DNA from: Deltaproteobacteria bacterium
GTDB taxonomy: Bacteria > Myxococcota > Myxococcia > Myxococcales > Anaeromyxobacteraceae
Length of the DNA stretch: 64,000 nucleotides
Assembly: GCA_016214955.1 (NCBI GenBank)
Contig: JACRMN010000012.1
Coordinates: forward strand, 62,001 to 126,000
Direction: 5' to 3'
Both the position numbers and the translations under genes were made by a program. Below the pieces are notes generated by a model, which was not told the DNA's origin, searched no databases, and worked only from the letters and a program-made list of their open reading frames with translations. Below, in pieces: positions 1 through 64,000 of the stretch (its first letter is position 1; the number at the start of each line of letters is the position of its first letter).

Positions 1-10
1 GCGGGCGCGC

Positions 11-997
11 TCACGGGCAGAGGAGCAGCTTGCCGAAGGTGTCGTTGCGATCCATCCGGTCGTGGGCCTCGCGGGCCCGGGCGAGCGGCAGGGCCGCGTC
101 CACCACCGGCCGGAGCTTGCCGCCGGCGAAGAGCGGCAGCACGTCCCGGGCGAAGGCCTGGGTGGCGGCGATCTTGTCCTCGAGCGGCCGCGGGCGGAGC
201 ACGGTGCCGATGATGCGGCCCCGCGCCCGCATGAGGAGCCCCAGGTCCACGGTGGCCCTGGGGCCGCCCATGGTGCCGATGACGACGACGGTGCCGCCCG
301 GGGCCAGCGCCGCCAGGTTCTCGGCCGCGTAGGGCGCGCCCACGAAGTCGAGGATCACGGCCGCCCCCTTGCCGCCGGACTGCTTCTTCACGTCGTCGGC
401 GAAGCGGGGCTCCTCCTTGCCCACCAGGATGCCGTGGTCGAGCCCCAGGGCCCGGGCCTTCTCCAGCTTGTCGGCGGTGCGCGAGGTGCCGATGGCGGTG
501 GCGCCGGCCGCCTTCACCAGCTGGATGGCGGCGGTGGCGACGCCCGAGCCGGCGGCGTGGACCAGCACCGGCCAGCCCGGGCGCAGCCCGCCCAGGGTGA
601 AGAGGGCGTCGTGGGCGGTCATGAAGGCCTCGGGGATGGCCCCGGCCTCCTCCCACGAGAGCCCCTCGGGCACCCGCAGCAGCAGCCGCTCGTGCACCAC
701 CGCCAGCTCGGCCTGGGCCTCGCCGGCGGCGATGGCCATCACCCGGTCGCCCGGCTTCCAGGCGGTGACGCCCTCGCCCAGGGCCTCCACCTCGCCGCAC
801 AGCTCCAGGCCGGGGATGTCCTCGCGGGTGCCGCGCGGCGGCGGGTAGAGGCCGCGCCGCTGCAGGAGGTCGGCGCGGTTCATGCCGGCGGCCTTCACGC
901 GCACCAGCACCTCTCCGCGGCTGGGCCGCGGCGCCTCCACCTCGCGTACCTCGACGACCTCGAGCCCGCCCTTGCCGGTGAACACGACCGCCTTCAT
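11..997 (-). CDS. NAD(P)H:quinone oxidoreductase, zinc-independent MDR family
   Basis: A 328-residue medium-chain dehydrogenase/reductase protein of the quinone oxidoreductase (PIG3/QOR) type, expected to transfer hydride from NADPH to a quinone or enone in the cytoplasm. The N-terminal GroES-like domain has the family stretch AAGMNRADLLQRRGLYPPP near residues 37-55. The Rossmann domain carries HAAGSGVATAAIQL near residue 147, the variant nucleotide-binding loop of this group. The Cys/His zinc ligands of alcohol dehydrogenases are absent, as expected for QOR. The length matches the family (about 325). The next gene upstream on the same strand is a small membrane protein 72 bases away, and a LysR gene lies beyond it in the opposite direction, so that regulator may control this gene; this is inference. 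The substrate cannot be told from sequence. Confidence 0.9.
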   Translation of the reverse strand: MKAVVFTGKGGLEVVEVREVEAPRPSRGEVLVRVKAAGMNRADLLQRRGLYPPPRGTREDIPGLELCGEVEALGEGVTAWKPGDRVMAIAAGEAQAELAVVHERLLLRVPEGLSWEEAGAIPEAFMTAHDALFTLGGLRPGWPVLVHAAGSGVATAAIQLVKAAGATAIGTSRTADKLEKARALGLDHGILVGKEEPRFADDVKKQSGGKGAAVILDFVGAPYAAENLAALAPGGTVVVIGTMGGPRATVDLGLLMRARGRIIGTVLRPRPLEDKIAATQAFARDVLPLFAGGKLRPVVDAALPLARAREAHDRMDRNDTFGKLLLCP

Positions 998-1069
998 GCA
1001 GCCTCCTCGCGCCGGTTGAGGCGCAGAGGATAGCCGCAGCGCGCGGCCGGGGCGAGGACCGGCCGGATG

Positions 1070-1330
1070 CTACACGTGGGCCGGGTGCAGCCGCTCCGGG
1101 CGCCGCCCCGGCGCCGGCGCGCGGTCCGCAGCCGGGCTGCTCACGCCGTCGGCCATCACCGCCAGCCGCAGGCCCAGGGCCGCCAGCACCGCGCCCAGCA
1201 GCAGGCCCGGCACCGTGAGCCCGAGCGCCCTGCCGACGAGCGGCGCCGCGGTCATCGCGGCCACGACCACCACCGCCCAGCCCAGGGAGACGCCGCTTCC
1301 CTTCTCTGCAGTCTCGATCTTCATGCCCAT
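1070..1330 (-). CDS. small hypothetical membrane protein
   Basis: An 86-residue protein that I do not recognise. It has a short charged N-terminus (MGMKIETAEKG) followed by two hydrophobic segments, about residues 16-38 and 40-60, that would form a membrane hairpin, then a Pro/Arg-rich soluble tail of about 25 residues. It lies between the quinone oxidoreductase gene and the divergent LysR gene. The tail has the Pro/Arg bias that any reading frame shows in such GC-rich DNA, so the true end or even its coding status is less certain than for its neighbours. Confidence 0.5.
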   Translation of the reverse strand: MGMKIETAEKGSGVSLGWAVVVVAAMTAAPLVGRALGLTVPGLLLGAVLAALGLRLAVMADGVSSPAADRAPAPGRRPERLHPAHV

Positions 1331-1380
1331 GGGTTACCGCCGGCCTGGCCATGACGGAAGTGAAGTATTTCGATAGATTC

Positions 1381-1397
1381 CATTCCCTGAAGGAATG
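1381..1397. promoter_or_regulatory. palindrome in LysR divergent promoter region
   Basis: Perfect 6-base inverted repeat CATTCC-CTGAA-GGAATG, 14 bases before the LysR GTG start, inside an unusually AT-rich 80-base gap between the two divergent genes. It contains a T-N11-A pattern, as expected for a LysR-type operator. A second short dyad, GAAGTATTTC, is at 1362-1371. The role as autoregulatory operator is inferred from position and symmetry. Confidence 0.45.
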
Positions 1398-1411
1398 CTT
1401 CGGAGGCGCCC

Positions 1412-2314
1412 GTGGACGTCCGCAACCTGACGTGCTTCGTGGAGGTGGTGCGGCGGGGCGGCTTCTCCCGCGCCGGCGAGGCGCTGCACCTCACCCAGCC
1501 GGCGGTGAGCAAGGCGGTGAAGGGGCTGGAGGAGGAGCTGGGCCAGCCGCTGCTGCTGCGGGCCGGCCGGCGGGTGACGCTCACCGACGCCGGCCGCGGC
1601 GTCTACGACAGGGCCCTGGCGGTGCTGGCCGGGCTGCGGGCCATCGCCGAGGAGGTGGCGGAGGTCGGTCAGGTGAAGCGCGGCACGGTGCGGGTGGGCG
1701 TGCCGCCGATGGTGGGCGCGGTCTTCTTCCCGCCGGTGCTCCACGACTTCCGCGGCCAGTACCCGGGCGTCACGCTGGAGATGCGCGAGGAGGGGGCGCG
1801 GCGCATCGAGGCGCTGCTGCTCGACGGGGAGCTGGACGCCGGCGCCACCGTGCTCCCGGCCGACGGCTCCGACTTCGAGCTCCTGCCGCTGCTGCGCGAC
1901 GTGCTCTGCGCCGTGCTGCCGCCGCGGAGCCCGCTGGCGCGCCAGCGGCGCGTGGCGCTGGGGGAGCTCCGCGAGGTGCCGCTGGTGCTCTACCGGGCCG
2001 ACTTCGCGCTGCACGGCCACATCCTCGACGCCTGCCGCCGCGAGGGATTCGCGCCCCGGGTGGCGGCCGAGAGCTCGCAGTGGGACTTCATGGCCGAGAT
2101 GGTGGCCGCCGACGTGGGGGCGGCGCTCCTCCCGCGCACCGTCTGCCGCCGCCTCGACCCGGCGCGCGTCAAGGTGCTGCCGCTCGCCGAGCCCGCGCTG
2201 CGCTGGGACCTGGCGCTCGCCTGGCGGCGCGGCCAGCACCTCACGCCCGCGGCGCGGGCCTTCGTGGAGGTGGTGCGGGCCGAGGCGGCGCGGCGGCTCG
2301 GCCTGCGACGCTAG
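1412..2314 (+). CDS. LysR-family transcriptional regulator
   Basis: A 300-residue LysR-type regulator. The N-terminal winged helix-turn-helix occupies about residues 1-60, with the typical GGFSRAGEALHLTQPAVSKA helix-turn-helix pattern. The C-terminal substrate-binding domain (about residues 88-295) senses an unknown small molecule. The start is a GTG at 1412, preceded by CGGAGG at 1401-1406, and gives a protein beginning MDVRNLTCFVEVV, the usual N-terminus of the family. It is divergent from the small membrane protein and quinone oxidoreductase genes, its likely targets by the usual LysR arrangement. Its stop overlaps the stop of the convergent hypothetical gene by three bases. Confidence 0.93.
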   Translation: MDVRNLTCFVEVVRRGGFSRAGEALHLTQPAVSKAVKGLEEELGQPLLLRAGRRVTLTDAGRGVYDRALAVLAGLRAIAEEVAEVGQVKRGTVRVGVPPMVGAVFFPPVLHDFRGQYPGVTLEMREEGARRIEALLLDGELDAGATVLPADGSDFELLPLLRDVLCAVLPPRSPLARQRRVALGELREVPLVLYRADFALHGHILDACRREGFAPRVAAESSQWDFMAEMVAADVGAALLPRTVCRRLDPARVKVLPLAEPALRWDLALAWRRGQHLTPAARAFVEVVRAEAARRLGLRR

Positions 2315-2763
2315 GCCTTCACGCGCAGGACGCCGGGCGCGCCGAAGTGGCCGGTGGGCGCGCCGAAGGGGAGCTCCACCCGGGCGCCGGCCTCGTCGGC
2401 GAGGAGCCGGGCGGCTCCCGGCCCCACCAGCGCCAGGGGCAGGGCGTCGGGGCGCGGGAGGGCGGTGCGGACCGCCTCCACCGGGCAGACGGCGGCCAGG
2501 GCGGGCGCGAGCCCGGGCAGCGCGGCGCCGGGCACCACCTCCAGCGCCAGCGCGTAGCCGTTGAAGGTGCCCTCCCACCAGACCGAGAGCCGCGCCTCGC
2601 CGCGGGCGCAGCCGGCGGCCGCCTCGAGCAGCGCGGCGCGGAAGGCGCGGAAGGGGCCGGTGTCGCTCCGCGGGTCGGTGCCGGGCGCGGCGCGATCGCC
2701 GAAGGCGCGGCGAAGCTCCTCCAGCGCCAGGAGCAGCACCTGCGCCTCGGGGGCCGCGGCCAC
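2311..2763 (-). CDS. hypothetical protein
   Basis: A 150-residue soluble protein that I do not recognise. It starts at GTG 2763, just three bases after the stop of the preceding HEAT-like gene, so it is probably the last gene of a three-gene minus-strand operon headed by the metzincin lipoprotein. It has no signal peptide or membrane segment. A central stretch around LSVWWEGTFNGYALALEVV is the least biased in composition and looks like a real beta-rich core. No catalytic motif is evident. Confidence 0.6.
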   Translation of the reverse strand: MAAAPEAQVLLLALEELRRAFGDRAAPGTDPRSDTGPFRAFRAALLEAAAGCARGEARLSVWWEGTFNGYALALEVVPGAALPGLAPALAAVCPVEAVRTALPRPDALPLALVGPGAARLLADEAGARVELPFGAPTGHFGAPGVLRVKA

Positions 2764-2766
2764 TGG

Positions 2767-3333
2767 TCAGCGCCCGGAGGCGCCGCAGCGGGAGAGGGCC
2801 CGGGCCAGGCCGGGCCGCTCGCCGCGGAGCGCGGCCCGCGCCCGGATGGCGCCGCAGGACTCTGCCGGCGCCCGCTCGGCCAGCACCTCGGCGGCCACGG
2901 TGCGATCGGCGGGGCGCCGCGCCGCCAGCACCGGAGAGAGGGCCCGGTGCAGCGCCGCCGGCGCCAGGAGCCGCCCCGCCCCCTCGAGCGCCGCGGCCCG
3001 CACCGCGAAGGGGAGCCCTTCCTGCGCAGCGAAGGAGGTGAGTGCCGCCTCGGCGCGCGCGCCGCCCAGGTGCGAGAGACCGGTGAGCGCCAGCGCCCGT
3101 CGCCGGGGCAGCGCCGCGCCGTCGGCGGCGACCTTCAGGAGCGCCTCGTCGGCGCCCGGGCCGAGGGAGCGCCAGGTGGCCGGGGCGGGGGAGCCGTGGA
3201 TCCGGCCCAGCGCGGCCTGGATGCGCTCGGCCTGCTCGGCGGCGGTGGCCGGCGGCGGCGGCTCGGCGGGCTCGGGGGCGGGCGGGCGCGGGGCCGCCAG
3301 CGCGGCGCAGACCAGCAGGGAGAGGGCGGTCAT
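2767..3333 (-). CDS. secreted HEAT-repeat-like protein
   Basis: A 188-residue protein starting at ATG 3333, two bases after the stop of the upstream protease gene. Residues 1-14 (MTALSLLVCAALAA) look like a signal peptide, followed by a Pro-rich linker (about residues 15-30). The remainder is Ala/Leu-rich helical pairs such as ALALTGLSHLGGARAEAALT and FAVRAAALEGAGRLL, resembling degenerate HEAT/PBS-lyase repeats that bind other proteins. Two cysteines (GAIRARAALRG is preceded by SC; another lies near the end) could form a disulfide. Its function is unknown. Operon position suggests a partner of the protease. Confidence 0.65.
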   Translation of the reverse strand: MTALSLLVCAALAAPRPPAPEPAEPPPPATAAEQAERIQAALGRIHGSPAPATWRSLGPGADEALLKVAADGAALPRRRALALTGLSHLGGARAEAALTSFAAQEGLPFAVRAAALEGAGRLLAPAALHRALSPVLAARRPADRTVAAEVLAERAPAESCGAIRARAALRGERPGLARALSRCGASGR

Positions 3334-3335
3334 GC

Positions 3336-4865
3336 TCACCTCACGAGCGGGCTGGTGCGGGCGACCTGCCCCTGCTCCGCGGTCAGGTAGCCGCGGGAGA
3401 CGAGCGGGTCGAAGGACCAGAACATCAGGTTCGGGCCGCCGCCGCAGGTGGTGCTGCGGGCGCAGGCCGCGGGAGAGACCTCGGCGCTGCTGCAGGAGGT
3501 CCTGCAGGACGGGGTGCCGGTGAGCGGGTCCCAGTGCCTGCCGTCGTGCTCCGTGAGGTGGTAGAGGCCCAGGTAGTGGCCGCTCTCGTGGGCGGCGATG
3601 TAGGCCACCTCGTCGGAGCCGCAGCGCAGGACGTCGACCGGCCCGCCGGCCGCCGGGCAGGTGCCGGCCCCCAGGTTGGCCGCCGAGACCATGGCGCCGC
3701 TGGCCACGGTGCCGTTGACGGTGGCCGGGCCGGGGATGGTGCCGTCGATGCCCAGCGTGGCGCTGCCGCTGCCGATGCGGGGCACGAGGAACAGGTCCAG
3801 CGTCCGCTGGCCGGGCACGGAGAGGGTGAGGAGCTGAGAGAACTCGCCGCAGGCGGAGCCGTCGGCGTCGGAGACGCCGGTGCCGAAGCGGCTGCGCGCC
3901 CAGTCGGGCGCGTCGAGGAAGGTGACGGTGCCGAGGCAGAGGCCGGCCTGGGAGAGGAGGACGGCGTAGGCGTCCACCATCCGCAGGGTGGCCGCGTGGG
4001 TGGGGGCCGAGGCGGCGTCCACCGGCATCAGCTGGCCGGGTGCCAGGGCGTCCACCAGGTGGAAGGCGACGTCGAGCGTGCCGGTGGCCGGGATGGCGCT
4101 GCCGGTCGGGGCCGCCGGCCGCGTCAGCACGAACACCCGGTAGCGCCCCTGGGCGAAGGGGGTCACCCCGGCGCCCGGGGGATCGCAGGAGAAGCCGGCC
4201 AGCGCCGCCGGCGGGTCCGGGCTGCCGGCCAGGGCGCACTCGTAGCCGTAGTCGCCGACCCGCACGGTCCAGTCGCCCGCGGCAACGCCGCTGGCCGCCA
4301 CCTCGAGCGCAGCGCTGGTGTTGGGGTAGGAGAGCGTGCCGGTCACCGCCGCGTAGGACTCGAAGAACAGGGGCGTGGCCGAGCCGTCGGAGGGGCCGCC
4401 CAGCCGGATGTCGGTGAAGACCAGGAAGCCGGCCGGGTCGCGCAGCTCGGCGACCACGGCGGCGTTCTCCTCGATGAAGGTCTGGGTGGTGCTCCCGGAG
4501 GCGAAGTGGATGGTCATCCGGGCGGCGGCATCCACCACCTGCTCGATGACGGTGATGCTGGCGGTCCCGGGTGGGACGGGAAAGGGAACCACCTCGCCGA
4601 CGGTGCGCTCGCCCAGGTCGATCCAGCCGTGCGTGGCCGAGGCCGACACCGCCGGCAGCGCGCTGTCTCGCACCGCCTGCACGCAGGTGGCACCGGGGTC
4701 GGGCGCGGGGTTGGTGCCGCCGTTCACCAGCACCGGGGCGGAGGGGCAGCGCACCGCCGGGGCGCGCGGCTCCTCGTAGGGCGGGAAGGGCGGGTCGGCG
4801 CCCGGGCAGGCCGCCAGGGTGGCCAGGATCGGGAGGGCGAGGCGGCGCGGCACGGCCTCATGCAT
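3336..4865 (-). CDS. metzincin-type zinc metalloprotease lipoprotein
   Basis: A 509-residue protein with a lipoprotein signal: LPILATLAAC puts the acylated cysteine at residue 20. The C-terminal part contains HESGHYLGLYH at residues 426-436, an exact HExxHxxGxxH metzincin zinc motif with three His ligands and catalytic Glu427. A Met-turn candidate NLMFWSF follows about 50 residues later. Several cysteine pairs around the active-site region suggest disulfides in the mature protein. Residues 60-400 are a beta-rich extracellular region without a family I can name. It is first in an apparent operon with a HEAT-like protein and a small unknown protein. It probably cleaves extracellular or surface proteins; the target is unknown. 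Confidence 0.82.
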   Translation of the reverse strand: MHEAVPRRLALPILATLAACPGADPPFPPYEEPRAPAVRCPSAPVLVNGGTNPAPDPGATCVQAVRDSALPAVSASATHGWIDLGERTVGEVVPFPVPPGTASITVIEQVVDAAARMTIHFASGSTTQTFIEENAAVVAELRDPAGFLVFTDIRLGGPSDGSATPLFFESYAAVTGTLSYPNTSAALEVAASGVAAGDWTVRVGDYGYECALAGSPDPPAALAGFSCDPPGAGVTPFAQGRYRVFVLTRPAAPTGSAIPATGTLDVAFHLVDALAPGQLMPVDAASAPTHAATLRMVDAYAVLLSQAGLCLGTVTFLDAPDWARSRFGTGVSDADGSACGEFSQLLTLSVPGQRTLDLFLVPRIGSGSATLGIDGTIPGPATVNGTVASGAMVSAANLGAGTCPAAGGPVDVLRCGSDEVAYIAAHESGHYLGLYHLTEHDGRHWDPLTGTPSCRTSCSSAEVSPAACARSTTCGGGPNLMFWSFDPLVSRGYLTAEQGQVARTSPLVR

Positions 4866-4960
4866 ATCGCCGTGGCTGCCCGGCCTCCCAACGATCCGGC
4901 GGCCCCGGCCGGGGGGTGCGCGGCCGTGACAGCGAGGCGGGATCGCGGGAAGCTCCGGCC

Positions 4961-5314
4961 ATGCGCCGAGCCCTCACCGCTGCAGTCCTGGCAGCCCTGT
5001 TCGCCTCCGCCCGCGCCGCGGACGAGGCGCCCTACCCCCTGCGGGTGGAGGTGGGGAAGACGGTGGCCATCTGCCCGACCAACACCATCCAGTGTCCGGC
5101 CGGCGCCGGCCGGTGCGACGACGCCAGCGTCGCGGCCCCGACGGTCACCGCCGAGGGGCTCTCGTTCGAGGGCGTGGCGCCGGGCACGACCCTTTGCTCG
5201 GCCGGCTCGGTCTCCGGCTGGGGGCCGCGCCGCGTCTACGAGGTCACGGTGGTGAAGCCGGTGCCGCCGGACGGGAAGGACGGGAAGGACGGGAAGGAAA
5301 GGTCGAGAGGGTAG
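4961..5314 (+). CDS. small secreted protein with Asp-Gly-Lys tail
   Basis: A 117-residue protein starting at ATG 4961. Residues 1-20 (MRRALTAAVLAALFASARAA) form a clear Sec signal peptide. The mature domain is short and beta-rich (LRVEVGKTVAIC, VTAEGLSFEGVAPGTTLCSAG) with four cysteines, like a small Ig-like or bacterial beta-sandwich periplasmic domain. The C-terminus ends in a DGKDGKDGKE repeat encoded by a GGACGGGAA-type DNA repeat. It lies alone, divergent from the protease operon and convergent with aceA. Function unknown. Confidence 0.6.
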   Translation: MRRALTAAVLAALFASARAADEAPYPLRVEVGKTVAICPTNTIQCPAGAGRCDDASVAAPTVTAEGLSFEGVAPGTTLCSAGSVSGWGPRRVYEVTVVKPVPPDGKDGKDGKERSRG

Positions 5315-5323
5315 GGCGCCCCA

Positions 5324-5348
5324 CCGCTCCCCGTGGCGCGGGGAGCGG
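5324..5348. terminator. bidirectional hairpin terminator
   Basis: Perfect 10-base inverted repeat CCGCTCCCCG / CGGGGAGCGG with a 5-base loop (TGGCG), lying exactly between the convergent ends of the small secreted protein gene and aceA. No clear T-tract follows on either strand, so it may act only in part as an intrinsic terminator. Confidence 0.6.
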
Positions 5349-5368
5349 CGGAGGGCGGAGGGCTCGGC

Positions 5369-7030
<1,662 letters not shown>

Positions 7031-7034
7031 GGGG

Positions 7035-8759
7035 CTATCTCCTCTTCTTGCGTGTGCGGCCCTTGGGGCCGGTGGGGCGGGACTGCTGCCTGGGCTTCTT
7101 CTTCGGGGCCGGCCGCGCCTTGCCCTTCGCGCCCTTCTCGAGCGCGATGAGCATGTCGTAGGCAGGCAGGGTCAGGAACTCCTCGAACTTCTCGGAGGTG
7201 GACATCTTCTCGAAGACGGCGCGGGCCTCGGCGAAGCGGCCCGGGAAGCGGGCCTCGCCCACCTCCTGGCGGATGCGGGCCATCTCCTCCTCGACGAGCC
7301 GGGCGAACAGCTCGCGGGTCACCACCGTGCCGTTGGTGAGCGTGGCCTTGTGGTGCAGCCACTGCCAGGCCTGGGCGCGGCTGATCTCGCTGGTGGCCGC
7401 GTCCTCCATCAGGTTGTAGAGCGGCACGCAGCCGGTGCCCCGCATCCAGGCCTCCAGGTACTGGATGGAGACGCGGATGGAGTGGCGCAGCCCCTCCTCG
7501 GTGCGCGTGCCCTCGGGCACCCGCAGCAGATCGGCCTCGGTGATGCGCACGTCCTCGCGCTTCACGTGGATCTGGTTGGGGGTCTTCATGTGCTCGTCGA
7601 AGATCCCCTTGGCGATGCCGACCAGGCCGGGGTGGGCCACCCAGGTGCCGTCGTGGCCGGCCTTCACCTCGCGGAGCTTGTCGGCCCGCACCTTGGCGAG
7701 CGCCGCCTCGCTGGCGGCCGGGTCGTCCTTGATCGGGATCTGGGCCGCCATGCCGCCCATGGCGAAGACGCCGCGGCGGTGGCAGGTCTGGATGAGGAGC
7801 TGGACGTAGGCGTCGAGGAAGGCCTTGTCCATGGTGACCTGGCCGCGGTCGGGCAGGAGCGCGTTGGGGTCCATGCGCTGCCGCTTGATGAAGCTGAACA
7901 TGTAGTCCCAGCGGCCGCAGTTGAGCCCCGCCGAGTGCTCGCGCAGCTCCCAGAGGATCTCGTCCATCTCGAAGGAGGCCGGCAGCGTCTCCACCAGCAC
8001 CGTGGCCTTGATGGTGGCCCGGGGCAGGCCGAGCTTCTCCTCGGCGCGCAGGAAGACGTCGTTCCAGAGCCGGGCCTCGAGGTGGCTCTCGGTCTTGGGC
8101 AGGTAGAAGTACGGTCCGGTGCCGCGGGCGATGAGCTCGTGGGCGTTGTGGAAGAGGAAGAGCCCGAAGTCCACCAGGCAGCCCGGGGCCACGCGGCCGT
8201 CCACCGAGAGGTGCTTCTCGGGCAGGTGCAGGCCGCGCGGGCGCACCATCAGCACCGCGGTCTTCTCGGCGAGCCTGTAGGACTTGCCGGTCTCCGGGGC
8301 CTCGTAGGTGATGGTCCGGCGGATGGCGTCCTGGAGGTTGGCCTGCCCGCCGACCACGTTCTCCCGGGTGGGCGAGTTGGAGTCCTCGAAGTCGGCCATG
8401 AAGACCGACGCCCCCGAGTTGAGGGCGTTGATGATCATCTTGCGGTCGACCGGGCCGGTGATCTCGACCCGCCGGTCCTGGAGGTCGGCCGGGAGCGGTG
8501 CCACCTCCCAGGCGGTGCCGCGGATGTGGCCGGTGTCCCTGGGGAAGGTGGGGCGCCAGCCCTCGTCCCACCGGGCCTGGCGGACGGCGCGGGCCAGGAG
8601 CAGCTCGTCGATGCGCCACTGGAAGCGGCGGACGAGGTCGGCCACGAAGGCCAGGGCCTCCGGGGTGAGGACCCGCTCGGCTTCGCGCGGGAAGGGGCCG
8701 ACGAGCTCGACCCCCTTCGGGGGGCGGAGGCGGGCGGCGGTCTTGGCGGGGGCGGTCAT
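7035..8759 (-). CDS. aceB: malate synthase A with basic C-terminal tail
   Basis: A 574-residue malate synthase of the A type, which condenses glyoxylate with acetyl-CoA to malate. The family signature is present around [18 protein letters not shown], and the C-terminal catalytic segment around [16 protein letters not shown]. The normal enzyme (about 530-540 residues) ends near [12 protein letters not shown]. Residues 541-574 are an added tail in which 16 of 34 residues are Lys or Arg, ending GRTRKKRR. The gene is first in the aceB-aceA operon and divergent from an XRE/DUF2083 regulator. The start is ATG 8759 with GAGGA just upstream. The tail might bind nucleic acid, polyphosphate or membrane, or simply be tolerated; there is no direct evidence. 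Confidence 0.95.
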
Positions 8760-8783
8760 GAAGTCCTCGGGGTTAGAGTTATC

Positions 8784-8797
8784 TTGATTTGTATCAA
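8784..8797. promoter_or_regulatory. inverted repeat in aceB promoter region
   Basis: Perfect inverted repeat TTGAT-TTGT-ATCAA, 25 bases upstream of the aceB start, in the only markedly AT-rich stretch of the region (8765-8885). On the minus strand a TTGCGT at 8803-8798 lies next to it, so a repressor bound here would overlap the aceBA promoter. It is a candidate operator for the divergent XRE/DUF2083 regulator. Confidence 0.45.
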
Positions 8798-8852
8798 ACG
8801 CAATACTCTTCGTGATTCTGAGTAGTTAAGCTGTTCTCATCCTGATCACGTG

Positions 8853-8881
8853 TTGCCGTCAAGTTGTAAAGCATGTAAAGT
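8853..8881 (+). promoter_or_regulatory. candidate sigma-70 promoter with TGTAAAG direct repeats
   Basis: TTGCCG (8853-8858), 17-base spacer, TAAAGT (8876-8881): four of six matches to each consensus hexamer, 38 bases before the regulator's ATG. The direct repeat TGTAAAG at 8865-8871 and 8874-8880 (9-base period) overlaps the -10 element. Such a repeat could be an autoregulatory binding site. It resembles the A/T-rich half sites reported for RamB, an acetate-metabolism regulator of this family in corynebacteria, only loosely. Confidence 0.45.
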
Positions 8882-8919
8882 CAGCGGCGGATCCGCGCTG
8901 GATCGCGAGGAGAATCGCC

Positions 8920-10347
8920 ATGGTAGACAGACCGGCACTGGGAGCCAAGGTGAGGACCCTTCGTCGCCGCCGTGGCGTCTCCCAGGCGGCGCTGGCCGAC
9001 AAGCTCGGGGTCAGCGCCAGCTACCTCAACCTCATCGAGCACGGGAAGCGGCCGCTGCCTTCGCCGCTGCTCCTCAAGCTGGCCGAGGTGCTGGAGCTCG
9101 ACCTCAAGGAGCTCTCCTCCGGCGGCGAGGCCCGCTCGGCCGCCGACCTCATGGAGCTCTTCGGCGACCCGCTCTTCGACGGCCACGAGCTCGCCGCCGC
9201 CGAGGTCCGCGACCTGGCCCACGGCAGCCCGGGCGTGGCCCGCGCGGTGGTGGCCCTCTACCACGCCTACCGCGGCGCCAAGGAGGCGGCCACCACGCTG
9301 GCGGCGCGCATCAGCGAGGGCGGCGTCTCCGAGCTCGACTCCCGGCTGCCCACCGAGGAGGTCTCGGACCTCATCCAGCGCCACATGAACTGGTTCCCGG
9401 AGCTGGAGGAGGGGGCGGAGCGGCTCTGGCGCGACGCCCGGCTCGAGGCGGCCAACCTGCAGGAGGCCCTCTCCGCCTGGCTGCTGCGCGAGCACGGCGT
9501 GCAGGTGCGGGTGGAGCACGCCCACGACATGGGCCGGGCGGTGCGCCGCTTCGACCGCGAGCGGCGCGTGCTCACCCTCTCCGAGGTGCTGCGGCGCGGC
9601 AGCCGCAACTTCCAGCTCGCATACCAGATCGGCCTCCTCACCCAGGGGGCGGCGCTCGATCGGCACGCCGCCGACCCGCACCTCACCAGCGCCGAGTCGC
9701 GGGCGCTCTCGCGGGTGGCGCTCGCCAACTACTTCGCGGCCGCGGTGCTGCTCCCCTACGGGCCCTTCCTGGAGGCGGCGCGGGAGGAGCGCAACGACGT
9801 CGAGCTGCTGGGCCACCGCTTCCGCGCCAGCTTCGAGCAGACATGCCACCGGCTCACCACGCTGCGGCGCCCCGGCGCCGAGGGCGTGCCCTTCCACATG
9901 GTGCGCATCGACATCGCCGGCAACATCTCCAAGCACTTCAGCTGCTCCGACCTGCGCTTCCCGCGCTTCGGCGGCATGTGCGCCCGAGGGGCCCTCTTCG
10001 GCTGCTTCATGACGCCGGGCATGATCCGCACCCAGCTCTCGGAGATGCCCGACGGCACCCGCACCTTCTGGGTGGCCCGCACCGTGCGCCGGGAGAGCGG
10101 CGGCTTCCACGCCCCGCGCACCGTCCACGCCCTGGCGCTGGGGTGCGAGCTCCAGGACGCGAAGCGGCTGGTCTACGCCGACGGCGTGGACCTGGAGTCG
10201 CGCGAGGCGCTGGTGCAGGTGGGGCCCACCTGCCGGCTCTGCGACCGCATGGACTGCGAGCAGCGCGCCTTCCCGCCGCTGCAGCACCGGCTGCAGATCC
10301 ACGAGGACGTGCGGGGCGTCTCCTTCTACGCGCCGGTGGAGGAGTAG
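8920..10347 (+). CDS. XRE-family regulator with DUF2083, likely glyoxylate-shunt regulator
   Basis: A 475-residue protein. Residues 9-65 are a Cro/CI helix-turn-helix (VSQAALADKLGVSASYLNLIEHGKR). An IrrE/DUF955-like middle region follows, and a C-terminal DUF2083 domain with a conserved cysteine set (CRLCDRMDCEQRAFPP near residue 440). This is the architecture of RamB, PrpC-regulating and ScfR-type regulators that control acetate, propionate or short-chain fatty-acid metabolism, known family knowledge. AGGAG at 8907-8911 supports the ATG at 8920. It is divergent from aceBA across an AT-rich region with dyads, so it is inferred to control the shunt and itself. An acyl-CoA or similar effector is possible but not shown. 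Confidence 0.88.
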   Translation: MVDRPALGAKVRTLRRRRGVSQAALADKLGVSASYLNLIEHGKRPLPSPLLLKLAEVLELDLKELSSGGEARSAADLMELFGDPLFDGHELAAAEVRDLAHGSPGVARAVVALYHAYRGAKEAATTLAARISEGGVSELDSRLPTEEVSDLIQRHMNWFPELEEGAERLWRDARLEAANLQEALSAWLLREHGVQVRVEHAHDMGRAVRRFDRERRVLTLSEVLRRGSRNFQLAYQIGLLTQGAALDRHAADPHLTSAESRALSRVALANYFAAAVLLPYGPFLEAAREERNDVELLGHRFRASFEQTCHRLTTLRRPGAEGVPFHMVRIDIAGNISKHFSCSDLRFPRFGGMCARGALFGCFMTPGMIRTQLSEMPDGTRTFWVARTVRRESGGFHAPRTVHALALGCELQDAKRLVYADGVDLESREALVQVGPTCRLCDRMDCEQRAFPPLQHRLQIHEDVRGVSFYAPVEE

Positions 10348-10473
10348 AGCGGCAGCGCCTGCGCTGGCCCCCCCCGCCTCGCGGCTCGCGGGATGGGCTG
10401 GGTTGCGCCTGCGCTGGCCGCGCCTCGCGCCTCGGCGGGCCGGGGCTTCGACGCGCGCTGCCGACCCCCTCGG

Positions 10474-11055
10474 CTACGGGCAGATCCTGTAGCAGGCGGC
10501 CGGGTCGATCGTGTCACCGCAGCTCTTGTACGGAGCAGCGCAGTGACAGTGCTTGTCCGAGCCACAGTACATGTGCGCGCCGATGGAGCATGTCCCGCAG
10601 CTGTAGGTCCCGCCACATCCGTCGGGAGCCGTTCCGCACGTCGCAGCACCGCACGCCTGGGCCTTGGGAGTGGGAACGCAGGCGGGCTCGCACCTGTTCA
10701 GGTCTCCGTTGCAGACTTGCCCGGCTGGGCACGCGTAGCAGTGACTGCCGATCCCCGTCGCGTTGCCCGCCGAGCACATCTCGCCGCAGCAGGTGAAGAG
10801 GATGGTCTTCCCAGTTTGCTGGCACCCGTCGCTCGAGCACTCGGAGGCACCAAACGTGATCGCCACGTTCATGTTCCCCCCGCAGTAGTAAGAGATCTCA
10901 CCGGCCTGGTCGTCGCATGCGCAACTGCTCGTCGAGCACGACGAGGGATAGCAGGCCACCGCCGCTTGGGCCCGCGCATCGTTCGGCCGCTCTCCCGCAC
11001 CGCCACAGGCGAGCAGGCCAGCAGCTGCCACCAGAAGTCCCAGCGATCGCGTCAT
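10474..11055 (-). CDS. cysteine-rich lipoprotein
   Basis: A 193-residue protein starting at ATG 11055, preceded by AAGGAG. SLGLLVAAAGLLAC is a lipoprotein signal with the acylated cysteine at residue 17. The mature part has about 26 more cysteines, many in short repeats (SSCSTSSCAC, GCGGTYSCGTC, HCHC), like the disulfide-rich repeat domains of myxobacterial and other delta-proteobacterial surface proteins. Its base composition is visibly less GC-rich than its neighbours. No enzyme motif. A longer start 13 codons upstream lacks a ribosome site. Likely an outer-membrane or surface-exposed structural or adhesive protein; function unknown. Confidence 0.75.
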   Translation of the reverse strand: MTRSLGLLVAAAGLLACGGAGERPNDARAQAAVACYPSSCSTSSCACDDQAGEISYYCGGNMNVAITFGASECSSDGCQQTGKTILFTCCGEMCSAGNATGIGSHCYACPAGQVCNGDLNRCEPACVPTPKAQACGAATCGTAPDGCGGTYSCGTCSIGAHMYCGSDKHCHCAAPYKSCGDTIDPAACYRICP

Positions 11056-11252
11056 GTGTCGGCTCCTTGTTCGTCGGGTGCACGGAGAGCGCATTCAGGA
11101 CGATTCGTGAACTCCTCCGCGCGTGTACTCCTCCTCGTCACGGCGGTACAAGTGACCACCTTGGAGCCCTCCCAGGGAGGGACACCCGCTCGCAGCCCTG
11201 GCGCAGCCCGGCCACTTGCGTCGTAGCTGCCGTGCCGCTTCCCCCCTCCCCC
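11056..11252. other. non-coding gap between two minus-strand genes
   Basis: About 200 bases without a supported gene. It holds the upstream region of the Cys-rich lipoprotein. A 15-base palindrome CCCTCCC-A-GGGAGGG sits at 11167-11181, roughly mid-gap, and a C-rich run is at 11233-11252 just after the kinase stop. No clear promoter hexamers were seen. Confidence 0.4.
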
Positions 11253-13169
11253 CTACCCCCCCGGCACCGGCGTGTGGCGCGCGCCGGGCACCAGCCTCTG
11301 CTCGGCGAGGAGCAGCTGCTCCACGTCGAGGGGCTTCTCCAGCACCGGCTGCGGCTGGTTGGCGAGGAACCGCCGGGTCTCGGCGTTCACCGCGCCGCCG
11401 GTGAGGAAGATCATCCGCGCCGCCGTCGCCGGGCGCAGGCGCGTGAGCTCGGCGTGGAGCCGGGCGCCGCCGCCGCCGGGCATCACCAGGTCGCAGAGGA
11501 CGAGGTCGAAGCGCTCCTCGGAGAGGCGCCGCAGCGCCTCCTCCACCGAGAAGGCCAGGGTCACCTGGTAGCGCTTCTCCAGGAGCCGCCGCAGCGAGGA
11601 GAGCACCGCCGGCTCGTCGTCCACCACCAGGAGCCGGCGCGGCCCTCCCGCCGGCGGGCCCAGGAGCCGCAGGGAGCCCGTGTCCTCGTCGGCCGCCCGC
11701 GGCGGCGGCGGCTCGCTGGCGTCGAGCTCCACCGCCGCCTGGGTGCCGTGGCCCGGCCGGCTGGTGACCCGCAGCTCGCCGCCCAGGCTGGCCACCAGGC
11801 CGCGGGAGACGGCCAGCCCCAGGCCGGCGCCGGCGCCGAAGGCCCGGGTGCTGTAGTAGGGCTCGAAGAGGTGGCGCAGCGCCTCCTCGGTGAAGCCGGC
11901 GCCGTTGTCCTCCACCCAGAGCCGCACCCGCGCCCCCTCCCGCTCGCCGCGCAGCACCACCTGCCCGTCCCGCTTGCCCGGGGGGATGGCCTGGACGCCG
12001 TTGGCCACCAGGTGGCCGACCACGTGGGAGAGGGCCCGCTCCTGGCCGAGCGCGAAGAGGGCCGAGGGCACCAGGTCCACCACCCGCACCCGGCTGCCGA
12101 AGCGGGCCACGGCCGCCCGCACCGCCGCCTCGCTCACCGCCGCCAGCGAGACCGGCACCCGCTCCTCGGGCAGGGACATCGCGGCGCGGCCGGCGTCGAG
12201 GAGCTGGCGGACGGTGCGCGCCACCCGGTCCATCGACTCGCGCGACTCGCGGGCGGCATCGCGGGTGTCGCGGGGCGCGCCGCTGGCCTCGAGGTGGCCC
12301 TGGATGAACTCCAGGTTGGCGGCCACCGCCGCGGTGGGGTTGTTGAGCTCGTGGGCGATGCCGGCGGCCAGCTGTCCCAGCGCCGCCAGCTTCTCGCTGC
12401 GGTGCAGCGCCTCCTGCGTCTTGCCGAGCTGGGCGGAGCGCTCCTCCACCTGGGCCGCCAGCGTGGCCTGCAGCGCCAGCAGCGCGGTGGCGTCGGCCGA
12501 GAAGCGGGCCACCAGCACGTAGCCGACTCCGACGATGGGCACCAGGAAGGCGAAGTCGAGCAGGTAGGGGGTGTGGAGCAGGCCGACGGTCACCAGCACG
12601 TCGTGGCTCCCCATGAGCACGATGGCGAAGAGCGCCGCCAGCGCCACGCCGGCGGTGCGGGCGCTGGTGGTGCCGCGCCGCAGCGCCAGCAGGAAGTGCC
12701 AGGCGACGTGGCCGCCGGAGAGGACGTAGAGCCCCATGACGGCCAGACCGGCGCGGGTGGGGCGCAGGTCGAGGTAGCGGGTGCCGGCCACCTCGTGCCA
12801 GTCCAGCTCGCCGGAGTAGACCAGCCCGGGCCAGAGGGCGAGCAGGGCCGCCGCCAGGGTGGCGCCGACGACGATGCGGAGCACGGGGCCGCGCCGCAGC
12901 TGGAGCGTGTGCCAGGCGTACCGGTGCCAGGCCACCACGTGGAGCCCGAGCAGCAGGATCTGGACGCGGGCCCACAGGTGGGCCGAGGCCTCGGCCACCG
13001 GCAAGGACCAGTGGACGTTGGTGGCGGCCGCCAGGCCGGCGGTGAGCGCCACGGCGGCGAAAGGGCGCTCCTCCTCGAGGCCCGGCGCGCGGGCGATGAA
13101 GTGGACGAGGAGGGCCAGGCCGATCCCGAGGGAGGCGCTGGCCACGGCGAAGCCTGCGGCGAAGTTCAT
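11253..13169 (-). CDS. 7TM hybrid sensor histidine kinase
   Basis: A 638-residue hybrid kinase. Seven hydrophobic segments span about residues 1-220, a 7TM-type sensory N-terminus. A short coiled segment leads to the HisKA dimerisation domain with the phospho-acceptor His273 in GIAHELNNPTAA. A HATPase domain follows with VEDNGAGF and GAGLGLAVSRGLV. The C-terminus (about 510-630) is a receiver domain: LLVVDDEPAV, phospho-acceptor Asp560 in LCDLVMPG, and the conserved Lys in VLEKPLD. No separate response regulator or output gene is adjacent, so the output partner must be encoded elsewhere. The sensed signal is unknown. Confidence 0.92.
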   Translation of the reverse strand: MNFAAGFAVASASLGIGLALLVHFIARAPGLEEERPFAAVALTAGLAAATNVHWSLPVAEASAHLWARVQILLLGLHVVAWHRYAWHTLQLRRGPVLRIVVGATLAAALLALWPGLVYSGELDWHEVAGTRYLDLRPTRAGLAVMGLYVLSGGHVAWHFLLALRRGTTSARTAGVALAALFAIVLMGSHDVLVTVGLLHTPYLLDFAFLVPIVGVGYVLVARFSADATALLALQATLAAQVEERSAQLGKTQEALHRSEKLAALGQLAAGIAHELNNPTAAVAANLEFIQGHLEASGAPRDTRDAARESRESMDRVARTVRQLLDAGRAAMSLPEERVPVSLAAVSEAAVRAAVARFGSRVRVVDLVPSALFALGQERALSHVVGHLVANGVQAIPPGKRDGQVVLRGEREGARVRLWVEDNGAGFTEEALRHLFEPYYSTRAFGAGAGLGLAVSRGLVASLGGELRVTSRPGHGTQAAVELDASEPPPPRAADEDTGSLRLLGPPAGGPRRLLVVDDEPAVLSSLRRLLEKRYQVTLAFSVEEALRRLSEERFDLVLCDLVMPGGGGARLHAELTRLRPATAARMIFLTGGAVNAETRRFLANQPQPVLEKPLDVEQLLLAEQRLVPGARHTPVPGG

Positions 13170-13201
13170 CCGCCCGACAGGCTAGCACCCGCAGCGAACG
13201 T

Positions 13202-13804
13202 TCAGGAGGGGGTCGCTCCCGCGGCCGCCTCCAGCTCCCAGAAGGCCATGGGGGAGGAGGACGACACCCACAGCCCGGCGCCCACCTGCCGGAACCAGGG
13301 GCGCAGCCGCACCCGGTACCAGGCCCCGCTCCGGGCGTGGATGGCGACGTCGGTGCGGCCCGGATCGGCCACCTCGGCGAGGTCGCGCAGCGTCAGCGCC
13401 TCCAGGTAGAGCAGCCCGCGGCAGGCGCTGCCGAGGTGGGCGATGGCGGCCTCGGCCTCGCGGGCGTCGAGGTAGGGGAGGACGCCCTGGCACACCACCA
13501 GGTCGTAGCGGCCCGGCGGGCGCCAGCGGGCGATGTCCCGCCGCTCGTGGCCGTACCGCTCGCAGGCGTAGGGGGAGACGTCCACCGAGCGGTAGCGGGC
13601 GGCGGGCCGGTGGCGGCGGAACCAGTCGCGCCACAGGCCCGGCCCGGCGCCGACGTCGAGGATGCGGCGCAGCGGCAGGCCGAGCCAGGCGGCGTAGCCG
13701 TCCACGGCCCGGCACAGGTGGGCCACCTCGCGCGCCGAGTGGACGCGGGAGCGGCCGCGGTAGTGGCGCCGGTAGTAGGCGGCGTCGAAGCGGTGGTGGC
13801 TCAT
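13202..13804 (-). CDS. class I SAM-dependent methyltransferase
   Basis: A 200-residue protein starting at ATG 13804. The SAM-binding motif I is RILDVGAGPGLWRDWF (about residues 47-62), the acidic motif II is YRSVDVSPYACERYG, and DLVVCQGVLPYLD fits the post-motif segment, so this is a Rossmann-fold methyltransferase. The substrate cannot be predicted. It is divergent from the transglutaminase-like lipoprotein gene with only 57 bases between starts. The same frame stays open far upstream, but residues above this start are compositionally biased and not homologous to anything. Confidence 0.85.
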   Translation of the reverse strand: MSHHRFDAAYYRRHYRGRSRVHSAREVAHLCRAVDGYAAWLGLPLRRILDVGAGPGLWRDWFRRHRPAARYRSVDVSPYACERYGHERRDIARWRPPGRYDLVVCQGVLPYLDAREAEAAIAHLGSACRGLLYLEALTLRDLAEVADPGRTDVAIHARSGAWYRVRLRPWFRQVGAGLWVSSSSPMAFWELEAAAGATPS

Positions 13805-13861
13805 CGGCGCCGATGGTGCCGAGGCGCGGCCCGCGGGGCCAGTTTCTGGTAGATAGCGCGG

Positions 13862-15505
<1,644 letters not shown>

Positions 15506-15608
15506 GCCGCGCGATATCGGCGATCCGCGCCCGGGCCGCTTGGAGGGCTCGCCCCCGAGGCCCTACGATGGCGGCTCGACCGGGGGGAGGAAGCAGGGAA
15601 TCGTGCGG

Positions 15609-16805
15609 ATGTCTGCGCGCCGTTTGCCAGCGCTCGTGCTGTGCCTCGCCGCCGCGGCGGCAGTCGCGCCCGGGGAGGCCCGCAGCCAGCAGCGCGCCGG
15701 CATCACCTCCGGCGAGATCGTCCTCGGCCAGGCCGCCGCCTACTCCGGCACCAACAAGGAGCTGGGGCGGCAGATGAAGATCGGCGTCGAGACCGCCTTC
15801 CTGGCGGTGAACGAGGCTGGCGGCGTCCACGGCCGCATGCTGCGCCTGCTGGCGGCCGACCACGGCAACGTCCCCCCCAAGGCCCTCGAGATCGTGAAGG
15901 GGATGGTGGAGGGGAAGAAGGTCTTCGCCTTCGTGGGCAACACCGGCTCGGCGGCGGTGGAGGCCTACCTCGACTGGCTGGTGGACCAGAAGGTGATCCT
16001 CTTCGGCTCCCTCTCCGGCGCCCCCTTCCTGCGCAACGACCCGCCCGACCGCTACATCTTCAACTTCCGCGCCTCGTACCCCGAGGAGGCGGCCGCCGCG
16101 GTGCGCTACCTGGTGGGCGTGCGCCGCATCCCGGCCACCGAGATCGCCTACTTCGCCCAGGACGACGCCTACGGCGAGGCCGGCTGGAAGGGCATGGCCT
16201 GGCAGCTGCGCCGCTACGGCATCGACCCGAGCCTGGTGATCCGCACCTCGGTGAAGCGCAACACCGTCGACGTCGCCGAGGCGGTGAAGCGCATCCAGGC
16301 GGCGGGCCCCCGGGTGAAGGCGGTGGTCTGCTTCAGCACCCACAAGCCGGTGGCCAAGTTCGTCGAGAAGCTGGGCGGGCAGGGGATGGTCTTCACCAAC
16401 GCCTCGGCGGTGGAGGCCCAGGACCTGGCCGACGACCTCAAGGGGCTGGGGCCGCGCTTCATGCAGAACATGGTCCTCACCCAGGTGGTGCCGGTGCCCA
16501 CCTCGCGCGCCACGGTGGTGCTGCGCTACCAGGAGCAGCTCAGGCGCTACCACCCCGCCGAGCGGCCCGACTTCCTCTCGCTGCAGGGGTGGCTCTCGGC
16601 CCAGCTCTTCATCGAGGGGCTGCGCCGGGCCGGGCCCGAGCCCGACACCGAGAAGCTGGTGGAGGCGCTGGAGACCATCCGCAACCACGACATCGGCATC
16701 GGGGTGGCCATCTCCTTCGGCCCCTCGGAGCACCAGGGCTCGCACAAGGTCTGGGGGCTCCAGCTCGAGCCCTCCGGCGCCTGGACGCCCATCGACCTGG
16801 AGTGA
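15609..16805 (+). CDS. branched-chain amino-acid-type ABC substrate-binding protein (orphan)
   Basis: A 398-residue periplasmic binding protein of the LivJ/Peripla_BP_6 type. It has a signal peptide (MSARRLPALVLCLAAAAAVA, cleaved near residue 25), then the typical opening GITSGEIVLGQAAAYSG. The two-lobe fold is evident from GRMLRLLAADHGNVPPKALE and the hinge segments. Relatives bind branched-chain amino acids, amides, short fatty or aromatic acids. No permease or ATPase gene is adjacent, so it either serves a distant transporter or works as a signalling sensor. GTG at 15603 is an alternative start six bases upstream, nearer the GGAGG at 15586-15590. Confidence 0.88.
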   Translation: MSARRLPALVLCLAAAAAVAPGEARSQQRAGITSGEIVLGQAAAYSGTNKELGRQMKIGVETAFLAVNEAGGVHGRMLRLLAADHGNVPPKALEIVKGMVEGKKVFAFVGNTGSAAVEAYLDWLVDQKVILFGSLSGAPFLRNDPPDRYIFNFRASYPEEAAAAVRYLVGVRRIPATEIAYFAQDDAYGEAGWKGMAWQLRRYGIDPSLVIRTSVKRNTVDVAEAVKRIQAAGPRVKAVVCFSTHKPVAKFVEKLGGQGMVFTNASAVEAQDLADDLKGLGPRFMQNMVLTQVVPVPTSRATVVLRYQEQLRRYHPAERPDFLSLQGWLSAQLFIEGLRRAGPEPDTEKLVEALETIRNHDIGIGVAISFGPSEHQGSHKVWGLQLEPSGAWTPIDLE

Positions 16806-16871
16806 ACCCTTGACGGGGGCGGCCCGGCCGTCCTTTCATGCGGCCCTCTCCCGCCCTGCCCCGGAGCGCCC

Positions 16872-17279
16872 ATGACCGGACTCGACCACGTCGCCATCCT
16901 CGTCGCCGACCTCGACGAGGCGGTGAAGCTCTTCCGCGACACCTACGGCCTGGCCGAGCCGGAGATCGAGCACGTCCCCACCGAGAAGGTGAGGGTGGCC
17001 ATCTTCGGCCACGGCGCCGGCCGCATCGAGCTGGTCTCGCCGGCCGGCGACGACAGCCCCATGAAGAAGGCGCTGGAGAAGCGGGGCGAGGGGCTGCACC
17101 ACATCTGCATCGAGGTGCCCGACATCCTCGCCGCCATGGCCGGCCTCCGGGCCTCCGGGGCGCCGCTCCTCGACGAGAAGCCCAGGCCCGGCGCCGGCGG
17201 GGCCCAGGTGGCCTTCGTCCACCCCAAGGGCTCGAACGGCGTGCTGGTGGAGCTCCGCCAGGGCCCGAAGCACCCGTAG
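16872..17279 (+). CDS. mce: methylmalonyl-CoA epimerase
   Basis: A 135-residue vicinal-oxygen-chelate protein. It interconverts the (R) and (S) forms of methylmalonyl-CoA in propionate and odd-chain metabolism. The two beta-alpha-beta-beta-beta modules start at LDHVAILVADLDEAVKLF and LHHICIEVPDI. The metal ligands expected in this family (His near residue 5, His of HHIC, Glu of VELR) are present, as is the family stretch VAFVHPKGSNGVLVEL. The length is typical. It is followed by a hairpin at 17311-17340. Methylmalonyl-CoA mutase is not in the window. Confidence 0.94.
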   Translation: MTGLDHVAILVADLDEAVKLFRDTYGLAEPEIEHVPTEKVRVAIFGHGAGRIELVSPAGDDSPMKKALEKRGEGLHHICIEVPDILAAMAGLRASGAPLLDEKPRPGAGGAQVAFVHPKGSNGVLVELRQGPKHP

Positions 17280-17310
17280 GCCGAGGCCGCCGCCCGCGGC
17301 CGACCGCGGA

Positions 17311-17340
17311 CCCCGCAGGCGACTCGCTCGCCCTGCGGGG
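17311..17340 (+). terminator. hairpin after mce
   Basis: CCCCGCAGGCGA and TCGCCCTGCGGGG form a 12-base stem with one bulged C and a 5-base loop, 31 bases after the mce stop. No T-run follows. It is a plausible terminator or RNA 3-prime stabiliser. Confidence 0.5.
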
Positions 17341-17431
17341 CCTCCTTGACCGCTCCCCCGGGGGCGTGCTTCAAAGGCCGGTCTTCCGACAGCGATGGCG
17401 CACCCTTGCGCCCTCGCGCCGAGGTCCGACC

Positions 17432-19222
17432 ATGCAGAGGTTCCCGCTCGCCGCTCCCCTCCTGGCCCTGTGCCTGGCGCTCCCCGCGCCCGCCCTGGCC
17501 CAGAAGGCCGACAAGAAGGACGCCCCCGACGACGTCCAGGCGGCCATCCAGCGCGCGGTCGACAAGGCCAAGGCCGAGATCCGCGACGAGGTGCGCGCCG
17601 AGCTGCAGGGCCAGCAGTCGGCCCGCGAGTTCCTCGACGCCGGCAACGCCGCCGACAAGCCGCGCCTCGAGCTCCTCCAGCTCGACGGCTACCTGCGGGT
17701 GCGCGGCGATCTCCTCAACGACCTCTCGCTGCGCCGCCACAACGACCACTCCCTCGGCCCGGCCGCGGCGGCCCCCGCCGACCGGGGCGGCTACTACCTC
17801 TTCCCGCCGCCGCTCCACGACCCGCTCGGCCAGAGCACCCAGACCAGCGGCAACTTGCGGCTGCGGCTGGAGCCGGTGATCAACGTCTCGGAGCAGGTGC
17901 GCATCCTCGCCCAGATCGACCTCCTCGACGGCATCGTCCTGGGCTCGGGCCGCAGCGCCCAGAGCGCCAAGGACCAGCCCTGGTACGCGAGCAGCGTCCA
18001 GCCCCCGCTGGCCGGTTCCCACGGCATCGACCGCGACTCCCTCACCGTGAAGCGGGTCTGGGGCGAGGTGCAGACGCCGGTGGGCCTGCTCTCCTTCGGC
18101 CGCATGCCCTCGCAGTGGGGCATGGGCATCGTCGCCAACGCCGGCTCCGGCCTCGACGACGACCTGGGGGACAGCGTGGACCGGCTCCAGCTCGCCATCC
18201 CGCTGCGCCAGACCATGGTGGGCCCGCTGGTGCTGGTGCCCTACTACGACATCACCGGCTCGGGCCTGGTCTCGCAGAACCTGGGTGGCACCGGCCAGCC
18301 CTTCTCGGTGGACAAGGCCGACGAGTCCTGGACGATGGGGCTCAAGGCGGTGCGCATCGACACCGAGGAGGAGATGGCCCGCAAGCTGGCCCGCGGCGAG
18401 TCGAGCCTGAACTACGGCGGCCTCTACGGCTACTCGGTGCAGCACTACTCCAACTTCACGAGGACGGGCACGCCCGGCGACGGCGCCTCCACCACCGCGG
18501 TGGACACCATCAACACCGGCTACGCCGCCCACCGGCTCAGCCTCTGGGGCCGCTACCGCACCAAGCGGCTGCGCCTCGAGGCCGAGGTGGCCGGCGTCTA
18601 CGGCTCCATCGCCGACCCGCGCACCAGCGCCGCGACGGCCTCCCCCGGCGCGGTGGACATCCGCTCCTTCGGCGGCGCCTTCCAGACCGACTACCGGCCC
18701 AGCGACGGCAAGTGGCTGCTGGGGCTCGACCTCGGCTTCGCCAGCGGCGACCGGGCCCCGGGCCTGGGCAACCGCCCCGAGCGCGGCACCGCGCTGCCCG
18801 GCGCCATCGACGGCGCCCAGTTCGGCAACAACGACCTGGCCATCCGCAACTTCCGCTTCAACGCCGCCTACCGGGTGGACCAGATCCTCTGGCGCGAGCT
18901 GCTCGGCAACGTGACCGACGCCTGGTACCTGAAGCCCAGCGTCCGCTGGGACGTGCTGGAGGGGCTCTCGCTGCAGCTGGCCATCGTCTACTCGCAGGCC
19001 ATCTTCCGCACCTCCACCCCCTCGGGCCGGGCGCTGCCGCTGGGCCTGGAGAGCGACTTCACCATCCGCTACGCCTCGGACGACGGCTTCCACGCCTGGT
19101 TCACCTGGGCGATGCTCGAGCCGCTCGCCGGGCTCGGCTACCCAGTGGACTACGGCGTGGTCGACCTGCCGGGCCTGAAGCGGGCGCACGCATTGCGCAC
19201 CGGCCTGGCCATCAAGTTCTAG
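17432..19222 (+). CDS. outer-membrane beta-barrel protein, TIGR04551-like
   Basis: A 596-residue protein with a Sec signal (LLALCLALPAPALAQ, cleavage near residue 24). A short charged, probably coiled segment follows (about residues 25-70). The rest is alternating-hydrophobicity strands with many Trp/Tyr ends, such as LSLWGRYRTKRLRLEAEVAG and GKWLLGLDLGFASGD, ending in a terminal Phe (LRTGLAIKF) as expected for outer-membrane barrels. It resembles a family of myxobacterial outer-membrane proteins annotated as TIGR04551; this assignment is from memory. A role in transport or envelope structure is possible. It is monocistronic. Confidence 0.72.
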   Translation: MQRFPLAAPLLALCLALPAPALAQKADKKDAPDDVQAAIQRAVDKAKAEIRDEVRAELQGQQSAREFLDAGNAADKPRLELLQLDGYLRVRGDLLNDLSLRRHNDHSLGPAAAAPADRGGYYLFPPPLHDPLGQSTQTSGNLRLRLEPVINVSEQVRILAQIDLLDGIVLGSGRSAQSAKDQPWYASSVQPPLAGSHGIDRDSLTVKRVWGEVQTPVGLLSFGRMPSQWGMGIVANAGSGLDDDLGDSVDRLQLAIPLRQTMVGPLVLVPYYDITGSGLVSQNLGGTGQPFSVDKADESWTMGLKAVRIDTEEEMARKLARGESSLNYGGLYGYSVQHYSNFTRTGTPGDGASTTAVDTINTGYAAHRLSLWGRYRTKRLRLEAEVAGVYGSIADPRTSAATASPGAVDIRSFGGAFQTDYRPSDGKWLLGLDLGFASGDRAPGLGNRPERGTALPGAIDGAQFGNNDLAIRNFRFNAAYRVDQILWRELLGNVTDAWYLKPSVRWDVLEGLSLQLAIVYSQAIFRTSTPSGRALPLGLESDFTIRYASDDGFHAWFTWAMLEPLAGLGYPVDYGVVDLPGLKRAHALRTGLAIKF

Positions 19223-19270
19223 CTCGGCGAAGGGTCCCTGCCTGCGGGCGGCGGCCTCGCCGCTGCGCGG

Positions 19271-19675
19271 CTACCCGGTGACGGTCCGCACCTGGAAGCG
19301 CGGCTGCGCCTGGATGGCCTTCTTCACCGAGCACTGATCGGCCACCCGCACCAGCGCCTCGCGGTACTTCTCCGGGAACGAGGCCGGCACCTCGATGTCC
19401 AGGTCCACGCCGGCGAGGGCGCCGTCCTCGCCGTGGTGCACCCGCTCGCGGATGCGGATGCCCTCGGTGGGCAGCCCCCGCTTGGCGCAGAAGCCCTGCA
19501 CGAAGATGCCGGCGCAGGTGCCGATGGCCGCCAGGAAGAGCTCGAACGGGGAGGAGGCCGTGTCCTCGCCGCCGTTGCTCTCCGGCTGGTCGGTGCGGAC
19601 CAGGTGCTTGCCCACCTGTGCGTCCACGCGGCGTCCGCCGGGAAGGGTGACCAGGATCTCGCTCGTGCCGGACAT
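19271..19675 (-). CDS. OsmC-family protein
   Basis: A 134-residue OsmC/Ohr-fold protein. The family pattern SSPFELFLAAIGTCAGIFV places the first reactive cysteine at Cys54, and the second falls at Cys115 in VADQCSVKKAI. Cys63 is an extra cysteine. Ohr-type members reduce organic hydroperoxides with these two cysteines. YhfA-type members with the same spacing have no proven activity, and this sequence could be either. It is convergent with the barrel gene and divergent from sppA. Confidence 0.88.
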   Translation of the reverse strand: MSGTSEILVTLPGGRRVDAQVGKHLVRTDQPESNGGEDTASSPFELFLAAIGTCAGIFVQGFCAKRGLPTEGIRIRERVHHGEDGALAGVDLDIEVPASFPEKYREALVRVADQCSVKKAIQAQPRFQVRTVTG

Positions 19676-19799
19676 GGGCGCTCCGTGTGCTGGGGGTAGT
19701 GGGTCCGCACGGTGGGAGCCGGAAGATTCGCCACGGGTTCAGGTGGGGCGTTGAAGGACGGCCGGGGGCGGCCTACAACATGCGGCCGGAGGCCTCTCC

Positions 19800-21680
19800 A
19801 TGAACCAAGGTTCCCGCAAGCTCGCCGCCGGCGCCCTCTCCGGCCTGTGGCGGGCCCTCGACTGGATTCGCCGCGGCGCGGCCAACCTGCTCTTCCTGGC
19901 GGCGGTGGTCGCCCTCGCCTGGGTGCTGCTGGCGGGCGGGCCCAAGGTGCCCGACGGCGCCGCCCTGGTGGTGCGGCCGGTGGGCCAGGTGGTCGAGCAG
20001 CTCACCGGCGCCTCGCCGCAGGGGACGCTGACCGCGCTGGTGACCGGGGGCGGGCCGGACGAGACGCTCCTCAAGGACCTGCTCGACGGCATCCGGCTCG
20101 CCAAGGACGACAGGCGCATCAAGGCCATCTACCTCGACCTCGGGCGCATGGAGGGGTCGGGCATGACCAAGCTCGAGGACCTGCGAGCCGCCATCTCCGA
20201 CTTCCGCAAGAGCGGCAAGAAGGTGGTGGCCTACTCCGACGGCTACACCCAGGGGCCCTACGCGGTGGCCGCCGCCGCCGACGAGGTATGGGTCAATCCC
20301 TTCGCGCTGGGCGGCGTGGTCGTGGAGGGGCTGGGCCGGTGGCGCAACTACTACAAGGAGGCGCTCGACCGGCTGGGGGTGGAGGTCCACGTCTTCCGGG
20401 TGGGCGAGTACAAGTCGGCGGTCGAGCCCTACCTGCGCACCGGCCCGTCGCCCGAGGCCCGCGAGGCCGACCTGAAGTGGCTCGGCGACCTCTGGAACGG
20501 CTGGGTGAACGCCGTGGCCGAGTCGCGCAAGCTCACGCCGGCCGAGGTGCGCGCCTACGTGGACGGGATGGCGGAGCGGATGGAACGGGCCCAGGGCGAC
20601 ATGGCCCGCGTGGCCCTGGAGGCCCGGCTGGTGGACAAGCTCGGGACGCGGGACCAGGTGCGCGCCCGGATGATCGAGCTGGTGGGCGAGGACAAGAAGG
20701 AGAAGACCTTCCAGCAGGTGTCGCTCTCCGACTACCTGGAGGCCAAGGGCGGCGACCGGGCCGGCAAGAAGGGCGGCGACGCGGTGGCGGTGGTGGTGGC
20801 CAAGGGCGACATCCTCGACGGCAAGCAGCCGGCCGGGACCATCGGCGGCGACTCGACGGCGGCCCTCATCCGCAAGGCGAGGCAGGACGAGAAGGTGAAG
20901 GCCATCGTCCTGCGGGTGGACAGCCCCGGCGGCAGCGCCTTCGCCTCGGAGGTGATCCGCCGCGAGCTCTGGCTGGCCCGCGAGGCCGGCAAGAAGGTGG
21001 TGGTGTCGATGGGCAGCCTGGCGGCCTCGGGCGGCTACTGGATCTCCACCGCCTCCGACGAGATCTGGGCCAGCCCCAGCACCATCACCGGCTCCATCGG
21101 CATCTTCGGGATGTTCCCCACCGTGGACAAGCCGCTCGCGAAGTACCTGGGCATCCGCGTGGACGGGGTGGGCACCACCCGGCTCTCCGGGGCGTTCCGT
21201 CCCGGGCGGCCGTTCGAGCCCGAGCTGGGGCGCATCGCCCAGGCCGGCATCAACCGAGGCTACGAGGAGTTCCTGGCCCGCGTGGCCGAGGCCCGCAAGC
21301 TCACGCGCGACGAGGTGGACCGGATCGCCCGCGGGCGGGTGTGGAGCGGCGCCGATGCCCGGGAGCGGAAGCTGGTGGACAAGCTCGGCGGGCTCCCCGA
21401 GGCCATCGCCTCGGCGGCGGAGCTGGCCAAGCTGGGCAAGGACCACCGGACCTGGTGGGTGGAGGAGGAGCTGCCCTGGAAGCAGCGGCTGGTGCGCGGC
21501 CTCATGGGGGGCCAGGCCCGCCTGGCGCGGGCCTTCGGCCTCGGGGCCGCCGAGCCCGAGCCGCCGTTGCTGCCGCCGGTGGCGCGCGCCCTGGGCCAGG
21601 AGCTGGCCGGGACGCTGCGCCTGCTCTCGCTGCGGGATCCGGCCGGCGTCTACGCCTTCTGCCCCTGCGACGCCCGGTAG
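19800..21680 (+). CDS. sppA: signal peptide peptidase SppA, 67 kDa type
   Basis: A 626-residue double-domain SppA with an N-terminal membrane anchor (about residues 28-46, LLFLAAVVALAWVLLAGG). The family dyad is present: Lys205 in VGEYKSAVEPY of the N-terminal domain and the nucleophile Ser410 in MGSLAASGGYWIS of the C-terminal domain, matching the positions of Lys209 and Ser409 in the E. coli enzyme. Even the C-terminus (YAFCPCDAR) resembles E. coli. It degrades cleaved signal peptides in the inner membrane, facing the periplasm. A 16-base palindrome (21708-21723) follows the stop and precedes argH. Confidence 0.96.
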   Translation: MNQGSRKLAAGALSGLWRALDWIRRGAANLLFLAAVVALAWVLLAGGPKVPDGAALVVRPVGQVVEQLTGASPQGTLTALVTGGGPDETLLKDLLDGIRLAKDDRRIKAIYLDLGRMEGSGMTKLEDLRAAISDFRKSGKKVVAYSDGYTQGPYAVAAAADEVWVNPFALGGVVVEGLGRWRNYYKEALDRLGVEVHVFRVGEYKSAVEPYLRTGPSPEAREADLKWLGDLWNGWVNAVAESRKLTPAEVRAYVDGMAERMERAQGDMARVALEARLVDKLGTRDQVRARMIELVGEDKKEKTFQQVSLSDYLEAKGGDRAGKKGGDAVAVVVAKGDILDGKQPAGTIGGDSTAALIRKARQDEKVKAIVLRVDSPGGSAFASEVIRRELWLAREAGKKVVVSMGSLAASGGYWISTASDEIWASPSTITGSIGIFGMFPTVDKPLAKYLGIRVDGVGTTRLSGAFRPGRPFEPELGRIAQAGINRGYEEFLARVAEARKLTRDEVDRIARGRVWSGADARERKLVDKLGGLPEAIASAAELAKLGKDHRTWWVEEELPWKQRLVRGLMGGQARLARAFGLGAAEPEPPLLPPVARALGQELAGTLRLLSLRDPAGVYAFCPCDAR

Positions 21681-21743
21681 GCGGGGGCCGGGGAGGCCGC
21701 CGGTTCGCAGGGCCGCGGCCCTGTGGTAGCGTCCCCGACCCTC

Positions 21744-23153
21744 ATGAAAGCCCAGCGAGAGAAGGCAAAGCCGGTGAGCCGCGCCGCGCTCACCAAGGAG
21801 GCCGACCCGCGCCTGGTGGCGCTGTCGGTCTCGATCCAGGACGACGGGGCCCTCTTCGACGAGGACATCCGCGGCAGCCGGGCCCACGTGGCCATGCTGG
21901 CGGCCCAGGGGATCATCCCGCGCGCCGCCGCCCGGAAGATCGACGCTGGCCTGCGCCGCGTCCGGGCCGAGTTCGCCGCCGGCAAGATCCGCTACGACGA
22001 GAAGCTCGAGGACGTGCACACCCACGTCGAGCGGCGGCTGGGCGAGATCGTCGGCAAGGAGGCCGGCTACCTGCACGCCGGCCGCAGCCGCAACGACCAG
22101 GTGGCGCTCGACGAGCGGCTCTTCATCGTCGGGGCCTGCGACCGCTGCGACGCCTCGCTGGCCGGCCTGCAGCGGGCGCTGGTGGGCCAGGCGCGGCGCC
22201 ACGAGAAGACCATGCTCCCCGGCTACACCCACCTGCAGCGTGCCCAGCCGGTGACCCTGGCCCACCACCTGCTGGCCTACGTGGAGATGACGTGGCGCGA
22301 CCGGCAGCGGCTCGCCGAGGTGCGGCGCCGCGCGGCGGTCTCCCCGCTCGGCTCCGGGGCGCTGGCCGGCACCACCCTGCGCATCGACCGCTACCGCACC
22401 GCCCGGGCGCTGGGCTTCGCCGACGTGACCCGCAACTCCCTCGACGCCGTCAGCGATCGCGACAGCGCCATCGAGCTCTCCTTCGCGGTGGCCGTGGCCG
22501 CCATGCACCTCTCCCGCCTGGGCGAGGAGGTGGTGCTCTGGAGCACCAGGGAGTTCGGCTTCCTGGTGCTGGACGACTCCTTCGCCACCGGCAGCTCCCT
22601 CATGCCGCAGAAGAAGAACCCGGACGTGGGCGAGCTGGCGCGCGGCCGCGCCAGCCGGGCGCTGGGCGACCTCGTCACCCTGCTCTCGCTGCCCAAGAAC
22701 CTGGCGCTCAGCTACAACCGCGACCTGCAGGAGGACAAGCGGCCGCTCATCGAGGGGCCCAGGGCCCTGTGCCTCACCCTCGACGCCATGGCCGGGCTGG
22801 TGGCCACCGCGCGCTTCCAGCCGGAGCGGATGCTCGAGGCGCTGGGGGGCGGCGAGACGCTGGCCACCGACGCCGCCGAGTACCTGGTGGAGAAGGGCGT
22901 GCCCTTCCGCACCGCCCACGAGGCGGTGGGCGCGGCCGCGGCCTGGGCCACCTCCGCCGGCAAGGCGCTCCAGGCGCTCACGCCCGAGGAGTGGCGCCGC
23001 TTCCACCCCGCCTTCGGCAAGGACGTGCTGCGCTGCTTCGACGCCGCCCGCAGCCTCTCGCGCCGCGAGATCCCCGGCGGCCCCGGCCCGCGCCGCGTGC
23101 GGCGCGAGATCGAGCGCTGGGAGGCGGCGCTGGGGATGCGGAGGACGAGGTGA
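21744..23153 (+). CDS. argH: argininosuccinate lyase
   Basis: A 469-residue fumarase/aspartase-superfamily enzyme that splits argininosuccinate into arginine and fumarate. The superfamily signature [12 protein letters not shown] is at about residue 284, and the ArgH motifs [10 protein letters not shown] and [15 protein letters not shown] are present. I chose ATG 21744 over the upstream GTG 21723 because it opens [13 protein letters not shown] and leaves a normal length. The stop overlaps the GTG of the downstream lipoprotein gene (GTGA), so argH, the lptM-like gene and lysA are translationally coupled. Confidence 0.95.
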
Positions 23154-23356
23154 TCGCCCGCTCCACGCCCCCCCTCACCCCGGCCCTCTTCCCCCGGGGC
23201 CGGGGGGAGAGGGGGCTCGTCGCCCTCGGGCTGCTCGCTCTCCTCGCCTGCGGCGTCAAGGGCCCGCCGCGTCCGCCCGAGCCCAGGGCCGCCGTCCCCG
23301 GTCCCGCCGTTCCCGCCGGGCCCTCCCCCGAGAAGCCCGCCGAGCCCGCCCGATGA
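23150..23356 (+). CDS. lptM: LptM (YifL)-like small lipoprotein
   Basis: A 68-residue lipoprotein tucked between argH and lysA. Its GTG overlaps the argH stop and its TGA overlaps the lysA ATG (ATGA). [19 protein letters not shown] is a lipoprotein signal followed by the CGxKGPP motif typical of LptM/YifL, a partner of the LPS translocon LptDE. In many proteobacteria this gene sits just before lysA or dapF, so context agrees. The first 25 residues before the hydrophobic core are encoded by a REP-like hairpin, an unusually long N-region that may be wrong if an internal non-standard start is used. The rest is a Pro-rich tail. Confidence 0.78.
23184..23213. repeat. REP-like GC hairpin within lptM-like N-terminus
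   Basis: CCCTCTTCCCCC and GGGGGGAGAGGG pair over 12 positions with one mismatch and a GGGGCC loop. The flanking CCCCTCACCCCGGCCCTCTTCCCCC has the look of dispersed extragenic palindromes common in GC-rich genomes. It falls in the coding part before the lipobox, where it would place strong structure near the start of the coupled reading frame. Confidence 0.5.
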
Positions 23357-24642
23357 ACCACTTCCAGCGCCGCAGCGGCCGCCTCCACGCCGAGCAGGTG
23401 CCGCTCGACGAGCTGGCCCGCACCCACGGCACGCCGCTCTACGTCTACTCGACCGCCACGCTCACCCGGCACTGGAAGGTGCTGGAGCGGAGCCTGCGCG
23501 GGCTGCGCCACCTCACCTGCTACGCGGTGAAGGCCAACGGCAACCTCTCGGTGCTCTCCACGCTGGCCCGCCTCGGCGCCGGCTTCGACATCGTCTCCGG
23601 CGGCGAGCTCTACCGCGTGCTCCAGGCAGGCGGCGACCCGCGCAAGGTGGTCTTCAGCGGCGTGGGCAAGCGCGACGACGAGATCGCCTTCGCCCTCGGC
23701 GCCGGCGTGCGGGTGCTCGACGTCGAGAGCGCGAGCGAGCTCGCGCGCGTGTCGGTGGTGGCCCGGCGGCTGGGGGTGAGGGCCCCGGTGGCGCTGCGGG
23801 TCAACCCCGACGTCGACGCCCGGACCCACCCCTACATCTCCACCGGCCTGCACCGGAACAAGTTCGGCGTGCCCGCCGAGGAGGCGCTGCGGCTCTACCG
23901 GCTGGCGGCCCGCGACCCCGCGCTCCACGTCAAGGGCGCGGCCATGCACATCGGCTCCCAGATCACGGAGGTGGCCCCCTTCCTCGACGCCGTGAAGCGC
24001 ATGCTCGGGCTGGTGCGCAAGCTGGAGAAGGAGGGCATCACCCTCGGCCACCTGGACATCGGCGGCGGGCTGGGCATCCCCTACGACGCCTCGGCCGAGC
24101 CGCCGCCCACCCCGGCGGTCTGGGGGGCGGCGCTCCGCAAGGCGCTGCGCGGCTTCCGCGGCGAGGTGCTGCTGGAACCGGGCCGGGTGCTGGTGGGCAA
24201 CGCCGGCGTGCTCCTCACCCGGGTGCTCCACGTGAAGCGCAACGGGCGGAGGCGCTTCGTGGTGGTGGACGCGGGCATGACCGACCTGGTGCGCCCGGCC
24301 ATGTACCAGGCCTTCCACGAGATCGAGCCGGTGGGGTCCCCCGCCGAGCGGCAGGTCACCTGCGACGTGGTCGGCCCCATCTGCGAGTCCAGCGACTTCC
24401 TGGCCAAGGGCCGGAGGATGCCGGAGGTGGCCCAGGGCGACCTGCTCTGCGTCCGCTCCGCCGGCGCCTACGGCTTCTCGATGTCCTCCCAGTACAACGC
24501 CCGGCCCCGGGCCGCCGAGGTGCTGGTGGACGGCGAGGAGGCCCTGCTGGCCCGCCGCCGGGAGACCTACGCGGACCTGGTCCGGGGAGAGGAGCCGGCG
24601 CGGCGGGGAGGCCGCCTCGGATCCAGGCGGGGGTTGCGGTAG
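23353..24642 (+). CDS. lysA: diaminopimelate decarboxylase
   Basis: A 429-residue PLP enzyme of the alanine-racemase fold, which decarboxylates meso-diaminopimelate to lysine. The PLP lysine is Lys60 in TCYAVKANGNL. The Gly-rich phosphate loop LDIGGGLGIPY and the C-terminal active-site motif GAYGFSMSSQYNARPR with CESSDFLAKGR are present. It starts in an ATGA overlap with the lptM-like gene. dapA and dapB follow on the same strand, giving a lysine/DAP operon. No lysine riboswitch was seen upstream. Confidence 0.97.
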   Translation: MNHFQRRSGRLHAEQVPLDELARTHGTPLYVYSTATLTRHWKVLERSLRGLRHLTCYAVKANGNLSVLSTLARLGAGFDIVSGGELYRVLQAGGDPRKVVFSGVGKRDDEIAFALGAGVRVLDVESASELARVSVVARRLGVRAPVALRVNPDVDARTHPYISTGLHRNKFGVPAEEALRLYRLAARDPALHVKGAAMHIGSQITEVAPFLDAVKRMLGLVRKLEKEGITLGHLDIGGGLGIPYDASAEPPPTPAVWGAALRKALRGFRGEVLLEPGRVLVGNAGVLLTRVLHVKRNGRRRFVVVDAGMTDLVRPAMYQAFHEIEPVGSPAERQVTCDVVGPICESSDFLAKGRRMPEVAQGDLLCVRSAGAYGFSMSSQYNARPRAAEVLVDGEEALLARRRETYADLVRGEEPARRGGRLGSRRGLR

Positions 24643-24696
24643 AATCTCCGGCCCCGGATAGAGGCGAACCCGCGCGGCGCGCGACACGGAGGAAAC

Positions 24697-25584
24697 ATGC
24701 GGCTCCAGGGCTCGATGGTGGCCATCGTCACTCCCATGAAGGACGGGAAGGTCGACCTGAAAGCGCTCCGCGAGCTCTGCGAGTGGCAGATCATCGAGGG
24801 CACCGACGGCCTGGTCCCCTGCGGCACCACCGGCGAGGGCGTGACCCTGACCGCCGCCGAGCGGGCCGAGGTGGTGAAGGCGGTGGTGGAGCAGGCCCGC
24901 GGCCGCGTCCCGGTGATCGCCGGCGCCGGCTCCAACGCCACCCACGAGTGCATCGACGCCGTGAAGCTCGCCAAGGAGCTGCGCGCCGACGCCGCGCTGG
25001 TGGTCTCGCCCTACTACAACAAGCCCACGCAGGAAGGGCTCTACCGCCACTACATGGCCATCTGGGAGGCCGCCCGCTTCCCGGTGGTGCTCTACAACGT
25101 GCCCTCCCGCACCTCCGGAGACGTGCTGCCCGAGACGGTGGCCCGCCTCGCCAAGGCCGGCGCCATCGCCGGCATCAAGGAGGCCACCGCCAACATGGAC
25201 CGCCAGGTCCAGCTCATCGAGAAGGTGGGCAGGGACGCCATCAGCTACCTCTCGGGCGACGACTTCACGGTGCTGCCCTACATGGCCTGCGGCGGCCACG
25301 GCGTCATCTCGGTGGTGGCCAACATCGCCCCCCGCGCCATGAAGGAGCTGGTGCTCCTCTGCCAGAAGGGCGACTGGGGCCGGGCGCTGGAGAAGCAGGC
25401 GGCCATGGGCGAGCTCAACCGGGCCATGTTCATCGAGACCAACCCGGGCCCGGTGAAGGCCGGGGTGGCGCTGCTGGGAAAGTGCACCGGCGAGCTGCGG
25501 CTGCCGCTGGCGCCGGTCTCCGACGCCAGCCTGGGAAAGGTGCGCGAGGCGATGGTGCGCTTCGGGCTCCTCAAGCTGGCGTAG
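24697..25584 (+). CDS. dapA: 4-hydroxy-tetrahydrodipicolinate synthase
   Basis: A 295-residue TIM-barrel aldolase that condenses pyruvate with aspartate semialdehyde, the first committed step to DAP and lysine. The Schiff-base Lys161 (GIKEATAN), Tyr133 (YNVPSRT), the GTTGEG loop near residue 43 and PYYNKPTQEGLYRH are all in the expected places; residue numbers match the E. coli enzyme. GGAGG lies at 24690-24694, three bases before the start. It lies between lysA and dapB. Confidence 0.98.
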   Translation: MRLQGSMVAIVTPMKDGKVDLKALRELCEWQIIEGTDGLVPCGTTGEGVTLTAAERAEVVKAVVEQARGRVPVIAGAGSNATHECIDAVKLAKELRADAALVVSPYYNKPTQEGLYRHYMAIWEAARFPVVLYNVPSRTSGDVLPETVARLAKAGAIAGIKEATANMDRQVQLIEKVGRDAISYLSGDDFTVLPYMACGGHGVISVVANIAPRAMKELVLLCQKGDWGRALEKQAAMGELNRAMFIETNPGPVKAGVALLGKCTGELRLPLAPVSDASLGKVREAMVRFGLLKLA

Positions 25585-25676
25585 CGTCCGCCCGCCCGAT
25601 TTCCGTTTCGCCCCTGGGCCCGCCGGGCTAAGAAGCGGCCATGTCCTGCCGGCTGGCGCCGGGCGAGGAGGAGCGC

Positions 25677-26480
25677 ATGCAGAGCGTCGTCGTCACCGGT
25701 GCCGGAGGCCGCATGGGCGGCCAGATCATCCGCATGATCCGCGCAACCCCGGGCCTGTCGGTGGCCGCGGCGGTGGAGCGGACCGGCTTCCCCGCCGGCC
25801 AGGACGCCGGCGTGGCGGCCGGGCTCGGCCCCATCGGCCTGCTCATCACCACCGACCTGCAGGCAGCGCTGGCGGGCAAGCCGGGCGCGGTCGTGGACTT
25901 CACCCACTTCGAGGCCTCGACCGCCTGCGCCGAGGCCTGCGCCGCCGCCGGCGTACCGCTGGTCATCGGCTCCACCGGCTTCACCCCGGAGGCCAGGGCC
26001 CGGGTGGCCGCGGCGGCGCGGCGCATCCCCATCGTTCTCTCGCCCAACATGAGCGTGGGCGTGAACGTCCTCTTCGACCTGGTGAAGAAGGCGGCGGCGG
26101 TGCTGGGCGAGGCCTACGACGTCGAGATCGTGGAGATGCACCACAAGCTGAAGAAGGACGCCCCCAGCGGCACCGCGGTGCGGCTCGCCGAGGTGGCGGC
26201 CGAGGCGCTGGGGCGCGATCCGCGGAAGGACCTCCGCTACGAGCGCGCCGGCATGATCGGTGAGCGGCCGGCGCGCGAGATCGGCGTGCAGACGCTCCGC
26301 GGCGGCGACGTGGTCGGCGAGCACACCGTCTTCTTCGCCGGCATGGGCGAGCGGCTGGAGCTCACCCACCGGGCCACCTCCCGGGAGCAGTTCGCCCGCG
26401 GCGCGGTGCGGGCCGCCCAGTGGATCGCCGGCAGGCCGGCGGGGCTCTACGACATGCACGACGTCCTCGGGCTGCGCTAG
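25677..26480 (+). CDS. dapB: 4-hydroxy-tetrahydrodipicolinate reductase
   Basis: A 267-residue NAD(P)H reductase of the DAP pathway. The dinucleotide loop GAGGRMGG is at residues 8-15, and the catalytic segment [14 protein letters not shown] holds the active His and Lys. The C-terminal [21 protein letters not shown] is the family motif. I chose ATG 25677 (protein [11 protein letters not shown]) because GAGGAGG precedes it by about 5 bases and it gives the standard N-terminus; an upstream in-frame ATG at 25641 would add 12 residues. It is followed after nine bases by the FAH-family gene. Confidence 0.97.
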
Positions 26481-26489
26481 GAACCGGTG

Positions 26490-27245
26490 ATGCGGAGCGT
26501 GCGCTTCGAGCGGGCGGGCCGGGAGTCGTACGGGGTCCTCGAGGGCGAGACGGTGCGGGCGCTCAGCGCCGCGCCCTGGGCCGGCGGGCTGCCGGAGGGT
26601 CCGGCGGTGGCGCTCGCCGAGGTGCGGCTGCTGGCGCCGGTGGTGCCCACCAAGATCGTGGCGGTAGGGCGCAACTACCGGGCCCACGCCGCCGAGATGG
26701 GCCAGGAGGTGCCGAAGGAGCCGCTGCTCTTCATCAAGCCCTCCTCGGCCGTCGTCGGGCCGGGCCAGCCCATCGTCATCCCCGAGGTCTCGAAGCTGGT
26801 GCACCACGAGGCCGAGCTGGCGGCGGTCATCGGCCGGACCCTCACCCGCGCCGGCACCGCCGCCGAGGCCCGCCAGGCCATCTTCGGCTGGACCTGCCTC
26901 GACGACGTCACCGCCCGCGACATCCAGCGCACCGAGGGCCACTTCACCCGCGCCAAGTCCTTCGACACCTTCTGCCCCATCGGCCCGGTGGTGGAGACGG
27001 CCGTCGATCCGCTCGACCTCACCGTCTCCTGCCGCGTGAACGGCGAGCAGCGCCAGCGCGGCTCCACCCGCGACATGGTCCACGACCCGTACCTGCTGGT
27101 GGCCTTCGTCTCGCAGGTGATGACCCTCTACCCCGGCGACGTCGTCACCACCGGCACGCCCGAGGGCGTGGGCCCGCTGCGCCGCGGCGACTGGGTCGAG
27201 GTGGAGATCTCGGGGATCGGGATCCTGAAGAACCCGGTCGCGTAG
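26490..27245 (+). CDS. fumarylacetoacetate hydrolase-family protein
   Basis: A 251-residue FAH-fold protein. VGRNYRAHAAEMGQE is the usual active-site opening. The metal-binding acids lie in HHEAELAAVIGR (Glu, Glu) and in the WTCLDDVTARD segment. FDTFCPIGP and TGTPEGVGPLRRGDWVEVEI are family motifs. Members cleave C-C bonds in acylpyruvates or oxaloacetate, or act as tautomerases, in aromatic or central metabolism; the substrate cannot be fixed. GTG 26487 is an alternative start one codon earlier. It is the last gene of the lysine/DAP run but is unlikely to be part of that pathway. Confidence 0.9.
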   Translation: MRSVRFERAGRESYGVLEGETVRALSAAPWAGGLPEGPAVALAEVRLLAPVVPTKIVAVGRNYRAHAAEMGQEVPKEPLLFIKPSSAVVGPGQPIVIPEVSKLVHHEAELAAVIGRTLTRAGTAAEARQAIFGWTCLDDVTARDIQRTEGHFTRAKSFDTFCPIGPVVETAVDPLDLTVSCRVNGEQRQRGSTRDMVHDPYLLVAFVSQVMTLYPGDVVTTGTPEGVGPLRRGDWVEVEISGIGILKNPVA

Positions 27246-27597
27246 CCTCGCCGCCTGCGCCGGCTGCGCGGCTGCCTGGCAGAAGGCTCGCCGGCGGACG
27301 GGCCCCTCGTCGCCGCCCGCAGCGACCGCGCGTGCGCTTCTCGGCCCGCTGCTCCATCGGAGCGGCCTGCATCGAGCGTCGCCACGGCCGGGATAGAGAG
27401 CAGGGCGGTCGCAGTGGCGAAGCGAGATGCCCGGGTCTGCGGAAGGAACCGGTCCTCGGCCATTGCCGTGAAGTCGCGGCGGGAGGACGGCGACGAGGGG
27501 CCCGGGAGCCGGCGCTGCGCGGGCCGCGAGCGCGACCGGGACCCGATGCGGCGCGACGCCGTGGACGAGGCCCCGGGGGCTCGCCGTACGAGGGTCG
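27246..27597. other. gap without gene, contains long inverted repeat
   Basis: 350 bases between convergent genes with no supported coding region. Open frames here have biased composition and no recognisable family. It contains a perfect 17-base inverted repeat (27299-27315 and 27488-27504, CGGGCCCCTCGTCGCCG and its complement) 172 bases apart, and a shorter pair GCGACCG (27322-27328) / CGGTCGC (27406-27412) nested inside. On the minus strand a short Met-starting frame at 27465 has a weakly hydrophobic start but is not convincing. Confidence 0.5.
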
Positions 27598-28284
27598 CTA
27601 CTTCCGGGCCGCCTTCCGGTACGCCTCGATCACCTTGCGGAGCGGCTCGGACGGCTCCCCCCGGGTCACGAAGGCCAGCGGCCGCAGCACCTTCTGGCTC
27701 TCGACGATGCGCACCCCCGGAGTGGCGAACTCGAGCCCCAGCGCGCCGATGCCGGCCTCGTTCCGCGCCACCTCGGTGGCCACCTCCTTCACCTGGGCCA
27801 CCGCCCGGGCGCTGGCGGCGTACTCGGCGTTGCCCATCACCACCTGCTTCACCAGGCCGCGGGTGGCGCTGGCGGCGGCGTCGGTGAAGACGGCGACGGG
27901 CTGGTCGCGGCCGCCCACCTCCTTCCAGCTCGCGATCTTGCCGGTGTGGATGTCGCGCAGCTGGGCCCAGGTGAGCGCCTTCACCGGGTTCGACGGGTGG
28001 ACGACGAACACCACCTCCGAGCTCGACACCGCGTCCATCTTCAGGTCGGCGGGCGGCGCCTGGGTGAGGCCGGCGGTGCGGGCCGCCTCCAGGCACGACT
28101 CCAGCGAGGCCGAGACCAGCGCCGCGTCGCACTTGCCCTCGATGAGGTCCTTGAGCCCGCGGCCGGCGTTGCTCTTCTCCACCACGATCTCGACGCCGGT
28201 CGCCTGCTCCACCGCCGCGCGCTGCGGGCCCACCAGAGCGTCGATGACGCTTGCCGCTCCGCAAAGCAGGATCCGCGACGGCAT
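27598..28284 (-). CDS. PstS-like phosphate/anion-binding domain protein, no signal peptide
   Basis: A 228-residue protein of the PstS-like periplasmic binding family (PBP-like domain). VVFVVHPSNPVKALTWAQLRDIHTGKI, where family members have the same Leu-Thr-x-x-Gln-Leu pattern, and the anion-site segment AAASATRGL support this. ATG 28284 has GAGGAGG just upstream and gives MPSRILLCGAASVIDALVG; extending 25 codons further up adds no hydrophobic stretch. So no normal Sec signal is visible, unusual for a binding protein. It is solitary: no Pst permease genes are adjacent. It could be a cytoplasmic sensor, or the signal may be atypical. Confidence 0.75.
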   Translation of the reverse strand: MPSRILLCGAASVIDALVGPQRAAVEQATGVEIVVEKSNAGRGLKDLIEGKCDAALVSASLESCLEAARTAGLTQAPPADLKMDAVSSSEVVFVVHPSNPVKALTWAQLRDIHTGKIASWKEVGGRDQPVAVFTDAAASATRGLVKQVVMGNAEYAASARAVAQVKEVATEVARNEAGIGALGLEFATPGVRIVESQKVLRPLAFVTRGEPSEPLRKVIEAYRKAARK

Positions 28285-28413
28285 GGCTGCCTCCTCGTTC
28301 GTGGGGAGCCACCACTGTACCGGGCCGGGCCCGCACCGCCAGCGAGAACTGCGCGCCACGCCGGAAAGGGGCCCATCTGGTCACCGGGGCCGGGCCGCGC
28401 TAGATCGCCATGC

Positions 28414-28902
28414 ATGCGCGCCTTCCTGGGGGTCGGGTCCAACGAGGGGGACCGCTGGGGCCACCTGGCCCGGGCGCTCCGCGCGCTCCGGGCGGTGCCG
28501 GGCGTGGCCTGGGTGCGCCCCTCGTCGGTGTGGGAGACGGCGCCTGTCGGCCCGCCCCAGCCGCCCTACCTCAACGCCGCGCTGGAGGCGGAGACCGGGC
28601 TCGAGGCGCCGGTGCTGCTGCGGGCCATGCAGGAGATCGAGGCCGCCGCCGGCCGGGTGCGGCGCGAGCGCTGGGGGCCTCGCACCCTCGACCTCGACCT
28701 GCTGCTCCTCGGCGACGAGACCGTCGACGAGCCCGGCCTCCGCGTGCCGCACCCGGAGCTGGCGCGGCGGGCCTTCGTGCTCAGGCCCCTCGCCGAGCTC
28801 TGCCCGGAGCGGATGGTGCCCGGCGCCGGGCGCAGCGTGGCCGCGCTGCTGGCCGCCTGCCCGCCGCAGGAGGTGCGGCTCGCCGGCGATTACCCGCGGT
28901 GA
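28414..28902 (+). CDS. folK: 2-amino-4-hydroxy-6-hydroxymethyldihydropteridine diphosphokinase
   Basis: A 162-residue HPPK, which transfers pyrophosphate from ATP to hydroxymethyldihydropterin in folate synthesis. The N-terminal FLGVGSNEGDRWGHL and the signature RWGPRTLDLDLLLLGDE are diagnostic. PHPELARRAFVLRPLAEL is the conserved C-terminal segment. The length is typical. It is divergent from the PstS-like gene (129 bases between starts) and ends three bases before the convergent EAL-HDOD gene. Confidence 0.97.
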   Translation: MRAFLGVGSNEGDRWGHLARALRALRAVPGVAWVRPSSVWETAPVGPPQPPYLNAALEAETGLEAPVLLRAMQEIEAAAGRVRRERWGPRTLDLDLLLLGDETVDEPGLRVPHPELARRAFVLRPLAELCPERMVPGAGRSVAALLAACPPQEVRLAGDYPR

Positions 28903-28905
28903 AGC

Positions 28906-30180
28906 TCAGGCGCGGAGCGACGGGCGCGCGGGCTCGCCGCCGGGCCCCGGCGGCGCGTGGGCGCCGGACGGCCCGCGCCAGGCGAAGGCCGCGGCCTGGG
29001 CCTCCAGGGCCCGGGCCCGCGAGATGCCCGCGGCGCCGAGCTGCTCGTAGGCCGCCTGCAGCTCCTGCCGCTCCATGTGCTCGGCGAGGAGCAGCAGCTC
29101 TCCCAGCGTGCCCTCGCGCTTCACCAGGGCCGCCACCGTGGCGTCGGCGAGGTGGAGCTGGGCCACCACCTCCTGCATGTCCACCGCGTAGACCGCGACC
29201 AGCAGCGAGAGGATGCCCACCAGGAAGCCCTGCTCCGGCGCGTCGGCCACGCTGCGCAGCCGCGGGTGAAGCCGGCAGAGCTCCTCGAGGAAGGTGGCCC
29301 GCACCGCCGCGGCGTCGAGCAGCGGGTCGTCGAGTCCGCGGGAGCCGTCGGCCGAGAAGAGCGCCAGCTGCACCCAGCGCTTGAGCTGCCTGCGGCCCAG
29401 GAGCGTGATGGCCTGGCGCACGGAGCGGATGCGCTCGCGCGAGCCCACCGCCACCGAGTTCACCAGCACCAGCAGCCGGTAGGTGAGCCCCGGGCTCTGG
29501 CGGAAGGCGGCCTCCACCCGGGCGGTGTCGGCGTCCTCCTGGAGGAGCCCCATGAGCCGGAGCATGGCCGAGCCGCCCTCGGGGAGCTTCTTGCGCTCCA
29601 CCAGCGCCGGCCGCGCGAAGTGGTAGCCCTGGAAGTAGTCGAACCCCAGGTCGCGGCAGGCGCGGAACTGCTCGGCGGTCTCCACCTTCTCGGCCAGGAG
29701 CCGGGGCTGGAAGCCGCGCAGCCGCTTCACCTCGGCGGCCAGCTCCTCGGGCCGGAAGAAGGTGAGGTCCACCTTCACCAGGTCCACCCAGGGGTAGATG
29801 GGCTCGAAGCGGGCGTCGTACCGGTGGTCGTCGAGCGCCAGGGCGAAGCCGGCGCCGCGCAGCGCCCGGCAGCGGGCCAGCAGCGCCTCGTCCGGCTCGA
29901 TCGACTCCAGGAGCTCGATCACCATCGACTGCGGCGGCAGGAGCAGGAGCGCGTCGGAGTGGAGCAGCTCCCTGCCCACGTTGACGAAGCCGCGCTTGCC
30001 GCCGAGGAGCGACTCCACCCCCATGCCCGAGAGCGTGCCCAGGATGACGTCGGCCGAGGCGCGGGTGGCGTCCGGCATGGCCGGGTCGTCGGCGCTGCGG
30101 AAGAGCAGCTCGTAGCCCCACACCCGCTCCTCGCGGTCGAGGATCGGCTGGCGGCCGATGAGCCAGGTGGTGCTCTCCAT
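28906..30180 (-). CDS. EAL-HDOD domain signalling protein
   Basis: A 424-residue protein starting at ATG 30180. Residues 5-210 are an EAL-type domain: LIGRQPILDREERVWGYELLFRS has YELL in place of catalytic EAL, and the LALDDHRYD segment replaces the metal-binding DDFG. So it is probably an inactive c-di-GMP phosphodiesterase that may bind ligand or protein. Residues 215-400 are an HDOD domain (SPGLTYRLLVLVNSVAVG, IRSVRQAITLLGRRQLKRW). YuxH-type proteins of this build act in signalling in myxobacteria and others. The C-terminal 50 residues are Ala/Pro-rich. Upstream in-frame codons lack a ribosome site and add biased sequence. Confidence 0.9.
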   Translation of the reverse strand: MESTTWLIGRQPILDREERVWGYELLFRSADDPAMPDATRASADVILGTLSGMGVESLLGGKRGFVNVGRELLHSDALLLLPPQSMVIELLESIEPDEALLARCRALRGAGFALALDDHRYDARFEPIYPWVDLVKVDLTFFRPEELAAEVKRLRGFQPRLLAEKVETAEQFRACRDLGFDYFQGYHFARPALVERKKLPEGGSAMLRLMGLLQEDADTARVEAAFRQSPGLTYRLLVLVNSVAVGSRERIRSVRQAITLLGRRQLKRWVQLALFSADGSRGLDDPLLDAAAVRATFLEELCRLHPRLRSVADAPEQGFLVGILSLLVAVYAVDMQEVVAQLHLADATVAALVKREGTLGELLLLAEHMERQELQAAYEQLGAAGISRARALEAQAAAFAWRGPSGAHAPPGPGGEPARPSLRA

Positions 30181-30358
30181 GGGTTTCCCGTCCGCGCGGC
30201 TGCGGCGCAGCACGAGGCTCTGCACGGGCCGTTCCGGCAAGGCCGCCCGGAGATCGCGCCCATCCGCCCGGGAGAAGGGGGTAGGGCGTGCGGTGGGGCT
30301 GGAGCGTCCGCGACCCGGTGGGTCGCGAGGGGCCCGTGAGATCGCCTGCGGCGCGGCC

Positions 30359-31015
30359 TCAGCGCAGTCCGGCGCGCGTGGCGGCGGCGATGACCTTCGC
30401 CACCGCCTCGGCACCCAGTGGCTCGCACCGGCCCAGCAGCCGCGCCAGGAGCGCCACGCGGGCCACGCGCTCCAGCGTCTCCAGCCGGTCGCAGGCCTGC
30501 CCCGGCGTGGCGCCCAGCGCCAGCGCCCCGTGCCGCTCGAGGAGCAGCACGTCGTGCGAGGCCAGGAGCGGCGCCAGCGAGGCGGCCACCTCGGGCGTGC
30601 CCGGCGTGGCGAAGGGGGCCACCGCCACCGGGCCCAGCACCACCGAGGCCTCCGGCAGCAGGTCGTTCGGGGGCGGGAGCCCCGCCACGGTGAAGGCCAC
30701 CGCGGTGATGGGGTGGGCGTGGACCAGGGCGAGCGCGTCGGGCCGGGCGGCGTAGGCGCAGAGGTGCATGCCCAGCTCGCTGGTGGGCCTCCCCTTGCCG
30801 GAGAGCCGCTTCCCGGCCGCGTCCACCACCAGCAGATCTCCGGGGCGCAGCGCCGCCTTGGACACGCCCGAGGGCGTCACCAGGAAGCGGTCTCTCCCCA
30901 GCCGCGCCGACACGTTCCCCTCGCCGGCGCCGATGAGATCCCGCGCCTGGAGCCTCCGGCACACCGCGGTGAGCTCCGCACGCAGCTTCCTCTCGTCGGG
31001 CTTCCTCGGGGCCAT
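30359..31015 (-). CDS. class II aldolase/adducin-family protein
   Basis: A 218-residue zinc aldolase-fold protein, like L-fuculose-phosphate or ribulose-phosphate aldolases and the epimerases. The zinc ligands sit in ALVHAHPITAVAF (HxH) and LLERHGALALG (H). GAGEGNVSARLG near residue 29 is the phosphate-binding loop, and the acidic residue of SELGMHLCAYAARPD may be catalytic. Its start is 18 bases after the stop of kdsD on the same strand, so the two likely form an operon. A sugar phosphate is the probable substrate; which one is not clear. Confidence 0.88.
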   Translation of the reverse strand: MAPRKPDERKLRAELTAVCRRLQARDLIGAGEGNVSARLGRDRFLVTPSGVSKAALRPGDLLVVDAAGKRLSGKGRPTSELGMHLCAYAARPDALALVHAHPITAVAFTVAGLPPPNDLLPEASVVLGPVAVAPFATPGTPEVAASLAPLLASHDVLLLERHGALALGATPGQACDRLETLERVARVALLARLLGRCEPLGAEAVAKVIAAATRAGLR

Positions 31016-31033
31016 GGTCGGGGTCGCGCTCGC

Positions 31034-32041
31034 CTAGAGGATCTTCGCCGCCAGCAGGTCCTGCACGTCCAGGAGCCCCACCGGCCGGTCCTGCCCGTCC
31101 ACCACCGGCACCTGGTCGATGGCGGCGGCGCGCAGCACCCGCGTGGCCTCGTCCACCCGGGCCTCGGGCCGCACGGTGCGCGGGTTGCGGGTCATCACCT
31201 TCTCCACGCGGGCGCGGAAGTCCACCTGGTTGCGCTCCACCAGCCGGCGCAGGTCACCGTCGGTGAATACCCCAACCAGCTTGCCGCGCCCGTTCACCAC
31301 CGTGGCGGCGCCGGGCCGGCCCGGCGTCTGGGTCATCACCGCCACGCACTGGGCCAGGGTGGCGCTGGCCTGCACCAGCGGGTTGGCGTCGCCCTGGCGC
31401 ATCACCTCGGCCACCTTCATGAGGCCGCGCCCCAGCTTGCCGGCCGGGTGGTAGAGGGCGAAGTCCTCCTGGTCGAAGGGCCGGTTCTCCAGCACCGTCA
31501 TGGCGATGGCGTCGCCGAGCGCCAGCAGGGCCGCCGTCGAGGCGGTGGGCGCCAGCCCCAGCGGGCAGGCCTCCTCGATGGGGCCGAGCGGCACCGTGAG
31601 GTCGGCGCCGCGGGCCAGCGGGTTGTGCTCGTCGCGGGTGAGGGCGATCACCTTGGCGCCGATGCGGCGCAGCGCCGGGAGGAGCCGCAGGATCTCCTCG
31701 GTCTCGCCGCTGTTGGAGAGGGCCAGCACCACGTCGTCCCGGGCGATGCGCCCCAGGTCGCCGTGGGCCGCCTCGCCGGGGTGGACGTAGAGCGAAGGGG
31801 TGCCAGTGGAGGCCAGGGTGGCGGAGATCTTCTGGGCCACGAAGCCCGGCTTGCCCATGCCGGTGACCACCACCCGGCCGCGGCAGGCCAGGATCCACTC
31901 CACCGCCTGGGCGAAGCCGGCGCCCAGCCTCAGGCTGCCGATCGCGCCCGACTCGGTGGCGAGCACGGTGCGCCCGTAGCGCAGCAGGCGCGCCCGATCG
32001 GGGGCGCGCGCACGGCTCCTACCCCTCTTCCGCCTGGCCAT
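31034..32041 (-). CDS. kdsD: arabinose-5-phosphate isomerase (KpsF/GutQ family)
   Basis: A 335-residue SIS-CBS-CBS protein. The SIS sugar-isomerase domain spans about residues 30-180 ([48 protein letters not shown]). Two CBS domains fill about residues 200-335. It converts ribulose-5-phosphate to arabinose-5-phosphate for KDO in LPS. Neither candidate start (ATG 32041 or GTG 32059, six codons longer) has a good ribosome site; the ATG gives [10 protein letters not shown]. It is divergent from the transaldolase-like gene, which also acts on sugar phosphates, and followed by the class II aldolase. Confidence 0.94.
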
Positions 32042-32072
32042 GGCCCGGGCAAATACCACGTTTCCGGGCGGG

Positions 32073-32102
32073 TTGCGGGGTGTCAGCCCGCCCGGCTATG
32101 AC
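32073..32102 (+). promoter_or_regulatory. candidate promoter for transaldolase-like gene
   Basis: TTGCGG (32073-32078), 18-base spacer, TATGAC (32097-32102), about 33 bases before the start. The spacer holds half of a GGGCGGG (32067-32073) / CCCGCCC (32087-32093) dyad that could bind a regulator. Matches to consensus are partial. Confidence 0.35.
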
Positions 32103-32135
32103 TACCCCTCCCCCGAGGGCACCTGGAGGAACACG

Positions 32136-32786
32136 ATGCAGTTCTTCATCGATTCGGCCGACGTCGGCGAGATCAAGAAGGCCCTCGCCATGGGGCTCTG
32201 TGACGGCGTGACCACCAACCCGTCGCTGGTGGCCAAGACCGGCCGGAAGTTCAGCGAGGTCCTGAAGGAGATCACCTCGCTCGTGCCCGGGCCGGTGTCG
32301 GCCGAGGTCACGGCCGTGGACCACGAGGGGATGATGAGGGAGGCCCACGCCCTCGCCAAGGTGGCCGACAACGTGGTGGTCAAGGTGCCGCTCATCGTCG
32401 AGGGGCTGCGCGTGGTGCGCGACCTCTCCAGCGAGGGCATCCGCACCAACGTCACCCTGTGCTTCTCGCCGGTCCAGGCGCTCCTGGCCGCCAAGGCCGG
32501 CGCCACCTACATCTCGCCCTTCGTCGGCCGGCTCGACGACATCTCCGAGGACGGCATGGCGATGGTGGCCCAGATCCTCGAGATCTACCGGGCCTACGAT
32601 TTCGCCACCAAGGTGCTGGTCGCCAGCGTGCGCCACCCCATCCACGTCCTCGAGGCGGCGCGCCTCGGCGCCGACGTGGCCACCATCCCCTTCAACGTCA
32701 TCGACCAGCTCGCCAGGCACCCGCTCACCGACGCCGGCCTGAAGAAGTTCCTGGCCGACTGGGAGAAGGTGCCGAAGGAGAAGTAG
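32136..32786 (+). CDS. transaldolase / fructose-6-phosphate aldolase family
   Basis: A 216-residue small transaldolase (TalC/Fsa subfamily), TIM barrel. [17 protein letters not shown] is the family start; [40 protein letters not shown] and the Schiff-base Lys in [13 protein letters not shown] are present. GGAGGA at 32124-32129 supports ATG 32136. Short members are either true transaldolases of the pentose phosphate pathway or fructose-6-phosphate aldolases; sequence here does not decide between them. It is divergent from kdsD. Confidence 0.93.
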
Positions 32787-32813
32787 GCCCGGGGCGCGGC
32801 CCGGCCGTCGGGC

Positions 32814-33254
32814 TCACCCCGGGAACAGCGCCCGCTCCACCCGCTCCACCGCGCCCACCAGGTCGGCGCGGGTGAGCCGCGCGCCCTCGGCCCACTCCTT
32901 GAGGCCCAGGCACTTCTCGGTCACGAAGCGCACCAGCAGGTGGCAGGCGGCCTCGTCGGCCGGCGAGCGCAGCGCTGCCGGCCCCTCGTGGCCCAGCAGC
33001 CGCTCCTCGGCCTCGAACCGGCGCTCGAGGTCGAGCCTGGCGAGCCGGAGCGCCAGGCGCAGCACCTCGGGGCGCGGCCGCTCGGCGAGGCCCGCCGCCC
33101 AGCGCTGGCGCAGCTCCTCGCTCACCCACTCGACGAGCGGCGGCGGCCAGGCCCCGAGCTCCCTCGCCAGCTCCTCGGCGAAGCGCCGGCAGATGACGTC
33201 GCGCACCGGCTCCTTCTGCAGGTCGTAGATCCAGTCGAAGCGGCGGTCGCGCAT
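32814..33254 (-). CDS. hypothetical protein
   Basis: A 146-residue soluble, mostly helical protein that I do not recognise. Its start, MRDRRFDWIYDLQKEPVRDVICRRF, is distinctive and unlike chance frame translations in this DNA, and the composition (many Glu, Arg, Leu in amphipathic helices) supports a real gene. There is no signal or membrane segment. One Cys-Leu-Gly segment near LVRFVTEKCLGLKEWAEG may be the core. It is convergent with the transaldolase gene and divergent from the MFS gene. Confidence 0.65.
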   Translation of the reverse strand: MRDRRFDWIYDLQKEPVRDVICRRFAEELARELGAWPPPLVEWVSEELRQRWAAGLAERPRPEVLRLALRLARLDLERRFEAEERLLGHEGPAALRSPADEAACHLLVRFVTEKCLGLKEWAEGARLTRADLVGAVERVERALFPG

Positions 33255-33346
33255 CGGGGCGGAGTGTAGCCGAGCGCCCGCTCCCGCGGTGCGGCGGCCC
33301 GGGCGGGTGATTGGCCCGGGACCGCCTCGCGAGGCATGAATGGGCC

Positions 33347-34510
33347 ATGCCCCGCAGCGACCCCGCCCTCCGCCGGGCCCTGGCCGGCGCCCTGGCGCTG
33401 GCCGCGGCCATGGGCATCGGCCGCTTCGCCTACACGGCGCTCCTGCCCGCGGCGCAGCGCGCGCTCGGCATCGACGACGCCGTGGGCGGCGCCATCGCCT
33501 CGGTGAACCTCCTCGGCTACCTGGTGGGCGTGCTGGTGGCCCGCGGCCTCCCGCAGCCGGCGCGCCCCCGCGGCCTCCTCACCGGCCTGTTCCTCACCGC
33601 CCTCACCACCGCCGGGGTGGCCGCGAGCGGGGCCCCGCTCCTCTGGTTCGCGCTCCGCTTCCTCTCCGGCGTGGCCAGCGGCCTGGTCTTCGTCCTCGCC
33701 ACCACCGCCGCCCTCGACGCCGGCCCCGGCTCGGTGCCGCGCCCGGGCACGCTCTACGCCGGCGTGGGCTGCGGCATGGCCTTCTCCGGCGCCCTGGCCG
33801 GCCTGGTGCCTGGATCGCTCGGCTGGCAGCTCCCCTGGCTGCTCCTCGGCGGCGTGGCCGCGGCCCTGGCCCTCGCCGCCTGGCCGGCCCTCGGCGCCCC
33901 GCTGGCCCACGGCCCAGCGGCCGGCGGCCCGGCGAGCGGCCCCCACGGCGGCCTGCGGCTCGGCTTCCGGCGGCTGGGCGCCGCCTACTTCCTCGAGGGG
34001 CTGGGCTACATCGTCAGCGGCACCTTCGCGGTGGTGGCGGTGCGGCGCACGCCCGGGCTGGAGGCGCTCGCCCCCTGGACCTGGACGCTCACCGGGCTCG
34101 CCGCCGCCCCCTCGGCGCCGCTCTGGAGCGCCCTCGGCCGGCGCATCGGGCTGCGCGGAGCGCTGGTGGTGGCCTACCTGACCCAGGCGGCCGGCATGGC
34201 GCTGCCCTCGGTGTCGAACGCCGCCGCCTCGGCCGTCGTCGGCGCGGCCCTCTTCGGCAGCACCTTCCTGGGCATCGTGGTGCTCACCATGAGCGCCGCC
34301 CGGCTGCTCGTTCCCCGGGCGCTCGGCCGCGCGGTGGGCACGCTCACCGCCCTCTACGGCGTGGGCCAGATCATCGGCCCCATCGCCGCCGGTGCCCTCT
34401 CGCAGCGCCTCGGCGACCCGCGGCCCGCGGTGCTGCTGGCCTCGCTGGCGGTGGCCGCCGGCGCGGCGCTGCTCGCCTGGCCGTCGCCTCGACCGTCACC
34501 CGCACCCTGA
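33347..34510 (+). CDS. MFS transporter, YbfB/YjiJ-like
   Basis: A 387-residue protein with about 12 hydrophobic segments. ALAAAMGIGRFAYTALLPAA near the N-terminus is the signature of the YbfB/YjiJ family of major facilitator transporters (IGRFxYTxLLPxM). The central cytoplasmic loop is near residue 190-205 (GPAAGGPASGPHGG). Substrate unknown. ATG 33347 is used; codons before it are rich in charged residues. It is followed after nine bases by the tautomerase gene, probably an operon. Confidence 0.88.
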   Translation: MPRSDPALRRALAGALALAAAMGIGRFAYTALLPAAQRALGIDDAVGGAIASVNLLGYLVGVLVARGLPQPARPRGLLTGLFLTALTTAGVAASGAPLLWFALRFLSGVASGLVFVLATTAALDAGPGSVPRPGTLYAGVGCGMAFSGALAGLVPGSLGWQLPWLLLGGVAAALALAAWPALGAPLAHGPAAGGPASGPHGGLRLGFRRLGAAYFLEGLGYIVSGTFAVVAVRRTPGLEALAPWTWTLTGLAAAPSAPLWSALGRRIGLRGALVVAYLTQAAGMALPSVSNAAASAVVGAALFGSTFLGIVVLTMSAARLLVPRALGRAVGTLTALYGVGQIIGPIAAGALSQRLGDPRPAVLLASLAVAAGAALLAWPSPRPSPAP

Positions 34511-34519
34511 GGAGGCTCC

Positions 34520-34723
34520 ATGCCGTACGTGAACATCAAGATCACCCGCGAGGGCGCCACCGCCGATCAGAAGGCGGCGCTCATCCGGGGCGTCACCGAG
34601 CTCTTGCGCACCACGCTCAACAAGAACCCGGCCACCACCGTGGTGGTCATCGACGAGGTCGAGACCGACAACTGGGGCATCGGCGGCGAGTCGGTGACGG
34701 TGCGGCGGAAGCGAGGGAGCTGA
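34520..34723 (+). CDS. 4-oxalocrotonate tautomerase-family enzyme
   Basis: A 67-residue protein of the 4-OT family. After Met removal the catalytic Pro1 is exposed (MPYVNIKITREG). ALIRGVTELLRTTLNKNPATTVVVIDEV and NWGIGGESV match the family. Bacterial members tautomerise dienols in aromatic meta-cleavage or act as cis-3-chloroacrylic acid dehalogenase relatives. GGAGG at 34510-34514 is six bases before the start. It follows the MFS gene directly, and an Asp-nucleophile hydrolase comes next, so a small degradative group is possible. Confidence 0.9.
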   Translation: MPYVNIKITREGATADQKAALIRGVTELLRTTLNKNPATTVVVIDEVETDNWGIGGESVTVRRKRGS

Positions 34724-34838
34724 CGCCGCCGCCTCCGGCGCCGTGGCTGGGAAACGGTGACCGGCGGCAGGCGCATCCCGGATGGGCTTTCCGGGGCGAG
34801 CGCCATCCGATCCTTGGCCTCCGGCCGTTTCCCGGGGC

Positions 34839-35726
34839 ATGAGCGAGAGCGAGACGGGCACCGCTCCGGTGGTCAGGCGGATCCGCCTGCGGTCGGGCCA
34901 GCACATGGCAACGTCGGTGCAGGGCGGCACCGGTCCGGCCGTGGTGCTGCTGCACGGTATCCCGGGGTGGCGTGGAACCTTCGGCGAGGTGGCCCGGCGG
35001 CTGGCGGACGAGTGTCGGGTCTACTCGCCCGACCTGCTCGGGTTCGGAGAGTCGGATCCCGCGCCGCCGGGGGCTCACGCCGCCGAGCAGGCCGCCGCCG
35101 TGGTCGAGCTGCTCGATGCGCTGGGCCTCGCCTCGGCTCACCTGGTGGGCTTCGACTACGGGGGACCCACCGCCGTGCTCGTGGCCGCCCGGGCCCGGGA
35201 GCGGGTCTCTTCGCTCACCCTGGCGGCCACCAACCTCTTCCCGGATACCCCGGTGCCCGCGCCGCTCCGGGTCGCCTCGGTGCCGCTGCTGGGCGACCTC
35301 GCCTTCCGCCTGGCGTTCGCCCGGCCCGGCCTGGTCGCGCTGTGGCGGGCGGCGACCGCGGACCGGGCCGCTTTCCCCTGGGCGCGCTTCCGCGCCGCCC
35401 TTTCCTCCCCGCAGGGAGTGCGCTCCACGCGGGAGATCTTCCTGGCCAGCCTGCGCGACCTGCCCGGCCTCTACGGCCCGGTCGCGGACGCAGCGCGCAC
35501 CCTGGGACTCCCGGCGGCCGTTCTCTGGGGGGACCGCGACCCCTTCTTCCCGCCGGCGGCGGGCCGGCGCACCGCGGAGGCCCTGGGCGGCAGCCTCCGG
35601 ATCCTGGCAGGATGCGGCCACTTCGTCCCCGAGGAGCGGCCGGCGGAGATGGCCCAGGCGGTGCTCGGCCTGGTCCGCGCCGGGCGGCCCGCGGTGGCGC
35701 GGAGCGCGGGAGGCCGCGAGGCGTGA
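34839..35726 (+). CDS. alpha/beta hydrolase with Asp nucleophile (epoxide hydrolase / haloalkane dehalogenase type)
   Basis: A 295-residue alpha/beta hydrolase. The nucleophile elbow reads VGFDYGGPT, so Asp106 stands where esterases have Ser; this is the mark of haloalkane dehalogenases and epoxide hydrolases. LLHGIPGW supplies the oxyanion-hole His-Gly. The acid is in LWGDRDPFFP and the His in CGHFVPEERP. A cap region spans roughly residues 130-215. The stop overlaps the GTG start of the ECF sigma factor (GTGA), so the two are translated together. The substrate is unknown; the pairing suggests the sigma factor controls or responds to the reaction. Confidence 0.88.
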   Translation: MSESETGTAPVVRRIRLRSGQHMATSVQGGTGPAVVLLHGIPGWRGTFGEVARRLADECRVYSPDLLGFGESDPAPPGAHAAEQAAAVVELLDALGLASAHLVGFDYGGPTAVLVAARARERVSSLTLAATNLFPDTPVPAPLRVASVPLLGDLAFRLAFARPGLVALWRAATADRAAFPWARFRAALSSPQGVRSTREIFLASLRDLPGLYGPVADAARTLGLPAAVLWGDRDPFFPPAAGRRTAEALGGSLRILAGCGHFVPEERPAEMAQAVLGLVRAGRPAVARSAGGREA

Positions 35727-36487
35727 GAGGCTCGACCGAGCAGAGGGCGCGGCTGGCCGAGGGGTTCCAGGAGTGCCGGCAGGCGCTGACCGGATACCTC
35801 ACCAAGCTGCTCGCCCGCGAGGACGTCGCCGAGGAGCTTGTGCAGCAGGCGGCGCTCCGCGCCTTGGAGCAGGAGGTGCTGCCCGAGGCGCCCGGCGAGC
35901 TGCGCTCCTGGCTCTTCCGCGTCGCCACCAACCTGGCCATCGACCACCTCCGCCGCCAGGCCACCTGGCGGGAGGGGGTCCTCGACGACGTGCGCAGCCG
36001 GGTCGAGCGGAGCGAGGGCTTCGTGGCCGCCTCGCGGCTGCTGGCCGGCTCGCCGGAGATGCGGGCCATCGCTCGCGACCATCTGGCGGTCTGCTTCGCC
36101 TGCACCCTGCGCAGCCTCGCCCCCCAGGAGTCGGCGGCCCTGCTGCTGCGGGAGCTCTATGGCTTCACCACCCAGGAGGTCGCCGAGGTGCTGGGGGCCC
36201 GCTTCGCCCAGGCCAAGCGCTGGATCCAGGCGGCGCGCGCCTCTCTGCAGGCGCGCTACCAGCGTACCTGCGCCCTGGTGACCCAGGAAGGAGCCTGCTT
36301 CCAGTGCGTCGAGCTGGACCGCTTCTTCGAGGCCGGCGCCGGTGACCCGCTGGCGGGCACCGATCGCTCCCTGGGCGCGCGCCTGGTGGTCATCGGCCGG
36401 CGGGGCGACGAGCCGCTCAGCCCCTGGCACCGGCAGATGATGAAGCTGGTGGGCGATGTGCTGGAGGAGGAGCCCGGAGGGCGGTGA
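35723..36487 (+). CDS. ECF sigma factor with internal and C-terminal Cys motifs
   Basis: A 254-residue sigma-70-family factor. Region 2 is about residues 15-82 (LRSWLFRVATNLAIDHLRRQ). Region 4 is about residues 128-180 (LYGFTTQEVAEVLGARFAQAKRWIQ). Between them is His120-x3-Cys124-x2-Cys127, an HxxxCxxC pattern like the zinc site of ZAS anti-sigma factors. After region 4 there is a 74-residue extension with Cys183 and Cys192-x2-Cys195. No anti-sigma gene is adjacent. The metal-sensing CorE-type (ECF44) factors of myxobacteria also lack an anti-sigma and use Cys motifs in the linker and C-terminus. This factor may sense metal or redox by the same logic; that is inference. GTG start overlaps the hydrolase stop. 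Confidence 0.86.
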   Translation: MRGSTEQRARLAEGFQECRQALTGYLTKLLAREDVAEELVQQAALRALEQEVLPEAPGELRSWLFRVATNLAIDHLRRQATWREGVLDDVRSRVERSEGFVAASRLLAGSPEMRAIARDHLAVCFACTLRSLAPQESAALLLRELYGFTTQEVAEVLGARFAQAKRWIQAARASLQARYQRTCALVTQEGACFQCVELDRFFEAGAGDPLAGTDRSLGARLVVIGRRGDEPLSPWHRQMMKLVGDVLEEEPGGR

Positions 36488-36507
36488 ATGGACCCGCTGG
36501 CGGGCCG

Positions 36508-37323
36508 TCAGCCCGCCTGCAGCACGCCGGCGCCCTGCGGCACCACCGCCGGCACCAGCCGCAGCCGGCCCAGCGACACCGGCGCCGGCTGGTCGCCGGC
36601 GCGGAGCTCGGCCAGCACGTAGGCGTAGACCCGCTTGCGGAAGAGGAAGTCGCGGTGGCCCTCGGCGGGCACCTCGACGTTCTGCACGTAGGGCAGGCCG
36701 AAGGTCTCCACCACCGCAGAGGGGTACGGGACCAGGAGGTCCCGGCGCGACCAGATCGAGGTGAGCCGCACGCCCGGCGGCCAGTTGCCCCGCGCCAGGC
36801 GGCGCAGGAAGCGGCTGCGCGGCGCCATCTGGAAGAGGGCCGGGGCCAGGAAGCCCAGCGGCAGCGCCGCCCAGGCGGCCGGGGTGCCGTGGAAGGGTGC
36901 GCCCAGGGTCACCAGCGAGCGCACGCGGCGCCAGCCGCCCAGCTTCTTCACGTAGTAGGCGCCCACCAGCCCGCCCTGGGAGTGGGCCACGATGGTGAGC
37001 GGCCCCATGGTGGGGTGGCGCTCGTAGAGCCGGTCCACCTTGGCCTTCACGTGCATGGCCAGGTCGTCGATGCCGCGCCGCAGGAGCTGCTGCACGCCGC
37101 CCAGGTTGAAGGAGAAGACCGTGTAGCCGTCGCGGCGGAGCCGGCGCTCCAGCACCTCGACGGCGCGCCGCGTTGCCAGGAAGCCGTGGAGCAGCAGCAC
37201 CGGACGGTGGGCGTGGTCGAAGTCGGCGGCGCGGGGAGAAGGGCCGGGCGGCTCGAAGTCGAGGTAGCCGGCCAGGTAGCGGACCTGCCGCTCGAGCCGG
37301 CTCAGCTTCCTGATGATCGACAT
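36508..37323 (-). CDS. alpha/beta hydrolase, lipase/PGAP1-like
   Basis: A 271-residue alpha/beta hydrolase starting at ATG 37323 with GGAGCGGGGG before it. PVLLLHGFLATRRAVEVLERRL opens the fold; the nucleophile serine is in IVAHSQGGLVGAYYV (GxSxG variant HSQGG). SLVTLGAPFHGTP is typical of lipases and PGAP1-like acyl hydrolases, and the acid (SIWSRRDLLVPY) and His (EGHRDFL) follow. It has no clear signal peptide. Likely a lipid esterase or triacylglycerol-lipase-like enzyme. Convergent with the ECF gene, divergent from the first DAHP synthase. Confidence 0.85.
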   Translation of the reverse strand: MSIIRKLSRLERQVRYLAGYLDFEPPGPSPRAADFDHAHRPVLLLHGFLATRRAVEVLERRLRRDGYTVFSFNLGGVQQLLRRGIDDLAMHVKAKVDRLYERHPTMGPLTIVAHSQGGLVGAYYVKKLGGWRRVRSLVTLGAPFHGTPAAWAALPLGFLAPALFQMAPRSRFLRRLARGNWPPGVRLTSIWSRRDLLVPYPSAVVETFGLPYVQNVEVPAEGHRDFLFRKRVYAYVLAELRAGDQPAPVSLGRLRLVPAVVPQGAGVLQAG

Positions 37324-37748
37324 CCCCCGCTCCGTTCCGCCCATCCTGAGCATGTGGCGCGCCGCGCCTGCGCGCAAGACGTGGATCCCCGGGACGCGCG
37401 GTCGTGACGCTGCGTGCCGAGCCCACATCGGCCCTGCGGGCCCACCTCGGTCCGGTCCCGGAGGCCCGGTACGCTCCGTCCGTGAGACACCCTGCGCTCC
37501 GCCCGCGGGCCGCCTAGGCGGGGTGCAACCTGGCCACCTCTCACGGGGAAAGGAGTCACCGCCGGCGGCGGGGGCCGGGTGGGGTACCCCCCTTTCCCAC
37601 ATGGCCGAGGTGCGGGGGAGGGCGTGGGCGTGGTCTGCGGGGAGGGCGGGTGGCGAGCCGCCCTGCCGGTAGTGCCCAGCCGCCCGCCGGACGCTCGCAT
37701 CCGGGCCGGTCCGGCGCTACATTCCCGCCCCCACCCGAGGAGCCTTGC
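37324..37748. other. 425-base divergent gap, no gene supported
   Basis: The gap between the lipase-like gene and the first DAHP synthase gene. Frames here are open on both strands only because of GC content. The part 37522-37680 is G/C-strand biased with runs such as CCCCCCTTTCCC and GGGGGAGGG and reads like the extragenic GC repeat also seen at 23171-23213. No clear promoter; GAGG at 37736-37739 serves as the ribosome site of the following gene. Confidence 0.4.
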
Positions 37749-38765
37749 ATGCTGGTCGTGATGAAGCCCCATGCCACCCCCGCCGAGGTCGAGGCGGTGG
37801 TGGAGAAGATCCGCGGCATGGGCCTCACGCCGCACGCCATCCCCGGAGCCCAGCGGGTGGCCATCGGCGTCACCGGCAACAAGGGCGCCGTCGAACCCGG
37901 CCCGTTCACCGCCCTCCCCGGCGTCGCCGACTGCATCCGCGTCTCGCAGCCCTTCAAGCTGGTCTCGCGCGAGGTGAAGGAGGAGGACACGGTCATCGAC
38001 GTGGGCGGCGTGAAGCTCGGCGGCCCGTCCATCGTCGTCATGGCCGGCCCCTGCTCGGTGGAGTCCAAGGAGCAGCTCCTCGAGGCGGCCCACGGCGTGA
38101 AGAAGCTCGGCGCCCGCTTCCTCCGCGGCGGCGCCTGGAAGCCCCGCACCAGCCCCTACGAGTTCCAGGGCATGGGCGAGGAGGGCCTGAAGCTCCTGGC
38201 GCTGGCCCGCGAGCAGACCGGCCTCCAGGTGGTCACCGAGGTGATGGACCCGGAGACTCTGCCGCTCTGCGTCGAGTACGCCGACGTGCTGCAGATCGGC
38301 GCCCGGAACATGCAGAACTTCTCGCTGCTGAAGCGGCTCGGCACCGTCAACAAGCCGGTGCTGCTGAAGCGCGGCCCCTCGGCCACGCTCCGCGAGTGGC
38401 TCATGGCCGCCGAGTACGTGGTGGCCCACGGCAACTACCAGGTGGCGCTCTGCGAGCGGGGCATCCGCACCTTCGAGACCATGACCCGCAACACCCTCGA
38501 CCTCAACGCCGTGCCGGTGCTCAAGGCGCTCACCCACCTTCCGGTGGTGGTGGACCCCTCGCATGGCATCGGCCTGCGCCGCCACGTGCCGGCCATGGCC
38601 CGGGCCGGCATCGCCGCCGGCGCCGACGCCATCATCGTCGAGGTGCACCCCAGGCCGGAGTGCGCCCTCTCCGACGGACAGCAGTCGCTGGACCTCGCCG
38701 AGTTCGGCGCGCTGATGACCCAGGTGAAGGTCATCGCCGGCGCCATCGGCCGCCCGGTGGCCTGA
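37749..38765 (+). CDS. aroF: 3-deoxy-7-phosphoheptulonate (DAHP) synthase, copy 1
   Basis: A 338-residue DAHP synthase of the type with an N-terminal ferredoxin-like regulatory domain (residues 1-70), as in Thermotoga. It condenses PEP and erythrose-4-phosphate, the first step to aromatic amino acids. MAGPCSVES near residue 98, [33 protein letters not shown], and [25 protein letters not shown] with VEVHPRPE are present. A paralogue of identical length lies 2 kb downstream, separated by a DGPF protein and a sigma factor. The regulatory domain is expected to bind Tyr or Phe; family knowledge. Confidence 0.96.
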
Positions 38766-38917
38766 GCCGCAGCCGGGCCCCGGCCGAGCCGCCCCGCCTC
38801 CCCGAAGGGGTCCCGCCGCGCGGCTGTCGATCGCGCGGTGCCCCGTTCGTCGTCCGGGTAGAAGCCAGGAGACCGCCGGATCCACCGGCCCCACCCCTGG
38901 CTCCACAGGAGACGGAC

Positions 38918-39346
38918 ATGCGCTTCATGGTGATCGTCAAGGCGGACGCGAAGTCGGAGTCGGAGAAGGGCCCCAGCGCCGGCGACGAGAAGCTCTTCGC
39001 AGAGATGGGCAAGTACAACGAGGAGCTGGTGAAGGCCGGCGTCATGCTGGCCGGCGAGGGGCTGCACCCCAGCCGCAAGGGCGCGCGGGTGCGCTTCGAG
39101 GGCGACAGGCGCACCGTAGTCGACGGCCCCTTCGCCGAGACCAAGGAGCTGGTGGCGGGCTTCTGGCTCTGGCAGGTGAAGTCGCGCGAGGAGGCCATCG
39201 CCTGGCTGAAGCGCGCCCCCTTCCGCGAGGGCGAGGTGGAGATCCGGCAGGTGTACGAGACCGAGGAGTTCGCCGCCGCCGATCCCTCGGGCGAGCTGCG
39301 CAAGCAGGAGGATCGCCTGCGCGCGGAGATGGCGGCGCGCCACTAG
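38918..39346 (+). CDS. DGPF-domain (YCII-related) protein
   Basis: A 142-residue YCII/DGPF protein. [17 protein letters not shown] is the family start and [21 protein letters not shown] holds the DGPF motif. Its active-site region resembles YCII relatives, but the activity of the DGPF group is not established. These genes are known to accompany ECF42 sigma factors, and here the sigma factor starts 16 bases downstream. ATG 38918 has AGGAG at 38907-38911. It lies between the two DAHP synthase copies. Confidence 0.92.
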
Positions 39347-39361
39347 GCGGCCGGACGCGGA

Positions 39362-40637
39362 ATGCACGGAGCCGGGCAGGCGACGCGCGCGGCGGTGGAG
39401 GCCGTCTACCGCATCGAGTCGCCGCGCCTCATCGCCGGCCTGGCCCGGGTGGTGCGCGACGTGGGGCTGGCGGAGGAACTGGCCCAGGAGGCGCTGGTGG
39501 CGGCGCTCACCCGGTGGCCGGAGGTGGGCGTGCCCGACAACCCCGGCGCCTGGCTCATGGCCACCGCGCGGCGCCGCGCCATCGACGAGCTGCGGCGCCG
39601 CGCGCTCCACGAGCGGAAGCAGGGGGCGCTGGCGCTGGCCGGGGAGGAGCGCGAGGCGGCCCTGTCCGGCCCCGAGGCCGCCTCCGGCGGGGAGCTGGGC
39701 GACGATCTCCTGCGGCTCATCTTCACGGCCTGTCACCCGGTGCTCTCCCCCGAGGCCCGGGTGGCGCTGACGCTGCGGCTCCTGGGCGGCCTCACCACCG
39801 AGGAGATCGCCCGGGCCTTCCTGGTGCCCGAGCCCACCGTGGCCCAGCGCATCGTCCGCGCCAAGCGGGCGCTGGCCGAGGCGCGGGTGCCGTTCGAGGT
39901 GCCGCAGGGGCCGGAGCGGGCCGCGCGGCTCTCCTCGGTGCTGGCGGTGCTGTACCTGATCTTCAACGAGGGCTACTCGGCCACCGCCGGCGGGGACTGG
40001 GTGCGGCCGGCGCTGTGCGAGGAGGCGATGCGGCTGGCCCGCGTGCTGGCGGAGCTGGCGCCCGAGGAGCCGGAGGTGCACGGCCTGGCGGCGCTGCTGG
40101 AGCTGCAGGGCTCGCGGCTGCGGGCCCGCACCGGCCCCGGCGGCGAGCCGGTGCTGCTGCTCGACCAGGACCGGAGCCGCTGGGACCGGATCCTCATCGC
40201 TCGGGGGCTGGCGGCGCTGGCGCGCCGAGGCGCTGGGCGGCGCGCTCGGCCCCTACGGCCTCCAGGCCGCCATCGCCGCCTGCCACGCCCGGGCCCGCAC
40301 CGCCGCCGAGACCGACTGGGACCGCATCGCCGCCCTCTACGACGCCCTGGCGGCGCTGGCGCCGTCGCCGGTGGTGGAGCTCAACCGCGCCATGGCCGTG
40401 GCCATGGCCTTCGGGCCCGAGGTCGGGCTGGCGCTCCTCGAGCCGCTGGAAGAGGAGCCGGCCCTGCGCGGCTACCACCTCCTGCCTGCCGCCCGCGGCG
40501 ATCTCCTCTCGCGCCTGGGGCGGCGCGCCGAGGCCCGGGCCGAGCTCCTGCGGGCCGCCTCGCTCACCCGCAACGAGCGGGAGCGGGCGCTGCTCCTGGC
40601 GCGGGCCGAGGCCTGCCTGGCGCCGGCCGGCGGGTAG
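39362..40637 (+). pseudogene. frameshifted ECF42-like sigma factor with TPR C-terminal domain
   Basis: An ECF42-like (DUF6596) sigma factor broken by a frameshift near 40220-40226. Frame one runs from ATG 39362 through region 2 ([22 protein letters not shown]), region 4 ([28 protein letters not shown]) and DUF6596 to RGLAALAR. There the sense continues in the +1 frame ([17 protein letters not shown] ... [17 protein letters not shown]) to the stop at 40637, the TPR-like C-terminal part. Two bases appear to be missing. Joined, it would be about 424 residues, normal for the group. The unshifted frame has no stop until the end of the downstream DAHP synthase. It may be a real mutation, programmed shift or sequencing error. 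Confidence 0.85.
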
Positions 40638-40699
40638 CGGGGCTTCCACCGCGGGCCCGATCGCGTCTATCCTTCCGGCCCTTTTCCGCGGAGCCGTCC

Positions 40700-41716
40700 A
40701 TGTTCGTCGCCATGAAGCCCCACGCCACCGAGGCCGAGTTCCAGGCGGTGGTGGAGAAGATCACCGCCCTGGGCCTCACCCCGCACCCCATCACCGGCAC
40801 CGAGCGCAAGGTGGTGGCGGTGATCGGCAACGTCGCCAGCGTCGAGCCCGACGACTTCGCCTCGCTGCCGGGCGTGGCCGAGGCGCTGCGGGTCTCCCAG
40901 CCCTTCAAGCTGGTGTCGCGCGAGGTGCGGGAGGAGGACACGGTCCTCGACGTCGGCGGGGCCCAGGTGGGCGGCAAGGCCATCGCCATCATGGCCGGCC
41001 CCTGCTCGGTGGAGTCGAGGGAGCAGATCCTGGAGACGGCCCACGCCGTGAAGAAGGCCGGCGCCAGCTTCCTCCGCGGAGGCGCCTACAAGCCGCGCAC
41101 CAGCCCCTACGAGTTCCAGGGGCTGCGCGAGGAGGGGCTGAAGCTCCTGGCCCTGGCGCGCGAGCAGACCGGCCTCCGGGTGGTCACCGAGGTGATGAGC
41201 ACCGAGGCGGTGCCGCTGGTGGCCGACTACGCCGACGTGCTGCAGGTGGGCGCGCGCAACATGCAGAACTACGCGCTGCTGGAGCGGCTCGGGCAGATCG
41301 AGAAGCCGGTGATGCTGAAGCGCGGCCTGGCCGGCACCATCAAGGAGTGGCTCATGGCCGCCGAGTACATCGTGGCCAAGGGCAACCCGCGGGTCATCCT
41401 CTGCGAGCGCGGCATCCGCACCTTCGAGCCCATGACCCGCAACACCCTCGACATCAACGCCATCCCGGTGCTGAAGAGCCTCACCCACCTGCCGGTGATG
41501 GTCGACCCCTCGCACGGCATCGGCATCCGCAAGCACGTGCCGGCCATCGCCCGCGCCGGCATCGCCGCCGGCGCCGACGGCATCATCGTCGAGGTGCACC
41601 CGCGGCCCGAGAAGGCGCTCAGCGACGGCCACCAGTCGCTCACCCCCGCCGAGTTCGAGGGGCTGATGCGCCAGGTGCGGGTCATCGCCAGCGCGGTGGA
41701 GCGGCCGATCGCCTAG
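40700..41716 (+). CDS. aroF: 3-deoxy-7-phosphoheptulonate (DAHP) synthase, copy 2
   Basis: A second 338-residue DAHP synthase, aligning with copy 1 from end to end without gaps and identical at most positions by eye ([57 protein letters not shown]). It differs most in the N-terminal regulatory domain ([20 protein letters not shown]), so the two copies may respond to different amino acids. ATG 40700 is used. Its frame coincides with the unshifted frame of the preceding sigma factor remnant, but a normal start is more likely than a fusion. Confidence 0.95.
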
Positions 41717-41800
41717 CCGGTCGCTGAAATGGTCCTCGGGAGGCGGTGCGGGTCCTGTCGGCTTCGCCACCGCCCGCGCGCCGCGGTGAGGCGCCCGCCG

Positions 41801-43588
41801 CTACGCGATCTCCAGCCACCCGAACCAGACCGGGTGGTTGGCCTTGTACCACTCGAGCACGCGGCGGATGGCTGCCTGCTTGTCCTTGGGCATCACCTGG
41901 TCGTCCACCCGGTCGAAGTGGACGCGGATCTTCTCGCCGTCGTACTCCAGCGCCTGCGAGAGCATGGTCTGGAGCTCGTTGCGGATGCGGCCCGAGTCGG
42001 AGATCTTCACCGCGCGCCGGGTGTGGTCCACGCCCGAGAGGAAGCGCACCAGCAGCGGGCTGAAGACGTGGCGCTGCTCCTCCAGCTTCTCCATGAGGCG
42101 GAAGGTGAAGGTGATGAAGGCGGAGGCGTTGCGGGTGGCGAGCCGCGTGGTCACCCGGTAGACGCCCTCGCTCAGCTGGGTGACGCCCTTGGCCCCGGTG
42201 TACGGGTCGTCGCACATGTAGCCGATGCTGGCGAGCACGCCCCAGTCCTTCTTGGGCAACAGGTCGTCGGCCCTGAGCACGTGGCGGCGCAGCGGCACGT
42301 TGCAGGACTCGGCGTCGCGGATGGCCTCGGCGTAGGCGGCCACGTCGTTGCCGGTGGCGGGGCGGCCGGAGATGGCCGCCACCCTCTCGGCGAAGTCGGG
42401 CGCCGCGGGATCGAGCTCCATGAGGAGCGCCTCGCGATCGCAGGGCAAGTTGAAGGTGGGCGAGAAGATCGACATGGTGGCGTCGACGTCCAGCACCTCC
42501 GAGAGGCTGGCCGCCTGCATGGCCTCGGCGCTGGCGGCGTAGCCGTCGCAGAGGAAGGCGTGGGGCGCACCCTGCTTGTCCTTCCAGCTCCCCACCAGGA
42601 AGGTCGGGGCGTAGGTGCCCGAGTCGGTGAACACCGGCATGCCCGAGGGGGCCACCCAGCCGTCGTCGATGACGTGGGCGCCGACCTTGGCCCACTCGTC
42701 CCACAGGGCGCCGAGCCGCTTCACGCGGCTCTTGCCGCGCAGGGTCCAGACGTGGACGTTCTGGCGCTGGATGCCCGGGTAGGCGGCCTCGATGACCTCC
42801 ATGAGCTTCTGCCGCGGGGTGCGGTAGTCGAGCAGCACCGCCAGGCGCCGGGCCGTCCGGGCCACGTGGCCGGGGATGACCAGGTTGCCCATGTACGACT
42901 CGTAGGGCTTGGAGACGGTGAGGGGCGAGTCGAAGAGGTGGAACACCGCCATGGGTCCGGTGGGCTTGCCCTCGGCGAAGCGGGAGGTGTTCTCCAGGGT
43001 GTCGACCGCCGCGCCCCACACCTTGATGCCGCGGGCCGTCAACCAGCCGTGGAACTGCTGGAAGGTGTGGCCGGGCTCGTTGAGGAGCCGGCGCACCCGG
43101 CGGTCCACGGTGCGGGCCACCTCGGGCCGGGCGTAGACCCGGCCGAAGCCGAGCAGCGGGTTGGCGCCCATCTCCGGCGTCTCGCCGGCCTTGGGCATGA
43201 GCCCCTCGCCCAGGCTCACCATGATGGCGTGGTTCTCGGGCAGCGTGCGGGTCAGCGCCCAGAGCCCCTCGCTCATCAGGTAGGCGCTGATGGCGTCGGC
43301 CTGCTTCTTCACCTGGTTGTAGCCCTGCTTGTCCTGGCCGGCCCCCTCGCCGAAGCCGCCGAAGAGCTTGGTGCCCAGGGCGGTGGCGGCGGCCGTGGTG
43401 GCCAGGCAGCGGGCGATGCCACGCGGGGTGAAGGTGTGGGCCGAGACCGGCTCGGCCTGGGCGCGCTCCACCTGCACGTCGTCGAGCCAGAGGTGGAAGC
43501 GCAGGAGCACCGGCCGTACGTCGAAGGCCCACTGGGCGATGAGGTTGCGCTTGTCGAGTTCGGACATCGGGGTCGACATGGGGGACAT
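41801..43588 (-). CDS. unrecognised conserved-looking 595-residue protein
   Basis: A 595-residue protein that I do not recognise. GGAGG five bases before ATG 43588 sets the start; two more in-frame ATGs follow within eight codons. It has no signal peptide or membrane segment and a normal, non-biased composition with long ordered stretches (GFGRVYARPEVARTVDRRVR, GIKVWGAAVDTLENTS, WVAPSGMPVFTDSGTYAPT, IGYMCDDPYTGAKGV, HVFSPLLVRFLSGVDHTRR), so it is clearly a real folded protein. It ends FGWLEIA. A residue set with Cys in FLCDGYAAS and YMCDDPY could be active or structural. It stands alone between convergent and same-strand neighbours with 110-base gaps. Confidence 0.85.
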   Translation of the reverse strand: MSPMSTPMSELDKRNLIAQWAFDVRPVLLRFHLWLDDVQVERAQAEPVSAHTFTPRGIARCLATTAAATALGTKLFGGFGEGAGQDKQGYNQVKKQADAISAYLMSEGLWALTRTLPENHAIMVSLGEGLMPKAGETPEMGANPLLGFGRVYARPEVARTVDRRVRRLLNEPGHTFQQFHGWLTARGIKVWGAAVDTLENTSRFAEGKPTGPMAVFHLFDSPLTVSKPYESYMGNLVIPGHVARTARRLAVLLDYRTPRQKLMEVIEAAYPGIQRQNVHVWTLRGKSRVKRLGALWDEWAKVGAHVIDDGWVAPSGMPVFTDSGTYAPTFLVGSWKDKQGAPHAFLCDGYAASAEAMQAASLSEVLDVDATMSIFSPTFNLPCDREALLMELDPAAPDFAERVAAISGRPATGNDVAAYAEAIRDAESCNVPLRRHVLRADDLLPKKDWGVLASIGYMCDDPYTGAKGVTQLSEGVYRVTTRLATRNASAFITFTFRLMEKLEEQRHVFSPLLVRFLSGVDHTRRAVKISDSGRIRNELQTMLSQALEYDGEKIRVHFDRVDDQVMPKDKQAAIRRVLEWYKANHPVWFGWLEIA

Positions 43589-43698
43589 GCGTGCCTCCGG
43601 CGGGGTCGGGCGGGCATTGTACCGGAGGGCGACCGGAGCCCCGAAGCGAAGTCTGGGGCCCCCGGAAGGCGAGGGACGGCGCGGCGCGTCGGGGCGGA

Positions 43699-44583
43699 TC
43701 AGCCGAAGCGGAAGGTCCGCATCGAAAGCGACCCGAGATCGAAGCCGGAAACCGGGCAGGCCACCGGCTCGTCGGGGTGCGCGGCGCCCACCGCGTAGAG
43801 CAGCGGGAGGTAGTGGTCGGGGGTGGGGTGGCAAATCCGCCCCTCCTCGGTGTCGAGGGCCCGCACCAGGAAGGCGGTGTCCCGCTTCTCCACCGCCTTC
43901 GCCGCCTCGGCGTCGAACCCGGCGGCCCAGGACGGCGTGGCCGACTCGCCGCGCGCCATGGCCCGGAAGGCGTGGTGGAGGTTGTGCGTCAGGTTGCCGC
44001 TGCCGAGGATCAGCACCCCCTCGTCGCGCAGCGGCGCGAGCGCCTGGCCGATGGCCAGGTGGCCGGCGGGCGGCAGGCGGCCGTCGATGCTGAGCTGAAC
44101 CACGGGCACGTCGGCGGCGGGGAGGAGGTGGCGGAGCACCGACCAGGTGCCGTGGTCGAGCCCCCAGTCGGCGCGCAGCGAGGCGTTGCGCGGCGCCAGG
44201 AGCGCCAGCGCCCGCCGGGCCAGCGCCGGCTCGCCCGGGGCCGGGTACTGCACCTGGTAGAGGGCCTCGGGGAAGCCGCCGAAGTCGTGGATGGTCTCGG
44301 GCCGCTCGTTGCCGGTGGCGAAGGTGCCCTCCACGTACCAGTGGGCGGAGATGGCGAGCACGGCGCGCGGCCGCGGCAGGGTCGGCCCCAGGGCCCGCAG
44401 GGCCCGGCTCCAGCGGTTGTCCTCGATGGCGTTCATGGGGGAGCCGTGGCCGGCGAAGAGCACCGGCTGGCGGGTCGAGGCGGCGGGGGCTCGGGTGCTC
44501 ATGGGTCGCGATCCGGGGGCCGCCGCGGCCAGGGCGGCGCCGGCGGCGGCGTGGAGGAACTGCCTGCGGGTGGAGTCCGACAT
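43699..44583 (-). CDS. LigB-type extradiol dioxygenase (DODA-like) with Tat signal
   Basis: A 294-residue class III extradiol dioxygenase fold, closest in motifs to 4,5-DOPA dioxygenase / YgiD. The metal-site histidines are in FAGHGSPMNAIEDN, AISAHWYVEG, DHGTWSVLRHLLP and HPTPDHYLPLLYA. N-terminal STRRQFLHAAAGAALAAAA is a clear twin-arginine signal, so a folded, metal-loaded enzyme would be exported. YgiD relatives are normally cytoplasmic. Starts further up (nine codons) have no better ribosome site. Aromatic ring cleavage or a related aldehyde or ketone metal chemistry is possible; the substrate is unknown. Confidence 0.88.
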   Translation of the reverse strand: MSDSTRRQFLHAAAGAALAAAAPGSRPMSTRAPAASTRQPVLFAGHGSPMNAIEDNRWSRALRALGPTLPRPRAVLAISAHWYVEGTFATGNERPETIHDFGGFPEALYQVQYPAPGEPALARRALALLAPRNASLRADWGLDHGTWSVLRHLLPAADVPVVQLSIDGRLPPAGHLAIGQALAPLRDEGVLILGSGNLTHNLHHAFRAMARGESATPSWAAGFDAEAAKAVEKRDTAFLVRALDTEEGRICHPTPDHYLPLLYAVGAAHPDEPVACPVSGFDLGSLSMRTFRFG

Positions 44584-44628
44584 GCCCGGGGAAGGCATAG
44601 CGCCGGGCACGGTGGCGCGCCTGCGCCG

Positions 44629-45822
44629 CTACTCCATCACCGAGACCTCGACCCGCCGGTTGAGGGCCCGGCCCTGCGCGGTGGCGTTGTCGGCCACCGG
44701 CCGGGTGCGGCCGAAGCCCTGGGCCTGGAGGCGCCTCTCCTCCACGCCGCGCTTCACCAGCGCCGCCAGGACCTGGCGCGCGCGCCGCTGGGAGAGGTCC
44801 AGGTTGTAGGCGTCGCCGGCCACCGCGTCGGTGTGCCCCTCCACCCGCAGGCGGAGCTTCGGGTCCTGCTTCAGCGCCGAGGCGAGGTCGGCGAGCGAGC
44901 CCTCCGACTCGGGGAGCGGAACGTCGGATCCGGTGGCGAACCGGATGCCGTAGAGCACCACCCGCTTCTCGCGGCGGAGCGCCTCCGCCGTGCCGCGCCT
45001 GCGGGGCGTGCACCTCGTCCCCTCGGCGCGACCCACCCGCTTCCCGTTCCACTCGCCCGCCAGCTTGCCGTCCTCGTACCAGACGCCCCAGAGCCGGGCG
45101 CCGTCCGGGGACACCGAGAAGGTGGCCGTGCCTCGGCGCACGGCGCCCTCGGCCGGCTCGCTCCAGGTGACCCGCGCCACCCGGCCCTCGACGACGCCCT
45201 CCACGGTGGCGCCGTCCACGTGGTCGTAGCAGCCCAGCACCTGCTCCCCCTCCACCGCGAAGCGCATGGGGCCGTAGCTGGTGCCGAAGTCGCCGGCCAG
45301 GCGCGGCGGCGCCACCTTGCCGGCGCGGGTGCCGAGCAGCTCCACCTCGGCCAGCTCGGTGAAGTCGGGGTGGCCGTGGTTGGCCACCACCACCAGCTTG
45401 GCCTGCCGCGCCGTGGTGCCCTCCGGCAGCGCGAACTCCTTGCGGGTGTCGCGGGCCAGGGTGTAGCTGCCCACCTTCTGGAAGCCGCTGCCGGCGTCGA
45501 GGTGCAGCTCCACCACCCGCGCGGTGATGCCCGGGTAGCCGTCCTCCTGCAGGTTGCGGGTGCTCACCGCCAGGGCCTGCAAGCTCCAGGTGGTGTCGAG
45601 GTCCCAGACGAAGGTGGCGCCGGTGGGCCGGTGCTCGGCCGAGCACCAGCCCTGGCTCTCGTCGCCGTCGGTGAGGTTCCAGGCGCTCCAGCCGCTCACG
45701 CCGGTGCCGTAGCTACCGCCGTCCTGCAGCAGCACCGCGCCGTTGTCGAAAGCCAGGGCGTTGATCCGCTCCGGCGCCGGAGCGGCTGCCAGGAGCACCA
45801 TGACCACCTCGAGTTCGTGCAT
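44629..45822 (-). CDS. discoidin-like and OmpA-domain envelope protein
   Basis: A 397-residue protein. Residues about 25-165 look like an F5/8 type C (discoidin) or NADase-type carbohydrate-binding module (SQGWCSAEHRPTGATFVWDL, VVELHLDAGSGFQKVGSY). Residues about 290-395 form an OmpA C-terminal peptidoglycan-binding domain: LRVEGHTDAVAGDAYNLDLS, RARQVLAALVKRGVEERRL, GRALNRRVEVSVME. The first 17 residues (VVMVLLAAAPAPE) form a weak signal peptide. So it tethers an outer-surface binding module to peptidoglycan. It ends 45 bases upstream of the dioxygenase start, maybe one operon. Confidence 0.83.
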   Translation of the reverse strand: MHELEVVMVLLAAAPAPERINALAFDNGAVLLQDGGSYGTGVSGWSAWNLTDGDESQGWCSAEHRPTGATFVWDLDTTWSLQALAVSTRNLQEDGYPGITARVVELHLDAGSGFQKVGSYTLARDTRKEFALPEGTTARQAKLVVVANHGHPDFTELAEVELLGTRAGKVAPPRLAGDFGTSYGPMRFAVEGEQVLGCYDHVDGATVEGVVEGRVARVTWSEPAEGAVRRGTATFSVSPDGARLWGVWYEDGKLAGEWNGKRVGRAEGTRCTPRRRGTAEALRREKRVVLYGIRFATGSDVPLPESEGSLADLASALKQDPKLRLRVEGHTDAVAGDAYNLDLSQRRARQVLAALVKRGVEERRLQAQGFGRTRPVADNATAQGRALNRRVEVSVME

Positions 45823-45932
45823 GACCTAACCCCGGAGCCCGTCAGCCGCGCCAGCGTACGCCGCTGGCCCGCGCCGCGGCATGCCGGTGCGGCCTCCTGT
45901 CACGCCTTCCGAGCCCCTCCAGGAAATGCCGC

Positions 45933-45962
45933 GCCCCCGGGGGGAGGAGATCCCCCGGGGGC
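45933..45962 (-). terminator. strong hairpin terminator
   Basis: GCCCCCGGGGG (45933-45943) and CCCCCGGGGGC (45952-45962) form a perfect 11-base stem with an 8-base loop, 20 bases after the stop of the lipoprotein gene on the minus strand. The short run ATTTCC a little beyond is the only T-rich sequence. It closes the sigma/anti-sigma/lipoprotein run. Confidence 0.65.
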
Positions 45963-45982
45963 CGACCTGCCGCGTGCCGGTG

Positions 45983-47011
45983 CTACTCCTGGCTGACGAT
46001 GGGGCAGTTGACGACGATGCCGGCGGCGGCGAAGGGAGAGCCGTCAGGGGAGGTCACCAGGCCGTGGGAGGCGAGGCCGAGGACGTCGCCGAAATCGGTC
46101 TGCCGCGTGTTGGCGCCGGAGGCGACGGCCGCGGCCGACCAGGCGGCGGCGTGCACGTCCCAGAGCGGGCTGTAGCGCCCCTGGCCCGGGTTCCAGCGCA
46201 GCACGTTGAGCGGCGAGAGGCCGTCGAGCACGGCCGAGTTGAGCCCCTGGCGCTGCGGGTTCTGGGCGCCGGTCTGGCCGTTGACGAAGGCGGCCAGGCT
46301 GGTGCGCGAGGAGTCGGTGCCGTCGTCGCCGAGCGTCGGGGCGGCGTCCAGGGCCGGGGCGAAGGTGACGTTCTCGAGCGCGGCGGCCAGCGGGTGGGAG
46401 GAGTCGGTGGAGACGTAGCGGACCGCCTTCCCGCCCTGGAACCCGGGGGTCTCCTCGAGGGTGACCGTGCCCCCGGCGAGATCGATGGACACCACCTTGG
46501 GCGAGAGGCCGGTGGAGTTGGCGACGTGGGGCGCGTTGCGGATGGTGCCGTCGGGCAGCTCGATGAGCGGGCTGTAGCCGTCCTGGCCCCGGGCCGAGTA
46601 CTGGAAGGCGTCGGGCGGGAAGCCGGTGGGGCCGGGCACCACGCTGCGGGCGGCGTAGCTGAAGTTCACCGTGGCAGGGAACTCCACCTCGCCGCCGGCC
46701 ATCGAGACCTTCTGCACCGCGCCCGAGCCGCGAGCGTTCTCCAGCTTCTGGGAGCGGTTCACGCCCAGGGCGTCGGCGTCGGCGCCGCTCGAGGAGTCGA
46801 AGATCACGTACCAGACGGTGTCGCCACCGCTCTGGCCGCGGTGCAGCGGCAGCGTGACGGTGAAGTCGGGGTGCTCCACGGCGCTCCGCACGAAGAGGGT
46901 ACGGGAGCCGCCGGTGCGGGAAGGGGCGGAGGTGGTGCCGGAGGGCTCGACGGCGGGGGCGCCGCAGGCGACAGCGGCGAGGGAGGCGAGGGCGAGGGCG
47001 ACGGTCTTCAT
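45983..47011 (-). CDS. conserved-looking secreted lipoprotein, unknown function
   Basis: A 342-residue lipoprotein (LALASLAAVAC, Cys16). The mature part is beta-rich and compact: LFVRSAVEHPDFTVTLPLHRG, GGDTVWYVIFDSSSG, DGYSPLIELPDGTIRNAPHV, NVLRWNPGQGRYSPLWDVH. I do not know a family for it. GGAGCC precedes ATG 47011. It lies just downstream of an ECF sigma/anti-sigma pair on the same strand, 83 bases after the anti-sigma stop, a typical place for a target of that sigma factor. A GTAACA-like element on the minus strand at 47076-47069 could be part of an ECF-type promoter. A terminator hairpin follows. Confidence 0.75.
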   Translation of the reverse strand: MKTVALALASLAAVACGAPAVEPSGTTSAPSRTGGSRTLFVRSAVEHPDFTVTLPLHRGQSGGDTVWYVIFDSSSGADADALGVNRSQKLENARGSGAVQKVSMAGGEVEFPATVNFSYAARSVVPGPTGFPPDAFQYSARGQDGYSPLIELPDGTIRNAPHVANSTGLSPKVVSIDLAGGTVTLEETPGFQGGKAVRYVSTDSSHPLAAALENVTFAPALDAAPTLGDDGTDSSRTSLAAFVNGQTGAQNPQRQGLNSAVLDGLSPLNVLRWNPGQGRYSPLWDVHAAAWSAAAVASGANTRQTDFGDVLGLASHGLVTSPDGSPFAAAGIVVNCPIVSQE

Positions 47012-47094
47012 ATGGGCTCCTGGGTGCGAGAGGGATGCTTCGCCCCTGGAGTCCCACGGGTGCGTGAGGTGTTACGGCCCGGATGGGCCCGCCC

Positions 47095-47349
47095 TCAGAC
47101 GCCGCGCTTCCAGCCGCGGAAGGCGGCGAGCAGCGCCTCGCGGGCGGCGGGAGCCACCGCCTCCTCCCGCAGCGCTCCGGCCACCCGCAGCGTCTGGCGC
47201 ATCTGCTCCAGGTGGGCCTGGCACCCCCGGCAGGTGGTCACGTGCTCGTCGAAGCGGGCCCGCTCCGGCGCCGGCAGGCGCAGTTCCAGGTAGTCGGTGA
47301 CCAGCTCCACCAGCTCCTGGCAGGTCAGCTCGCCGTGCTTTCCGCTCAT
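47095..47349 (-). CDS. zinc-finger anti-sigma factor
   Basis: An 84-residue ZAS-type anti-sigma factor. LTCQELVELVTDYLELRLP and DEHVTTCRGCQAHLEQ hold the His-x3-Cys-x2-Cys site with an upstream Cys. It has no membrane segment, so it is a soluble cytoplasmic inhibitor. Its ATG at 47349 overlaps the stop of the sigma factor gene (ATGA), giving equal synthesis. It binds and holds the adjacent ECF factor until zinc or redox change releases it; this is family knowledge. Confidence 0.92.
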   Translation of the reverse strand: MSGKHGELTCQELVELVTDYLELRLPAPERARFDEHVTTCRGCQAHLEQMRQTLRVAGALREEAVAPAAREALLAAFRGWKRGV

Positions 47350-47990
47350 GCGCCCACCCCCGCGGAGAGCATATGGGCTTCGAGCGCCCGGCGCACGGCG
47401 ACGCGGGCGCGGTGCAGCAGGACCCGCTGGTTCGCCTCGGAGATCTGCAGGGCCCGACAGGTCTCCTCGGGGTCGAGCCCTTCCACGTCGCGCAGGGTGA
47501 TGACGGCCCGCTGGCCCGGCGGCAGCTTCTCGATGGTGCGGCGCGCCTCCCGGGCCACCTCGGCAGCGGCCAGCCTCGCCTCGGGCCAGGCCGCCGGCGG
47601 CGTGACCCAGTGGCCGGGCCAGTCGGGGTCGGAGGGCGGCCGGAAGCGCTCGGCCTCCACGGAAGGCCCGCCGGCCTCGCCGCCGGCCATGCCGTCGAAG
47701 GAGACCTGGCGCCGGCTGCGCGCCGCCAGCGTCCGGGAGCGGTTGGCGACGATGGAGAGGAGCCAGGATCGCAGCGAGCCGCGACCCTGGAAGGCCGCCG
47801 CGCCCTGCAGGGCGGCGAGCCAGGCCTCCTGGACCACGTCCTCGGCCTCGTCGCGTCCGACGATGGCCCGCGCCAGCCCGACCATGGAGCGCTGGTGCTG
47901 GGTCACCAGCTCCAGGAAGGCGCGCTCGTCGCCGGCTCGTGCCGCCTCGAGGCGAAGCCCCTCCTGCGCGCTGCCCTGCCCGTCGGCCAC
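47346..47990 (-). CDS. ECF sigma factor with cognate anti-sigma
   Basis: A 214-residue sigma-70-family ECF factor. Region 2 covers about residues 18-85 (LVTQHQRSMVGLARAIVGRDEAEDVVQEAWLAAL, SLRSWLLSIVANRSRTLAARSRRQ). A linker of about 55 residues follows, rich in Pro and Gly. Region 4 covers about 145-205 (LPPGQRAVITLRDVEGLDPEETCRALQISEANQRVLLHRARVAV). The anti-sigma gene overlaps its end. The gap of 76 bases to the upstream hydrolase gene probably holds its promoter. Confidence 0.94.
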   Translation of the reverse strand: MADGQGSAQEGLRLEAARAGDERAFLELVTQHQRSMVGLARAIVGRDEAEDVVQEAWLAALQGAAAFQGRGSLRSWLLSIVANRSRTLAARSRRQVSFDGMAGGEAGGPSVEAERFRPPSDPDWPGHWVTPPAAWPEARLAAAEVAREARRTIEKLPPGQRAVITLRDVEGLDPEETCRALQISEANQRVLLHRARVAVRRALEAHMLSAGVGA

Positions 47991-48066
47991 CGCCCTGCTC
48001 CCGCCTACCCCGCGCTCATCCTGCCCCGGGAGCTCCGTGCGCGGCGGGTCCGCTTTGGGGACAGCT

Positions 48067-48870
48067 TCACTTGGGGGGCGCGGTCACCCTGGCGAAGAAC
48101 CCCACCACCGCCTGCAGCGCCTTCTCGGGCTGGTCGCGGTGCGGGGAGTGGCCGCAGGCGTCGAGCAGCAGCGCCTCGGTGGGCCCGCCGGCGCCGCGGA
48201 CGATGCGGTGCACCTGCTCCTCGGTGCCGTACTGGTCGTCCTTCCCCTGCACCACCAGCAAGGGCACGCGGATGCCGGGCAGGAACTCCTCCAGGTTCCA
48301 CTCCCGGAAGCCGGGGTCGAGCCAGGCCCGGTTCCAGCCCCAGAAGGCGCAGTCCACGTTGTCGCCGTGGAGGCGCATCAGCCTCTGCCGCAGGTCGCCG
48401 TCGAGGTAGGCAAGGCGGGCCTCGGCGATGCTCTTCACCGAGAGATCCTCGCAGAGCACGTGGGCGGCGAAGGTGACGGCGCCCTTCACGCGCCCGGCCG
48501 GGTCGGCCCCGCCGGCGTGGACCAGGGCGATGGAGCCGCCGTCGCTGTGGCCCAGCAGCACCACCTCGCGGAGCCCGGCGGCGTCGAGGAGGCGCGGCAG
48601 CACCCGCCGCCCCTCGTCGTGCATGTAGGTGAGCGGCCGCGGGACCTCCACCGGCGAGGAGCGGCCGTAGCCGGCCCGGCTGTAGACCAGGACGCCGGCG
48701 CCGGTGGCCGCCGCCAGCCGGTCGGGGAAGTCCTTCCACAGCGCCACGCAGCCCAGCCCCTCGTGGAGCAGCACCAGCGCCGGCAGGCCGGGGCGGGAAG
48801 GGGCCAGCCAGCGGTACTCGAGGCGCGCGCCGTCGACGGCGAGGTGGCCCTGCGGCTCGAGGGCGCTCAC
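48067..48870 (-). CDS. alpha/beta hydrolase
   Basis: A 267-residue alpha/beta hydrolase starting at GTG 48870, overlapping the stop of the acetyltransferase gene (GTGA). LVLLHEGLGCVALWKDFPDRL opens the fold with an HEG variant of the usual HG. The nucleophile is in LLGHSDGGSIALVHA (GHSDGG). The acid lies in VVQGKDDQYGTEEQ and the His in CGHSPHRDQPEKAL. Similar proteins are annotated as hydrolases without known substrate. The tight coupling suggests shared function with the acetyltransferase, for example handling of an acyl group; this is not proven. Confidence 0.87.
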   Translation of the reverse strand: MSALEPQGHLAVDGARLEYRWLAPSRPGLPALVLLHEGLGCVALWKDFPDRLAAATGAGVLVYSRAGYGRSSPVEVPRPLTYMHDEGRRVLPRLLDAAGLREVVLLGHSDGGSIALVHAGGADPAGRVKGAVTFAAHVLCEDLSVKSIAEARLAYLDGDLRQRLMRLHGDNVDCAFWGWNRAWLDPGFREWNLEEFLPGIRVPLLVVQGKDDQYGTEEQVHRIVRGAGGPTEALLLDACGHSPHRDQPEKALQAVVGFFARVTAPPK

Positions 48871-51563
48871 CGGGCGGCGTCCGGCTGGAGCGGGAGGCGG
48901 ATGCGGACGATGCCGTCCTCGTCCGGACTGTCGACGGTGAAGCCGGCGAAGCGGCGCGCCAGCTCCAGCATCGACTCGTTGTTGGCGATGACGTCGCCGC
49001 AGAGCTCGCGGGTGCCCTTCCTGCGGCAGTAGGCGATGGCCTTGCCGAGGAGCAGGGTGCCCAGGCCGCGGCGCTTCAGGTCGCTCCGCACCACGATGGA
49101 GAACTCGGCGGAGTCGTTGTCGGGGTCGGCCACGGTGCGCACCACCCCCACGGTCTCGTCGGCGCCCCCCTCCCCCTTGCGGACGGCCACGAAGGCCATC
49201 TCGCGGTCGTAGTCCACCTGGGTGAGCCGCGCCAGCTCGGACGGGGGCATGGCCCGCACGTAGTGGAAGAACCGGAAGCGGCTGTCCTCGGGCGAGAGGC
49301 GGGAGAGCAGGTCGGCGTGGGCCGCCTCGTCGTCGGGCCGGATGGGCCGGAGCAGCACGCTCCCGCCGTCGCGCAGCACCACCGTCTCCTCCAGCCCCCG
49401 GGGGTAGGGCTGGATGGCGAGCCGCTCGGCGCCGGCGCCGGCCGCCGGGGCCAGCTTCACGAAGCCCACCACCGCCACCACGCCGTCGGCGTCGGCCAGC
49501 AGCGGGTTCACGTCCAGCTCCACGATCTCGGGGTGGTCGGCGACGAGCTGGGAGATCTTCACCAGGGCCAGCGCCAGGGCCTCCCTGTCGGCGGCGGGCC
49601 GGCGCGGACTGGCGTCGAGCAGCGCCGAGACGCGGGTGCGGCCCACCAGCTTCCGGGCCAGGGGCAGGTTGAGCGGCGGCAGCGCCACCGCCAGGTCGAG
49701 GAGGCTCTCGGTGTCGCGCCCCTCGCCGAAGAGGATCACCGGGCCGAAGAGCGGATCGACGGCGGCGCCCACGAAGAGCGGCCGGGCGTCGGGCCGCTGG
49801 CGCATGCGCTGCACGCTGAAGCCGGTGATCCGGGCCTCGGGCCGCCAGGCCGCCAGCCGCTCCACCATGCGCCGCGCCGAGGCCACCACCGCCGGCGCCG
49901 ACTCCAGCGCCAGCGCCAGGCCGCCCACCTCGGCCTTGCGGCGGACGTCGGGGGAGCGCAGGGTCAGCTCCACCGGGAAGCCCAGCCCCTCGGCCACCCG
50001 CCCGGCCTCCTCCGGCGTCTCGGCCAGGTGCAGCTCGGCCACCGGCACGCCGTAGGCGCCGAGCGCCGCCATGGTCTCGCTGACCCGCAGGTGGTCGCGC
50101 CCCTCGGCCAGCGCCCCGGCGATGGTGGCCCGCACCGCCTCGCGGTCGGGCGTGAACTCCGCCGGGTCGGAGGCCGGCACCTGCAGGAGCGAGGCGTGGC
50201 TCCTGCGCCGCGCCGCCATCAGCCGGAAGGCGCGGGCGGCGTCGTCGGGCGAGTCGAAGCTGGGCACGCCGGCGTCGAGCAGGAGCCGCCGCGCCGCCGG
50301 CACCGTCTCGCCGCCCACGAAGCAGGCGAGCAGGTTGCCGCCGCACTCCTGGGCGGTGCGGATGATGGCGCCGGCCGCCTCGGTGCTGGAGGCCAGGGTG
50401 CTGGGCGTGTGGATGGCCAGCACCGCGTCGAACTCCCTGCTGCGCAGCAGCAGCTCCAGCGCCGCGGCGTAGCGCGCTCCGTTGGCGTCCACCTGGATGT
50501 CCACCGGGTTGCGCCCGTCCCAGCCGGGCCGGAGCACCTCGCGCAGCCGGTTGGCGGTGCGGCTGGAGAGCGCCGGGAGTCGGATGCCGCCCAGGTAGAG
50601 CTCGTCCTCCACCATCACGCCGGCGCCGCCGCCGTTGGAGACCACCGCCAGCCGCTCGCCCTGGAGCGGCCGGGCGCGGGCCAGGGTCTCCACCGCGTCG
50701 AAGAGGGCCCCCACCTCCTCGACCCGCACGATGCCGGCGCGTCGCATGGCGGCCTCGAAGATCTCGTCGGGGGAGACGAGCGAGAGGGTGTCGGCGGCCG
50801 GCCCCAGGCGGTCGCGGGGCGGGACGCGGCCGGCCTTGATGGCCAGCACCGGCTTGTTGCGGGCGGCGCCGCGGGCCGCGGCCAGGAAGTGGCGCCGCTC
50901 CCGCAGGGACTCGACGTACAGCAGGATGGCCTTGGTGTCGGGGTCGCTGCCCAGGTAGTCGAGCGCCTCGCCGAAGCCGACGTCGGCGGCGTCGCCCAGC
51001 GAGATGAAGTGGGAGAAGCCGATGCGGCGCGGCAGCGCCCAGTCGAGCACCAGCGCGCCCACCGCGTCGGACTGGGAGACGAAGCCGATGCTCCCGGGCA
51101 GCGCCTTGGCCCGCGAGAAGCTGGCGTTGAGCCCGATGCCCGGCACCAGGATGCCCAGCGTCCCGCCGCCCAGGAGCCGCATGCGGTGGCGGCGCGCCGC
51201 CAGCAGCGCCTTCTCCTCCAGGGTGTGGCCGCCCTCGTCGCGCACCGCGGAGAGGCCGCGCGCCACCACCAGCGCCGCCTGGGTGCCGCGGCTCCCCAGC
51301 TCGTCGACCAGGTCGGGGATGGTGTGGGGCGGGGTGCAGAGGATGGCCAGGTCGGGCGTCCGCGGCAGGCTCCCCACGTCGGGGTAGGTGAGCACCCCGG
51401 CCACCGCCTCGTGGCGCGGGTTGACGGGCATGATGGGGCCGTCGAAGCCGCCCGAGAGCAGGTTGCGGAGGATGACGTTGCCCACCCTCTGGGGGCGGTT
51501 GTTGGCGCCCACCACCGCCACCGAGCGGGGCCGGAAGAGGCGCTGCAAGTACGCGCTGCTCAT
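48867..51563 (-). CDS. Pat-type protein acetyltransferase (acyl-CoA synthetase NDP-forming-like plus GNAT)
   Basis: An 898-residue protein of the PatZ/Pka type. Domain order is: CoA-binding (about 5-130, SVAVVGANNRPQRVGNVIL), succinyl-CoA-ligase-like (about 140-470, GFVSQSDAVGALVLDWALP, where active enzymes use a phospho-His loop), ATP-grasp-like (about 480-720, GFPVELTLRSPDVRRKAEVG), and GNAT acetyltransferase (about 730-890, LKRRGLGTLLLGKAIAYC with the R-x-x-G-x-G/A pattern). PatZ acetylates acetyl-CoA synthetase and other proteins on lysine; its synthetase-like part is a regulatory acetyl-CoA-binding module. The hydrolase gene is coupled downstream. Divergent from the GNAT-Rrf2 pair. Confidence 0.93.
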   Translation of the reverse strand: MSSAYLQRLFRPRSVAVVGANNRPQRVGNVILRNLLSGGFDGPIMPVNPRHEAVAGVLTYPDVGSLPRTPDLAILCTPPHTIPDLVDELGSRGTQAALVVARGLSAVRDEGGHTLEEKALLAARRHRMRLLGGGTLGILVPGIGLNASFSRAKALPGSIGFVSQSDAVGALVLDWALPRRIGFSHFISLGDAADVGFGEALDYLGSDPDTKAILLYVESLRERRHFLAAARGAARNKPVLAIKAGRVPPRDRLGPAADTLSLVSPDEIFEAAMRRAGIVRVEEVGALFDAVETLARARPLQGERLAVVSNGGGAGVMVEDELYLGGIRLPALSSRTANRLREVLRPGWDGRNPVDIQVDANGARYAAALELLLRSREFDAVLAIHTPSTLASSTEAAGAIIRTAQECGGNLLACFVGGETVPAARRLLLDAGVPSFDSPDDAARAFRLMAARRRSHASLLQVPASDPAEFTPDREAVRATIAGALAEGRDHLRVSETMAALGAYGVPVAELHLAETPEEAGRVAEGLGFPVELTLRSPDVRRKAEVGGLALALESAPAVVASARRMVERLAAWRPEARITGFSVQRMRQRPDARPLFVGAAVDPLFGPVILFGEGRDTESLLDLAVALPPLNLPLARKLVGRTRVSALLDASPRRPAADREALALALVKISQLVADHPEIVELDVNPLLADADGVVAVVGFVKLAPAAGAGAERLAIQPYPRGLEETVVLRDGGSVLLRPIRPDDEAAHADLLSRLSPEDSRFRFFHYVRAMPPSELARLTQVDYDREMAFVAVRKGEGGADETVGVVRTVADPDNDSAEFSIVVRSDLKRRGLGTLLLGKAIAYCRRKGTRELCGDVIANNESMLELARRFAGFTVDSPDEDGIVRIRLPLQPDAAR

Positions 51564-51665
51564 CGGCTCCCCACCCTTCCTCTCCCGGCGCGCGCGCCTC
51601 GCCGACTCGGCCCGGCCTTGATTCTAGGCAAAAAGGAGGTGCGCGTCCCGCTTCCGAGGTGCATA

Positions 51666-52142
51666 ATGGCAATCGTGCACCGGAAGGCCGAAACTGTCCC
51701 GGCGGCCGAGGTCGCGGTCCGGCCGGCCGAGGCAAGCGACCTCGCCACCATCGTGGCGCTGGACACCGAGGCCACCGGGCTCTCCAAGGCCAGCTACTGG
51801 AAGGACCGGTTCGCCTGGTACGCCAGCGGCCACAAGGAGCGCTTCTTCCTCATCGCCGAGCACGGCAAGGAGCCGGTGGGCTTCATCGTCGGCGAGGTGC
51901 GGGCCTGGGAGTTCGGCTCGCCGCCGGCCGGCTGGGTCTTCGCCATCAACGTCAAGGACGACGCCCGGCTCCACGGCCTGGGCACGGTGCTCTTCGACGC
52001 CCTCTGCGCCCGCTTCCGCAAGGCGGGCGCCAAGACGGTCCGCACCATGCTGGCCAAGGATGCCCAGGTGATCATGTCCTTCTTCCGCAGCCAGGGGATG
52101 ATGGCCGGCCCGTTCATCGAGCTGGAGAAGCGGCTCGCATGA
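51666..52142 (+). CDS. GNAT-family N-acetyltransferase
   Basis: A 158-residue GNAT protein. VAVRPAEASDLATIVALDTE is the usual N-terminal strand-helix; GWVFAINVKDDARLHGLGTVLF holds the acetyl-CoA loop (LHGLGT, in place of R/Q-x-x-G-x-G/A). The C-terminal SFFRSQGMMAG resembles the ribosomal-protein acetyltransferase group. GAGGTG at 51656-51661 precedes ATG 51666. Its stop overlaps the Rrf2 start (ATGA). The target could be a protein or small amine. Confidence 0.88.
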   Translation: MAIVHRKAETVPAAEVAVRPAEASDLATIVALDTEATGLSKASYWKDRFAWYASGHKERFFLIAEHGKEPVGFIVGEVRAWEFGSPPAGWVFAINVKDDARLHGLGTVLFDALCARFRKAGAKTVRTMLAKDAQVIMSFFRSQGMMAGPFIELEKRLA

Positions 52143-52603
52143 GGCTGCAGACCGCCACGCGCATCGCCATCTTCGCGGTGCTGGAGCTGGCCGCCGAGCC
52201 CGAGCGCCAGCTCTCCGCCGCCGAGATCGCCTCCCGCTTCGGCATCTCGGTGAACCACCTCGCCAAGGTGCTGCGCACCCTGGGCCGCGCCGGGCTGGTG
52301 GAGGCCCTGCGCGGGGTGGGGGGCGGCTACCGCTTCCGCGGCAACGCCAAGCGGGTCACGCTCCTCGACGTCATCCTCCTCTTCGAGCCGGTGGGTCCCG
52401 CCGCCGACGGCAGCCGCGAGCCGGGCCAGGACACGCCCGACGGGCGCGCGCTGCGCCGGGTGCTGAACGAGATCGACGACATCGCCCGGGCCACGCTCTC
52501 CTCCATCTCCCTCGCCACCATGCTGAAGCTGGTGGGGCAGGAGAAGAGCCAGGAGCCGCTGCGCCGCGCCGCCCGGCGCGCCGCCGTCGACGTGGTGGGG
52601 TAG
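52139..52603 (+). CDS. Rrf2-family transcriptional regulator lacking Fe-S cysteines
   Basis: A 154-residue Rrf2-type winged-helix protein: MRLQTATRIAIFAVLELAAEP, LSAAEIASRFGISVNHLAKVLRTLGRAGLVEALRGVGGGYRF are diagnostic. The three cysteines that bind the iron-sulfur cluster in IscR or NsrR are absent; there is no cysteine in the cluster region. So it must respond to another signal, as CymR does. It overlaps the GNAT gene by four bases. It could regulate the divergent Pat operon and its own pair. Confidence 0.92.
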   Translation: MRLQTATRIAIFAVLELAAEPERQLSAAEIASRFGISVNHLAKVLRTLGRAGLVEALRGVGGGYRFRGNAKRVTLLDVILLFEPVGPAADGSREPGQDTPDGRALRRVLNEIDDIARATLSSISLATMLKLVGQEKSQEPLRRAARRAAVDVVG

Positions 52604-52628
52604 CGGAGCGCCGCTCCCGCCCCGGGCT

Positions 52629-54086
52629 TCAGCCGGTCAGCGCCGCCAGCAGGTCGTCCAGCGACACGCTGGCGACGGCGCTGGCCCGGTCGCTCATGGC
52701 GTAGGGCAGCACCAGCTCCCGGCCGTGGAGCAGGGCGCCGCAGCTGTAGACCACGTTGGGCACGTAGCCTTCCCGGGACGAGCCGTGCGGCGCCAGCAGC
52801 GGCTCTCGGAGGCGGCCCAGCACCCGGGACGGATCGTCCCGATCGAGGAGCGCCGCCCCGATGCAGTACTTCCGCATGGGGCCGACGCCGTGGGTGATCA
52901 CCAGCCAGCCGGCCTCGGTCTCGACGGGCGAGCCGCAGTTGCCGATCTTGACCGCCTCCCAGGTCTCCCTGGGCTGGAGCAGGAGCCGGGGATCGCTCCA
53001 GTCGTGGGGATTGGCCGAGAACATGAGGAAGAGGTTCTCGTCGTCCTGGCGCGAGAGCATCGCGTACCTGCCCGCGATCCGGCGGGGGAAGAGGGCCATG
53101 CCCTTGTTCTGCACCGCCGAGCCGTTGAGGGTGAGCACGCGGAAGTGGAGGAAGTCCCGGGTCTCGATGAGCTGCGGGAGGATGGCGTGCCCGTTGTAGG
53201 CCGTGTAGGTGGCGTAGTAGGTCACGCTGCCGTCGTCGTCGACGAGGCGGACGAAGCGCGCGTCCTCGATGCCGTTGCTCTCGTTGGCCGAGACCGGGAA
53301 GATGATGCGCTCGCTGGTGGCCAGCCCGGGCGAGAAGTGCATCTCGTAGTTGGAGTCCGCCAGCCACTGGATGCCGGTGAGCGTGTTGATGAGCCCCTGG
53401 GTGACGGGCTGCGTTTCCTCCCGGACGCGGAGCACGCTCTGGCGCAGCTCGCTTCGGGTGAAGTCCTCTCCGAGCGCCGCCAGCACCGCCTGGGACGCGC
53501 CGTTCTCGAACCCCATCTCGCGCAGCTTCACGGCGAACATCGACTTCCGGTACCGGGGATTGGGGTCGAGCTCCGGCACGCTGACGTAGCGGGAGACGCC
53601 GTCCAGGTGGATGGCGCCGGCGGGATCGACGAGGCCGGTCCGGAACTCGATGGAGGAGATGTGCCCCTCGCCGGTGGCCCGCAGGCTCATGATGAACCGC
53701 AGCGCGCCCGGGGCCACCCCGCCCTGGTCCGGGTGCGCGACGATGGAGGGGTTGAAGAGCGCGGCCGATTCCAGCGCGTACTCACCCGAGAACAGGGCGC
53801 CGATGAGGAGCTTCCTGGCCTTGGAGAGGGGAGGTCGCCCCGCGAGGTGATGGGCCACCTTCTCGAAGTTGGCCAGCAGGGCCGACTCCGTGTCGAGGTG
53901 GCGCGCGGCGAAGTCCTGGAGCACCCCGGCCAGATCCCTGTCGGTCTCCGCCTCGGTCAGGGCCAGGGCGCGCTCGAGGATGGAGGTGACCCGCTGGACG
54001 ACCGAGGGGATGAAGGGGCGGACGATGACCCTGGCGCTCTCCGGGGCCAGGGTCAGGTCGTGGTGGCGGATGCGGATGGGGCTCAT
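52629..54086 (-). CDS. GH130-family beta-mannoside phosphorylase-like glycosidase
   Basis: A 485-residue protein of the PH1107-related glycosidase (GH130) five-bladed propeller family. The catalytic segment ANESNGIEDARFVRL carries the GIEDxRF variant of the IEDPRI motif with the proton-donor Asp. FNPSIVAHPDQGG and WLVITHGVGPMRKYCIGAALLD are further family motifs. Residues 1-100 are a helical N-terminal extension. GH130 enzymes phosphorolyse or hydrolyse beta-mannosides. The start overlaps the stop of the GT4 protein gene (ATGA). Such GT4-GH130 pairs recur in bacteria; their joint role is not settled. Confidence 0.9.
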   Translation of the reverse strand: MSPIRIRHHDLTLAPESARVIVRPFIPSVVQRVTSILERALALTEAETDRDLAGVLQDFAARHLDTESALLANFEKVAHHLAGRPPLSKARKLLIGALFSGEYALESAALFNPSIVAHPDQGGVAPGALRFIMSLRATGEGHISSIEFRTGLVDPAGAIHLDGVSRYVSVPELDPNPRYRKSMFAVKLREMGFENGASQAVLAALGEDFTRSELRQSVLRVREETQPVTQGLINTLTGIQWLADSNYEMHFSPGLATSERIIFPVSANESNGIEDARFVRLVDDDGSVTYYATYTAYNGHAILPQLIETRDFLHFRVLTLNGSAVQNKGMALFPRRIAGRYAMLSRQDDENLFLMFSANPHDWSDPRLLLQPRETWEAVKIGNCGSPVETEAGWLVITHGVGPMRKYCIGAALLDRDDPSRVLGRLREPLLAPHGSSREGYVPNVVYSCGALLHGRELVLPYAMSDRASAVASVSLDDLLAALTG

Positions 54087-56365
54087 CGGCCCAGGCCCAG
54101 GGGCGGCGCGACGAGGTGCTCCGAGCCGCTCATCTCGGCGAGGGAGAGGTGGAAGGCGAGGGTGGACTCGGCGCCCTGGTTCTCGCTGACCCGGTCCTGG
54201 TGCAGCCCGTCGCTGCAGCCGCCGCCGCCGAAGTCGTAGAGCGGCTGCCCCAGGTCGTTGCGGCCCAGGAACCACTCGAAGGCCCGCCTCGCCTCCTTGG
54301 ACCAGGAGGCGTCCCGGGTGGCCCGGTAGGCCTCCAGGCAGGCGGCCACCATGGCCTGTGCCTCCACCGGCTGCTGGTCGAAGTCGGCGCGGGCGCCGCC
54401 CCGCTCGCAGAAGCCGTTGCTGCCGATGGGGCGGAAGTGGCCGGCCTGCGTGGTCTGCAGGGAGACCAGCCAGCGGAGGGACTGCAGGCCGATCTCCAGC
54501 GCCGCGGGGTGGGGCAGGCGCTGGCCGCCGAGGAGCAGTGCCTGGCAGAGCCGGGCGTTGTCGTAGGAGGCGATGGGCTCGAACCAGGGCCAGTCCTTGG
54601 TGGCGCAGGCCTGCCAGAGCGCCACCAGCTTCGCGGTCAGCGCCGCGCAGACCTCGGCGGCCCGGCGGTGGCCGGGGAAGCGGACCAGCAGCTCGTGGAG
54701 GCCGAGCAGCGTGAAGGCCCAGGCGCGCGGCGAGGAGAAGGACTCCACCAGCGCGAACCCCTGCTCGAAGAGCTGGGCCGAGAGGCGGCGGTGCCCCTCG
54801 TTGCGGGATCGCCCGGCGCAGGTGCCCAGCGCCCAGAGCGCCCGCGCGTGGCTGTCCTCGCTGCCGGCGTCCTCCAGCCAGCTGCGGCCGTGGCTCATGA
54901 AGTTGCGGAAGCGGTGGGTCTCGGGCACCAGCGCCGCGGAGAGGAAGGCCAGGTAGGTGGTGGCCTGCCTGTCGAGCAGCTCCTCCGGCGGCCTGCTCCC
55001 CAGCTCCTCCAGCAGCGTGCAGAGGATCAGGGCGCGGGCGTTGTCGTCGGTGCAGTAGCCCTCGGCGAAGTTAGGGACGTTGAAGTGCGCGTGCTGGAAG
55101 ATGCCGGTGCCGTCGCTCATGCGCACCACGTGCTGCAGCCGCAGGGGAGGCAGCTCGTAGGGCCGGCTCGCCAGGGTCCACCCGGCGAAGGCCTTGCGCG
55201 GCACGGCCTTCCTGTCGGCGCCGGCGCGGCGGAAGGAGGAGAGGTAGCGCTCGGCCACCGCCGGCCAGATCATCTCGCGCCCGAGCCGGTAGGCCGTCTC
55301 GCGGGTGCGCTCCAGCCGGACCGGATCGTCCAGGAAGGCGCAGACCCCCTCGGCGATGGCCGCGGGGTTCCGGAAGGGCACCAGGATGCCGCGCCCGTCC
55401 GCCAGGAGCTCCCGGGCGTGCCAGTAGGGCGTGGAGACCACCGCCTTCCCGGCGCCGAACACGTAGGCCAGGGTGCCCGAGGTGATCTGGGCCTCGTTGA
55501 GGTAGGGGGTGAGGTAGATGTCGGTGGCGCCGATGAACTCCTTGAGGTCGTCGATCGAGACGAAGCGGTTGTAGAAGATGACGTGCTCCTTGACCCCGCA
55601 GGCCTCGGCCAGGCGCTCCAGCCCGAGCCGGTAGCTCTCGCCGTCGCGGGCCACGAGGTGGGGATGGGTGGCCCCGAGCACCAGGTAGACGGCCTCCGGG
55701 TGGCGGCGCACGATCTCGGGCAGGGCCTCGATGACGTTCTCGATGCCCTTGCCCGGGCCGAGCAGGCCGAAGGTCAGCAGCACCGGCCGCCCCTCCACGC
55801 CCAGCTTGGCCTTGAAGACGCTGGAGTCGGCGTAGGGGAGGTCCGGGATGCCGTGGGGGATGAGATCCAGCTTGGCGTCGGGGACGCCGTAGGTCTCGCG
55901 CAGGATCTCGGCGCCCTTGCGGGCCATCACCACCAGCCGGTCGCTCCGCTGGATGAGCTCCTCCATCACCCTCCGCTGGACCGGGCCCGGACCCTGCAGC
56001 ACCGTGTGCAGCGTGGTCACCACCGGCATCCGGACCTCCCGCAGGAGGGCCAGCAGGTGGCTGCCGGCGGGGCCGCCGAAGATCCCGAACTCGTGCTGGA
56101 CGCAGAGCACGTCGGCGTTGTCGAAGTTGAGGAGGTCGGCCGCGCGCCGGTAGGAGTCGAGGTCCTTCTCGTCCAGCTCGAAGCGCACCCGCGACGGGTA
56201 GGCGTACCGGTCGAGGCGGTCGTTCACCGCGCCCGCGAAGCAATGGGCCCCGGGCGCGGCCGCGGCAACCGCCTCGCAGAGGTCGCTCGTGAAGGTGGCG
56301 ATGCCGCAGAGCCGGGGCGGGTAGCCACCCAGGAAGGCGATGCGGTCCAGCAGCGTGGGGCTCAT
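54083..56365 (-). CDS. GT4 glycosyltransferase fused to alpha/alpha-barrel-like domain
   Basis: A 760-residue protein starting at ATG 56365. Residues 1-410 are a GT-B retaining glycosyltransferase of family 4: LGGYPPRLCGIATFTSDL, VQHEFGIFGG, FGLLGPGKGIENVIEALPEI, and the donor site TSGTLAYVFGAGKAVVSTPY. Residues about 425-755 are mostly helical pairs (GYCTDDNARALILCTLLEEL, HARALWALGTCAGRS, YDNARLCQALLLGGQRL), like a six-helical-hairpin toroid of glycosidases. The two domains and the overlapping GH130 gene suggest a mannose-containing glycan or glycolipid route. A longer frame upstream is only low-complexity. Confidence 0.9.
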   Translation of the reverse strand: MSPTLLDRIAFLGGYPPRLCGIATFTSDLCEAVAAAAPGAHCFAGAVNDRLDRYAYPSRVRFELDEKDLDSYRRAADLLNFDNADVLCVQHEFGIFGGPAGSHLLALLREVRMPVVTTLHTVLQGPGPVQRRVMEELIQRSDRLVVMARKGAEILRETYGVPDAKLDLIPHGIPDLPYADSSVFKAKLGVEGRPVLLTFGLLGPGKGIENVIEALPEIVRRHPEAVYLVLGATHPHLVARDGESYRLGLERLAEACGVKEHVIFYNRFVSIDDLKEFIGATDIYLTPYLNEAQITSGTLAYVFGAGKAVVSTPYWHARELLADGRGILVPFRNPAAIAEGVCAFLDDPVRLERTRETAYRLGREMIWPAVAERYLSSFRRAGADRKAVPRKAFAGWTLASRPYELPPLRLQHVVRMSDGTGIFQHAHFNVPNFAEGYCTDDNARALILCTLLEELGSRPPEELLDRQATTYLAFLSAALVPETHRFRNFMSHGRSWLEDAGSEDSHARALWALGTCAGRSRNEGHRRLSAQLFEQGFALVESFSSPRAWAFTLLGLHELLVRFPGHRRAAEVCAALTAKLVALWQACATKDWPWFEPIASYDNARLCQALLLGGQRLPHPAALEIGLQSLRWLVSLQTTQAGHFRPIGSNGFCERGGARADFDQQPVEAQAMVAACLEAYRATRDASWSKEARRAFEWFLGRNDLGQPLYDFGGGGCSDGLHQDRVSENQGAESTLAFHLSLAEMSGSEHLVAPPLGLGR

Positions 56366-56443
56366 CGGGGCTCTGTTCGCCTCTCCGGCAAAGGGCCGCT
56401 TCGCACCCGGCACCCCGGTGATAAGACATCCCGGCGGCCATCG

Positions 56444-56458
56444 CCGGAATAGTTCCGG
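56444..56458. promoter_or_regulatory. dyad in divergent GT4 / peptidase gap
   Basis: CCGGAA-TAG-TTCCGG, a perfect 6-base inverted repeat, in the 237-base divergent gap between the GT4 gene and the S9 peptidase gene. A local AT-rich patch (GTGATAAGACATC at 56419-56431) adjoins it on the GT4 side. Possible operator or promoter region; no regulator gene is adjacent. Confidence 0.35.
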
Positions 56459-56475
56459 TGCGCCCTGCCGCGCAT

Positions 56476-56530
56476 GGGTCGGGGCCGAGGGTGAGGCTGG
56501 GGTCGAGGTCGCGGTCGGGGTCGAGGTCGC
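56476..56530. repeat. GGTCGAG/GGTCGGGG low-complexity repeat
   Basis: About nine degenerate six-base units (GGTCGG, GGCCGA, GGTGAG, GGCTGG, GGTCGA, GGTCGC) in the divergent gap. It is on the opposite strand similar to the GACCCC repeat at 13939-14062 inside the lipoprotein gene, and here is non-coding. Confidence 0.6.
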
Positions 56531-56602
56531 CTCCCGCCGCGAATGGGTTCCCCCTCCCCCGGAACCTTGTCGCCCTTCCACCCTGCGTGCGAGCCTCGCC
56601 CC

Positions 56603-58630
56603 ATGCCCGCCCCCATGGTGAACTCACGGCGCGCCCTCGCGCTCCTCGCGCTCGCCGGCGCGCTGCTCGCCCGGCCGGCCGCCGCCGCAGACGAGTCCGT
56701 CCCGCTGCAGGCCTTCTTCGGCAAGCCCGAGATCGGCGAGGTCTCGCTCTCCCCCTCCGGCCGCTGGCTGGCCGTCACCGTGCCCGGCAAGAACGACCGC
56801 ATGGAGCTTCGGGTCGCCGACCTGGACCAGCAGCCGTGGAAGTGGCGGACGGTCGCCTGGCTCAAGGACTACGACGTCGCCGGCGTGGACTGGGTCAACG
56901 ACCGGCGGCTGGTGTTCCAGGCCAGGGACTCCCAGGCGGCCGACGTCTGGTCGGGGACGCGCGGCCTCTGGGCGGTGGACGCCGACGGCGAGAACGGGAA
57001 GCTCCTCGTGGACGCCGAGTACTACGGCTTCCGCCTCCGGACCACCCGGGACAAGAACGTGCTGGGAGGGGAGTGGACGCTGGCGGGGACGCTGCCGGGC
57101 GACGGCAACGAGGTCTTGGTGGCCGAGCCGCGCTGGTCGGCGGTGCGCAAGGCCTTCTGGTGGAGCCTGGCCCGCCTCGACACCCGAGCCCCGGCGCCCA
57201 TTCGCCTCACCACCGGTGCGCCCGACGGCGCCCAGCGCTGGATCACCGACGAGTGGGGCCAGCCTCGCTACATGGAGGCACACCTCGACGGCCGAGCGAG
57301 GGTGTACCGAAAGACCGCCGAGGGAGAGTGGGAGTCTCTCCTCGACGTGCCGGACCTCTCGGGAAAGGGCTGGTCGCCCCGGTTCCTGCACGACGGCAAG
57401 CTCTTCGTCGCGGTGCAGCCCGAGGGGGCCACGGCGGTGCTGCTCACCACCTTCGATCCCGAGACGCGGACCCTGGCGGAGAGGCCGGTGCTGGCGGCCA
57501 AGGGGTTCGACGTGGGCGAGAGCGCCTACCCGCTCGTCGACCAGGACGGCGACCGCCTGCTCGGCTGGCGCTACCGGCTCGACACCCTCTACACACGGTG
57601 GTTCGACGAGCGCATGCAGCGCTTCCAGGCCGGGCTCGACCGGGCGCTGCCGGGCCGGGCCAACCTCATCTCCTGCAGCCGGTGCCAGAGCGCGAAGCGC
57701 TGGCTCGTCACCAGCCTCTCCGACCGCGAGCCGCCGAGCCACGGCATCTTCGAGCCCGGCACCGGCCGCTTCACGCCGGTGGGCAGCGCCCACCCCGACA
57801 TCCCCGCCGAGCGCACGGGCCGGCGCACGCTGGAGCGCATCAAGGCCCGCGACGGGCTGGAGCTTCCCCTGTACGTGACCCGCCCCGCCGGCGTGCCGGC
57901 AGCGCCGGAGAAGCCGCTGCCGGCCGTGGTCTACGTGCACGGAGGGCCCTGGACGCGCGTGGGGCTGGAGTGGTCCGGGGACCCGGTCCCCCAGTTCCTG
58001 GCCTCGCGCGGCTACGTGGTGCTCGAGCCCGAGTTCCGCGGGAGCAGCGGCTACGGGCTCGCGCACGAGCGCGCCGGCCGCCAGCAGTGGGGCCTGGCGA
58101 TGCAGGACGACCTCGTGGACGCCGTCCGCTGGGCCGCGGAGAAGGGGCTCGTGGACAGGGGGCGGGTCTGCATCATGGGGGCGAGCTACGGCGGCTACGC
58201 GGCACTCCTGGGCCCGGTCCGCGACCCGGCGGCCTACCGCTGCGCCGTGAGCTGGGTGGGTGTCACCGAGCTGCCGAGGCTGATCCGGGATGGGCTCGAG
58301 GAGGAGGCCGGCGCGGGATTCCTCGGCCGCCTCCTGGTGGGGCGCGTGGGCGATCCGGTGAAGGACGCCGAGCGGCTGAAGCGCACCTCTCCGGTGCACC
58401 GCGCCGCCGAGATCAGGGTCCCGGTGCTGGCCGCCTGGGGCAAGGAGGACCGGCGCGTGCCCCTGGAGCAGGGGCGGCTCTTCCGCGACGCCGCCCGGGA
58501 AGCGGGTGTGGAGCTGGAGTACGTGGAGTACGCCGACGAGGGGCACAGCTGGCTGCGCACCGAGACCTGGCTCGACTTCATGCGGCGCACCGAGAAGCTG
58601 CTGGAGCGGACCATCGGCTCAAGGCGCTGA
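56603..58630 (+). CDS. secreted S9-family prolyl oligopeptidase-like peptidase
   Basis: A 675-residue S9 peptidase. A signal peptide is present (RRALALLALAGALLARPAAAA, about residues 9-30). Residues 35-390 form a beta-propeller (EVSLSPSGRWLAVTVPG, DVAGVDWVNDRRLVF). The C-terminal alpha/beta hydrolase has Ser528 in IMGASYGGYAAL, the acid in AWGKEDRRVP and the His in ADEGHSW. It probably degrades short peptides in the periplasm or outside. ATG 56615 is a possible start four codons later. Monocistronic; a barrel gene follows 54 bases on. Confidence 0.92.
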   Translation: MPAPMVNSRRALALLALAGALLARPAAAADESVPLQAFFGKPEIGEVSLSPSGRWLAVTVPGKNDRMELRVADLDQQPWKWRTVAWLKDYDVAGVDWVNDRRLVFQARDSQAADVWSGTRGLWAVDADGENGKLLVDAEYYGFRLRTTRDKNVLGGEWTLAGTLPGDGNEVLVAEPRWSAVRKAFWWSLARLDTRAPAPIRLTTGAPDGAQRWITDEWGQPRYMEAHLDGRARVYRKTAEGEWESLLDVPDLSGKGWSPRFLHDGKLFVAVQPEGATAVLLTTFDPETRTLAERPVLAAKGFDVGESAYPLVDQDGDRLLGWRYRLDTLYTRWFDERMQRFQAGLDRALPGRANLISCSRCQSAKRWLVTSLSDREPPSHGIFEPGTGRFTPVGSAHPDIPAERTGRRTLERIKARDGLELPLYVTRPAGVPAAPEKPLPAVVYVHGGPWTRVGLEWSGDPVPQFLASRGYVVLEPEFRGSSGYGLAHERAGRQQWGLAMQDDLVDAVRWAAEKGLVDRGRVCIMGASYGGYAALLGPVRDPAAYRCAVSWVGVTELPRLIRDGLEEEAGAGFLGRLLVGRVGDPVKDAERLKRTSPVHRAAEIRVPVLAAWGKEDRRVPLEQGRLFRDAAREAGVELEYVEYADEGHSWLRTETWLDFMRRTEKLLERTIGSRR

Positions 58631-58684
58631 GCGGCCAGCCAGACTCCCCTTGCGCCGGCCCGGTCCGGGCGGCACAGAAGGGGG

Positions 58685-59425
58685 ATGGATCGCAACCGCC
58701 TCCTCGCCCCGCTCGCCGCCGCCCTCCTGTCCCTGCCCGCCGCCGCCGGCGCCGCCACCCCCTGGGTGGATCTCGAGACCGGCGGCGCCTGGAGCATCTA
58801 CAACGACGTGCGCATCCCCGGGAACTCGGGCAAGGCCTTCTCGCTCACCGACGACCTAGCCACCAGCCCGGCGCCCTACACCCGGGTGCGGCTGGGCGTC
58901 ACCCTGGGGCGCCACGAGGTCTCGGCGCTCTACGCGCCGCTCCGGCTCACGGCCCAGGGGGTGGCCCCGGCCGACATCACCTTCAACGGCCGGACCTTCG
59001 CCGCCGCCACGCCGCTGCGCGGGACCTACCGGTTCGACTCCTACCGCGTCGGCTGGCGCTACTTCCTCGTGCAGGGCGGGCCGGTGGACGTGGCGCTGGG
59101 CGTGACCGCCAAGATCCGCGACGCCGCCATTGCCATCTGCGACGCCACCTGCTCGGTCCGCTCCGACACCGGGTTCGTGCCGCTGGCCTCGTTCCTGGTG
59201 CACTGGCGCTTCGCCGAGCGCTTCGGCCTGCTCCTCGACGGCGACGCGCTGGCCGGCGGGCCGGGCCGGGCGGAGGACGTCACCCTGGCGCTCACCTGGG
59301 AGGCGGCTCCCCAGGTGACCGCCCGCGCCGGCTGGCGCTTCGTGGAGGGCGGCGCCGACACCGCGTCGGTCTACACCTTCGCCATGGTGTCGTACCTGGG
59401 CGGCGGGCTCACCGTCCGCTTCTAG
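58685..59425 (+). CDS. small outer-membrane beta-barrel protein
   Basis: A 246-residue protein with a signal peptide (MDRNRLLAPLAAALLSLPAAAGAA). Paired amphipathic strands follow (YTRVRLGVTLGRHEVSALYAPL, SYRVGWRYFLVQGGPVDVALGVTAK, FGLLLDGDALAGGPGRAEDV), and the chain ends in Phe (GGGLTVRF), the usual sorting signal of outer-membrane barrels. It is about the size of an 8- to 10-stranded barrel. Function unknown. Its stop overlaps the stop of the convergent SDR gene. Confidence 0.75.
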   Translation: MDRNRLLAPLAAALLSLPAAAGAATPWVDLETGGAWSIYNDVRIPGNSGKAFSLTDDLATSPAPYTRVRLGVTLGRHEVSALYAPLRLTAQGVAPADITFNGRTFAAATPLRGTYRFDSYRVGWRYFLVQGGPVDVALGVTAKIRDAAIAICDATCSVRSDTGFVPLASFLVHWRFAERFGLLLDGDALAGGPGRAEDVTLALTWEAAPQVTARAGWRFVEGGADTASVYTFAMVSYLGGGLTVRF

Positions 59426-60384
59426 GCGCGGGGCGTGAGCAGGCGCGCCAGCGACTCGGCGAGCCGGCCGCCGGGCGTCAGGGCTCCGGCCTCGTCGGCG
59501 AGGGCCCGGCGAGCGGCCTCCTCGAGCGCCATGGGCGGGGGCAGCCCGGCTGCGGCCCAGTACCCCGGCCGGCTGGCGACGAGGTCGCTCTTCAGCCCCT
59601 CGACGAGCTCGCGGGCGAGCCCGAAGTCGGCCCGGGTCACGAGCCGGATCCAGTGGGACGAGAGGCGCGGGGTCACGAGCGGGATGTCGAGCAGCAGCGG
59701 CCTGCGCCCCATCACCGCCGCGGCCCGCAGGAGGATCTCCTTGCCGGAGAGCGGCTCGGGCCCAGGGAGATCCCACCAGGTGCTGCCGGGGAGCTCGAGG
59801 CGCAGCCCGGCGACCAGCGCCGCCACCACGTCGTCCACCGCCACCGGCTCGCTGCGGTGCGCCAGCCACGACGGCAGGACCATAGCGGGGAGCCGGGCCG
59901 CCAGGTCGCGGACGATGGTCCAGGACGCGCTGCCGGCGCCGACGATCATCCCGGCCCGCAGCTCCAGGCACGGCACCGGCCCGGCGCGCAGCGCCTCCCC
60001 GGTCTCGAGCCGCGAGCGCAGGTGCTCGGAAGGCGGCCCGGCGGGCGCCACGCCGCCCAGGTAGACCACCCGGCGGACGCCCGCGGCACCGGCTGCCTCC
60101 GCGAAGTCCTCGGCCCAGCGCAGCTCCTCGTCGGCCCAGCCCGGTCTGGCGCCGGCCATGCCGTGGACCAGGTAGAAGGCGGCGCTGCAGCCCTCCAGGG
60201 CGCGGGGCAGGCCCGCGGGCTCGCCGACGTCGCCGCCCACCCACTCGCGATCGGGCCAGGCGCGGCGCGCCTCCTCGGGCCGGCGGGTGAGGCAGCGCAC
60301 GCCCAGGCCCGCGCTCGCCAGCGGCGCGTGGAGCCGCCGGCCGATGAAGCCCGTCGCGCCGGTGAGGAGGATCGGCCCGGGCAT
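59422..60384 (-). CDS. atypical short-chain dehydrogenase, NAD(P)-binding
   Basis: A 320-residue protein. TGATGFIGRRLHAPLASAG is the Rossmann nucleotide-binding loop of atypical and extended SDRs at residue 8. VGGDVGEPAGLPRALEGCSAAFYLVHGM follows the pattern of NmrA/isoflavone-reductase-like proteins, and the C-terminal half (LVTRADFGLARELVEGLKSDLVAS) is like DUF2867-bearing members. The Tyr-x3-Lys catalytic pair of classical SDRs is not visible, so it may be a regulator or a reductase with another mechanism. It lies 13 bases after the stop of ribA on the same strand. Confidence 0.85.
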   Translation of the reverse strand: MPGPILLTGATGFIGRRLHAPLASAGLGVRCLTRRPEEARRAWPDREWVGGDVGEPAGLPRALEGCSAAFYLVHGMAGARPGWADEELRWAEDFAEAAGAAGVRRVVYLGGVAPAGPPSEHLRSRLETGEALRAGPVPCLELRAGMIVGAGSASWTIVRDLAARLPAMVLPSWLAHRSEPVAVDDVVAALVAGLRLELPGSTWWDLPGPEPLSGKEILLRAAAVMGRRPLLLDIPLVTPRLSSHWIRLVTRADFGLARELVEGLKSDLVASRPGYWAAAGLPPPMALEEAARRALADEAGALTPGGRLAESLARLLTPRA

Positions 60385-60397
60385 GGCTGGCGCCCGC

Positions 60398-61147
60398 CTA
60401 CGCCTTCGGCTCCTGCCCGGCCTCCCGCGCGACCACCGCCGGGTCGGCCTGCTCCTGCAGGCGCCCGGCGCCGCCCGCCTCCAGGTAGTGGCCGCTCTTG
60501 CGGGCCTTGGTCTCCAGGTAGAAGCGGTTGAACTCGTTGGGCTGGATGACGTGCGGGATGCGATCCGACACCACCACCCGGTGCTGGGTGAGCTGGGCCA
60601 CCTTGTTGGGGTTGTTGGTGATGAGCCGGATGGAGCGGATCCCCAGGCTGTGGATCATGTGCGCCCCGACGGCGTAGTCGCGCTCGTCGTCGCGGAAGCC
60701 GAGCGCCAGGTTGGCCTCCACGGTGTCGAGGCCCGCCTCCTGGAGCGCGTAGGCGCGGATCTTGTTGATGAGCCCGATGCCGCGCCCCTCCTGGCGCAGG
60801 TACAGGAGGACGCCGCGCTCGTGGCGCCGGATGGCGGCCAGCCCCTCGGTGAGCTGGTCGCGGCAGTCGCAGCGCAGGGAGCCCATGACGTCGCCGGTCA
60901 GGCACTCGGAGTGAAGCCGGACCGGGACCTCCTCGCCCCCCACCACCTCGCCGTGGACCATGGCCACGTGCTCCTTGGCGTCGCGGTTGTTCCAGAAGCC
61001 CACCAGCCGGAAGTGGCCGAACCGGGTGGGCAGATCGGCCACGGCCACCACCCGCACGCAGGTCCGGGCGGCGCCGAAGCCCTCGCACTCGTGGTCCTGG
61101 TCGCGCTGCACCAGGGCGCGCAGCGGGTCCAGCTCGGGCTGTCTCAC
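60398..61147 (-). CDS. ribA: GTP cyclohydrolase II
   Basis: A 249-residue RibA, which opens GTP to start riboflavin synthesis. The zinc cysteines are in LHSECLTGDVMGSLRCDC, and YLRQEGRGIGLINKI is the catalytic signature. VRVVAVADLPTRFGHFRLVGFW is the family N-terminal strand. There is no DHBP synthase (RibB) domain. The GTG start at 61147 overlaps the stop of the FAD oxidoreductase gene (GTGA) and has GGAGGT just upstream. No other riboflavin genes lie here, so this may be an added copy or the only one. Confidence 0.95.
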   Translation of the reverse strand: MRQPELDPLRALVQRDQDHECEGFGAARTCVRVVAVADLPTRFGHFRLVGFWNNRDAKEHVAMVHGEVVGGEEVPVRLHSECLTGDVMGSLRCDCRDQLTEGLAAIRRHERGVLLYLRQEGRGIGLINKIRAYALQEAGLDTVEANLALGFRDDERDYAVGAHMIHSLGIRSIRLITNNPNKVAQLTQHRVVVSDRIPHVIQPNEFNRFYLETKARKSGHYLEAGGAGRLQEQADPAVVAREAGQEPKA

Positions 61148-62172
61148 GGGACCTCCTGGAGGATGCGGTGGGCCAGCGCCCGGCCCGAGCGCCAGGCCGC
61201 CTCGACGCCGCCGCCCGGCGCGAAGCGATCGCCGCACAGGCCCAGGCGGGCGCCGCCGGGGAGGCCCAGCAGCAGCGGCGCGGCGAGCTCCGCCGAGCGG
61301 TCGTGGCGGGCGTGGCGCCAGCTGTGGGGCTCCTGGTGGCGGGGCCGGGCCGCCCACGGCCCGACGACGCGCCCGCCCTCTTCCAGGAGCCGCTCGGGCC
61401 AGGCCGGGTCGTCGAGGTGCTCGCGCGACCAGCGCGGGTGGGCCTGCAGGACGAGGACGGTCGCGTCGGGGGCGGCCCGCTTGGAGGAGTCGTGCACCGC
61501 GAGCTGGAGCACGCGCGAGCCGTCGGGGTAGCAGCAGTGCCATGCCGGCGGCTGCGCCTCGGGCGGGTAGACGGCGATGAGGGCCAGGCAGGCCTGGCTC
61601 CGCGCCTGGTCGAGCAGGGCCCGGGCGCTGGCGACCGCAGGCGGAGGCCCGGGGACGGTGCCGAGGAGCTCATGGGCCTGCTCGGCGGCCAGCGCCAGGA
61701 CCACCACCGGTGCCTCGGCCGCCCCGCCGCCCTCCAGCCGGACGCGGAGCGCCGCGCCCTCCGGCTCGACCGCCACGGCGTTCGCGCGCAGCGTCACCGG
61801 CAGGCCGGCGGCCAGGTGCCGGGGAAAGGCGGAAATCCCCTCGGCGAAGGCCAGGCGCGACTCGCCCGGCGTGAAGGCCTCGGGCTGGCACGGGCGGCCG
61901 GCGCCCAGCATGGCCACAGGCCAGCCGTCGAGCCGCCGGGCCGGCACCTCCGCCAGGGCCGCCAGGAAGCCCGGATCGCGGCCGTGGAGGAAGGCGACGC
62001 CGAAGTCCACCGGCTGCCCCTCCACGCGCCGGGTGGCGCAGCGGCCGCCCACCCCGCGGGCCCGCTCCAGCACCTCCACCGGCCGCCCGGCATCGGCCAG
62101 GGCGCGGGCACAGGAGAGCCCCGCCACGCCGGCGCCCAGAACCAGGACGCGGGATCCCTCGCGGCGGGTCAT
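61144..62172 (-). CDS. FAD-dependent amine-oxidase-like oxidoreductase
   Basis: A 342-residue FAD protein. [21 protein letters not shown] is the dinucleotide-binding motif (GxGxxG) at the N-terminus, and [18 protein letters not shown] is the following acidic-residue and GGR motif of the renalase/amine-oxidase group. The C-terminal [20 protein letters not shown] binds the FAD. Renalase-like bacterial members repair or oxidise non-standard dihydronicotinamides; this one's substrate is unknown. It is coupled to ribA, which makes flavin precursors, so supply of flavin and enzyme may be linked. Confidence 0.88.
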
Positions 62173-62507
62173 GGGGGAAGTGTAGCGCCGGACCCCCGGG
62201 AGCGCCTGCGGTCAAGGCGCCCGGCGCTCCTCGTCACCTTGTGCGCATGGCTCGATCCGGAAGGCGGCTCCGGCCGGCGCGCCCGCTGCGCGGCCTACCG
62301 CTCCGGGCGGGGCCGGTCACGAGCCAACCGCCCGTCCCGGCGCCGGAAACCCGCGCTCCTCGCCTCCGCCCGCGCCCTCCCGATCGAGGAGTTGACGCCC
62401 TTCGAAGAATTCTGGTACTGCTTTACCAGTTTCCGCCGAGACACCAACCCATGGCCCGCAGGCGACGGCGCGCGCGACGCCGCGCGGAGCGGGCAGAGGA
62501 GGTGGAC
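62173..62507. other. divergent gap upstream of benzoyl-CoA genes
   Basis: 335 bases between the FAD oxidoreductase start and had. No gene is supported. It contains the CTGGTA/TACCAG dyad (listed separately), a TTGACG -35-like hexamer at 62392-62397, and a short in-frame ATG at 62451 that would give had an Arg-rich N-terminal extension ([18 protein letters not shown]); the GTG at 62508 is preferred. Confidence 0.5.
62412..62429. promoter_or_regulatory. operator-like dyad upstream of had
   Basis: CTGGTA-CTGCTT-TACCAG, perfect 6-base inverted repeat with a 6-base spacer in a locally AT-rich patch, 79 bases before had. TTGACG at 62392-62397 lies where a -35 element would put the -10 within the dyad. 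It resembles TetR or FadR-type half sites (TGGT...ACCA). It is a candidate operator for a regulator of aromatic degradation. Confidence 0.5.
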
Positions 62508-63572
62508 GTGACGCCGCATCGCTGGGTGATGAAGGCAGTGGGCGAGCCGATGGTGCAGGAGACCCTCACCCTCGCGGCGCCCCCCGCCGGCGAGGTGATC
62601 GTCGAGGTGGCGGGCTGCGGCGTCTGCCACACCGACCTCGGCTACTACTACGACGGCGTCCGCACCAACATGGCGCTGCCGCTGGCCCTGGGCCACGAGA
62701 TCAGCGGCCGGGTGGTGCAGGCCGGCGCCGGGGCCGAGGGCTGGCTGGGCAAGGCGGTGCTGGTCCCGGCGGTGATCCCCTGCGGCTCCTGCGACGCCTG
62801 CCGCCGCGGCAAGGGCACCATCTGCCCCGGCCAGAAGATGCCCGGCAACGACATCCACGGCGGCTTCGCCAGCCACGTCACCGTGCCGGCCCGCGGGCTC
62901 TGCGCGGTGGACGAGGCCCGGCTCCAGAAGGCCGGCCTGGCGCTGGCCGACGTCTCGGTGGTGGCCGACGCCGTCACCACCCCCTACCAGGCCGCGGTCC
63001 AGGCGGGCGTCTGCCCCGGCGACCTCGCCATCGTCATCGGCGTGGGCGGCGTGGGCTCCTACTGCGTGCAGGTGGCGGCGGCCATGGGCGCCAGGGTGGT
63101 GGCCATCGACGTCGACGCCGCCAAGCTGGCCGCGGTGGCCCAGAACGGCGCCGGCAAGACCCTCAACGCCCGCGAGCACGACCAGAAGGCCCTCAAGAAG
63201 GAGATCGGCGAGTTCGCCAGGCAGAACGGCCTGCGCTCCCGCGAGTGGAAGATCTTCGAGTGCTCCGGCAGCGGCGCCGGCCAGGCCACCGCCTGGGGCC
63301 TCCTGGTCCACGGCGCCACGCTGGCGGTGGTGGGCTTCACCATGGACAAGGTGGAGGTCCGCCTCTCCAACCTCATGGCCTTCCACGCCCGGGCGCTCGG
63401 CAACTGGGGCTGCCCGCCGGAGCTCTACCCCGCCGCCCTCGACCTGGTCCTCGACGGCAAGGTGAAGGTGGCCCCGTTCATCCAGCGCTTCCCGCTGGCC
63501 GAAATCAACCAGGTCCTGCACGACGTGCACGACCGGAAGATCACCCGCCGCGCCATCCTGGTTCCGGCCTAG
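62508..63572 (+). CDS. had: 6-hydroxycyclohex-1-ene-1-carbonyl-CoA dehydrogenase
   Basis: A 354-residue zinc-dependent MDR dehydrogenase. It oxidises 6-hydroxycyclohex-1-ene-1-carbonyl-CoA to the 6-oxo product in the anaerobic benzoyl-CoA pathway. The catalytic-zinc Cys is in [15 protein letters not shown], His in ALGHEISG. The structural zinc cysteines are [15 protein letters not shown]. The NAD loop is [44 protein letters not shown] and [21 protein letters not shown] agree with Thauera/Geobacter Had. GTG 62508 has AGAGGAGGTG before it. The next gene, 18 bases on, is oah, the next pathway step, which confirms the assignment. Confidence 0.94.
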
Positions 63573-63590
63573 GCCGGGAGGAGACCGACC

Positions 63591-64000
63591 GTGAAGCCCA
63601 AGACCGAAGCCGTCGTCGCCGCCACCGCCCCCAAGTCGCTCAAGGACCACGACCTGGCGCCGCGGATCGAGGGGCAGGGCGTCCGCTACGAGAAGAAGCC
63701 GGCCCGGGACCCCAAGGGCAACGTGGTGCCCGGCCTCTACAACGTCTGGATCACCCTCGACAACCCGTCCCAGTACAACTCCTACACCACGGCGATGGTG
63801 AAGCAGGTGATCCTCGGCTTCCGCGCCGCCGGGAACGAGCGCGACGTGGTGGCGGTGGTCTTCACGGGCTCCGGCGACAAGGCCTTCTGCACCGGCGGCA
63901 ACACCAAGGAGTACGCCGAGTACTACGCCGGCAACCCGCAGGAGTACCGGCAGTACATGCGGCTCTTCAACGACATGGTCAGCGCCATCCTCGGCTGCGA
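63591..64000 (+). CDS. oah: 6-oxocyclohex-1-ene-1-carbonyl-CoA hydrolase, partial (cut by window end)
   Basis: The first 136 codons of Oah, a crotonase-fold enzyme that hydrates and opens the ring of 6-oxocyclohex-1-ene-1-carbonyl-CoA to 3-hydroxypimelyl-CoA. GTG 63591 with GGGAGGAG at 63577-63584 opens MKPKTEAVVAATAPKSLKDH. The text contains YNVWITLDNPSQYNSYTTAMV, VVAVVFTGSGDKAFCTGGNT and KEYAEYYAGNPQEYRQYMRL, stretches typical of Oah rather than general crotonases. The gene continues past 64000, where more benzoyl-CoA genes (dch, reductase) are likely. Confidence 0.95.
   Translation, partial: MKPKTEAVVAATAPKSLKDHDLAPRIEGQGVRYEKKPARDPKGNVVPGLYNVWITLDNPSQYNSYTTAMVKQVILGFRAAGNERDVVAVVFTGSGDKAFCTGGNTKEYAEYYAGNPQEYRQYMRLFNDMVSAILGC

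Follow-up and report, generated by a model that had tools for sequence, protein, structure and literature searches.

An ECF sigma factor with an internal His/Cys site and a neighbouring alpha/beta hydrolase gene, conserved together with a candidate promoter

In ECF41 systems, the sole target of the sigma factor is reported to be the neighbouring COE gene, which is transcribed from a TGTCACA-n16-CGTC promoter, and sigma activity is set by the C-terminal extension and not by the partner, whose co-expression had no effect on it (PMC3426412). Precedent for on-board cysteines comes from CorE, CorE2 and OrbS (PMC8999054, PMC3107203, PMC9023288), where Cys clusters in C-terminal extensions sense Cu and Cd/Zn (CorE and CorE2; PMC8999054) or Fe(II) (OrbS; PMC9023288). 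CorE and CorE2 (ECF238, formerly ECF44) are described as having cysteines near the sigma2-sigma4 linker and in the extension, and no anti-sigma factor (PMC8999054), while OrbS (ECF243), also regulated by C-terminal cysteines without an anti-sigma factor, has siderophore genes as its targets and responds to Fe(II) by inhibition (PMC9023288). A further reference point is the Hx3Cx2C motif, which serves as a zinc signature for class I anti-sigma factors; the soluble ones are often redox sensors, and about 72% of them carry the motif, in line with that role (PMC7406223). On the enzyme side, DhmeA is a subfamily III haloalkane dehalogenase-like (HLD-III) protein with the pentad N63, D129, W130, D258 and H286; HLD-III members are reported to have low dehalogenase activity, and one of them, OleB, is a beta-lactone decarboxylase (PMC10503415).

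Here we describe a gene pair in a stretch of 64,000 nucleotides from a Deltaproteobacteria bacterium of the Anaeromyxobacteraceae (the window; contig JACRMN010000012.1, positions 62,001 to 126,000), the features of which are collected in Table 1. An earlier note on this DNA had proposed a hydrolase gene overlapping an ECF sigma factor gene without an anti-sigma gene. Both open reading frames were confirmed, sharing the four nucleotides GTGA, and a Pfam scan recognised no anti-sigma gene among the neighbours of the window sigma gene, as the note had said. The scan assigned these neighbours to MFS_4, tautomerase, the hydrolase (Abhydrolase_1, 2.3e-30), a convergent alpha/beta hydrolase, YCII and an ECF42-type gene; no siderophore or iron genes were recognised among them, and a 145-aa ORF near the pair (32814-33254, minus strand) had no Pfam match. 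The tautomerase and MFS genes, which were not seen beside the hydrolase at other loci of the clade described below, probably lie outside the hydrolase-sigma module. Within 38918-41716 of the window, a YCII gene precedes a second ECF gene, of ECF42 type (DUF6596). The ORF of this ECF gene runs on into what we take to be a DAHP synthase, which suggests a frameshift, and a second gene, presumably also for a DAHP synthase, lies at 37749-38765.

Table 1. Coordinates of the gene pair, its sequence features and two flanking genes in the window.
Feature	Position	Strand	Description
Flanking MFS transporter, YbfB family	33311..34510	+	PF06779 5e-61
Flanking tautomerase (4-OT type), 67 aa	34520..34723	+	PF01361 5.9e-22
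Predicted ECF promoter	34804..34829	+	CATCCG-N16-CGTT upstream of hydrolase ATG
Type A alpha/beta hydrolase	34839..35726	+	ATG start, 295 aa, GFDYGG, Asp nucleophile D106
ECF sigma factor	35723..36487	+	GTG start, 254 aa, overlaps hydrolase stop by 4 nt
H120-x3-C124-x2-C127 motif	36080..36103	+	sigma4 N-terminus
Sigma factor C-terminal extension, residues 181-254	36263..36484	+	beyond Pfam sigma domains
C183-x8-C192-x2-C195 motif	36269..36307	+	opens the sigma factor's C-terminal extension

The window sigma factor matched Sigma70_r2 (residues 15-80) and Sigma70_r4_2 (residues 124-175) above the Pfam cut-off, and its cysteines are C18, C124, C127, C183, C192 and C195. The last three stand at the start of the extension of about 74 residues that follows sigma4, in which R220 is invariant across the family alignment. 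H120 and the five cysteines from C124 onward were all found at the positions given in the earlier note, as was the CxxC (C192/C195) within the extension. The HxxxCxxC motif itself also stood, but its placement between the two DNA-binding regions had to be corrected: since H120 lies four residues ahead of the Pfam sigma4 domain and C124 and C127 are among its first residues, the motif falls on the N-terminal helix of sigma4. A DNA pattern that fixes the six codons at their exact distances matched the window once (36080-36307) and none of 100 shuffles. An AlphaFold model of the sigma factor, built from a five-sequence alignment (A1), reached a pLDDT of 55.8 and was set aside as structural evidence.

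Compared with the described systems, the window factor can be set beside ECF41 (Ecf41Bli, SigJ), with which it shares the lack of an anti-sigma factor, an extension at the C-terminus, a single neighbouring enzyme gene that is predicted to be the only target and a bipartite promoter with a CGTC-type -10 element. The extension, however, is SnoaL-like in ECF41, whereas that of the window factor carries the His/Cys residues and has no SnoaL match (Pfam finds only the sigma domains and weak HTH matches); the promoters are TGTCACA-N16-CGTC and CATCCG-N16-CGTT, respectively, and the partner is an alpha/beta hydrolase instead of a COE enzyme. The earlier note had likened the factor to CorE, with another motif and an enzyme partner, and these two differences held. 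Both factors have cysteines near the sigma2-sigma4 linker and in the extension and lack an anti-sigma factor, but CorE combines a CxC in the linker with a Cys-rich domain and serves metal homeostasis, whereas no CxC was found in the sigma2-sigma4 linker of the window factor, which has Hx3Cx2C and Cx8Cx2C and adjoins a hydrolase gene; its extension holds three conserved cysteines, CorE having been compared by description. OrbS differs in its siderophore targets, iron genes being absent from the recognised neighbours here. The Hx3Cx2C spacing is exactly that of class I anti-sigma factors (RsrA, ChrR type); there a separate protein carries the motif, while in the window the sigma factor itself bears it, where sigma4 begins. 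ECF42 is marked by a TPR / DUF6596 extension and a YCII neighbour; DUF6596 is absent from the window factor and present in the ECF42-type gene at 39362. By the features tested, the window sigma factor is thus not ECF41, ECF42 or CorE.

Four relatives of the sigma factor at 65 to 68% identity were retrieved from genome contigs with peptide probes, and an alignment of the five sequences shows no variation at any of the six His/Cys positions, although two of the six probes span the motifs, so that this set is not wholly independent for motif conservation. In the phylum set, the exact-spacing pattern matched 10 of 195 genomes searched and identified sigma factors in three (G000, G108 and G147; the window factor, L033 and L037). 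The other matches were in-frame but did not read as sigma factors (L031, L032), gave no sigma factor on translation (L028, L030, L034) or were left untranslated (L035, L036), their printed matches looking nearly identical to that of L034. In the class of G196, 18 of 289 genomes matched at 20 places, with none for the reversed control. Because pattern-found sequences carry the six residues by construction, a profile search (A3) was added, in which full-length members, scoring some 300 bits and upward, stood apart from generic ECFs (at most 116 bits), with partial or broken copies between. The earlier note had named conservation of the six residues in close homologues as one check to make. Nine intact homologues were obtained without the pattern, and eight of these retain every one of the six (L065, L066, L011, L012, L014, L135, L136 and L149, of which L149 came from the A1 profile). 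The ninth and most divergent, L138 (204 bits), has lost C127. One of the eight is a Bacteroidota protein (Haliscomenobacter) with 28% identity to the window factor.

The sigma-hydrolase module was absent from the 23 other Anaeromyxobacteraceae genomes searched and is therefore not a core function of the lineage. Viral contig, phage and plasmid sets yielded Haliscomenobacter and weak generic ECFs only, and genomes of at least 13 Mb gave generic matches or none in the A3 search, which is weak evidence on membership in ECF220 or ECF276, groups with Sorangium examples. Frameshifted, stop-interrupted or truncated sigma-gene copies were seen at L137, L139, L140 and L141 (in G335, G325, G243 and G423), and from these broken copies the family is undergoing loss in some lineages. 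At L093 (G331; 2686-4596, minus strand), the sigma ORF reads without a stop into an AraC-type regulator (PF12625 and HTH_18), giving 637 aa, which reflects either a true fusion of the sigma factor with a DNA-binding regulator or the way the contig was assembled.

The window sigma factor falls in a clade of nine rows with tree support of 100/100. Conservation of the gene pair across genomes, also a check named in the earlier note, was found throughout this clade, with an alpha/beta hydrolase gene directly upstream of the sigma gene in 9/9 members. The overlap of the two genes measures 4 nt in the window, L066, L098, L104 and L136 and is longer in L011 and L012; at L149 the gene caller used left a gap of 64 nt. 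The hydrolases are of two types, A (window, L065, L066, L098) and B (L066, L098, L104, L136, L011, L012, L149), about 25-32% identical to each other, and L066 and L098 have both, in the order A, B, sigma. Between the type A and sigma genes of L065, a 115-aa remnant (792-1139) resembles type B over short stretches (38-54%), which is gene decay in progress.

For both hydrolase types, DhmeA was the top PDB match by sequence, and it was also the top fold match for the type A model (mean pLDDT 68, with the cap region mostly below 50). The predicted triad D106-D234-H261 of the window enzyme aligns with D129, D258 and H286 of DhmeA, whereas the positions of N63 and W130 are taken by I41 and Y107 (Phe in relatives). 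Type B hydrolases keep all five pentad residues and, judged by sequence, are HLD-III-like. DhmeA and OleB share the Asp-Asp-His triad with type A, and their subfamily holds its best sequence and structural neighbours. Haloalkane dehalogenases have two halide-stabilising residues (Trp and Asn, or two Trp); the window enzyme lacks both and is no canonical haloalkane dehalogenase. The assignment to a haloalkane dehalogenase / epoxide hydrolase type in the earlier note therefore holds for the Asp nucleophile, the acid and the His base and fails for the halide-stabilising residues. Epoxide hydrolases have two Tyr residues in the cap domain; in type A enzymes only Y212 looks conserved there, as judged by eye and in a cap region modelled with low confidence.

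A candidate promoter, CATCCG-N16-CGTY, lies 8-11 nt before the hydrolase start in 8/8 clade loci with upstream sequence (the contig of L065 starts within the hydrolase). It was defined by eye on seven loci and later found at the eighth, L149. The fetched loci hold 186 other genes, and the sole match there proved to be L149's own hydrolase, leaving 0/185. In the window, the element matched once against 0.02 expected, in the form CATCCG-N16-CGTT, and, with the A of the ATG as +1, its hexamer lies at -35 to -30 and its CGTT at -13 to -10, from which a leaderless mRNA is predicted. Across nine genomes there were 27 matches, eight of them at the clade loci and one before a lone hydrolase in G213. 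None of the remaining 18 precedes a called gene start, although some, for example L152, open long ORFs and the gene caller likewise overlooked the start at L165, one of the true loci. The G213 site lies on another contig (L177, G213:C387), before a solitary type A hydrolase that is 66-70% identical to other type A enzymes, whereas the sigma locus of G213 has type B alone; no sigma gene was seen near this site in trans, and no other single finding speaks as strongly for a regulatory link. From the co-occurrence of element and gene, we infer that CATCCG-N16-CGTY may be read by the adjoining sigma factor. Two other interpretations of this region were discarded: CCATCCGATCC was dropped as a -10 element once CGTY appeared at a fixed distance of 16, and CCATCC as conserved coding sequence was likewise abandoned, since its distance to the ATG varies by single bases.

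A sister group of sigma factors, about 23-30% identical to that of the window and with the same six residues, showed a different element, TTGGCR or TTGACA, N17/18, CGTC. Defined by eye on nine loci and then found at four more, it occurs at 13/18 group loci and before 0/182 other genes, or at 13/23 rows once the Bacteroidota member is added along with the broken or divergent copies; it is missing at L063, L064, L089, L092 and L093. The four later sites precede the sigma gene itself in L094 and divergently transcribed neighbours in L097, L101 and L102. The genes behind the element encode GSTs (L090, L091, L096, L103, L101, and L141 by similarity), SnoaL-like proteins (L135, L102), an AHSA1/SRPBCC protein (L097) and a 98-aa protein (L095, L099, and L100 by similarity). 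Pfam recognised nothing in either of the scanned members of the 98-aa partner (L095, L099); the protein also had no PDB match and is presumably a dimeric alpha/beta-barrel type ('DABB') protein. A stricter form of the element matched 23 times in six genomes, six matches being the partner genes, one per genome, with 12 inside genes, four before unrelated genes and one without a gene called after it. In the tree, partner type tracks the sigma-factor clade, and in the Bacteroidota member a gene for a zinc-type dehydrogenase lies upstream of the sigma gene. Immediately ahead of the partner gene's -35 element, L096, L099, L100 and L135 have a GATTCC-like stretch, perhaps an UP-type element. A DUF6855 gene at L099 (4506-4988) shares its first 4 nt with the end of the sigma gene, and a similar-looking gene lies 39 nt downstream of the sigma gene at L100.

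Sequence comparison supports the view that sigma factor, six His/Cys residues, upstream hydrolase and CATCCG-N16-CGTY are conserved together, and the best reading by analogy is that these regulators may act like ECF41/COE, with the His/Cys site in place of SnoaL. RNA polymerase with the window sigma factor would transcribe the hydrolase-sigma operon from its CATCCG-N16-CGTY element, giving a leaderless mRNA and positive feedback. H120, C124 and C127 on the first sigma4 helix and C183, C192 and C195 just past the last might hold sigma4 in a metal-thiolate clamp. A small molecule that is electrophilic or oxidising could react with the thiolates and so release sigma4, which would then bind the -35 element and RNA polymerase; the hydrolase made in response might remove that compound. 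We put at about one half the probability that the locus encodes a self-regulated ECF factor that needs no anti-sigma factor, is hard-wired to one enzyme in a promoter-driven operon and is held by a His/Cys clamp opened by electrophiles. The site may sense an electrophile or an oxidant, and the range of partners (GST, HLD-III-like hydrolase, ADH) makes a detoxification role plausible. A wider proposal is tentative, though possible: that the anti-sigma-like Hx3Cx2C and the Cx8Cx2C together form a covalent electrophile sensor throughout this ECF lineage, each clade having swapped in its own detoxifying enzyme and promoter, to give a one-protein xenobiotic response with, here, a leaderless enzyme-sigma mRNA.

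Near-invariance of the His/Cys site would equally suit a structural zinc clamp, with the partner protein as the sensor or with transcription of the sigma gene as the sole control on the sigma factor. Every partner fold binds small molecules, and the 4-nt overlap suits stoichiometric synthesis, but in ECF41 the co-expressed partner left sigma activity unchanged (PMC3426412), and three divergently transcribed partners carry the promoter element, as targets would; we consider this explanation rather doubtful. It is unlikely that the site instead reports a free metal ion, with the enzyme as a secondary target. The extension Cys clusters of CorE, CorE2 and OrbS do sense metals (PMC8999054, PMC9023288), but the motif here differs from the CxC of CorE, the partners are a hydrolase, GST, SnoaL, SRPBCC, ADH and similar proteins, and the neighbours tested included no recognised metal transporter or metal chaperone. 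Absence of the pair from the 23 other family genomes might suggest an ordinary ECF factor that happens to lie beside an unrelated hydrolase, which the retention of the pair in every clade member and the element in trans before the G213 type A hydrolase make very improbable.

No description of the sigma-hydrolase pairing was found in the literature searched, although the family may already bear a group number in the 2021 ECF classification; the promoter, partner and conservation results were derived in the present analysis. An ECF factor hard-wired to one enzyme and opened by electrophiles would carry the ECF41 principle, in which a sensor extension goes with one enzyme target, over to a sensor based on His and Cys and to partners of several kinds. 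The elements described here offer concrete promoters for testing. If the site senses electrophiles, such factors could serve as compact biosensors, each made of a single protein, for haloalkanes, epoxides or quinones, and could aid in assigning functions to HLD-III-like and GST enzymes without a known substrate.
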